From contig CALUYU010000026.1 in assembly GCA_944325075.1 (NCBI GenBank), forward strand, positions 1-33,663: 33,663 nucleotides of DNA, written 5' to 3'. Both the position numbers and the translations under genes were made by a program. The notes beneath the pieces were generated by a model. That model saw only the letters and a list, made by a program, of their open reading frames with translations. It ran no database searches and was not told the origin of the DNA. Positions 1 to 33,663 of this stretch are shown here, piece after piece. This stretch comes from Candidatus Gastranaerophilales bacterium (GTDB lineage: Bacteria > Cyanobacteriota > Vampirovibrionia > Gastranaerophilales > Gastranaerophilaceae). Position 1 is the stretch's first letter. Each line of letters begins with the position of its first letter.

Positions 1-261
1 CCTCCTTTTCGTCGGCAACAAGAGGAGCTGCAAGTTCAGGATGACATGGAGAATCTTTTATCGACCTTTTCCATATGCGTCCAACACAGTTCAATGTAGA
101 TTGGGGTTTCACCCCAACAAAATATTTATTTACGTTTGATACAGAAAACTTTGATTTGGTGAAAAGTTTGGAGAAAGATAATTTTGACCAAAAGTCTTGT
201 CTCCCTTGAGGTTCCTTCCCCCCCCCCCCCCCGTATGCCCTGCTATACTTGACTTTTCCAT
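1..261 (-). CDS. 5' end of a pilin-type gene behind a 15-G tract; out of frame, runs off the left edge
   Basis: On the minus strand a GGAGG site precedes ATG at 261, giving M-E-K-S-S-I-A-G-H-T and then a run of 15 G (218-232). As written, the frame from this ATG ends at TAA 130-132. The frame that 13 or 16 G would give is open without a stop to the window edge. It begins K-E-P-Q-G-R-Q-D-F and continues S-K-L-S-F-S-K-L-F-T-K-S-K-F-S-V-S. This matches the leader of the pilin-like gene at 32435-33334 (S-K-L-P-F-F-K-F-F-S-N-S-K-F-S-V-S). Further on, C-H-P-E-L-A-A-P-L-V-A-D matches the leader of the gene at 25829-27118. The pilin body itself lies outside the window, so its identity is inferred from the leader only. 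The gene is either phase-OFF or affected by a homopolymer assembly error. Confidence 0.6.
218..232 (-). repeat. Homopolymer tract, 15 G on the minus strand (C15 on plus)
   Basis: Uninterrupted C15 on the plus strand, ten codons after the ATG at 261. Tracts this long are prone to slippage. A change to 13 or 16 would connect the ATG to the long open leader frame. Confidence 0.9.
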
Positions 262-283
262 ATATCTACCTCCTTTTTCTTTT

Positions 284-311
284 ATTATATACTATTTTTT
301 TATTTTTTCAA
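284..311 (-). promoter_or_regulatory. Promoter of the leader module at 261
   Basis: Read on the minus strand: TTGAAA (306-311), 16-bp spacer, TATAAT (284-289), followed by A-rich DNA, GGAGG and the ATG at 261. The same arrangement with a 16-bp spacer occurs at three other leader modules in this window, which makes chance unlikely. Confidence 0.7.
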
Positions 312-486
312 GGGGGGCGTAGCCCCCTCTTACATGACGCTGCGCTGTCCGGGACGCAAAGGGAATTGTTTTAAAAGTACTTTAACGAGAAAAATCAAAT
401 CTCACGACACATAGTGCTTTCTTTTTGACAGCCTTCAAGTGAACAAAAAGCTTTCGTCAATAATTTCCAGGAAATTTTATTCTTTA
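300..486. repeat. Non-coding repeat mosaic between two pilin-type genes
   Basis: No gene is supported here. From about 309 there is a GGGGGGCGTAGCCCCC hairpin followed by a block (ACATGACGCTGCGCTGTCC, then GGGAATTGTT) that recurs at 33545-33608, inverted at about 25640-25710, and inverted inside the leader of the pilin-like gene at 33190-33225. From 402 a second block (CACGACACATAGTGCTTTC) recurs near 1645, 1895 and 33478. The stretch seems assembled from members of several short repeat families. Confidence 0.6.
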
Positions 487-1341
487 TTAGAACCAAGGGT
501 AATCGTCTTTGATTTGCCAACCGTCAATCTGAATCAATGCTCCACAATATGATGCATTATCTTTACAGTTTGCTAAAATTGTAGACCTTGTTGCGTCTTT
601 AACTTTTAGCCTATAATCGTCTGTTAATTGGTAATTTCTTGAAAACATGAATCTTGTACCCGATGCATAAGGAAGCATAGCATAATGAACATCCTTTCCA
701 ATAACATTTTTCCCATTAGGCCCGTCAATGTCCATGACAAAATACATACCTAATACGTACCTTATACCATTTTCATCAAGACCGGTGGTTGGGGAACAAA
801 GAATAACAGTCCCATTATTCAACCTTAAAAAAGGACCTGAAGCTGTAGGTGGTGCAAAGTTACGACCATCAGGCCAAGTAATAGCCCTTTTATACCCTAG
901 GTCAGCCAATGTAGCAGTTTCAGTAAATTGAGCTCCGGTAAGATAAGGAAAAAAGTATGTTTTTACAATTTTCCCCATATGTGTTCTAGCCTCGGCTTTA
1001 TCACGATCCGCATCGTATTCTCCTCTATTAACATTATTTAACAACTCCCAACTTGAAATTTCTCCAAAGTCCGCTTCAGCCCGTCTTGCAGCATTACTCA
1101 TGATATTAAAATTGACCTTTAATCTGTTAATTATTACATGCTTTTCGTAATTTTGAATGAGAACAGGAAGTGTCATAGCAGCAACAACACCTATAACACC
1201 AAGAGTTATGAGAACTTCAGCAAGAGTAAATCCCAATCGAATAGAGGATCCAGAGTTCACCGAAACGAATTTTACAAAATTAAACTCCAATCTATTTTTG
1301 AATATATTCACTAAATTAAACATGTTTGACAGCTTATGCAT
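487..1341 (-). CDS. Type IV pilin-like protein (prepilin N-terminal methylation domain)
   Basis: 284 residues. A class III signal is visible: G37, then F-T-L-A-E-V-L-I-T-L-G-V-I-G-V-V-A-A-M-T-L-P (38 onward), with the glutamate at +5 and a hydrophobic helix of about 20 residues. Prepilin peptidase would be expected to cut after G37, so the leader (37 aa) is longer than usual. The mature part has the segment D-I-D-G-P-N-G-K-N-V-I-G-K-D and ends with paired cysteines and W-Q-I-K-D-D-Y-P-W-F. Both resemble the gene at 32435-33334, so the two belong to one family. ATG 1341 is supported by GGAGG five bases upstream and a good promoter (1364-1392). The protein is probably exported as a pilin or pseudopilin subunit. 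Whether it forms a pilus, a secretion pseudopilus or a DNA-uptake fibre cannot be told from sequence. Confidence 0.85.
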   Translation of the reverse strand: MHKLSNMFNLVNIFKNRLEFNFVKFVSVNSGSSIRLGFTLAEVLITLGVIGVVAAMTLPVLIQNYEKHVIINRLKVNFNIMSNAARRAEADFGEISSWELLNNVNRGEYDADRDKAEARTHMGKIVKTYFFPYLTGAQFTETATLADLGYKRAITWPDGRNFAPPTASGPFLRLNNGTVILCSPTTGLDENGIRYVLGMYFVMDIDGPNGKNVIGKDVHYAMLPYASGTRFMFSRNYQLTDDYRLKVKDATRSTILANCKDNASYCGALIQIDGWQIKDDYPWF

Positions 1342-1363
1342 AAATCCTCCATATCTTATTTTT

Positions 1364-1392
1364 ATTATACTATATTTAATGCCTTATTTCAA
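1364..1392 (-). promoter_or_regulatory. Promoter directly upstream of the pilin gene ending at 487
   Basis: Minus strand: TTGAAA (1387-1392), 17-bp spacer, TATAAT (1364-1369). The predicted start lies about 15-20 bases before the gene's GGAGG site. It lies between the leader ORF at 1410-1574 and the pilin, so this pilin can be transcribed independently of the poly-G module. Confidence 0.7.
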
Positions 1393-1405
1393 TATTTGTC
1401 AATAC

Positions 1406-1417
1406 GTTCTTAAGAAC
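1406..1417. promoter_or_regulatory. Perfect 12-bp palindrome upstream of the pilin promoter
   Basis: GTTCTTAAGAAC, a perfect dyad, ends 14 bases upstream of the -35 box of the pilin gene. It could be an operator, but only one copy was noticed, and it also overlaps the stop of the upstream leader ORF. Confidence 0.3.
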
Positions 1418-1574
1418 ACAAAAACGCATGAGGGTTCTCATACGTTCTTCTTAATAATTTATTTTTAAAAGAGGATTTATTTATTTTTATTAAAATTTTG
1501 GGAAATCCTTGTCCCCCTTGAGGTTCCTTACCCACCCCCCCCCCCGTATGCCGTGCTATGATTGACTTTCCCAT
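1410..1574 (-). CDS. Short leader ORF of the poly-G module, not joined to the downstream pilin
   Basis: ATG 1574 follows GGGAGG and gives M-G-K-S-I-I-A-R-H-T, an 11-G tract, then K-E-P-Q-G-G-Q-G-F. This is the same leader sequence and frame as at the other three modules. Instead of continuing into a pilin, the frame ends at TAA 1410-1412 after about 54 residues. Its last third overlaps a hairpin that looks like a terminator (1420-1446). The pilin at 487-1341 has its own promoter and ribosome site in another frame. It is either a decayed module whose pilin was replaced, or a translated leader ahead of an attenuator. Expression is unproven. Confidence 0.45.
   Translation of the reverse strand: MGKSIIARHTGGGVGKEPQGGQGFPKILIKINKSSFKNKLLRRTYENPHAFLCS
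1420..1446 (-). terminator. Hairpin with T run at the end of the leader ORF
   Basis: Read on the minus strand: AACGTATGAG, loop AACC, CTCATGCGTT, then TTT. The stem is 10 bp with one G-T wobble, and five T in a row begin in the stem's last bases. The wobble pairs only in minus-strand RNA, which fits use in that direction. It would stop transcripts started at the poly-G module promoter before they reach the pilin gene. Confidence 0.5.
1535..1545 (-). repeat. Homopolymer tract, 11 G on the minus strand
   Basis: C11 on the plus strand, extended by CCCA on the left. It sits ten codons after ATG 1574, the same position as the other three tracts. This copy is in the leader frame as written. Confidence 0.85.
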
Positions 1575-1596
1575 ATGTCTACCTCCCTTTTCTTTT

Positions 1597-1624
1597 ATTA
1601 TACATTATTTTTCGCATTTTGCAA
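1597..1624 (-). promoter_or_regulatory. Promoter of the leader module at 1574
   Basis: Minus strand: TTGCAA (1619-1624), 16-bp spacer, TATAAT (1597-1602), then GGGAGG and ATG 1574. It is nearly identical to the promoters at 25711-25738 and 33428-33455. Confidence 0.7.
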
Positions 1625-2087
1625 GTCTTAGGTTTGAAATAATCCCACGACACATAATGCTTTCTTTTTGCTTCCTTTTTCTTTGTGCTAAAGAAAAAGG
1701 AAGTTGGGCTTTCAGCCCAACATTAGTTTTTTGAGTGCAAATGGCAGAACATTTTTGTCGGTGGCTAGATCCTGAAACAAGTTCAGGATGACAGCTGTTT
1801 GATTTTTGAATTTCATTATTTTTGGTGGATGGAAACCCCAACCTACATTAATATTTTGTCGAATACAGAAGAGCGCAACATAATAATTTAAATTACATGA
1901 CTCATAGTGCTTTCTTTTTTGCTTACTTTTTTCCTCTTGGATTATTCGGGGTGTCAGAAAATTCTACGTTTCCTGACACCTTACGGGTTCACTTTGTTCA
2001 CCATACCGAAAATCCGCTTTCTGCTAAAGAAAAAAGTAAGTGGGCTTAGAAAATAATTAAACAGAGAATCGCGTAAACTACAGTTTG
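1625..2087. repeat. Field of hairpin repeats upstream of mfd; no gene supported
   Basis: Four structures are visible. (1) A perfect 14-bp inverted repeat CTTCCTTTTTCTTT at 1671-1684 and 1690-1703, with a 5-base loop, followed by TTGGGCT-TTC-AGCCCAA at 1704-1720. (2) ATCCTGAA-acaag-TTCAGGAT at 1769-1789, a REP-like palindrome whose translation C-H-P-E-L recurs inside pilin leaders. (3) Half of the GGGGTTTC/GAAACCCC repeat near 1826-1845, then a block (1846-1883) that recurs at 26258-26293. (4) A larger unit, 1922-2040, bounded by 12-bp inverted repeats (TTACTTTTTTC core) and containing an inner hairpin GGTGTCAG/CTGACACC at 1950-1980. Units 1 and 4 are both preceded by the CACGACACATAATGCTTTC-type block. 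Confidence 0.65.
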
Positions 2088-2096
2088 TGCTAATAT
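2088..2096 (+). promoter_or_regulatory. Extended -10 box immediately before mfd
   Basis: TGC-TAATAT at 2088-2096, with no convincing -35. A start seven bases downstream falls on the ATG at 2103, and no ribosome-binding site is visible, so the mfd mRNA may be leaderless. Confidence 0.4.
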
Positions 2097-2102
2097 ATAT
2101 TT

Positions 2103-5100
2103 ATGATTTCAGTTAAAAATTTACAGAATGAGAATTATGATTTATTTAAACATAACGTAAAAAGCGGAATTCCTTTTGAGGTTACTGGACTTGTTTCTCT
2201 TTTACGTTTATTCCTTTCGGTTCAGGCCGGCGAAATTTCTAAGAAAAAAGTTTTATTTATAACATCCAGCGAACAAAATGCTTTAAAATATCAAAATGAT
2301 CTTCAGCGTGCATTCAACACAGATGCAGATATTTTGCCGTTTCAAAATATCTCAATGTATGAAACTATAGATTCAAATAAATACGATTACGCCGAACAAT
2401 TAATGGTACTGCTAAAAAAGCCACAATTCGTTATTGCACCGGTAAAAGTACTGCTTGAAAAATTTCCTAAAGAAAAATTTCTAACAGAAAATACGATAAC
2501 AATTAAAATCGGTGATGAGATTAATACAAAAGATTTTGCCGGGAAATTAGTAAACCTTGGGTACAAAAAAGCTACAATGGTGAATGATATTGCAGAATTT
2601 AGCGCAAGAGGCGATATTCTTGATGTCTTTTCATTAGGCAAAAATCCAATACGAATAGAACTTTGGGGAGATGAAGTTGTTGATTTAAGATACTTTAACA
2701 ACGAAACACAAAAGTCTGTTGACAAAGTTCAGGAAGTTGAAATTTTTCCGGTATATAAATTTATTGCCCCGCAAATAACCCAATTTTCTGAAGAAGAAGG
2801 GTATTTTGAGGGAATAGAAGTTTATCAGGAATATTTTAATAACGAACTTACAAGCATATTTGAATATTTCAAAGATTATATTATTGTAACCGATGAAACC
2901 TCTGAAGTATACGCAAAATACGAATTTTTAGATAAGAATTTTCAAACCCAGCTAGATGAAAATCTTAAGCTCGACCTGATAAAACCGCTAAAACGCCTTA
3001 ACCATTTTACCTATGAAGAATTTGAAAAAAATATGGCAAGGTTTATGCGTATAGGCCTTGATAATTTTATAGAAGGAGATAACCAGGAAATCGTTGAATT
3101 TAACGCAATGCCAATCAGAAATTTTACAGCAAATTTTGACGAAATAGCCCGGTTTATCAAAGAACATGACAATAATAATATAACAATAGCAACAGATTAC
3201 CCTGAACGCGTCAAAGAAATTTTGTATGAAAGAGATGTTTTCAACAAAGTTAACTATATTCAGTCTATTGCGTCACAAGGCGGGATTTGGGAAGATTTTG
3301 AGACAATCATATTAACCGACAGAGAATTATTCAACAAAAGAAATAAAGAAATAACTTCTACAAAACGCTCCTACTATAAAGAAAAAGCAGAATATATTGA
3401 AAGTATAAACGATATTCAGGAAGGAGAGTATGTAGTCCATAGTGTTCACGGGGTCGGGATTTATAAAGGCCTTACTCAGCAGGAAATTGACGGACAGCTG
3501 AAAGATTACCTGACCATTGAATACGCAAGCAAAGACAAACTTCATATCCCTGCCGAGCAAATTAATCTTCTATGCAGGTACAGAGGCTCAGGCTCTATAA
3601 AACCGAAACTTTCCCGTATTGGCGGCAAGGATTGGGAATCAACCAAGGCCCGTGTAAAAAAAGAAGTAGAACAAGTTGCGTATGACCTGCTTAGGCTTTA
3701 TGCACGGCGAAAAATGCAAAAAGGAATACAGTTTCTCCCGGATACTAATTGGCAAATTGAGATGGAAGAGGCATTTGAGTTTACAGAAACCCCGGATCAG
3801 ATGAAGGCTATTATGGATGTAAAAGCTGATATGGAAAGTGAAAATCCTATGGATCGTCTTATTTGTGGCGATGTAGGCTTTGGGAAAACAGAAGTTGCAA
3901 TGCGTGCCATATTTAAGGCAATAACATCAGGCAAGCAAGCCGCCGTTGTAGTTCCGACTACAATACTTGCATTTCAACATTATCAGACAATGTCTGAAAG
4001 ATTTAAACCCTTTGGCGTAAATGTAGAACTTCTCTCAAGATTCAGAACGGCAAAAGAACAAAAAGAAACTATAAAACATTTAGCAACCGGAGAATGTGAT
4101 GTTGTTATAGGTACACACAGACTTCTGCAAAACGGAATAGTATTTAAGGACTTAGGGCTGCTTGTAATCGATGAAGAACACAGATTCGGCGTTCGGCATA
4201 AAGAAAAACTTAAGCAGCTCAGAGAAAATATTGATATAATAGCAATGTCTGCAACCCCAATTCCAAGAACTTTATATATGTCTCTATCCGGCATAAAAGA
4301 TATTTCCGTTATAAATACTCCACCTAAAAACAGACTTCCGATTAAAACATTTGTCGGGGCCTGGAATGAAACCATGGTAAAAAATGCCATTATCCATGAA
4401 CTGGATCGTGAAGGCCAGGTATTTTACCTATACAACCGTGTAGAAACAATAGAAGAGTTCAGGTTACAGCTGAAACGCCTTATCCCTAATGCAAGAATTG
4501 CAATCGGACACGGACAAATGGATGAAAAACAGCTTGAGCAGGTAATCATTGATTTCGCAAATCATGAATATGATATTCTTCTTGCAACAACAATCATTGA
4601 AAATGGTATAGATATTCCTAATGCAAATACGATGATAATCCATGATGCAGATAAATTTGGTCTTGCCCAATTGTATCAGCTGCGGGGTAGAGTCGGAAGA
4701 AGTCAGAGACAAGCATACTGTTACTGTTTTTATAAACAGTCAAAAGAGATGACCAAAGAAGCCGTTGCAAGATTAAAGGCAATAAAAGAATTTACAACAC
4801 TTGGAAGCGGTTATCAGATAGCATTAAGAGATGTTGAAATCCGCGGAATAGGCAACATTCTTGGAACAAAACAGCACGGACATATGATTAATGTTGGTTT
4901 TGATACATATTGCCAGCTGCTAGAAGAAACAGTCCGGGAACTTCAGGGCGAACATGTTGATACAAAAGTTGAGACCATCGTGGATATTAATGTTACAGCA
5001 TTTATTCCTGATGAATGGGTCGGGTCTAAAGAACAAAAAATGATAGAATATAAACGTCTGGCGGATGTAAAAAATGATATTGAATTAGACTATATTACAG

Positions 5101-5450
5101 AAGAGTGGAAAGACCGCTTTGCCAAGCCGCCTCAGAGCGTTGAAAATTTAATAAAACTTATCCGTATAAGACTTGCAGCCAGTGACGTAAAAATTTCAGT
5201 TATAAGAGAAACCAGCGACAATATCCGAATTTATACTCCTTACACGCAGCCTGAGTGGAAGCTCATACAAAAACAGCTCCCGCCGGAAATTCTAAAAAGG
5301 ATTAAATTTACACTCGCACCGGCCTCCTGCCGGGAAGGAAGTTCTATTCTGCTGCTTAACAATTCTTATATAAATTTTAATGAAGTATTTAACATTTTAA
5401 CAGATTTGTTTTATTATATACATAAAGTTAGTCATGATTACTCAAAGTAA
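2103..5450 (+). CDS. mfd: Transcription-repair coupling factor (ATP-dependent translocase)
   Basis: 1115 residues, close to the usual length of about 1150. Mfd binds RNA polymerase stalled at DNA damage, pushes it off and recruits UvrA. The N-terminal third is UvrB-like. A CarD-like RNA-polymerase interaction domain starts near residue 439 (E-G-E-Y-V-V-H-S-V-H-G-V-G). Superfamily 2 helicase motifs follow: G-D-V-G-F-G-K-T (about 588), D-E-E-H (about 688), S-A-T-P-I-P-R-T (about 714), and Q-L-R-G-R-V-G-R-S (about 858). The C-terminal TRCF domain runs to the end. ATG 2103 lacks a visible ribosome site and lies seven bases past an extended -10. Eighteen bases separate it from the next gene. A short palindrome is embedded near the 3' end (5319-5333). 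Confidence 0.97.
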   Translation: MISVKNLQNENYDLFKHNVKSGIPFEVTGLVSLLRLFLSVQAGEISKKKVLFITSSEQNALKYQNDLQRAFNTDADILPFQNISMYETIDSNKYDYAEQLMVLLKKPQFVIAPVKVLLEKFPKEKFLTENTITIKIGDEINTKDFAGKLVNLGYKKATMVNDIAEFSARGDILDVFSLGKNPIRIELWGDEVVDLRYFNNETQKSVDKVQEVEIFPVYKFIAPQITQFSEEEGYFEGIEVYQEYFNNELTSIFEYFKDYIIVTDETSEVYAKYEFLDKNFQTQLDENLKLDLIKPLKRLNHFTYEEFEKNMARFMRIGLDNFIEGDNQEIVEFNAMPIRNFTANFDEIARFIKEHDNNNITIATDYPERVKEILYERDVFNKVNYIQSIASQGGIWEDFETIILTDRELFNKRNKEITSTKRSYYKEKAEYIESINDIQEGEYVVHSVHGVGIYKGLTQQEIDGQLKDYLTIEYASKDKLHIPAEQINLLCRYRGSGSIKPKLSRIGGKDWESTKARVKKEVEQVAYDLLRLYARRKMQKGIQFLPDTNWQIEMEEAFEFTETPDQMKAIMDVKADMESENPMDRLICGDVGFGKTEVAMRAIFKAITSGKQAAVVVPTTILAFQHYQTMSERFKPFGVNVELLSRFRTAKEQKETIKHLATGECDVVIGTHRLLQNGIVFKDLGLLVIDEEHRFGVRHKEKLKQLRENIDIIAMSATPIPRTLYMSLSGIKDISVINTPPKNRLPIKTFVGAWNETMVKNAIIHELDREGQVFYLYNRVETIEEFRLQLKRLIPNARIAIGHGQMDEKQLEQVIIDFANHEYDILLATTIIENGIDIPNANTMIIHDADKFGLAQLYQLRGRVGRSQRQAYCYCFYKQSKEMTKEAVARLKAIKEFTTLGSGYQIALRDVEIRGIGNILGTKQHGHMINVGFDTYCQLLEETVRELQGEHVDTKVETIVDINVTAFIPDEWVGSKEQKMIEYKRLADVKNDIELDYITEEWKDRFAKPPQSVENLIKLIRIRLAASDVKISVIRETSDNIRIYTPYTQPEWKLIQKQLPPEILKRIKFTLAPASCREGSSILLLNNSYINFNEVFNILTDLFYYIHKVSHDYSK

Positions 5451-5468
5451 AAAGAAAGAGAGAATTTA

Positions 5469-6623
5469 ATGAGAGGGAAAAAATTATTGACAACACTGGC
5501 AGTATCTGCCGTTTTGTTCACTGGCTGCGGTTTAAAATCAACGCAAACAATTATTAAAGTTAATAATACGAAAATTACCCAAGGCCAATTTGATGAAAGT
5601 TTTAACAAACAAGCCTCTGGCGGAATGCTTGGCCAGCTTGGGATAGATATTAAAGATCCTAAAAACAGTTTTATGTACAACTTAATCAAAAACAGAGTTG
5701 TAAATGAACTGATTATAAAAGCATTATTAGACGAAGAAATTGCTAAACGAGGCATCAAAGTTACGAACGATGACGTGGAAGAAGCAATCAAAACAATTGT
5801 CGATAAAGTTGGTTCAAAAGAACAATTAGACAAAATTCTTAAACAAAACGGAATGACAGCCGGGGACTTTAAAAAAGATCTGAAAGAACAGGTTAAAATG
5901 AAAAAGTTAGCAGAATCTTTGGGCAGCAGCGATGTTTCAGATGCTGAAATTAAAGATTTCTACAACAAAAATCTTGACAAATTTAAATATCCTGAAAAAG
6001 TCAGAGCAGCACACATCCTTATCTCTGTTAATCCAAACGAATTAACAGAAATTGTTAAGTCTGATCCGGCCAACAAAAATTTGTCTGAAGCTGAAGTAAA
6101 GGCTAAAGTTGATGAACAAATTAAGGCTAAAGAAGCTAAGGCTAAAGATCTTTTTGCAAAAGTAAAAAATGATCCTTCATCTTTTGCCAAAATTGCTAAA
6201 GAAAATTCAGAAGACCCAACTACTGCTGAAAAAGGCGGAGAACTTGGTTTCTTTGCTAAGAATGAAATGGTTCCTCCGTTTGCAGACGCTGCATTTAAAG
6301 CTAAACCTAATACAGTTGTCGGCCCGGTTAAAACTCAATTCGGTTATCATATTATTATGGTTACTGATAGAATGGCTGCCGGTCAGGAACCGTTTGAAAA
6401 GGTTAAAAGCAGCATAAAAGAATATCTTGTTAACCAAAAACAACTTAAATACATAGATGACCTTGTTGAATCTTTAAAGAAAAATGCTAAAATCGAATAC
6501 GTTAATAACGATTATAATCCTGAAGAAATACAAAAAGATGTTCAGGAAAGCATAAGAGAAAGTTCTGAAAAGGTTAAACAAATGGAACAGGAAAAAGCAA
6601 AACAAGAAACTGAAAAGAAATAA
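5469..6623 (+). CDS. Parvulin-type peptidyl-prolyl isomerase lipoprotein (SurA/PrsA-like)
   Basis: 384 residues. An N-terminal signal with lipobox L-F-T-G-C (Cys 20) predicts a lipid-anchored extracytoplasmic protein. A SurA-like N-terminal chaperone segment (V-N-N-T-K-I-T-Q-G-Q-F) comes first. The rotamase domain starts near residue 177 with R-A-A-H-I-L-I-S and continues through F-A-K-I-A-K-E-N-S-E-D, G-G-E-L-G-F-F and F-G-Y-H-I-I-M-V. The domain carries a charged helical insertion (E-A-E-V-K-A-K, E-A-K-A-K), and the C-terminus is a Lys/Glu-rich helix. Such proteins help fold exported proteins and would suit a cell exporting pilin-like proteins. It follows mfd by 18 bp, so it is probably co-transcribed. 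A strong terminator follows. Assignment between PrsA and SurA is not possible from sequence alone. Confidence 0.9.
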   Translation: MRGKKLLTTLAVSAVLFTGCGLKSTQTIIKVNNTKITQGQFDESFNKQASGGMLGQLGIDIKDPKNSFMYNLIKNRVVNELIIKALLDEEIAKRGIKVTNDDVEEAIKTIVDKVGSKEQLDKILKQNGMTAGDFKKDLKEQVKMKKLAESLGSSDVSDAEIKDFYNKNLDKFKYPEKVRAAHILISVNPNELTEIVKSDPANKNLSEAEVKAKVDEQIKAKEAKAKDLFAKVKNDPSSFAKIAKENSEDPTTAEKGGELGFFAKNEMVPPFADAAFKAKPNTVVGPVKTQFGYHIIMVTDRMAAGQEPFEKVKSSIKEYLVNQKQLKYIDDLVESLKKNAKIEYVNNDYNPEEIQKDVQESIRESSEKVKQMEQEKAKQETEKK

Positions 6624-6644
6624 TTTGTTTAAAATGATAACAGT

Positions 6645-6677
6645 AAAAACCGGCGATAAGATAATCGCCGGTTTTTT
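6645..6677. terminator. Bidirectional rho-independent terminator
   Basis: Perfect 13-bp stem AAAAACCGGCGAT / ATCGCCGGTTTTT with a 6-base loop AAGATA, followed by T on the plus strand and by a T run from the complementary A tract on the minus strand. It lies between the convergent isomerase and FAD-oxidase genes and can serve both. Confidence 0.9.
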
Positions 6678-6695
6678 AATAAATAAAAAATCCCC

Positions 6696-8081
6696 TTAAA
6701 ATATTTTATATGGATTGAAAATATTCTCAGGATCAAACAATTTTTTAATAGAACGCATATAATCAAGTGCAACAGAATTTACAACTTTAGAGATATAAGG
6801 ACGTTTTTCAATACCTATACCATGTTCTCCTGACAATATTCCGCCAAGTTTCGCCGTCAGATCATATATTTCAGATTTTGCAAACTTATAGCGTCTATAC
6901 TCATCGTCATCTTTGTAGTCTATAGGAATCTGCGGATGAACGCTTCCGTCCCCGACATGACCAACAAGACAAGCCTCTAAATCATATTTGTCACATATCA
7001 TTCTAATTCCGCGCACAAGTTTGGCAAGGTTACAACGAGGAACAATCACATCATCTGTAGTAACATTCGGCTTAAGTTTTGCACAAGCAGCCATTGAGGA
7101 ACGTCTTGCCGTCCAAATCCTTTCATATTCTTCTTCACTGCTAGAAATCTGGATAGCCGCAGCATTTTGTCTTTGTAATATATCTTCAATAATTTTCTGC
7201 TGAAAATCAATAGAAGAAATAAATCCGTCAATCTCTATAATAAGGGCCGCTTCCTTATCACACAGCAAACCTGCCGGATAAAATTTTTCAATAGTTTTAA
7301 TCGCATTTGAGTCCATAAAATCAATGGTTGCCGGAGATATTCTTTGTGAAATAATCATATCTACAGTATCAACAGCTTCTTCCACGGTATTAAAGTATGC
7401 CATAATAACCTTGTGAGCCTCAGGTTTAGGGATTAATTTCAGAGTAGCTTCCGTAACTATGCCCAACGTACCTTCAGACCCGACAAAAAGGCTTGTAAGA
7501 TTATAGCCGGTTGCATTTTTTACAGTATTTGAACCGGTTCTTAAGACTTTCTCATCGGCCGTAACAACCTGTAAATCAAGAACATAATCCTTGGTAGAAC
7601 CATATTTAAATGTTTTGGCACCTCCGGAGGACTGCGCTATACTGCCGCCAATAGTTGAAACTCTTAAATTAGAAGGATCCGGAGGATAAAAAAGCCCATA
7701 TTCTTCAACTGCTTTTTGAAGATCCCCAAGAACAACTCCCGGCTGAACTCTGGCGGTCATATTTTCTTTATTAATCTCAATAATTTTATTCATCTTTGAG
7801 AAATTTAAAATTATTCCGCCATGTTCTGCCCTGCATGCGCCAACAGTATTTGTTCCGGCTCCGCGGCATATTATCGGTATTCTGTATCGCCTTGCACTTT
7901 TAACAACACGCAAAACATCTTCTACAGTTTTTACAAACACAACCGCGTCGGGTATCGCCGTAATCTTACGAACATTTGAGGCATCCTGTGCATATGCATA
8001 GCACTCTTCAACCGTTGCAAGCACATTGTCAGGGGTAAGGTCTTTTTTTAAATCTTTAATTATTTTTTTACTATTCAACAT
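6696..8081 (-). CDS. FAD-linked 2-hydroxyacid oxidase, GlcD family
   Basis: 461 residues from ATG 8081. A TTG at 8099 would add six residues but has no better ribosome site. The FAD-binding PCMH domain shows P-I-I-C-R-G-A-G-T-N-T-V-G, then S-T-I-G-G-S-I-A-Q-S-S-G-G and Y-G-S-T-K-D-Y-V-L-D. The C-terminal FAD-oxidase domain shows G-H-V-G-D-G-S-V-H-P and, near the end, G-E-H-G-I-G-I-E-K. This family oxidises glycolate or D-lactate to the 2-oxoacid, usually with electron transfer to quinone or a partner Fe-S/flavoprotein. No GlcE/GlcF-type partner is present in the window. The gene overlaps the end of the giant coiled-coil gene by 11 bp, implying translational coupling. D-lactate dehydrogenase is an equally possible activity. 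Confidence 0.9.
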   Translation of the reverse strand: MLNSKKIIKDLKKDLTPDNVLATVEECYAYAQDASNVRKITAIPDAVVFVKTVEDVLRVVKSARRYRIPIICRGAGTNTVGACRAEHGGIILNFSKMNKIIEINKENMTARVQPGVVLGDLQKAVEEYGLFYPPDPSNLRVSTIGGSIAQSSGGAKTFKYGSTKDYVLDLQVVTADEKVLRTGSNTVKNATGYNLTSLFVGSEGTLGIVTEATLKLIPKPEAHKVIMAYFNTVEEAVDTVDMIISQRISPATIDFMDSNAIKTIEKFYPAGLLCDKEAALIIEIDGFISSIDFQQKIIEDILQRQNAAAIQISSSEEEYERIWTARRSSMAACAKLKPNVTTDDVIVPRCNLAKLVRGIRMICDKYDLEACLVGHVGDGSVHPQIPIDYKDDDEYRRYKFAKSEIYDLTAKLGGILSGEHGIGIEKRPYISKVVNSVALDYMRSIKKLFDPENIFNPYKIF

Positions 8082-11000
8082 ATGACGCCAGCTTTTCAAT
8101 ATTTACACTTAATCTCGCAAGTTTTTCATCTATCTTGTCAATTCGATCTAACGTATCAGATTCAGATTTAGAGGCAGCAAGAATGTTATTCATTCTATCA
8201 AGCTGTTTTTCCAAACGATCCAAGCGTAATTCCTGTTCATTAAATCTTTCTTCCAATCTATTAAGCATTTCATGATTTTGAGGAAGTTCAAATCGCAGCT
8301 CTTTTATGATTTCTTTAACATTAGATGCCTTAGAAGTTTTATCATATATACCGGATAATGTTTCTGTGGTTCCGTCCATCCACTCTCCAAGATACATCAT
8401 AACATTTTTCAAAACAGTATTCAGATTAGCAGAGTATGACAGCTTTTCGTCCATTGCAACCAAAACTTTTTCAATACTTGATGTAATAGGAGTATTATCA
8501 AGAAGTTTAATTGCAGAAGTATTGTCATCGAGTTTTTCCAGAATAGCCTTATCAACTTCCTTTTGAGACAGTAAAAGCTGATTAATTCTGGAGCTGATAC
8601 TTAATATATGATCATTCATATTACCAGATTCAGCACGCTTAATCTCTGTTTCTATAATAGCATTACGTAAATCGTCCATTGCCTTGGCCATTCTGTTTAT
8701 GTTATTTGATATAACACAAATTTCATTAACAGACGATTTACTTACCAGGTCGTTAAGCCCAAGTCTTAATTTTGCCAAATCAGATTCAACATCCTGGAGC
8801 GTATATGTATAAACATCCATGTCATCTGAGGTATTTGTTATTGATGAAAGCTGATGTTTCACATCCATTAATGTCTTATGAAGTTCATTGGTTCGTTCAT
8901 TAACAAAATCTTTAATTTCCTCTGTTTCCTCAACAAAAGAAATTTCATTTGTAACAGAAACAACCGCTGATATTATTGATTCCTTAATCTCTTTTGCTTT
9001 TTGGGAAAAATCTATTCCGGAAATATTTGCATCAATCTTATTAATCTCATCCAAAAGTTTTTGCAGTGAAGCATTAACTCCGGAACCATTGTCAGATGAC
9101 TTTATCATAGAAATTTGCTCTTCAAGCAATTCCTTAATTTCTATAATCTCATCCTGGACGTCATTATCTTCCGACATTGCAAGAATATCTACTTTATTAT
9201 GAAGAGTATTTATAAGATCCTCTAATTTTATACCGGAAACAGACTCTGATTGAATATTATCCAATTTTTCATTTATTATTTTGGTTTCAGAACTCAAATC
9301 CTCAAGTTTATTTTCCAACCCGTTTGAAACATAATGGATATTTCCAAGTGTCTCTGACATAGCTCCGGTTTTTTCGCTGAGCTCATTTACTGTTGAATTA
9401 ACACCGGACGAATACTTTTCAATATCAGTTAAAGTAGATTTAATTTCATTAGATACAGTCTGCAAACCGTTTATACTGTCACTTAAATCATCAACCCCGG
9501 CTTTTATTTCATTACAATTTGAGTCAAGTTTTTCCTCTATGGAATCAACTATTTCAGAATGATCATCCTGGGCTATAATATCAAGTTTATTGTTAATGCC
9601 GCTGATTAACTCATTAATGCTGCCATCCGGGTGAAGATTATTTTTAAGAAAAGCCAAATCATCTTTAAGTTCACCGATTTCAGACATAAATTCATCGCCC
9701 TCAGTCTGAACGATAATATCAAGTTTTTTATCAATAGCGGATATTATATCTGTTAGATTGAAATTTGACCTAATAAGCGTTTCAAGTGATGTAATGCTGT
9801 CTTTAATTTCTTCAATATCAACAGCAAATTCATCCCCTTCTGTTTGCACAATAACATCAAGCTTGTTATCTATTCCTCGAATTAAATCTTCCAAACTATT
9901 ATTAGAAGAAATGGCAGAATTTAATGATTCAACGGCATCTTTCAAATCCTGCAATTCGGACTCTGTGCTTTCCGACATATCGCTCATTGCAATAACATCA
10001 AGCTTATTATCAACAGACCTTACAAGTTCTTCCAGTTTAAATGTCGACTCTGAAACATTCGTAAATTTCTTAATCTGCTCTTTTAATTCAGTTAATTCAA
10101 GACTTAAATCAGCACCGCTGCCTTCAGAGATACCGTCAAGTTTTGCCGCAATCTTTTGCAAAACTTCTTTATAGGATAAATTATCATTAATAGTTTCCTC
10201 AAATGAAGCCATCTTATCCTTAACATGCTGCAAAGTATCATTCAGGTCATTAACAGAATCAATAATTTCCGAACTTTCCGCAGCCATTGCAATAACATCA
10301 AGTTTTGCATTTATAGTATCGACACGCTTAATAATTTCATCAGGAGCAGATTGCCCTCCTTCAAATTTTTCCCGAACAACCTCAAGAGTGGAATCTACTG
10401 TAGTCTTAAGAGAATTAATCACATCAAGGATATCCTGAGAAGCTGCTGTTTGCTCATTGCTAAGTTTTTCAATACTATCTGCAAGAGTTTTATTCACCCC
10501 GCGGACCAAATCCATAAGTTCATCATTATTACATAAAAGCAGCAAAGAATTTCTATACTCTTCCAATTCTGTAGACTGCTTTTTATTTATAATCTCTCTA
10601 ATCTCTTCAAGGGCCTGGGTAAATGATGTTTTTAGACAATCCTTATTTTCCTGAATTTTAGCCTCTAATTTTGACAAATCTGCCTGAAGGCCGCTCTGCG
10701 GATCTCCGGCAGCAGACAAATTAGTTTGAATGATATTACTAATATTTGTTAAAGCATCATTAATTGACTCAAGATTGGAGTCAACTGATTCTCTGATAAA
10801 ATCCTCAAACTCTGATAACTTGCTTACAGAATCTTTATATGAAGCCTCAAGTTTTTCAAAGGCCGAATTTTTATCAAGTGAGGAGCTTAACTCTGATAAG
10901 ATATTGATATAAGAAATTTCTATCTGCTCTTTAATTGATGTTACCGCATCAGCAAAATTAAAACTTAAAAAATTATTTGCAGCATTTTTTACCGGTTCAA

Positions 11001-14000
11001 AATCTGTATATATCTGCTGTATTTTAGAATTAATAATTTCGTTAATATTCCCGGCAGAAACCTCAAGATTTGATTTTAAATCCGAAATATTTGTCTCTAA
11101 CATTGAAATTATGTCATTATAATCTTCACCCTGTTTTATACGAACCTCTTCAAGATTTTGCCCTATTAAATACAGGTTACTGCTTATAGTTTCAATGCCG
11201 CTATTAAAAACATTTGTTAAATCTGCATTTCCGCCTTCTTTTTCATTTTTAATTTCCGCAAGCACAACATTAAACTGCTGCCTTATATTTGCGAGAATTT
11301 CAATCAGTCCGGAATCACCTACAAGTGTTGTTAATTTGTTTGACAACTCCTCGAAATTTAACCGTATTGTTTCAAATTCATTTATAGAAATATCAAGTTT
11401 TGCGTTAGTATCGGTTGAAATTTTTTCAGAAATCTCAACATATTCACGCAATTTATTATTGAGCAAGTCAAAGGACTGTTCATAGTTCAGTGAAACATCG
11501 CTCAATTGCATATCAAGCGCACTGATTTTACCCAAAATTTCAGAACTATCATTCTGCGGGATAGTTTCTTTTAGATTTTCTATGATATTTTGTATAGAAT
11601 TTTTTACGTCTGACAACCCGGAAGAAAGCGTATCTTTATATTCTGAAGTTTGGTTATTAATCAATTCAGAAATATTATCGATTGAAGTCTGTTTGGGTAA
11701 TAAATCATAAGCTAATGTCTTAAGTTCCTCAAGCTCGGATAAGGTATTTCCATTTTGAATCCGGATATCTCCGCTCAGCTTATCAATCGAATTTTTGTAT
11801 TCAGAAACCAGATCTCTTAAATCATTAAGAGTTTTTTCGTTTTTCCCGGCCTTTTCATCAACAACTAATTCCAGCCTTTGAACTACCTCATCCAAATTTG
11901 AAGATTCAGAAATAATTGACTTCAAATCTTCCAAAGACATTAAGATATCATCATTTTGTGAGCGGACATAGTTATTATATTCCGCCACACTGTTACTGTA
12001 ATCTTCAATAATACTGGATATATCATCAAACTTCAGATCATTTTCATTAAATTTTTCATCAATAAAATCCTGGATCTTCTCAATAATTTCTTCTTTTGAA
12101 GATGAATTTTCTATAAAATCTTTAAGTTCAACAAATTTCCCTGCATATAGAGATTCCTGGTTATTCAGTGTAAGAGAAAGCTGACTAATAAGTGTTTTAT
12201 ATTCATTAAGAATATCTTCAACTTCATTAAATTTTAAATCATCTGTAGAATGCTTTTCTGCAAACAAATTCTCTATTTTAGAAATAAAATCGTCTTTATC
12301 AAGAGATTCCCTTATAAGTTGTCTTAACTCTGCTATTCCGCTATTATTTGAAATATTAATTATTTCCAGATTATTCGTAAGAGTCTCAAGTTTATCCTCA
12401 TAAGCATTTAAAATTTCAGATATTGATAGTAATTTTTCATCTTTTTGATTACTCTTTTGATTAATAAGAATTTCTAAATTATTTATCAATTCCCGGCTAT
12501 CAGAAGATTCAACGGCCAATTTAAGATCTTCCAATGATTTTAAATATGCAGATTTTGAACTTTCAGCCTCTTCAATAAAAGCATCAAGAGCATTTTTATA
12601 CGAACTCAGCAACGACGTTAAATGTTCAATATTAGCAATCTGTTCCTGCTCGGATTTATTCATAGATAATTCCAAATCAGCAATTTTTTCTATAATCTCA
12701 TCTTTATACTGAGACGTTTCCACTTTATTTGAAAAATCTACAAACAATTCTTTTATTGATGAAAGATATTCGCTTAAATTCCCGGCTGTAACAGACGTAA
12801 AATCTTTTAAACTATTTGTAATATCATTAATTTTATCAGATAAAATTTCGACATTAGCCCCTGCAGAGGCAATAACTTCATCTTTAACCCGGTTAATATC
12901 ATTTAAATTGTCATTGCTCAATTTTGATATAAGATTTTCGGAAGTGTCAGCTATCATTTTAGCATTTGAATTTATTTCTCCACGAACATCCTCGAGAAGT
13001 TTTTCATAAGCCGCCATTGCAGATTGCAATGTATCAGCAAGATCATTTAATTTTCCGCCCCAAAAAGACTCATTATCTTCTTTCAGCGCGAGAACTGCTT
13101 CTTTAAAAGTATTAACATATTCAAGTATGCTTTCAAACTTGTCAGAAACAGAAGTTTCAAACTCGTTTGACTTTTGCGCAATAATATCTTCTAAACCTTT
13201 AATATTATGCAAAACCGTTGTAACATCGGCACTTTGCATATTATAACTGTCCGCAATTTTCTGGGTAATATCCGCGTTAAAAGAACTAAATTCCTCTTTT
13301 ATATGCTCCGAATACTCAGAAACATTAGCCCGCAAACATTCAAGAATAGTTTTAACCTCAAGAGAATTACTATTCATATATTCGGACAGATTGCTGCTCA
13401 AATATTTTAAATGCTCAAACCCATCATTAAGAGTTTTTTGAACATCATCCCCCATAGAATATAACTTTGAATTAACATTGCTAAGGTTAGAAGAAACAGT
13501 TGATTCAAGGTCTGAGATTTTCTGACTGTTATTGTCAAGAGAACTTTCAACCGAATTACACATAAATGCTGTTTTAGAGGAATAATCATCAATAGTGTTT
13601 CTCAGATCAACGATGGCAGAAACCATATTCCCATGACGTAAATTGGCATCAGATACAAAATTTTCATATCCCTTAACAAGCTCATCTGTTCTGTGTCTCA
13701 GCACTTCAACCATTGCACCGTTATTTATTGCATTTTCAAGAGAAGTCAGTTTTTCAAGAAGAAGATTTTTTGCTTCAGCATCATTATTGGCATAATTTAC
13801 AACAGACTCAAAACCTGACTTAAAATTTTCAGACAAGGTTCTTATTTCGTCTGCAACAGCAGAATTATCTGAATAAGTATTTATAAGATCAGACATACGT
13901 TCAAGAACAACACCTAATTCCTCAAATTTATCAGCTCCGGCAATAAATTTATTATTCAACAACTGTTTTATTTCACCGGCAACAGAATCCAATCCGGCGT

Positions 14001-14130
14001 TATCACCCTGAATTCCCTCTATTTTACTTTTTATTTCCGTAAGAAGTTTTGTAAAATCTTCAGCATTAATTTCGTTTTCTTGCTTTAAACCTTCAAGAAG
14101 TTCTGCTATTTCTTCAACTTTTTCTGCCAT
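8071..14130 (-). CDS. Giant (2019-aa) acidic coiled-coil-like protein with 46-residue repeats
   Basis: Not recognised as a named family. The protein is rich in Glu, Asp, Ser, Asn, Leu and Ile. It has no signal peptide or membrane segment and is predicted almost entirely helical, built from heptad-like stretches. Between about residues 1265 and 1660 a motif (N/D)-x-K-L-D-(V/I)-I-(A/V) recurs. The DNA word for it on the plus strand starts at 9581, 9719, 9857, 9998, 10136 and 10298, so spacings are 46, 46, 47, 46 and 54 residues. The last 80 residues form a denser coiled coil (L-E-E-R-F-N-E-Q-E-L-R-L-D-R-L). The start is supported by AAGGGA upstream of ATG 14130. It may be a cytoskeletal or scaffold protein, or resemble the signalling rod of chemoreceptors without a receptor. 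It is the first gene of a unit with the GlcD-like oxidase. Confidence 0.85.
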   Translation of the reverse strand: MAEKVEEIAELLEGLKQENEINAEDFTKLLTEIKSKIEGIQGDNAGLDSVAGEIKQLLNNKFIAGADKFEELGVVLERMSDLINTYSDNSAVADEIRTLSENFKSGFESVVNYANNDAEAKNLLLEKLTSLENAINNGAMVEVLRHRTDELVKGYENFVSDANLRHGNMVSAIVDLRNTIDDYSSKTAFMCNSVESSLDNNSQKISDLESTVSSNLSNVNSKLYSMGDDVQKTLNDGFEHLKYLSSNLSEYMNSNSLEVKTILECLRANVSEYSEHIKEEFSSFNADITQKIADSYNMQSADVTTVLHNIKGLEDIIAQKSNEFETSVSDKFESILEYVNTFKEAVLALKEDNESFWGGKLNDLADTLQSAMAAYEKLLEDVRGEINSNAKMIADTSENLISKLSNDNLNDINRVKDEVIASAGANVEILSDKINDITNSLKDFTSVTAGNLSEYLSSIKELFVDFSNKVETSQYKDEIIEKIADLELSMNKSEQEQIANIEHLTSLLSSYKNALDAFIEEAESSKSAYLKSLEDLKLAVESSDSRELINNLEILINQKSNQKDEKLLSISEILNAYEDKLETLTNNLEIINISNNSGIAELRQLIRESLDKDDFISKIENLFAEKHSTDDLKFNEVEDILNEYKTLISQLSLTLNNQESLYAGKFVELKDFIENSSSKEEIIEKIQDFIDEKFNENDLKFDDISSIIEDYSNSVAEYNNYVRSQNDDILMSLEDLKSIISESSNLDEVVQRLELVVDEKAGKNEKTLNDLRDLVSEYKNSIDKLSGDIRIQNGNTLSELEELKTLAYDLLPKQTSIDNISELINNQTSEYKDTLSSGLSDVKNSIQNIIENLKETIPQNDSSEILGKISALDMQLSDVSLNYEQSFDLLNNKLREYVEISEKISTDTNAKLDISINEFETIRLNFEELSNKLTTLVGDSGLIEILANIRQQFNVVLAEIKNEKEGGNADLTNVFNSGIETISSNLYLIGQNLEEVRIKQGEDYNDIISMLETNISDLKSNLEVSAGNINEIINSKIQQIYTDFEPVKNAANNFLSFNFADAVTSIKEQIEISYINILSELSSSLDKNSAFEKLEASYKDSVSKLSEFEDFIRESVDSNLESINDALTNISNIIQTNLSAAGDPQSGLQADLSKLEAKIQENKDCLKTSFTQALEEIREIINKKQSTELEEYRNSLLLLCNNDELMDLVRGVNKTLADSIEKLSNEQTAASQDILDVINSLKTTVDSTLEVVREKFEGGQSAPDEIIKRVDTINAKLDVIAMAAESSEIIDSVNDLNDTLQHVKDKMASFEETINDNLSYKEVLQKIAAKLDGISEGSGADLSLELTELKEQIKKFTNVSESTFKLEELVRSVDNKLDVIAMSDMSESTESELQDLKDAVESLNSAISSNNSLEDLIRGIDNKLDVIVQTEGDEFAVDIEEIKDSITSLETLIRSNFNLTDIISAIDKKLDIIVQTEGDEFMSEIGELKDDLAFLKNNLHPDGSINELISGINNKLDIIAQDDHSEIVDSIEEKLDSNCNEIKAGVDDLSDSINGLQTVSNEIKSTLTDIEKYSSGVNSTVNELSEKTGAMSETLGNIHYVSNGLENKLEDLSSETKIINEKLDNIQSESVSGIKLEDLINTLHNKVDILAMSEDNDVQDEIIEIKELLEEQISMIKSSDNGSGVNASLQKLLDEINKIDANISGIDFSQKAKEIKESIISAVVSVTNEISFVEETEEIKDFVNERTNELHKTLMDVKHQLSSITNTSDDMDVYTYTLQDVESDLAKLRLGLNDLVSKSSVNEICVISNNINRMAKAMDDLRNAIIETEIKRAESGNMNDHILSISSRINQLLLSQKEVDKAILEKLDDNTSAIKLLDNTPITSSIEKVLVAMDEKLSYSANLNTVLKNVMMYLGEWMDGTTETLSGIYDKTSKASNVKEIIKELRFELPQNHEMLNRLEERFNEQELRLDRLEKQLDRMNNILAASKSESDTLDRIDKIDEKLARLSVNIEKLASYVE
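9575..10310 (-). repeat. Intragenic tandem repeats in the giant coiled-coil gene
   Basis: Degenerate 138-bp (46-codon) units carrying K-L-D-V-I-A or K-L-D-I-I-V. Two neighbouring units also share Q-T-E-G-D-E-F after the motif, suggesting recent duplication of that pair. Confidence 0.75.
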
Positions 14131-14168
14131 TTATTTTTCCCTTAAAAAATACACATTTTCCCAATAAT

Positions 14169-14177
14169 ATTTTAGCA
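14169..14177 (-). promoter_or_regulatory. Probable extended -10 for the giant coiled-coil gene
   Basis: Minus strand TGC-TAAAAT (14169-14177), about 40 bp upstream of ATG 14130. An upstream TTGCTA at a spacing of 18 is a possible -35. Confidence 0.4.
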
Positions 14178-14250
14178 GAACAATAGCGAATATAGCAAAA
14201 TGTTAAGGAATTGTATTAAAATGTAAAGAAAAGAAGAACAAATTTATATT

Positions 14251-14262
14251 AAGTGCTATAAT
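14251..14262 (+). promoter_or_regulatory. Extended -10 promoter of the 2-oxoacid:ferredoxin oxidoreductase operon
   Basis: AGTGC-TATAAT with TATAAT at 14257-14262 and the TGN extension at 14254-14256. The -35 is weak. The predicted start is about 25 bases before ATG 14294, leaving room for the GAGGTGA ribosome site. Confidence 0.6.
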
Positions 14263-14293
14263 ACTCTTGACATTGTAGAAGAGGTGATTTGAA

Positions 14294-14506
14294 ATGAGCC
14301 ATATTGTAATTGATAAAAACAGATGTAAGGGATGCTACTTGTGTATAGAAGAATGTCCTAAAAAATTATTAAAAATCGGCGACAAAGTTAATAATCTTGG
14401 AGTTCACTTAGTTGAATTTGACGACCCGAATAACGAATGTCTTGGCTGCGCAATGTGTGCAACAAGATGTCCTGATATGGCAATAACAGAAGTATACAAA
14501 GGATAA
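14294..14506 (+). CDS. 2-oxoacid:ferredoxin oxidoreductase, delta (ferredoxin-like) subunit
   Basis: 70 residues with two complete 4Fe-4S motifs: Cys 11, 14, 17, 21 (C-K-G-C-Y-L-C-I-E-E-C-P) and Cys 49, 52, 55, 59 (C-L-G-C-A-M-C-A-T-R-C-P). This subunit passes electrons from the thiamine-diphosphate active site to external ferredoxin. The preceding site GAGGTGA supports the ATG. It is the first gene of a four-gene operon (delta-alpha-beta-gamma) with gaps of only 3 to 12 bp after it. Substrate preference (2-oxoglutarate, korD, or branched-chain 2-oxoacids, vorD) cannot be decided from sequence alone. Confidence 0.93.
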   Translation: MSHIVIDKNRCKGCYLCIEECPKKLLKIGDKVNNLGVHLVEFDDPNNECLGCAMCATRCPDMAITEVYKG

Positions 14507-14512
14507 ATAATT

Positions 14513-15589
14513 ATGACTGAATGCTTGACAAAAACAAATAAAAAAGTTTTAACCAAAGGGAATTATGCAATAGCAAATGCTGCTGTAATTGCCGGATGTG
14601 AGTGTTATTTCGGATACCCGATAACACCGCAGAGCGAAATAGGCGAATTTATGAGCGGGAAAATGCAGGAACTTAAAAGAGCTTATGTTTCTGCTGAAAG
14701 CGAACTTGCCGCAATAAATATGGTAATAGGGGCATGCTCAACCGGCGCAAAAGCAATGACATCATCTTCATCTTGCGCTGTGTCTTTAATGCAGGAAGCA
14801 TTATCATATGCAGCCTCTGACCAGCTTCCTGTCGTCCTGGTAAGTGTAATGAGAGGCGGACCTGGACTTGGAAATATCTATCCGTCGCAGGGAGATTACA
14901 ACCAGGCAACAATCGGAGGCGGAAACGGAGATTACAAGCTTATTGTTCTTGCTCCGGCAACTGTTCAGGAATGCGTGGATCTTACTTATAAAGCATTCTA
15001 CCTTGCCCATAAATATAAAAATCCAACAGTTCTTCTTGCGGATGGACTTCTTGGTCAAATGATGGAGCCTGTTGAATTTACAGACTATCCTTACCCTGAA
15101 GTTGACAATTCCTCCTGGGCATTAACCGGCGCAAAAGGAAGACCTGCAAGGGTTATCAGATCTTATGCCCCAAGTGCAGACGATCAATGTGAATTTTTGG
15201 AAAATTTACACGCAAAATACAAGCTTATTGAAGAAAATGAAACTGACTGGGAAGAATTTAATACTGAAGATGCTGATATTATTTTAGTAAGTTTCGGCTC
15301 ACCTGCCAGAAATACCAAATCCGCAATGAAACACTGTCGTAAACTTGGTTTAAAAGTCGGATTTCTAAGACCAATAACTCTTTATCCGTTCCCGTCTAAA
15401 AGGATTGCAGAACTTGCCCAAACAGCAAAAAAATTCATCTCTGTAGAAATCAATATGGGACAAATGATTAGAGATATCAAACTTGCAGTCAACGGGAAAG
15501 TGCCGGTAGAACTTATAAACAAACCGGTAGGCAATCCGCCTTCTGTTGAAGAAATTGTTGAAAGAATAATAAAAGAAAGTGAAGAATAA
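14513..15589 (+). CDS. 2-oxoacid:ferredoxin oxidoreductase, alpha subunit (VorB/KorA type)
   Basis: 358 residues. The pyrimidine-binding domain starts with G-Y-P-I-T-P-Q-S-E (34-42), typical of the family. R-G-G-P-G-L-G-N-I-Y-P-S-Q-G-D-Y lies near 120, and the transketolase C-terminal-like domain follows (S-F-G-S-P-A-R-N-T-K, L-R-P-I-T-L-Y-P-F-P). Together with beta it binds coenzyme A and the 2-oxoacid, producing acyl-CoA, CO2 and reduced ferredoxin. The length fits the four-subunit enzymes, in which alpha and gamma are separate proteins. It begins 6 bp after the delta gene and ends 3 bp before beta. The protein resembles those annotated as 3-methyl-2-oxobutanoate dehydrogenase VorB, but 2-oxoglutarate is also possible. 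Confidence 0.92.
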   Translation: MTECLTKTNKKVLTKGNYAIANAAVIAGCECYFGYPITPQSEIGEFMSGKMQELKRAYVSAESELAAINMVIGACSTGAKAMTSSSSCAVSLMQEALSYAASDQLPVVLVSVMRGGPGLGNIYPSQGDYNQATIGGGNGDYKLIVLAPATVQECVDLTYKAFYLAHKYKNPTVLLADGLLGQMMEPVEFTDYPYPEVDNSSWALTGAKGRPARVIRSYAPSADDQCEFLENLHAKYKLIEENETDWEEFNTEDADIILVSFGSPARNTKSAMKHCRKLGLKVGFLRPITLYPFPSKRIAELAQTAKKFISVEINMGQMIRDIKLAVNGKVPVELINKPVGNPPSVEEIVERIIKESEE

Positions 15590-15592
15590 TCA

Positions 15593-16354
15593 ATGACAAC
15601 ATTAACTCAAACATTTAAAATACCCGAAAGTATAAAAAAAGGATCAAAATTTTCATTCTGTCCGGGCTGTGATCACGGGGTTGCGGTCAGACTGGTTGCA
15701 GAAGTACTTGATGAATTGGGGCTGCGTGAAAACACTATAGCAGTTGCCTCAATTGGTTGTTCTGTTACTTTATATGATTTTCTGGAAGTAGACACAATTG
15801 AAGCTCCTCATGGAAGAGCCTTAGCTGAGGCAACCGGCGTAAAACGCGCCCGGCCGAATAAAACTGTTTTTACATACCAGGGTGACGGAGACTTTGCCTC
15901 TATCGGAATGGCGGAAAGTCTTCACTGTGCATTAAGAGGTGAAAATGTTACAGCAATATGTATTAATAACACAACATATGGCATGACCGGAGGCCAGCTT
16001 GGCCCAACAACCCTCCTTGGGCAGGTAACGACAACATCTCCAACCGGAAGAAATGTTGAATATTACGGTTATCCAATAAAAATTGCAGAACATGTTGCAT
16101 TATGTGACGGAACAGCATATTCTGCAAGAGTTTCGCTGGATACAGTGCCTAACATTAGAAAAGCAAAAGCTGCCATAAAAAAAGCTTTTGAAATCCAAAA
16201 TAAAGGGTTAGGATTTAGTTTTGTTGAAATCCTTTCAACTTGCCCGACCAACTGGAAAAAAACTCCTCAACAAGCTCATCAGCGTGTAAGAGAAGAAATG
16301 ATGCCGGTTTTTGTTCCGGGGGTTTATAAGGACATTACAGAAAAAAATAATTAA
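15593..16354 (+). CDS. 2-oxoacid:ferredoxin oxidoreductase, beta (thiamine-diphosphate) subunit
   Basis: 253 residues. C-P-G-C-D-H-G (23-29) is the family Cys-containing motif. The thiamine-diphosphate/Mg site is G-D-G-D-F-A-S-I-G (97-105) followed by N-N-T-T-Y-G-M-T-G-G-Q (125-135). This subunit carries the catalytic cofactor. C-P-T-N-W near the C-terminus is also typical. It sits between the alpha and gamma genes with 3-bp and 12-bp gaps, so the four subunits are surely co-expressed. In an anaerobe this complex would link amino-acid or 2-oxoacid breakdown to ferredoxin reduction. Confidence 0.94.
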   Translation: MTTLTQTFKIPESIKKGSKFSFCPGCDHGVAVRLVAEVLDELGLRENTIAVASIGCSVTLYDFLEVDTIEAPHGRALAEATGVKRARPNKTVFTYQGDGDFASIGMAESLHCALRGENVTAICINNTTYGMTGGQLGPTTLLGQVTTTSPTGRNVEYYGYPIKIAEHVALCDGTAYSARVSLDTVPNIRKAKAAIKKAFEIQNKGLGFSFVEILSTCPTNWKKTPQQAHQRVREEMMPVFVPGVYKDITEKNN

Positions 16355-16366
16355 GGGAAAAGCATT

Positions 16367-16921
16367 ATGGAAAAGAATTTTATAATAGCCGGTTTTGGCG
16401 GACAAGGAGTACTATTAGCAGGAGAAGTTCTGGCAAACGCGTTTATGCTGGATAACAAAAATGTTACCTGGTATCCAAGTTATGGAGCAGAAATGCGCGG
16501 AGGAACCGTTAACTGCGAAATCGTCATGAATGATTCTGAAGATGTAAGTTCCGTAAATAAAAATGAAACGGATTTTGTTATTGCCCTTAATCAAGCGTCA
16601 TTTGACCGGTTTCTTCCTAAAATCAAAAAAGGCGGATGGATGATAGCAAATTCAACATTGGTTGAAAAATTACAACAAAGGAATGATATTCATTATTTCT
16701 TTGCTCCTATGACAAAGATGGCAGATGAATTGGGGAATGCCAAAATGACAAATATTCTCTCACTTGGGATTCTTGCACATATCAGCAAGCTTACAGGAAT
16801 TGAGACCTTGGAAAAAGCCCTTGACGTCGTTATTCCGGCTCATAGAAAAAATTTGCTCCCTATGAATATTAAAGCATTAAAAATAGGCTATGAGTATGAT
16901 TTATCTCCTGCAAATGTATAA
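16367..16921 (+). CDS. 2-oxoacid:ferredoxin oxidoreductase, gamma subunit
   Basis: 184 residues, matching the family length of about 180. The N-terminal F-G-G-Q-G-V-L-L-A-G-E (10-20) is the hallmark of the gamma domain. W-Y-P-S-Y-G-A-E-M-R-G-G and A-L-N-Q-A-S-F-D-R-F follow. It is the last gene of the operon and has a GGGAAAAG site before ATG 16367. No strong terminator follows. A separate -10 (16968-16973) precedes the next small gene. Confidence 0.93.
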   Translation: MEKNFIIAGFGGQGVLLAGEVLANAFMLDNKNVTWYPSYGAEMRGGTVNCEIVMNDSEDVSSVNKNETDFVIALNQASFDRFLPKIKKGGWMIANSTLVEKLQQRNDIHYFFAPMTKMADELGNAKMTNILSLGILAHISKLTGIETLEKALDVVIPAHRKNLLPMNIKALKIGYEYDLSPANV

Positions 16922-16967
16922 AATCACCTAAAAAGTCGATTTAAAATTTTAAAGTTAATATTATCCT

Positions 16968-16973
16968 TATAAT
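16968..16973 (+). promoter_or_regulatory. Possible -10 box upstream of the small gene at 17035
   Basis: TATAAT with no clear -35. It would give a leader of roughly 55 bases. Confidence 0.35.
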
Positions 16974-17034
16974 ACAGAAATGGATTATTTAAGGTTTAGT
17001 AAATACGGACATATTTTAATGAGGTTTTCTTAAA

Positions 17035-17265
17035 GTGAAAAAAGAGCTAATTAAATCAATAAGAGAGAAAGAAGTTCAGCTTGCAAAATTAATACCACAC
17101 GTTGACAAAAGTGTTATCTGCTCCGAATTATACAACAAGGTTGTAATTGAAAAAGCAATCCTAAAAAAACAGCTTGACGATTTAAATAAAAATAAACTGG
17201 CTGAAAAAGTAATAAGACTTTTCCCGCGTAAGGAAAAGTTGATCTGCGACTATTTTAAAGCCTAA
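17035..17265 (+). CDS. Small hypothetical protein, helical and basic
   Basis: 76 residues from GTG 17035, with a GAGG about ten bases upstream. It is not recognised. The sequence is Lys-rich and predicted all-helical, with a coiled-coil-like stretch in the middle (V-I-E-K-A-I-L-K-K-Q-L-D-D-L). There is one Cys near residue 29 and one near 70. There is no signal or membrane segment. It sits alone between the ferredoxin-oxidoreductase operon and the convergent rpe operon, with its own possible -10. It may be a lineage-specific small protein, and a chance ORF cannot be excluded. Confidence 0.5.
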   Translation: MKKELIKSIREKEVQLAKLIPHVDKSVICSELYNKVVIEKAILKKQLDDLNKNKLAEKVIRLFPRKEKLICDYFKA

Positions 17266-17291
17266 TAAACTATTTTGAAAACAGTATTTAT

Positions 17292-17337
17292 AAAAAAAAA
17301 AACTTATTTCGCCGAACCTATCCCCGTAACGAAATAA
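17292..17337 (-). terminator. Intrinsic terminator of the pyrH-frr-cdsA-rnc-rpe operon
   Basis: Minus strand: TTATTTCG (17330-17337), an 18-base loop, CGAAATAA (17304-17311), one G, then 11 T (17292-17302). The left arm overlaps the last codons of rpe. Confidence 0.65.
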
Positions 17338-17962
17338 TAGCTTTTTCAATATCATCAGATTTGTAGATATAACTTCCGGCAACAAGAGAGTTCGCCCCTA
17401 AATCTCTACAAAGTTTGCCGGTTTTGGCATTTATACCGCCGTCAACCTGAATAATAAGTTCGGGAAACATTTCTCTAACCGGTTTTATTTTAGCGGCACA
17501 ATCTTCAATAAACATTTGTCCGCCAAAACCCGGCTCAACAGTCATGACAAGCAGCATATCCAAATCTGTTAAATATGGTAACACATCTTTTACATTGGTT
17601 TTAGGTTTAATTGACATCCCGGTCATAACTCCAAATGATTTTATATAGCCGGCAAGTGATTTGATTTTATCAGCCTCAACTGCCTCATAATGAAATGTCA
17701 AAATATCTGCTCCTGCCTTTACAAAAGGTTCAACAAAGTTTTGAGGATTTTCTATCATCAAGTGTACATCCAAAGGCAGCTTGGCTATTTGTTTTATAGA
17801 TGCTGTAACAGGAACACCAATTGTAATATTAGGTACAAAATGCCCATCCATAACATCAATATGAAGCCAATCAGCACCTGCATTTTCCACACGCTTTATA
17901 TCTCTTTCAAGATTAGCAAAATCAGCAGACAAAATTGACGGTGAAACAATTACCCTACTCAT
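17318..17962 (-). CDS. rpe: Ribulose-phosphate 3-epimerase
   Basis: 214 residues, the normal length. A TIM-barrel enzyme interconverting ribulose-5-phosphate and xylulose-5-phosphate in the pentose phosphate pathway. Visible family motifs: S-P-S-I-L-S-A-D-F (7-15), H-I-D-V-M-D-G-H-F-V-P-N (34-45, with metal-ligand His and Asp), H-L-M-I-E-N-P (67-73), V-E-P-G-F-G-G-Q (about 141) and V-D-G-G-I (about 172). The start overlaps the end of rnc by 8 bp, implying translational coupling. It is the last gene of its operon and is followed by a terminator. Confidence 0.96.
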   Translation of the reverse strand: MSRVIVSPSILSADFANLERDIKRVENAGADWLHIDVMDGHFVPNITIGVPVTASIKQIAKLPLDVHLMIENPQNFVEPFVKAGADILTFHYEAVEADKIKSLAGYIKSFGVMTGMSIKPKTNVKDVLPYLTDLDMLLVMTVEPGFGGQMFIEDCAAKIKPVREMFPELIIQVDGGINAKTGKLCRDLGANSLVAGSYIYKSDDIEKAIISLRG

Positions 17963-18659
17963 TTTTTAATACCCCGAGCTTTTTACAAGCCTCAAATGCA
18001 GCCTTCTGTTCAGCCTCTTTTTTTGACTTACCCGTACCGATTGCAAGGGCCTGGTCTTTATATGAAACTTCTACAACAAATGTTTTATTATGGTCGGCTC
18101 CATGAGTCTCAATAAGTGTGTACACCGGAGTTTCCTTTGTTAAACTTTGTGTATATTCCTGCAAGATAGCCTTGGCGTTATATTTTGCAAAATGCTGCTC
18201 AATTTCTAATATATAATCTCTGAAAGTTTTCTCAAGAAAATCTAAAAGTTCATTAAATTTACCGTCAAGAAAGTACGCGCCCAATATTGCTTCAAACGCG
18301 CAGGCAGAAACCGATTCAAGTCTTGTAATTCCCTGCTTGTACTCATGTTCGCTTGCGATTATTAATTCACAGACACCAATATTTGCGGCAATTTTTGCCA
18401 AAATATTATCCGAAACAATTATCGAACGGATTTTTGACATCTCTCCTTCAGCATAATCAGGATACATTTTGTAAAGGATATTAGAAATTGCAAGTTTTAA
18501 TACTGCATCCCCAAGAAATTCCAATCTTTCATAGCATTCATTGTACGGAAGTTCTTTTTCCTTTGTATAAGAAGTATGTGTAAGTGCATATCTGTAATTT
18601 TGGGAAGTGGTAGTTTTAATCCCGAAAATTCGCTCTACCTCTGAAGAAATATCACTCAT
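17955..18659 (-). CDS. rnc: Ribonuclease III
   Basis: 234 residues: nuclease domain, then a double-stranded-RNA-binding domain (from about 163, A-I-L-Q-E-Y-T-Q-S to the C-terminus). It cuts double-stranded RNA in rRNA maturation and RNA turnover. The signature E-R-L-E-F-L-G-D-A-V-L is at 44-54, giving metal ligands E47 and D51. The second pair should read D-x-x-E, but here it is C120-A-F-E123, so the usual Asp is Cys (codon TGC). The other motifs look intact, so activity is likely but could be altered. The ATG shares one base with the cdsA stop (TAATG), and the 3' end overlaps rpe by 8 bp. Confidence 0.94.
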   Translation of the reverse strand: MSDISSEVERIFGIKTTTSQNYRYALTHTSYTKEKELPYNECYERLEFLGDAVLKLAISNILYKMYPDYAEGEMSKIRSIIVSDNILAKIAANIGVCELIIASEHEYKQGITRLESVSACAFEAILGAYFLDGKFNELLDFLEKTFRDYILEIEQHFAKYNAKAILQEYTQSLTKETPVYTLIETHGADHNKTFVVEVSYKDQALAIGTGKSKKEAEQKAAFEACKKLGVLKNE

Positions 18660-19534
18660 TAAAATAAACCTCTTATAAAGTGAATAAAATCATTTAAAAG
18701 ATTGTTGTGGAATATAAAATAGTAACAGAAGTAATACATCATAGGGATAGTAAATATAAAACTATCTGTCCTATCTAAAAATCCGCCATGCCCCGGGAGA
18801 GAATGTCCTGAATCCTTAACTCCAGCGTCACGCTTTATTAATGATTCAGATAAATCCCCAATTTGAGCAAAAACAGTACATAGCAATCCTGCAATTAAGG
18901 CAAGATACCACTCAAGCCCGAAGAAATATCCTATAACAACAGCTCCGATAACGGAAAAAATTCCACCGCCAACAGAACCCTCAATAGTCTTATTTGGGCT
19001 AATAACCGGTGCCAGCTTATGCTTTCCGAACTTTGTCCCTACATAGTAACAACCGATATCTGTAAGCAAAATGGAAGTAAACATAAGGACAACAAATCCT
19101 AATCCGCTGTCAAATCTGGCGCAATGCATGTTTCTCAAAAAGATTAAGTGAAGAGGGAACCATCCGCAGTAAACAATACCAAGCAACGTTGTTGCGACGT
19201 TAGCTATATAAGGCTGCCTTCCGCAAAATAATACCCACATAAACGAACCGATTGAACAAAAAGACAAAACAAGAGCAACCAGGTCAAAACGCTGAACATA
19301 TGCAACCCAGGCAAGCAAAAGTTCTGCCAGAAGCATTACCTTGAAACTAGGGAAAAAGCCCTTATGCTTAAGAATTTTCACATATTCCTTGGTTGCTAGG
19401 AATATTATTGTTAATACCATAGCAAGAATTGCAAATTTCCCTACAATTATGCAGCACATAACAACAGTTCCAAGCAAAAAACCGGTCAACATTCTTTGGG
19501 CATTTTTATTCAACCCCAGTTTATTTTCTTCCAT
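18659..19534 (-). CDS. cdsA: Phosphatidate cytidylyltransferase
   Basis: 291 residues. An inner-membrane enzyme making CDP-diacylglycerol from phosphatidate and CTP, the precursor of all phospholipids. Several membrane helices are visible (for example 17-47, 66-80, 88-104, 144-162 and 194-226). The family signature lies at 229-258: S-x-x-K-R-D-x-x-V-K-D, then P-G-H-G-G-F-L-D-R-T-D. Its start shares one base with the frr stop (TAATG), and its stop shares one base with the rnc start. This is typical of a tightly coupled operon. Confidence 0.95.
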   Translation of the reverse strand: MEENKLGLNKNAQRMLTGFLLGTVVMCCIIVGKFAILAMVLTIIFLATKEYVKILKHKGFFPSFKVMLLAELLLAWVAYVQRFDLVALVLSFCSIGSFMWVLFCGRQPYIANVATTLLGIVYCGWFPLHLIFLRNMHCARFDSGLGFVVLMFTSILLTDIGCYYVGTKFGKHKLAPVISPNKTIEGSVGGGIFSVIGAVVIGYFFGLEWYLALIAGLLCTVFAQIGDLSESLIKRDAGVKDSGHSLPGHGGFLDRTDSFIFTIPMMYYFCYYFIFHNNLLNDFIHFIRGLF

Positions 19535-20112
19535 TATACAGTCATAACCTCTTTTTCTTTTTCAGAAACTAAACTATCTACAATACCTGTATATTTATCT
19601 GTTTGTTTTTGGATTTTTTCCTGGTTATCTTTAACTAAATCTTCAGGAAGTTTTGCTTCTTTTTCAATTTTTTTAAGATCATCAGACATATCACGGCGGA
19701 CATTACGCACAGCAACCTTTGCTTCTTCGCCTATTTTTTTAACATCTTTGACAATTTCTTTTCTTCTTTCTTCTGTTAAAGGCGGGAAAGCAAGACGGAT
19801 ACATATACCGTCACTGTTAGGCGTAATACCGATTTCTGCTTTTATAATAGCCTTTTCAATTTCTTTTAAAATTGATTTATCATAAGGAGTAATAACCAAA
19901 GTAGTCCCCTCCTGCACAGTGACCTGAGCCATTTGGCGTAAAGGAGTAGGAGCCCCGTAATATTCAACAATAACTTTATCTAAAATCATTGGATTAGCAC
20001 GTCCGGAACGGATAGAACCAAATTCACGCTTTAACTGGTTAATAGCTTTTTCCATTTTTTCTTCGCCGAATAAGAATAATTCTTCTAAAGCCTCACTTGA
20101 AAGTTCAGACAT
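19534..20112 (-). CDS. frr: Ribosome recycling factor
   Basis: 192 residues from ATG 20112, which has AAAGAGG upstream. A longer reading to 20211 would overlap pyrH by 77 bp and lacks family similarity. The factor releases ribosomes from mRNA after termination, together with EF-G. Visible features: the R-S-G-R-A-N-P motif in the first helix and [19 protein letters not shown] in the long helical domain. It lies between pyrH and cdsA, the common order pyrH-frr-cdsA in many bacteria. Confidence 0.95.
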
Positions 20113-20134
20113 TTTTAAACCTCTTTCTTTATAA

Positions 20135-20857
20135 TTAACTAATATAAGTACCAATTTTTTCAGAATGTAAAATTTTTGATATCCCGTCTTCAGCCTCAAA
20201 ATCAAAAACAATTATTGGTATATTGTTTTGTTTACATAAAGCACAAGCAGAAGTATCCATAACTTTAAGACCGTTTTTAATGATATCATCATACGCAATT
20301 GTTTCTAATTTTTCAGCCCGCGGATTAGTTTTAGGGTCATCGGTGTAAACACCGTCGACGCCGTTTTTAGCCATAAGCATTGCCTCAGCATTAATTTCAG
20401 ACGCTCTTAAAGCAGCTGCGGTATCGGTTGTAAAAAACGGATTACCGGTTCCTGCGGCAAAAATAACAACACGACCTTTTTCAAGATGTCTGATAGCACG
20501 ATGACGAATATATGGTTCTGCGACCTGATTTATAGCCAATGCACTTTGAACACGGCATGGAACCCCGATTTGATTGAACGCACTCTGGAGGGCAATTGCA
20601 TTCATAACAGTCGCAAGCATACCAACATAATCACCGCTTGCCTGATCCATTCCAAGTTTTGCACTGTTTCTCATCCCGCGGAAAATATTCCCTCCGCCGA
20701 CAACAACAGCGATTTGCGCCCCCAATTCTTTTGCCTTTTTAATTTCCAATGCAATCTTTTGAACTGGTTTTTGGTCAATGCCGAACTGTTGATCTCCTAA
20801 AAGTGCTTCCCCGCTGATTTTTATCAGAATTCGTTTATATTTTAAATTATTTTCCAT
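20135..20857 (-). CDS. pyrH: Uridylate kinase
   Basis: 240 residues, the usual size. Phosphorylates UMP to UDP. Amino-acid-kinase fold motifs: K-I-S-G-E-A-L-L (13-20), V-G-G-G-N-I-F-R-G (53-61), [11 protein letters not shown] (77-87), and later [16 protein letters not shown] 20857 has AGGA eight bases upstream. It is the first gene of the operon pyrH-frr-cdsA-rnc-rpe, with a promoter at 20882-20910. Confidence 0.96.
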
Positions 20858-20881
20858 TAGATGTTCCTTTTTATAAACAAT

Positions 20882-20910
20882 ATAATATATTAAATCCGCC
20901 TGAAAGTAAA
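20882..20910 (-). promoter_or_regulatory. Promoter of the pyrH operon
   Basis: Minus strand: TTTACT (20905-20910), 17-bp spacer, TATTAT (20882-20887), about 24 bp upstream of the ATG. Confidence 0.5.
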
Positions 20911-21035
20911 GAGGCCAGTTTTAAATAACATATAGAAACCGACCGGAAATTATATAATTTTACAGCATTCAAACTTCAGCATTTTTATTAATTTCCAACT
21001 TCATAAAATTTATCAGACAATAACATGCCGGCCGC

Positions 21036-21064
21036 TTGTTAAGACATTGTGTTTAGTTTAAAAT
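21036..21064 (+). promoter_or_regulatory. Promoter of bioF, placed for a leaderless mRNA
   Basis: TTGTTA (21036-21041), 17-bp spacer, TAAAAT (21059-21064). Seven bases beyond the -10 is 21071, the first base of bioF. No ribosome-binding site is visible. Confidence 0.5.
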
Positions 21065-21070
21065 TTTTGT

Positions 21071-22210
21071 ATGCTTGAAACTTATGACAAAATATTAACG
21101 GATTTGAGCGAGGCTTCGCATTTGCGTTTAATAAAAGACTTTAAATCTAAATCCGGGAAGTATATTTATATTGATAATAAAAAGCTTTTAAATCTTTCAT
21201 CAAATAACTATCTTGGATTTGCTGATAATGAAGAAATTACAGCAGAATTTTTGGAGTATGCCGGCAGTAAATATTCCTTTGGAAGTGCATCTGCAAGGCT
21301 GCTTACAGGTACATTACCCGTATATAATGAGTTGGAAAAACTTATCAGCAGTCTATTAAAAAAAGAATCCGCTCTTCTTTTCAACAGCGGATATCATGCC
21401 AATGTGGGAATTAACAGTTCTTTAGCCGGAGCCGGAGATGTTATTTTTTCAGACAAGCTTAATCACGCAAGTATTATTGACGGAATGCTGCTTTCAAAAG
21501 GGAAATTTTTCAGATACAAACATAATGATATGCAAAATTTGGAAGCTCTTCTTAAGCGGGAGAGAGGAAATTATAAAAATGCAGTGATTGTCTCTGAAAG
21601 TGTTTTTAGTATGGATGGAGATATTGCGGATTTAGAAAAACTTGTTGAACTAAAAAAGAAATATGATTGTATTTTGGTTCTTGATGAAGCGCATGCTTTT
21701 GGGGTGTTTGGGCAAAATGGTCTTGGTGTTTGTGAAAAGCTCGGAATAACTTCTGATATAGATTTAATTGTCGGAACATTCGGGAAAGCAATCGGTTCAA
21801 TGGGAGCATTTGCTGCCGGCAGCAAAATTCTTATTGAATATTTAATTAATAAAGCTCGGTCTTTTATTTTTTCAACGGCTCTGCCGCCAATAAATATTGC
21901 ATTTTCAAAATGGATTATTGAAAACAAACTTCCTCATACATATGAAGCCAGAATGAAAATGCTTGCTCTTGGGAATTCCTTAGGCAGTGAAAGTCATATT
22001 ATTCCGGTTATTGTCGGTGAAAACGATAAGACCGTACAGCTTAGCAAAATTTTATACCAAAACGGATATTTTACTCTTCCGATAAGGCCTCCGACTGTAC
22101 CTAACGGAACTTCAAGGCTAAGACTTTCTCTAACAACCGATATTGAAACTAAAGATTTAGAGACTCTGGTAAAATTACTCAAAACATTAAATATCAAAGA
22201 CCCACGCTGA
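21071..22210 (+). CDS. bioF: 8-amino-7-oxononanoate synthase (biotin synthesis)
   Basis: 379 residues, typical length. A PLP enzyme of the alpha-oxoamine synthase family that condenses pimeloyl-ACP/CoA with alanine. Motifs: S-N-N-Y-L-G (44-49), G-S-A-S-A-R-L-L-T-G (71-80), D-E-A-H-A-F-G (205-211) and the PLP lysine K239 in G-T-F-G-K-A-I-G. Related enzymes (Kbl, HemA) share the fold. The nearby bioG and bioC support the biotin role. bioA, bioD and bioB are not in the window. The ATG has no ribosome site but fits a leaderless start. The stop lies inside a hairpin shared with the convergent gene. Confidence 0.92.
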   Translation: MLETYDKILTDLSEASHLRLIKDFKSKSGKYIYIDNKKLLNLSSNNYLGFADNEEITAEFLEYAGSKYSFGSASARLLTGTLPVYNELEKLISSLLKKESALLFNSGYHANVGINSSLAGAGDVIFSDKLNHASIIDGMLLSKGKFFRYKHNDMQNLEALLKRERGNYKNAVIVSESVFSMDGDIADLEKLVELKKKYDCILVLDEAHAFGVFGQNGLGVCEKLGITSDIDLIVGTFGKAIGSMGAFAAGSKILIEYLINKARSFIFSTALPPINIAFSKWIIENKLPHTYEARMKMLALGNSLGSESHIIPVIVGENDKTVQLSKILYQNGYFTLPIRPPTVPNGTSRLRLSLTTDIETKDLETLVKLLKTLNIKDPR

Positions 22211-22232
22211 AAAATTTTCAGAATGGGTCTTT
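22196..22232. terminator. Hairpin between bioF and the convergent unknown gene
   Basis: AAAGACCCA / TGGGTCTTT (9 bp) enclosing CTGAAAA / TTTTCAG, overlapping the bioF stop codon. A long T tract is absent on either side, so termination strength is uncertain. Confidence 0.5.
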
Positions 22233-22263
22233 AAATCGTATTTTATCAGTTATATTTTAAAAC

Positions 22264-22902
22264 TTATGCTTGTTTATTCCCGGAAAGTTTTGTTGCAATG
22301 TATGCTCCGGCACCTAAGACAGCTCCGGATGCAACGCCCCATACCAGACCGGCTTTACCCTTAATTTTTTTCCGGGCAGAAGATATCGCCTTTACCAGTT
22401 CGTTATCTTTCATATTGTCCGGAATGTTAAATTTCTTTTTATCTTTATCAAATAAATTAGTAAGCGATTCAGAAACTTCATTCAATTCTGATTTTATATT
22501 TTTATCAAATTGTTCTTTTATCATATTGAAAGTGTCCTTAATATCGTCATCAGTTTGCTTCAAAACATCTGCAATTTTTTCTCCGGATTCTTTTTCAATA
22601 TATTTTTTATGATTTTTTAAGAATTTTTTAATTTTATCAATTGAAGGATTTTCTTCCATCGATAAAAGAGAATTCATAATTTTTCTTTCAGATTTATCAT
22701 CAGCAATGCCGTTTATCATACTCTTATTTACTTCTTTGATAAATTCATCTGTAAAATTGTCATCTTTAAAAATTTTCTTTGTACTATAACCAACAGAGCC
22801 AAGACCAACGAGACCGACAGCCCCGCCAATAGCAGCATTTCTGCCTGCGTTATCATTTTTTACTGTAACCACTGGCTGCACATTATTAACACTTTCTACC
22901 AT
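22264..22902 (-). CDS. Hypothetical protein with two glycine-rich membrane-like segments
   Basis: 212 residues, family not recognised. There is a Gly-rich hydrophobic stretch near 24-40 (A-A-I-G-G-A-V-G-L-V-G-L-G-S-V-G), a highly charged Lys/Asp/Glu helical centre (about 45-180), and a second Gly/Ala-rich hydrophobic stretch near 186-205 (W-G-V-A-S-G-A-V-L-G-A-G-A-Y-I). There is no cleavable signal or lipobox. The ATG has AAGGA about eight bases upstream. It is transcribed against its neighbours and sits between bioF and bioG, splitting the biotin genes. It may be a membrane-spanning or membrane-inserting protein; function unknown. Confidence 0.75.
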   Translation of the reverse strand: MVESVNNVQPVVTVKNDNAGRNAAIGGAVGLVGLGSVGYSTKKIFKDDNFTDEFIKEVNKSMINGIADDKSERKIMNSLLSMEENPSIDKIKKFLKNHKKYIEKESGEKIADVLKQTDDDIKDTFNMIKEQFDKNIKSELNEVSESLTNLFDKDKKKFNIPDNMKDNELVKAISSARKKIKGKAGLVWGVASGAVLGAGAYIATKLSGNKQA

Positions 22903-23005
22903 GACGAATCCTTTATTTTACACATACACACATTTATTATAACGTATAAACAGTAAAAATTTTGCGCTTTTGTTGTAGAATATTAATAAATATTAAGAGG
23001 TAAGA

Positions 23006-23671
23006 ATGAAACATCATTGGCTAAATAAAGCAAATAACGAAAATTTAATTATATTTTTTTGCGGCTGGAGCTTTGACCATAAGCCGTTTGAAAATCTTGA
23101 CTGTGGAAAAAATGACATTGTTGTATTTTATGACTATAAAGAACTTGAATTTCCCCAAGCAATTTTTAACGGGTATAAAAAATATTTTCTTATTACCTGG
23201 TCAATGGGTGTCTATATTGCCTATATTTTGCGGGAAGTACTGCCCTGGTTTGATAAGAAAATTGCAATTAACGGGACTCCGTTTCCGATTGATGATGAGC
23301 TTGGTATACCGCAAAGAACTTTTGATCTGACTTTAAAATATGTTGATAGCGGACTTAGGGGGAAATTCCAGCAGAATTTGTTTAAAAATCCAACGGACTA
23401 TGAAAAATATCTTTGCAATCCGGTTGAAAGATCTATTAAAGACAGGGCCGAGGAACTTACTGTATTAAACGATTTTATTAAAAACAGAGACCACGAATAC
23501 AATATTTTTTATAACTGTGCTATAATCAGTGATACTGATAAAATTATTCCGACCCGCAACCAGGTCAGATTTTGGGAAAAATATAATACCCCGTCGATTT
23601 TACTTGACAACGGACATTTCCCTTTTTATGAATTTAAAAGCTGGGATGAAATCTTAAACAAATGCAGTTAG
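23006..23671 (+). CDS. bioG: Pimeloyl-ACP methyl ester esterase, BioG type
   Basis: 221 residues. An alpha/beta-hydrolase that removes the methyl group from pimeloyl-ACP methyl ester, ending the BioC/BioG stage of biotin synthesis. The N-terminus has F-F-C-G-W-S-F-D (17-24), typical of BioG. The nucleophile elbow is T-W-S66-M-G. The probable catalytic Asp is near 176-178 and His is H204 in N-G-H-F-P-F-Y. A ribosome site AAGAGGTAAG precedes the ATG. It overlaps bioC by 10 bp, so the two are coupled. Confidence 0.87.
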   Translation: MKHHWLNKANNENLIIFFCGWSFDHKPFENLDCGKNDIVVFYDYKELEFPQAIFNGYKKYFLITWSMGVYIAYILREVLPWFDKKIAINGTPFPIDDELGIPQRTFDLTLKYVDSGLRGKFQQNLFKNPTDYEKYLCNPVERSIKDRAEELTVLNDFIKNRDHEYNIFYNCAIISDTDKIIPTRNQVRFWEKYNTPSILLDNGHFPFYEFKSWDEILNKCS

Positions 23672-24396
23672 AATTAAAAACAATAAAAAAACATTTTCAA
23701 AAAAGTATTGATAAATATTTTGAAAACGCCATTGTTCAAAAAATTATGGCAGAAAAACTAATATCTTCCCTTCCCAAGCAGAGGTTTGGCAGTATTCTTG
23801 AAATCGGAGCAGGCGCCGGAATTTTAACAAAAGAATTATCCGATCACATTGATTTTCAAAAATACTTTGCAAACGATCTTGTGGAAAAGTCTGAATATTA
23901 TGTAAAAAAATATATTCCCCAATCTGTATTTTACGCCGGAGATTTCAGAAGGATAAATTTTAAACCGGAATTTGACCTTATTATTTCAAACGCTGTGTTT
24001 CAATGGTTTGGGAATTTAGATACGGTTTTGGAGAAATGTTATAATCTGCTAAGTTCTGAAGGAATTTTAGCGTTTTCTACTTTTTTACCTGATAATTTCA
24101 AAGAGTTCTATTCTATTACCGGGCTCTCGTTGGATTATAAATCTCTTGAGGATTTGACATTATTACTCAAGGATAAATTTGATATAATTTCAGCCGAACA
24201 TTTCGAATATAAAATGAATTTTGAAAATCCACTGCAAATTCTGGCGCACATGAAAAATACAGGGGTCAACTCTTTATCTTCTGTAAAATGGAGCATAAGA
24301 GAAGTTAAAGATTTCTGTGAAAAGTATTCACGGGCATTTCCGGAACTTTCTTTAACTTACACTCCGGTAATTTTATCCGTACAAAAACAAAGGTAA
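23662..24396 (+). CDS. bioC: Malonyl-ACP O-methyltransferase
   Basis: 244 residues. A class I SAM methyltransferase that methylates malonyl-ACP so that fatty-acid synthesis can make the pimeloyl chain. The SAM-binding motif is L-E-I-G-A-G-A-G-I-L-T (46-56). Also visible are F-D-L-I-I-S-N-A-V-F-Q-W-F (the Q-W after the D-x-I-x-S-N motif is typical of BioC) and G-I-L-A-F-S-T-F. Overlap with bioG supports the assignment over other small methyltransferases. Confidence 0.9.
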   Translation: MQLELKTIKKHFQKSIDKYFENAIVQKIMAEKLISSLPKQRFGSILEIGAGAGILTKELSDHIDFQKYFANDLVEKSEYYVKKYIPQSVFYAGDFRRINFKPEFDLIISNAVFQWFGNLDTVLEKCYNLLSSEGILAFSTFLPDNFKEFYSITGLSLDYKSLEDLTLLLKDKFDIISAEHFEYKMNFENPLQILAHMKNTGVNSLSSVKWSIREVKDFCEKYSRAFPELSLTYTPVILSVQKQR

Positions 24397-24448
24397 AGTT
24401 TATTTGAGTTATAATATTTTTGTATTGAAAAAGAAAGGTAAAGTTTAT
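24389..24448 (+). repeat. 15-bp direct repeat around the bioC stop and trpS start
   Basis: AAAGGTAAAGTTTAT occurs at 24389-24403, over the bioC stop, and at 24434-24448, where it contains the trpS ribosome site and the first bases of its start codon. The trpS start is in the second copy. The first copy contains no ATG. Confidence 0.7.
24410..24415 (+). promoter_or_regulatory. Possible -10 of trpS
   Basis: TATAAT between bioC and trpS, about 31 bp before the ATG. No clear -35. Confidence 0.35.
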
Positions 24449-25448
24449 GAGTCAATTAATTGTATCAGGCATGCGGCCTACCGGGAAATTACACCTTGGA
24501 CATTATTTGGGTGTAATCCAAAATTGGGTTAAACTTCAGCATAAATATGACAGCTATTTTTTTGTTGCAGACTGGCATGCTCTAACTACTAAATATGACA
24601 AGACAGAAAATTTAAAAAATGATGTTTTGGATGTTACGATTGATTGGCTTGCGGCCGGAATTGATCCTGAAATTTCTACAATATATGTTCAATCACATAT
24701 CCCGGAAATAGCAGAATTAAATGTGTACTTGGGAATGGTTACTCCGCAAAACTGGGTTGAACGTGACCCTACTTTAAAAGATATGGCAAAAATCCTCAGA
24801 ACCAAAGAAGGACAAAATTCCCAAATAAGTTACGGACTTATGGGTTATCCGGTTCTGATGAGTGCGGATATTATGATGATGAACGCGAATGCCGTGCCGG
24901 TAGGCGTTGACCAGGTAGCCCATATTGAAATTACAAGGGACATTGCAAGAAGATTTAACAATATCTATAACACTGAATTCTTTAATGAACCCCAGCCTAT
25001 CCTGAATCACTGCTCATTAATATGCGGACTTGACGGAAACAAGATGGGTAAATCCTTCCAGAATGACATAAAAATTTCTGATACAGCAGAGGTTACTGCT
25101 AAAAAGGTCATGACCGCTATTACAGATAGAAGCCGTATGAGAAAAACAGACCTTGGACATCCGGATGATTGTGAAGTTGCATTTAAATATTGGAAAATTT
25201 TCGGTTCAGAGCAGGAAGTTTCTATTGTCCGCTCCGAATGCGAAAAGGGAGAACGCGGTTGTGCTGACTGCAAACGCCAATTAGGAGCTAAAATTAATGA
25301 ATGTCTTGCACAGATTCGAGAAAAACGGGTCTATTACGAAAATCATATTGATGAAGTAAAAGATATTTTATCTGAAGGCGATAAAAAAGCCCGTAAACGG
25401 GCCGGAGAAGTTATCGCTCAGGTGCGTGAACTTGTCAGGATGTATTAG
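24447..25448 (+). CDS. trpS: Tryptophanyl-tRNA synthetase
   Basis: 333 residues, the usual bacterial TrpRS size. It charges tRNA-Trp. Class I signatures: P-T-G-K-L-H-L-G-H-Y (11-20, HIGH motif) and N-K-M-G-K-S (near 198-203, KMSKS motif). The tryptophan-pocket region shows Y-P-V-L-M-S-A-D-I and V-P-V-G-V-D-Q-V-A-H. The ATG is preceded by GAAAGG. A strong terminator follows directly. Confidence 0.96.
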   Translation: MSQLIVSGMRPTGKLHLGHYLGVIQNWVKLQHKYDSYFFVADWHALTTKYDKTENLKNDVLDVTIDWLAAGIDPEISTIYVQSHIPEIAELNVYLGMVTPQNWVERDPTLKDMAKILRTKEGQNSQISYGLMGYPVLMSADIMMMNANAVPVGVDQVAHIEITRDIARRFNNIYNTEFFNEPQPILNHCSLICGLDGNKMGKSFQNDIKISDTAEVTAKKVMTAITDRSRMRKTDLGHPDDCEVAFKYWKIFGSEQEVSIVRSECEKGERGCADCKRQLGAKINECLAQIREKRVYYENHIDEVKDILSEGDKKARKRAGEVIAQVRELVRMY

Positions 25449-25483
25449 GACTTAAACCAAAGTTTGATAAAATATATACAAGC

Positions 25484-25520
25484 ATAAAAGCCCGCCGTGA
25501 TTGTTACGGCGGGCTTTTAT
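25484..25520 (+). terminator. Rho-independent terminator of trpS
   Basis: Perfect 15-bp stem ATAAAAGCCCGCCGT / ACGGCGGGCTTTTAT with a 7-base loop GATTGTT. T4 lies within the right arm. Confidence 0.85.
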
Positions 25521-25524
25521 AACA

Positions 25525-25710
25525 AAAAAAAAAAATATTAATTCCTCAAAAATATCCCCACTTTGCGTCTCAGAAAGTGCAGCGCCATAATGTCATGTCT
25601 CAGGCACAAAAAGAAAACATTATGCATCGTGGAAGTTTAAGTACTTAAAACTATTCCCATTGCGTCACACACAGCGACGCGTCATGTAAAAGGGGGGTAG
25701 CCCCCCCCCC
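25525..25710. repeat. Repeat-derived region before the poly-G pilin; no gene
   Basis: After the trpS terminator there is no supported gene until 25762. From about 25640 (CCCATTGCGTCACACACAGC) to 25710 it carries, inverted, the same block seen at 309-370 and 33545-33608. It ends with GGGGGGTAG and a run of 10 C (25701-25710) directly against the -35 box at 25711. Confidence 0.55.
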
Positions 25711-25738
25711 TTGCAAAACTCGAAAAATAATGTATAAT
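25711..25738 (+). promoter_or_regulatory. Promoter of the poly-G pilin module at 25762
   Basis: TTGCAA (25711-25716), 16-bp spacer, TATAAT (25733-25738), then AAAGGAGG eight bases before ATG 25762. It is nearly identical to the promoters at 1597-1624 and 33428-33455. A C10 tract abuts the -35 and could alter promoter strength if its length varies. Confidence 0.75.
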
Positions 25739-25761
25739 AAAAGTAAAAGGAGGATAAAATA

Positions 25762-25812
25762 ATGCTAAAATTCAATTATAGTACGGATTTCCCTAGGGGG
25801 GGGGGGGGCTAG
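25762..25812 (+). other. Strong start upstream of the pilin, put out of frame by the G13 tract
   Basis: ATG 25762 with an excellent GGAGG site reads M-L-K-F-N-Y-S-T-D-F-P-R-G-G-G-G and stops at TAG 25810-25812. If the tract had 12 G (or 15), the same frame would read G-A-R-L-T-P-K-A-L-S-Y-G and continue without a stop into the pilin frame to 27118. That would give a protein of about 450 residues. Confidence 0.7.
25796..25808 (+). repeat. Homopolymer tract of 13 G
   Basis: Uninterrupted G13 between the upstream ATG and the pilin frame. Loss of one G or gain of two joins them. Confidence 0.9.
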
Positions 25813-25828
25813 ACTAACCCCAAAAGCC

Positions 25829-27118
25829 TTGTCCTATGGCCATTACGGCAAATTGCATGTGTCAGGACAACGGTATAGACACGTTTTTGATAATTTCGTA
25901 AGGATAAAATACAGTCAAAATACAGGTTGTAGGTTTTACAACAACAAAATTAAAGTAGGTTGGGGCTTGTCCCTGAGGGACTTCCCTATAACGTGTCGCT
26001 GTGTGGAATATTTTAAAGATAATGTAGGTTGGGGTTTCTACCCCAACCTACATAAAAACTGCGATGACCTCATCGGGAAAAAGTCGATAAATAGTTCCCC
26101 ATGTCATCCTGAAATTGCAGCTCCTCTTGTTGCCGACGTAAAGGAGGCTTACAAGGGAGGGTGCTCGCAGAGTATTTCAGGATCCTACCACCTGCAAGAA
26201 TATACAGATTTCAATATCAATGAATCTAATGTTGGGGTGGAAACCCCAACCTACAATAATATTTCGCTGAATACTAAAGAGCGCAGCATAATATGGCGGC
26301 GCCTCAGGCCACACTCGCCTCGTAAAGTCGCGTTCACCTTGGCGGAAGTTTTTTCACCATACTATTTATCGCCTCGTCGAATTGCATTTACTCTGGCCGA
26401 GGTTTTAATAACCCTAGGCATAATCGGGGTTGTTGCTGCTATGACCCTTCCGTCTCTTATCCAAAAATATCAGGACAAAGAGCTGGCAAATCTTGTAAGA
26501 AAAGTTTACTCTGATGTAAATAATGCTGTTTTAAAAGCTCAATCCGACTTTTCTCTTGTGGGTGATAATTCCGGCTTATTTAATCCATCAAATACACATA
26601 TGCAGACTGCTCAGAATTTTATAAAGTATTTTAACGGAGCCAAAATTTGTGAAAATTCCAGACAAAAAGACTGTTCACATTATTATTATGGGATAAAATA
26701 CGCTTTAATGTATACAGATAACAAACAAACTGCTACGGTATGGGAAAGTGCTTATCCTGCAATAGTACTAAATAATGGAGCAATTTTGTATATAACGCAG
26801 CGCCATAATGCAGACTGCTATGCAATAGAATCCTATGTTCCAACAGATGAACATGGGAGGCCTATTCTTGACGAGAATGGCAACGAACAAGTTCGCTCAA
26901 ACCCAGTACATCTTTGCGGTTCAATTATAATGGATGTAAATGGCACAAAACGACCTAACAGATACGGTCAGGATGTTTATGCTATTATGATTTATAAAAA
27001 TAAAGTAGGGCCGTCATATCAAAAAAATACAGGCAGTGAAAGCTTTAAAAATATATTATCCGGGAAAGATAAATTTATTTATACGGATTATGATAAAGGT
27101 GCAAGCATGAGTCAATAA
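25829..27118 (+). CDS. Type IV pilin-like protein with a very long, repeat-built leader; poly-G controlled
   Basis: The frame is open from the G tract to 27118. TTG 25829 has no ribosome site, so the natural start is probably ATG 25762 in a 12-G state. F-T-L-A-E-V occurs twice: at residue 169 (F-T-L-A-E-V-F-S-P-Y-Y-L-S-P-R-R-I-A) and at residue 187, where it continues L-I-T-L-G-I-I-G-V-V-A-A-M-T-L-P. The second copy is the true pilin helix. The 168 residues before it are translated repeats, including V-G-W-G-F-Y-P-N-L, C-H-P-E-I-A-A-P-L-V-A-D and N-V-G-V-E-T-P-T-Y. The mature domain has several Cys and the family segment D-V-N-G-T-K-R-P-N-R-Y-G-Q-D. A long open frame in AT-rich repeat DNA argues that this leader is or was translated. 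The protein is probably an exported pilin or pseudopilin. Confidence 0.75.
   Translation: MSYGHYGKLHVSGQRYRHVFDNFVRIKYSQNTGCRFYNNKIKVGWGLSLRDFPITCRCVEYFKDNVGWGFYPNLHKNCDDLIGKKSINSSPCHPEIAAPLVADVKEAYKGGCSQSISGSYHLQEYTDFNINESNVGVETPTYNNISLNTKERSIIWRRLRPHSPRKVAFTLAEVFSPYYLSPRRIAFTLAEVLITLGIIGVVAAMTLPSLIQKYQDKELANLVRKVYSDVNNAVLKAQSDFSLVGDNSGLFNPSNTHMQTAQNFIKYFNGAKICENSRQKDCSHYYYGIKYALMYTDNKQTATVWESAYPAIVLNNGAILYITQRHNADCYAIESYVPTDEHGRPILDENGNEQVRSNPVHLCGSIIMDVNGTKRPNRYGQDVYAIMIYKNKVGPSYQKNTGSESFKNILSGKDKFIYTDYDKGASMSQ
26007..26295 (+). repeat. Repeat families inside the translated leader
   Basis: GTAGGTTGGGG / CCCCAACCTAC stem (about 26022-26053), CATCCTGAAATT...TTTCAGGAT arms (about 26103-26204), a second GGGGTGGAAACCCC stem (about 26230-26250), and a block (26258-26293) shared with 1846-1883. 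The C-H-P-E-(I/L)-A-A-P-L-V-A-D segment is also found, in the coding frame, at the left window edge. Confidence 0.65.
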
Positions 27119-27307
27119 CGGTCTTTTTAATGTAATAATCATTTATAACAATACAGAACCAATAAGGATGTTTAACATAACCGGTTCGTATTTTTAAGCT
27201 GCCTGCCGAAACCGGCTGCCGCATAGATAAATTTCATACATTATGACTATATTGCCGCTAATTATCGTATGAAAAGCATTGTAGAGATTTGGAATTTACC
27301 AACACTG

Positions 27308-27496
27308 CTATTCCAGCATTTCTTCAAGCAATTCTGCATTTCTGCTTGCTGTAGTTGATTGTCTTACCTTTTGTTTGTAAATGTAAGTTCTTAATGCCTC
27401 TCTGATAAGTTCGCTTCTAGAACGATTTTCATCTTCTGCAACGTTGTCAATCATGTTCAAAAATTCTTCAGGCATTGAAATTAATACTCTCGCCAT
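27308..27496 (-). CDS. Small ribbon-helix-helix DNA-binding protein (CopG/MetJ-type)
   Basis: 62 residues. The N-terminal strand R-V-L-I-S-M-P-E-E-F is followed by helix L-N-M-I-D-N-V-A-E and the turn plus second helix S-R-S-E-L-I-R-E-A-L-R-T-Y, the classic ribbon-helix-helix pattern. Such proteins act as dimers, either as autoregulators, plasmid copy regulators or antitoxins. AAAAGGAG precedes the ATG. No toxin-like gene is adjacent: the neighbours are a pilin gene and cysK. It is therefore probably a solitary regulator, possibly of itself or of the neighbouring pilin. A palindromic TTATAT-TT-ATATAA upstream (about 27529-27542) could be an operator. Confidence 0.8.
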   Translation of the reverse strand: MARVLISMPEEFLNMIDNVAEDENRSRSELIREALRTYIYKQKVRQSTTASRNAELLEEMLE

Positions 27497-27528
27497 ATAT
27501 ACTCCTTTTTACTATTAATAAAATGCTG

Positions 27529-27542
27529 TTATATTTATATAA
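27529..27542. promoter_or_regulatory. Possible operator upstream of the ribbon-helix-helix gene
   Basis: Dyad TTATAT-TT-ATATAA, 33 bp upstream of the ATG and overlapping a possible -10. AT-rich dyads arise easily by chance here. Confidence 0.25.
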
Positions 27543-27725
27543 AAACATTTAGTTATAAAAAAATGCCAAAAAGTATTTACTTAATATATACAAAATATTG
27601 AAATACTGTCATAACAAGCATTTCAAGGGCTTTAACTGCTTAACATTTGTTTACATTATATAATTTACAAAACAATTTTGAGAAAATATTTTTTTAGAGA
27701 AAACTTTTCTATTAACGACGGTAAA

Positions 27726-28643
27726 TTAATCAAACAGCCCGCTAGATAAATATCTTTCGCCAAAATCAGGCAAAATTGCAACTATAATTTTCCCTTTATT
27801 TTCAGGGCGTTCAGATAATTTTAATGCCGCAAAAATATTTGCCCCGCCCGAAAATCCGGTGAGTATCCCTTCTTCTTTAGCCAGCTTACGCGCCGTTTTT
27901 ATTGCTTCATCATCTTTTACCGGAATTATTTCATCTATAACCGAATGGTCAAAATTTCCCGGAATAAAATTGGCTCCTATCCCCTGAATTTTATGAGGCC
28001 CTGCAGCTTTGCCGGCCAAAACTTGTGAAGAAAAAGGTTCCACTGCCACAGCTTTAATATCAGGATTTTTAGCTTTTAAACCTTTTGCAATCCCGCAAAT
28101 TGTACCGCCGGTTCCAACTCCGGCAACAACAATATCAACCTTTCCGTCTGTATCATTCCAAATTTCTTCAGTTGTAGTTACAATATGAATTTCAGGATTA
28201 GCAGGGTTTGAAAACTGCTGTGGTATAAATGAATCCGGAATTTCTCTATGGAGCTCTTCCGCCTTATCAACTGCTCCCTGCATACCTTTATCACCATCTG
28301 TTAAGACAATATCAGCCCCATAAGCCTTAAGCAGCATACGTCTTTCCTTACTCATTGTATCAGGCATTGTCAAAATCATTTTATATCCCTTAATTGCACA
28401 GACAAAAGCCAGCCCGATTCCGGTATTTCCGCTTGTTGGTTCAATTATTACAGTATCTTTATTAATCAATCCGTCCCGCTCAGCCTGCTCAATCATATTT
28501 AAAGCCGCTCTATCTTTAACTGAACCCGACGGATTTCTGCATTCCAGTTTCCCGACAACAGTTGCCTGACCATTGTTAAGTTTGTTAATTTTCACAAGAG
28601 GAGTATTCCCAACAAGCTCCAAAAGACTTTCTGCAATTTTCAT
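27726..28643 (-). CDS. cysK: Cysteine synthase A (O-acetylserine sulfhydrylase)
   Basis: 305 residues, normal length. A PLP enzyme making cysteine from O-acetylserine and sulfide. PLP lysine K43 in S-V-K-D-R, substrate loop P-T-S-G-N-T-G (69-75), phosphate-binding loop G-V-G-T-G-G-T (175-181), and G-F-S-G-G-A-N near the C-terminus. AAAGGAG precedes the ATG, and a TATAAT lies about 50 bp upstream (28692-28697, minus). It appears monocistronic. A cystathionine-beta-synthase-like activity is less likely given the length. Confidence 0.95.
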   Translation of the reverse strand: MKIAESLLELVGNTPLVKINKLNNGQATVVGKLECRNPSGSVKDRAALNMIEQAERDGLINKDTVIIEPTSGNTGIGLAFVCAIKGYKMILTMPDTMSKERRMLLKAYGADIVLTDGDKGMQGAVDKAEELHREIPDSFIPQQFSNPANPEIHIVTTTEEIWNDTDGKVDIVVAGVGTGGTICGIAKGLKAKNPDIKAVAVEPFSSQVLAGKAAGPHKIQGIGANFIPGNFDHSVIDEIIPVKDDEAIKTARKLAKEEGILTGFSGGANIFAALKLSERPENKGKIIVAILPDFGERYLSSGLFD

Positions 28644-28691
28644 AATTCTCCTTTCCTCTTTTTCTGAAATCAGTTAAGACATACCGGAAAC

Positions 28692-28697
28692 ATTATA
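28692..28697 (-). promoter_or_regulatory. Possible -10 of cysK
   Basis: Minus-strand TATAAT about 50 bp upstream of the ATG. The -35 is unclear, and no riboswitch-like fold was noticed in the short leader. Confidence 0.35.
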
Positions 28698-28797
28698 AAT
28701 GATAAAATATATTAAAAAATATACATAATTATAATACTAAAAAAAATATTTTGTAGTATTATTTATTATTAATGGGAATTAAGAAAAAGGCTGGAAA

Positions 28798-29421
28798 ATG
28801 ATAAGAAAAATTAAAAACTTTCTAAATTTACACTGTGACTTTAAAGTATACAATGCAACTTGGATTGCAATTTTAATTGCTTTAGCTGTTGTTCCGTGCG
28901 TAATGTTTTTACCGGAACATTACGGATATGAAAACGGATTACTGGAAGACATACAAATGTTAGTTCTTCTAACAGGATTTATTTTAGCCGTCAGGTCTAA
29001 AGTTAACAAAAAATTTTTTAACTTTGCTGCATTAATTTTGACAATTATTGCACTAAGAGAAATTAATTGCGGAAGGACATTATTTTTTCCGGTTCCTGGA
29101 GAGGTAAACACATTCTATTCCTGGAAAGAAATTAAATACGGATGGGTTGTGAATCCGATTTACGGATTATATATGGCATGTGTTGCTTTTTACTTTTTCA
29201 AAAATAAATTATTTATAACATTATGGAAAATTATTAAGGAGATAAGATTTCCGGTTTGGAATGTTCTTTTAATGCTCGTTGGGATGGGGCTTGGAATGTA
29301 TGCGGAAAAGGCAATGCACAACATGGTCTTTGAAGAGATAACCGAACTTCTGTTTTACGTTTCACTAACAGGAATAATTTATCTTTACGCATATAATAAA
29401 AATTTTCAGTTTAAAGAATAG
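28798..29421 (+). CDS. Six-helix integral membrane protein, unknown function
   Basis: 207 residues, not assigned to a named family. Six hydrophobic segments at about 20-41, 50-67, 72-87, 119-137, 153-170 and 180-199. Charged residues lie in or near the membrane: R-E-I-N-C-G-R-T after helix 3 and M-V-F-E-E-I-T-E-L before helix 6. They could form a functional site. AAGG lies about eight bases before the ATG. The 3' end overlaps the convergent tatD gene by 11 bp. Confidence 0.75.
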   Translation: MIRKIKNFLNLHCDFKVYNATWIAILIALAVVPCVMFLPEHYGYENGLLEDIQMLVLLTGFILAVRSKVNKKFFNFAALILTIIALREINCGRTLFFPVPGEVNTFYSWKEIKYGWVVNPIYGLYMACVAFYFFKNKLFITLWKIIKEIRFPVWNVLLMLVGMGLGMYAEKAMHNMVFEEITELLFYVSLTGIIYLYAYNKNFQFKE

Positions 29422-30172
29422 AAAATACCCTCTTTGCATTAGCGGTTGTTGCCTGAGCAACTTCTTCATATGAAATCCCGCGAAGTTTAGCAATTTCTTC
29501 TGCGACAAATTTCACGTAGGCAGGCTGATTTTCAGTTCCACGGTATGGTACAGGAGTTAAATAAGGCGCGTCGGTCTCTAATAAAAGTTTATCAAGCGGA
29601 ATATCCATTGCAACTTCTTTTGTTTTTACGGCATTTTTAAAGGTTACAACTCCACCTAACGCAATGTACCAGCCTTCTTTTATACATTCCCTTGAAAATT
29701 CAACGCTGCCGGAAAAACAATGCATAACAACAGCAGAGCCATGATTATATTCTTTTAAAATATCATAAGTATCTTTATGAGCCTCCCTATCATGAATGGA
29801 GATAGGAAGATTTAATTCATTTGCAAGTTTTATCTGTTTAATAAATATTTCTTTCTGAATGTCATTAAAACTTTTATCCCAGTAATAATCAAGTCCGATT
29901 TCACCTATTGCCGCAATTTTACTACTTTTTGCATACTCTTTAATCTTATCAGCCAAGCTGTCATCCCAGTCTCTTGCCTCAGAAGGATGAACCCCAAGCA
30001 TTCCATAAACATTTCCGTATGTTTGGGATAGTTCGTAAATTTTCTCCAGATCTTTCGGGTAAGCACAAGGAACAATAACAATCTCGACCCCGTTTTCCCC
30101 GGCATTTTTAAGAACTTCTTCTGTAGTCATCCCCTCAATCATATCTATATGGGTATGGGTGTCTATTAACAT
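29411..30172 (-). CDS. TatD-family metal-dependent DNase
   Basis: 253 residues. An amidohydrolase-fold TIM barrel. Metal-site motifs in order: D-T-H-T-H-I-D (4-10), G-E-I-G-L-D-Y-Y (about 92), I-H-D-R-E-A-H (about 129), H-C-F-S-G-S (about 153) and E-T-D-A-P-Y-L (about 203). TatD proteins are 3'-5' exonucleases or deoxyribonucleases. The paralogue subtype (TatD, YcfH) cannot be fixed. It is divergent from the gatD-like gene and overlaps the membrane protein at its 3' end. Confidence 0.92.
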   Translation of the reverse strand: MLIDTHTHIDMIEGMTTEEVLKNAGENGVEIVIVPCAYPKDLEKIYELSQTYGNVYGMLGVHPSEARDWDDSLADKIKEYAKSSKIAAIGEIGLDYYWDKSFNDIQKEIFIKQIKLANELNLPISIHDREAHKDTYDILKEYNHGSAVVMHCFSGSVEFSRECIKEGWYIALGGVVTFKNAVKTKEVAMDIPLDKLLLETDAPYLTPVPYRGTENQPAYVKFVAEEIAKLRGISYEEVAQATTANAKRVFSIL

Positions 30173-30230
30173 AAATTCTTCTCTCCATAAAATTATATTT
30201 CAAATAAATTATACCACAAGGCCTAATTTA

Positions 30231-30239
30231 TGATATAAT
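30231..30239 (+). promoter_or_regulatory. Extended -10 box of the gatD-like gene, placed for a leaderless mRNA
   Basis: TGA-TATAAT (30231-30239). Seven bases beyond is 30246, the ATG. The only purine stretch, AAGGA, touches the ATG and is too close to serve as a ribosome site. Confidence 0.5.
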
Positions 30240-30245
30240 AAGGAT

Positions 30246-30980
30246 ATGGAAGAGAGACATTTAAAAATTTCAATTGCTCATCTATATCCCAAACTTTTAA
30301 ATCTATACGGGGATATAGGCAACATTATTACCCTTAAAAAACGCTGTGAATGGCGCGGAATTGAAGTTGAGTTTGAAGAAATAAATATCGGAGATAGTAT
30401 AAAAGAACATGATATTTACTTTATAGGCGGGGGCCAGGACAAACAGCAGGAAGAAGTTGCCGGAGAACTTTATAAACAAAAATCTTTTTTAACGGATGAA
30501 CGAGATAAGAATGCCGTGTTCTTAGGCATATGCGGGGGGTATCAGTTATTCGGGCACTACTATCAGCCGCATAATAAAGAAAAATTAAACGGCATAAGTT
30601 TGATGGATTCCTATACTGTAGCAGGGGACAAAAGATTTATCGGAAATGTTACTGCAAATATAGACTTTTTAACCCCAAATACTCTTGTAGGTTTTGAAAA
30701 CCACAGCGGACTTACATATCTTCAAGGAGAAACCAAACCCCTGGCGCATATTGTAGTCGGCAACGGGAACAACGGGAAAGATAAAACTGAAGGAGCCAGA
30801 TATAAAAATGTGTTCGGAACATATCTTCACGGTTCATTCCTTCCCAAAAACCCGCATTTTGCTGATTATATGATTGAATTAGCACTGGAAAAGCGTTATG
30901 GGGAAAAAATTCCGCTCGCTCAACTTGACGACACGATTGAACTTTCAACCCATAATTCACTTGTTGGGAAATCATATTAA
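30246..30980 (+). CDS. gatD: GatD-like class I glutamine amidotransferase (lipid II isoglutaminyl synthase subunit)
   Basis: 244 residues. CobB/CobQ-type glutaminase domain. The N-terminus L-Y-P-K-L-L-N-L-Y-G-D-I-G-N is the GatD signature. Nucleophile C96 is in G-I-C-G-G-Y-Q and catalytic His H195 in Y-L-H-G-S-F-L-P-K-N-P. In known systems GatD supplies ammonia to MurT, which amidates D-glutamate of the peptidoglycan precursor lipid II. A murT gene, usually adjacent, is not in the window. Without MurT the substrate remains inferred, and other CobQ-like roles are possible. The downstream ATPase gene has its own promoter. Confidence 0.82.
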   Translation: MEERHLKISIAHLYPKLLNLYGDIGNIITLKKRCEWRGIEVEFEEINIGDSIKEHDIYFIGGGQDKQQEEVAGELYKQKSFLTDERDKNAVFLGICGGYQLFGHYYQPHNKEKLNGISLMDSYTVAGDKRFIGNVTANIDFLTPNTLVGFENHSGLTYLQGETKPLAHIVVGNGNNGKDKTEGARYKNVFGTYLHGSFLPKNPHFADYMIELALEKRYGEKIPLAQLDDTIELSTHNSLVGKSY

Positions 30981-30991
30981 TTGTAAATTTC

Positions 30992-31019
30992 TTGTCTTAA
31001 GATAAAAATTACTTATAAT
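30992..31019 (+). promoter_or_regulatory. Promoter of the FliI/SctN-like ATPase gene, placed for a leaderless mRNA
   Basis: TTGTCT (30992-30997), 16-bp spacer, TATAAT (31014-31019). The expected start (31026-31027) coincides with the ATG, and no ribosome-binding site is visible. Confidence 0.55.
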
Positions 31020-31026
31020 TTATATT

Positions 31027-32379
31027 ATGGACGACTTTGGTATAGATACATCTTATTTAACAAATCTAAAAGAAAAAGTTCGGGAAAAACTTGACCATAC
31101 GGAATTATTCCAGTTTAAAGGAACCGTATCAAAACTTTTGGGTTTAACAGTTGAAGTAAAACTTCCGGGACTAAAAGTCGGGGACTTATGTTATATTGAA
31201 ACAAACACAGGAGAAAGAAAACCCGCTGAAGTTCAGGCATTCAAAGGGGATGTGGCACAGCTGCTGCTGTTACTTGATGCTAACGGAATAGGCCAGGGAA
31301 GTACAGTCATTGCAACCGGAAAACCAATTATTATACCGGTAGGAGATTTTCTGCTTGGAAGATTAATCAACCCTATGGGGGAACCTATTGACGGGAAACC
31401 CATGGACATATCAGGCGCAACTTGGCGTTCAATTGAAGGCCCGCCGCCGGGCCCATTTGAAAGACCTATTATTACAGAAATATTTTCAACAGGAGTCCGG
31501 GCAATTGATGCTTGTATGACGATGGGCTGCGGTCAGCGTCTTGGACTATTTGCCGGATCTGGTGTCGGAAAAAGTACACTGCTTGGGATGATTGCGAGAA
31601 ATTCAGACGCAGATGTTAACGTTGTTGCACTAATCGGGGAACGTGGAAGAGAAGTTAAAGAGTTTGTTGAAGATTCTCTTGGTGAAGAAGGGATGGCAAA
31701 ATCCGTTCTGGTTTGCTCAACAGGAGACCAGCCGCCTTTAATCAGGCAAAAAGCACTTCTTACCGCAACTGCTGTATGTGAATACTTTAGGGATCAGGGC
31801 AAAAAAGTTTTCTTAATGACAGATACTGTAACCCGTTGCGCAATGGCCGGCCGTGAAGTAGGATTATCACTTGGTGAACCGCCTACAATGAAAGGATATC
31901 CGCCATCAATTTTCTCGTGGCTGCAAAAAGTACTTGAACGAGCCGGAAATAGTCCCAAAGGTTCTATTACTGCACTTTACACTGTATTGATGGAAGGAGA
32001 TGACATTTCAGACCCGATTGTTGATATTGTGCGTGGTATTGTTGACGGGCACATTTTCTTGTCAAGAAAGGTCGCCGAAAGCAACCATTATCCGGCTATC
32101 GACGTTTTGGGAAGTATCTCAAGGCTTATGTCCGCAATTGCAACCCCCGAACATAAAGAAGCGGCTGCAAAAATGAGAAAAATTCTTGCAATGTATAGAG
32201 AAAATAAAGACTTAATTGATGTCGGGATGTATCAACCGGGTTCAAACCCCAAACTTGATACCGCAATCCAAATGATACCGCAAGTTAATGCTTTTTTACA
32301 ACAGAGAACTTCCGATAGTGTAACAATGGAAACTACTATTCAAACACTTGTTGATATGATGAAGGATGTAGATATTTAA
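31027..32379 (+). CDS. Flagellar/type III secretion export ATPase (FliI/SctN family)
   Basis: 450 residues, typical for FliI. A hexameric ATPase at the base of the flagellar or injectisome export gate. The N-terminal beta-barrel (27-100) is followed by G-R-L-I-N-P-M-G-E-P-I-D-G (111-123). Walker A G-L-F-A-G-S-G-V-G-K-S-T is at 173-184, the catalytic-glutamate segment G-E-R-G-R-E-V-K-E-F at 204-213, Walker B-like V-F-L-M-T-D near 254, and G-E-P-P-T-M-K-G-Y-P-P-S near 282 (family-specific). F1 or Rho ATPases are excluded by these motifs. No other flagellar or secretion gene lies within the window, so FliI and SctN cannot be separated. Confidence 0.92.
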   Translation: MDDFGIDTSYLTNLKEKVREKLDHTELFQFKGTVSKLLGLTVEVKLPGLKVGDLCYIETNTGERKPAEVQAFKGDVAQLLLLLDANGIGQGSTVIATGKPIIIPVGDFLLGRLINPMGEPIDGKPMDISGATWRSIEGPPPGPFERPIITEIFSTGVRAIDACMTMGCGQRLGLFAGSGVGKSTLLGMIARNSDADVNVVALIGERGREVKEFVEDSLGEEGMAKSVLVCSTGDQPPLIRQKALLTATAVCEYFRDQGKKVFLMTDTVTRCAMAGREVGLSLGEPPTMKGYPPSIFSWLQKVLERAGNSPKGSITALYTVLMEGDDISDPIVDIVRGIVDGHIFLSRKVAESNHYPAIDVLGSISRLMSAIATPEHKEAAAKMRKILAMYRENKDLIDVGMYQPGSNPKLDTAIQMIPQVNAFLQQRTSDSVTMETTIQTLVDMMKDVDI

Positions 32380-32434
32380 TTAGATTATTGCCGGGGAGCC
32401 CGGCGCGTCCCCAACATCAGTTCTTTCATCAATA

Positions 32435-33334
32435 TTATAATTTATAAGGATAATCATCCTTAAACTCCCAATTGTCCAGTTCCAGAAGACGGGTACAAGC
32501 ATATTTATAAGATGAATCCTTACAGTGGTTTAAAGCAGATTCTCTACTATTACGGTCATATTTTAATCTTGTACCCCAAGTCTGATTTGCTCTCCCAAAC
32601 TGATCAAGTTTATCAGTTGTTGTTGTACACAATAAAAAATAAAATTTATCGATTCCTTGTTGGTTTGGTCTGTTTAATCCGTTTACATCATATTGAACAT
32701 CAATACAAGCTCCGTTTGAAATCTGTGCAACACTACCATCTGCAAGATAAATAGTTGTATAATCCCCGTAATTAGGATCACTTTCAAGAACTTTAACGTA
32801 CTTAATATATGGTAAAATGTATTGGCTTATAAAGTTATAAGAGTCTACATTTCCTGCAGCAACATCATACTGCAGATTGCCATTATCATCTAAAATGGGA
32901 TTACCATCATCATCTTTCAAAATATTATTAGGTGTTTTATTCCAGTTTTCTGTTTCTCCATAGTCTTTTTGCGCCATAAGTATGGCCTGCTGCATTGTGC
33001 TGTTGAACTTTTTTAATCTTGAGATAGTCTCTGTTTTCCTGCCATTAGCAATCAATGCCGGCAACGTCATAGCAGCAACAACACCGATTATGCCTAGGGT
33101 TATTAGGACTTCTGCAAGAGTAAACGCAACCTTACGAGGCGAGTTGTAGTATGGTGAAAAAACCTCTGCGAGAGTAAACGCGGGGACTAAGTCCCCTCTT
33201 ACATGACGCTGCGCTGTCCGAGATGCAGAAGAGCTTTTTGTAGGTTGGGGTTTCACCCCAACATAATATTTATTTACATCTGATACAGAAAACTTTGAGT
33301 TGGAGAAAAATTTGAAGAAAGGTAATTTTGACAA
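32435..33334 (-). CDS. Type IV pilin-like protein with duplicated F-T-L-A-E-V motif; poly-G controlled
   Basis: 299 residues from TTG 33334, which has no ribosome site. The probable real start is ATG 33404 in a 12-G state. The leader is built from repeats (S-K-F-S-V-S-D-V-N-K-Y-Y-V-G-V-K-P-Q-P, then R-T-A-Q-R-H-V-R-G-D). F-T-L-A-E-V occurs at residue 53 (followed by F-S-P-Y-Y-N-S-P-R-K-V-A) and again at residue 71 followed by L-I-T-L-G-I-I-G-V-V-A-A-M-T-L-P. The 18-residue spacing equals that in the gene at 25829. The mature domain contains D-V-N-G-L-N-R-P-N-Q-Q-G-I-D, several Cys, and the C-terminus W-E-F-K-D-D-Y-P-Y-K-L, shared with the pilin at 487-1341. An exported pilin or pseudopilin is the likely role. 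Confidence 0.78.
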   Translation of the reverse strand: MSKLPFFKFFSNSKFSVSDVNKYYVGVKPQPTKSSSASRTAQRHVRGDLVPAFTLAEVFSPYYNSPRKVAFTLAEVLITLGIIGVVAAMTLPALIANGRKTETISRLKKFNSTMQQAILMAQKDYGETENWNKTPNNILKDDDGNPILDDNGNLQYDVAAGNVDSYNFISQYILPYIKYVKVLESDPNYGDYTTIYLADGSVAQISNGACIDVQYDVNGLNRPNQQGIDKFYFLLCTTTTDKLDQFGRANQTWGTRLKYDRNSRESALNHCKDSSYKYACTRLLELDNWEFKDDYPYKL

Positions 33335-33359
33335 AAACCCTTGTCTCCCTTGAGGTTCG

Positions 33360-33404
33360 TTACCCCCCCCCCCCCGTATTCATTGCTATACTTAACTTTT
33401 CCAT
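33360..33404 (-). other. Strong start upstream of the pilin, put out of frame by the G13 tract
   Basis: ATG 33404 after GGAGGG reads M-E-K-L-S-I-A-M-N-T-G-G-G-G and stops at TAA (33360-33362). With 12 G it would read G-G-N-E-P-Q-G-R-Q-G-F-L-S-K-L and continue into the pilin without a stop. Confidence 0.7.
33363..33375 (-). repeat. Homopolymer tract, 13 G on the minus strand
   Basis: C13 on the plus strand, at the same position in the module as the other three tracts. One G fewer joins the ATG at 33404 to the pilin frame. Confidence 0.9.
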
Positions 33405-33427
33405 ATATTTACCCTCCTTTTTCTTTT

Positions 33428-33455
33428 ATTATACATTATTTTTCGAATTTTGCAA
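33428..33455 (-). promoter_or_regulatory. Promoter of the poly-G pilin module at 33404
   Basis: Minus strand: TTGCAA (33450-33455), 16-bp spacer, TATAAT (33428-33433), then AAAGGAGGG and ATG 33404. Confidence 0.75.
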
Positions 33456-33663
33456 GTCTTAGGTTCGAAATTTAAGTTCCACGACTCATAATGCTTTCTT
33501 TTTTGCCTACTTTTTTCTTTTAGCCAAAGAAAAAAGTAGGTTTTCAAGGGGGGCGTAGCCCCCTCTTACATAACGCGTCGCTGTCCGGGATGCAATGGGA
33601 ATTGTTTATGTTGTTGGGCTGAAAGCCCAACCTACATTTAACGATTGGCGAACGTGCGCGAAT
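33456..33663. repeat. Hairpin repeats at the right edge; no gene
   Basis: A CACGACTCATAATGCTTTC block (from 33478) is followed by a perfect 15-bp inverted repeat CCTACTTTTTTCTTT at 33506-33520 and 33526-33540 with loop TAGCC. The GGGGGGCGTAGCCCCC block follows (33545-33608, as at 309-370), then TTGGGCTGAAAGCCCAA with CCTACA (about 33615-33634). The order resembles the left-hand repeat field. Confidence 0.65.

Follow-up and report, generated by a model that had tools for sequence, protein, structure and literature searches.

About 60 or more genes for type IV pilin-like proteins in the genome of a Candidatus Gastranaerophilales bacterium each begin at a near-identical short leader that carries a G-run switch. 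Slipped-strand mispairing in this prepilin leader, namely translational phase variation spread over a large pilin repertoire, is very probably the explanation. The window, i.e. the whole stretch of DNA analysed (33,663 nt), is one entire contig (C26) of this genome, which is a draft of 2.26 Mb in 107 contigs. The features of the locus that starts at the ATG at position 33404 are listed below. The promoter boxes, the Shine-Dalgarno sequence and the stop codon next to the tract were assigned from the sequence, and the gene body from an alignment, profile matches, AlphaFold2 and dN/dS.

33450..33455, minus strand: -35 box TTGCAA of the shared promoter
33428..33433, minus strand: -10 box TATAAT, 16 nt from the -35 box
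33412..33417, minus strand: Shine-Dalgarno sequence GGAGGG
33376..33404, minus strand: start ATG (33404-33402) and leader-A coding sequence MEKLSIAMNT, which reaches the tract
33363..33375, minus strand: poly-G tract of 13 G, the length switch (12 is ON; 13 and 14 are OFF)
33360..33362, minus strand: TAA directly 3' of the tract at 13 G
33125..33359, minus strand: N-terminal extension from the tract to the prepilin cleavage motif, open only in the 12-G frame
32435..33124, minus strand: type IV pilin-like body, FTLAEVLITLGIIGVVAAMTLP...WEFKDDYPYKL, and stop

Direct reading of the minus strand agreed with the first-pass annotation, which had described an ATG at 33404 with GGAGGG, ten codons, 13 G and a TAA. 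Leader A up to the tract is 29 nt (ATGGAAAAGTTAAGTATAGCAATGAATAC). A tract of 13 G yields a product of 14 aa (MEKLSIAMNTGGGG, then the stop) and one of 14 G a product of 43 aa. With 12 G, the residues NEPQGRQGF are joined to the pilin frame, as had also been claimed, and a product of 322 aa (...GGGG-NEPQGRQGF...) that includes the motif FTLAEVLITLGIIGVVAAMTLP ends at 32435. The distance from 33404 to 32435 is 970 nt, a multiple of three plus one, and the assembled copy, with 13 G, is OFF.

In the proposed mechanism, the standard promoter would yield an mRNA in which the start codon and the first ten codons precede the poly-G tract, and G nucleotides would be gained or lost through slipped-strand mispairing at replication. 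At 12 G, and at every third length, the ribosome would pass through the extension to the prepilin motif FTLAEVLITLG and so produce the pilin, while translation would stop at the TAA right after the tract at 13 G and after 43 codons at 14 G. The unit of promoter, leader and tract appears to have been copied before dozens of pilins, so that each would switch independently and the cells of a clone would differ in their pilin set. Tract lengths would change within a population. The pilins would presumably be exported, assembled and exposed at the surface, where the benefit may be antigenic, adhesive or phage-receptor variation. Tract slippage that turns translation on and off would explain the position of the tract, the frame logic, the mixed states and the selection on the gene together.

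The gene at ATG 33404 had been described as a second pilin. It is a pilin-like gene, but it is one of many, as leader A is a repeat with 62 copies in the 2.26-Mb genome (pattern search with at most 3 mismatches; none in a reversed-pattern control). The suggestion that a tract-length switch is common to pilin loci stands, and extends far beyond the two loci then considered. Pattern searches also recovered 90 G-runs of 11 or more from this genome, where 0.11 G/C runs of that length are expected under a first-order model of the window. Leader B, the type found at 25796, precedes at least 10 further pilin loci. Among the 55 leader-A copies examined, TTGnnn followed by 15-18 nt and TATAAT is present in 50, TATAAT in 53 and a Shine-Dalgarno-like motif in 54. 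Pairwise upstream alignment of the copies shows the common unit to be short: almost every pair aligns to 45 nt before the ATG, but the share falls to 64 % of pairs at 65-85 nt and to 10 % at 145 nt. All copy numbers are minimum values, because contigs of G000 (this genome) and G149 often start or stop in or near leaders.

The window contains further switch loci.

25762..25808, plus strand: leader B with ATG 25762, MLKFNYSTDFP, then 13 G at 25796-25808
25829..27118, plus strand: pilin frame downstream of the 25796 tract, as listed from a TTG
218..261, minus strand: third tract copy, leader A with ATG 261 and 15 G at 218-232
1535..1574, minus strand: fourth tract copy, decayed leader A with ATG 1574 (11 G, T, 3 G)
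487..1341, minus strand: pilin ORF behind the decayed leader, with its own ATG 1341 and a leader ending in Gly (RLGFTLAEV)

At the leader-B locus, the frame opened by 12 G is 451 aa long and contains the pilin motif twice (codons 191 and 209); the assembled 13 G are one base above the open length. The first-pass annotation had seen the same tract position and one-base offset at 25796 and 33404, and both loci do have 13 G and lie one base above their open length, but they are not independent. As both belong to multi-copy, related leader families, their common tract position is probably due to common descent and not to two inventions. The tract at 218-232 would be open at 16 G; its extension and gene are cut by the contig end. 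Behind the decayed leader at 1535, the pilin is reached by no length class.

The frame logic was surveyed over the 58 leader-A and leader-B loci, from this genome and a sister species, for which 900 nt or more follow the tract. Pilin sequence lies behind the tract in all 58. In 50 of them the pilin motif is reached at one, and only one, of the three length classes. The remaining eight, which include the 487-1341 pilin of the window, have an extra frame break or a leader of their own. Between tract and motif, the ON frames of 54 loci have no stops in 6,356 codons, whereas the two alternative frames contain 379 and 397, though the zero arises by construction since only loci that reach the motif were taken into this set; the 50 of 58 were not so selected. 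The ON frame is kept over 37-176 codons from tract to motif.

A start codon behind the tract, at TTG 33334 or elsewhere, would make the tract irrelevant. An ORF is listed from TTG 33334, and a few loci have their own ATG (e.g. 487-1341), yet there is no Shine-Dalgarno-like site in the sequence upstream of TTG 33334, the sole promoter, Shine-Dalgarno and ATG unit conserved over the copies precedes the tract, and the frame from the pre-tract ATG stays open all the way to the motif. Internal initiation is therefore very unlikely.

Other genera of the family provide independent support for a switch, as their leaders are mostly unrelated in sequence. A poly-G tract within 4-34 nt of FTLAE was found in 53 of 288 family genomes, representing 13 of the 41 genera sampled (control, 0). 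Of the 28 of these loci at which a start could be recognised, 27 are opened by one length class only. These leaders are about 15-30 aa long and many end in GFTLAEV, close to the usual prepilin form. In its simple form the switch would thus be an ordinary prepilin leader that includes a G-run, and the long extensions in the genus of the window look like later growth. A different arrangement was seen at loci in G219, G248 and G170, where the G-run is followed by TTGACA...TATAAT and then the pilin start, which places the tract 5' of the apparent promoter.

Leader-A tracts in this genome range from 10 to 18 G and most are 13 G; each length is a single assembled value, and long G-runs can be miscalled by an assembler. 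Relative to their own open length, seven of the 42 leader-A and leader-B loci are ON (p=0.02), five are at -1 and 30 are at +1, an excess for which p=5e-7 is inflated by the shared descent of the loci. The first-pass annotation had considered that two of three lengths would be OFF by chance. In this genome, the +1 class is above the one third expected, whereas the sister species has no +1 bias, with six of 11 loci ON, four at +1 and one at -1. The shared descent of recent 13-G copies would be the simplest reason for the excess, but leader B has it as well, at other lengths.

The same excess would fit a programmed slippage, in which +1 is the normal state and either RNA polymerase, slipping on the G-run, or the ribosome, shifting by +1 at GGG-TAA, yields a fixed share of pilin. 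As at known +1 frameshift sites, the +1-frame stop abuts the tract. However, the offset is kept neither in the sister species nor in other genera (13 at +1, eight at -1 and six ON; bias not significant), lengths vary from 10 to 18 within the one genome, and the stop at leader B is a TAG behind GGC, unlike a GGG-TAA slip. Programmed slippage as a whole is considered very unlikely, and a fixed +1 programmed frameshift was rejected because the offsets are spread in the sister species and in other genera.

If the tract lengths were assembly or sequencing errors and the real count was 12 G, the genes would be ordinary and constitutive. This draft does have many contigs that end in or beside tracts, and long G-runs are error-prone. 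Against this, counts of 12, 13, 14 and others were called within one assembly, independent assemblies of other species have the same mixture, and a miscount leaves unexplained why dozens of pilin leaders have a long G-run in the same position. Error was accordingly judged extremely unlikely to be the explanation.

Slippage with switching is also consistent with the relatives. The related-strain search, from which records of this genome were excluded, matched only the sister species, whose MAG BRZ_DP__bin38 has at least 40 leader copies. Tract states differ among close homologues of the two species: the sister locus L263 is ON and L123 of this genome is OFF, with bodies 82 % identical, and sister locus L247 is ON and L112 OFF, with bodies 65 % identical. 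The first-pass annotation had named a lost open frame in close relatives as grounds for abandoning the reading; the frame is mostly kept, with one open class in close homologues, the syntenic sister orthologue described below being an exception. Excess tract length, a single opening class and differing states of homologues, three of the marks of SSR-mediated translational phase variation, were found.

The syntenic sister orthologue of the window pilin (L344, on contig 133 of the sister MAG) has the same neighbouring gene and a body 91 % identical in DNA, with a 2-nt deletion mid-body that could be real or an assembly error; its contig ends before the tract. Over 225 codons of this one pair, dN/dS is 0.17, which suggests that the pilin body is under purifying selection, as would be expected of an OFF gene that can be switched back on. 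This ratio argues against the G-runs being frameshift lesions of dead pilin copies. Such decay could be read from that deletion and from the eight leader-A and leader-B loci with further frame breaks or no joined frame, but promoter and Shine-Dalgarno sequences are kept in nearly all copies and the ON frames lack stops (in a set chosen as stated above). Decay as the general explanation is scarcely credible.

Loss of mismatch repair as a cause of the many tracts was rejected as regards MutS. This genome carries MutS_I, as do 143 of 145 family genomes, so that a missing MutS gene is not a source of increased slippage.

In an alignment of relatives (A1), FTLAEVLITLGIIGVVAAMTLP is invariant or nearly so, and the mature N-terminus has F+1, Glu5 and about 21 hydrophobic residues. 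The AlphaFold2 model of the body (pLDDT 89.8) predicts an N-terminal helix at residues 2-56. Profile comparison with type IV pilins in PDB gave weak matches, mostly at the N-terminus (E 6.5e-4 to 0.02), and a Foldseek search for the fold of the pilin head gave no PDB match at E 0.001 or better. On the basis of the modelled N-terminal helix and the motif, the body can be likened to type IV pilins. The window pilin has a sub-threshold match to DUF6613, which 11 of 17 aligned relatives match, and the genome has one copy of prepilin peptidase (PF01478) above cut-off. At E 1e-10, the window pilin has at least 162 matches in its own genome and 95 in the sister species, and none or one in the congeners G145, G148 and G071.

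Known pilin leaders have 6-26 residues and end in Gly-1 (PMC4471445). Leaders in this genome do not have that form, as 60 to 190 codons precede the motif and most have Ala-1. We therefore use the label pilin-like rather than proven pilin, and prepilin processing is not assured, given an extension far beyond 6-26 aa that usually ends in Ala and not Gly. The window extension (33125..33359) has Ala before FTLAEV and consists partly of genome repeats, with a palindrome at 33239-33268 and a first FTLAEV copy from 33178. More generally, the extensions (33125-33359 and 25829-26400 in the window; L001-L030 and L091-L153) are in-frame mosaics of genome repeats, and modules such as CHPELVSGS, VGVKPQPT and ASRTAQRHVRGDLVPAFTLAEV recur at different loci and are found in intergenic DNA too. 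At the orthologous locus of the sister species, the pilin is kept behind a different extension. An 18-codon tandem duplication that includes the prepilin motif (AFTLAEVFSPYY.SPRKV) precedes the real motif at 33125-33181, L007 and L100, in two or three copies, and some prepilins would therefore hold several possible cleavage sites.

A further possibility, put forward tentatively and with more doubt than belief, is that the promoter, start and poly-G unit is a dispersing switch cassette, recombined between pilins and tolerating in-frame growth of repeats, which would give about 60 separately switched subunits. If so, one gut cell line could hold a combinatorial pilin repertoire. Phage carriage of the cassette was considered and set aside, as only two IMG/VR sequences matched the leader pattern and both were without a G-run.

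Surface genes switched by slippage are best known in Neisseria, Campylobacter and Helicobacter. Neisseria opa genes have CTTCT pentanucleotide repeats, encode outer-membrane proteins and number about a dozen copies at most. They resemble the present genes in being a surface multi-gene family in which each copy has its own 5' coding-repeat switch and is separately switchable, and differ in the repeat, which here is poly-G, in the product, here pilins, and in the copy number, here 60 or more. At gonococcal pilE/pilS, gene conversion moves sequence from silent copies to one expressed locus. Pilin diversity likewise comes out of many pilin loci per genome, whereas here every copy comes with a promoter, a start and a switch of its own. 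Poly-G phase variation is already well known, pilus genes such as pilC included. The Neisseria pilC tract lies in the signal-peptide region. It is a genic poly-G tract of 9-20 G (PMC5953494). In pilC1/pilC2, as here, an in-frame G/C homopolymer of a pilus gene switches by frameshift; however, PilC is a pilus-associated protein with two copies per genome, and here dozens of pilin-like subunits share one leader. Neisserial phasomes reach maxima of 54 loci in the gonococcus and 47 in the meningococcus and number 36-82 in N. lactamica, and poly-G tracts average 15-19 per genome in the three richest Neisseria species (PMC5953494). Such phasomes are also genome-wide sets of surface genes switched by repeats, but comprise many unrelated genes and repeat types, whereas the 90 G-runs here mostly belong to a single leader design that precedes a single protein family.

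Poly-G switching of pilin subunits at such a scale, or in this lineage, is apparently unreported in the open-access literature. The host is an uncultured, non-photosynthetic gut relative of cyanobacteria with more long G-runs than the surveyed Neisseria species, and provides a natural system in which to ask, from metagenomes that already exist, how many switches a genome holds and how independent they are. Automated annotation may call switched pilins missing, truncated or pseudogenes.

Not all G-run leaders in this genome precede pilins. Leader C (CAAAACCCAATCATAG... then 10-12 G; L137, L143, L144, L146, L147 and L053) mostly opens just 60-80 codons and is mostly without an in-frame pilin. 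Long G-runs at L124, L131 and L151 join or interrupt non-pilin frames, with a weak tail-collar match, glycosyltransferase 2 and radical SAM.
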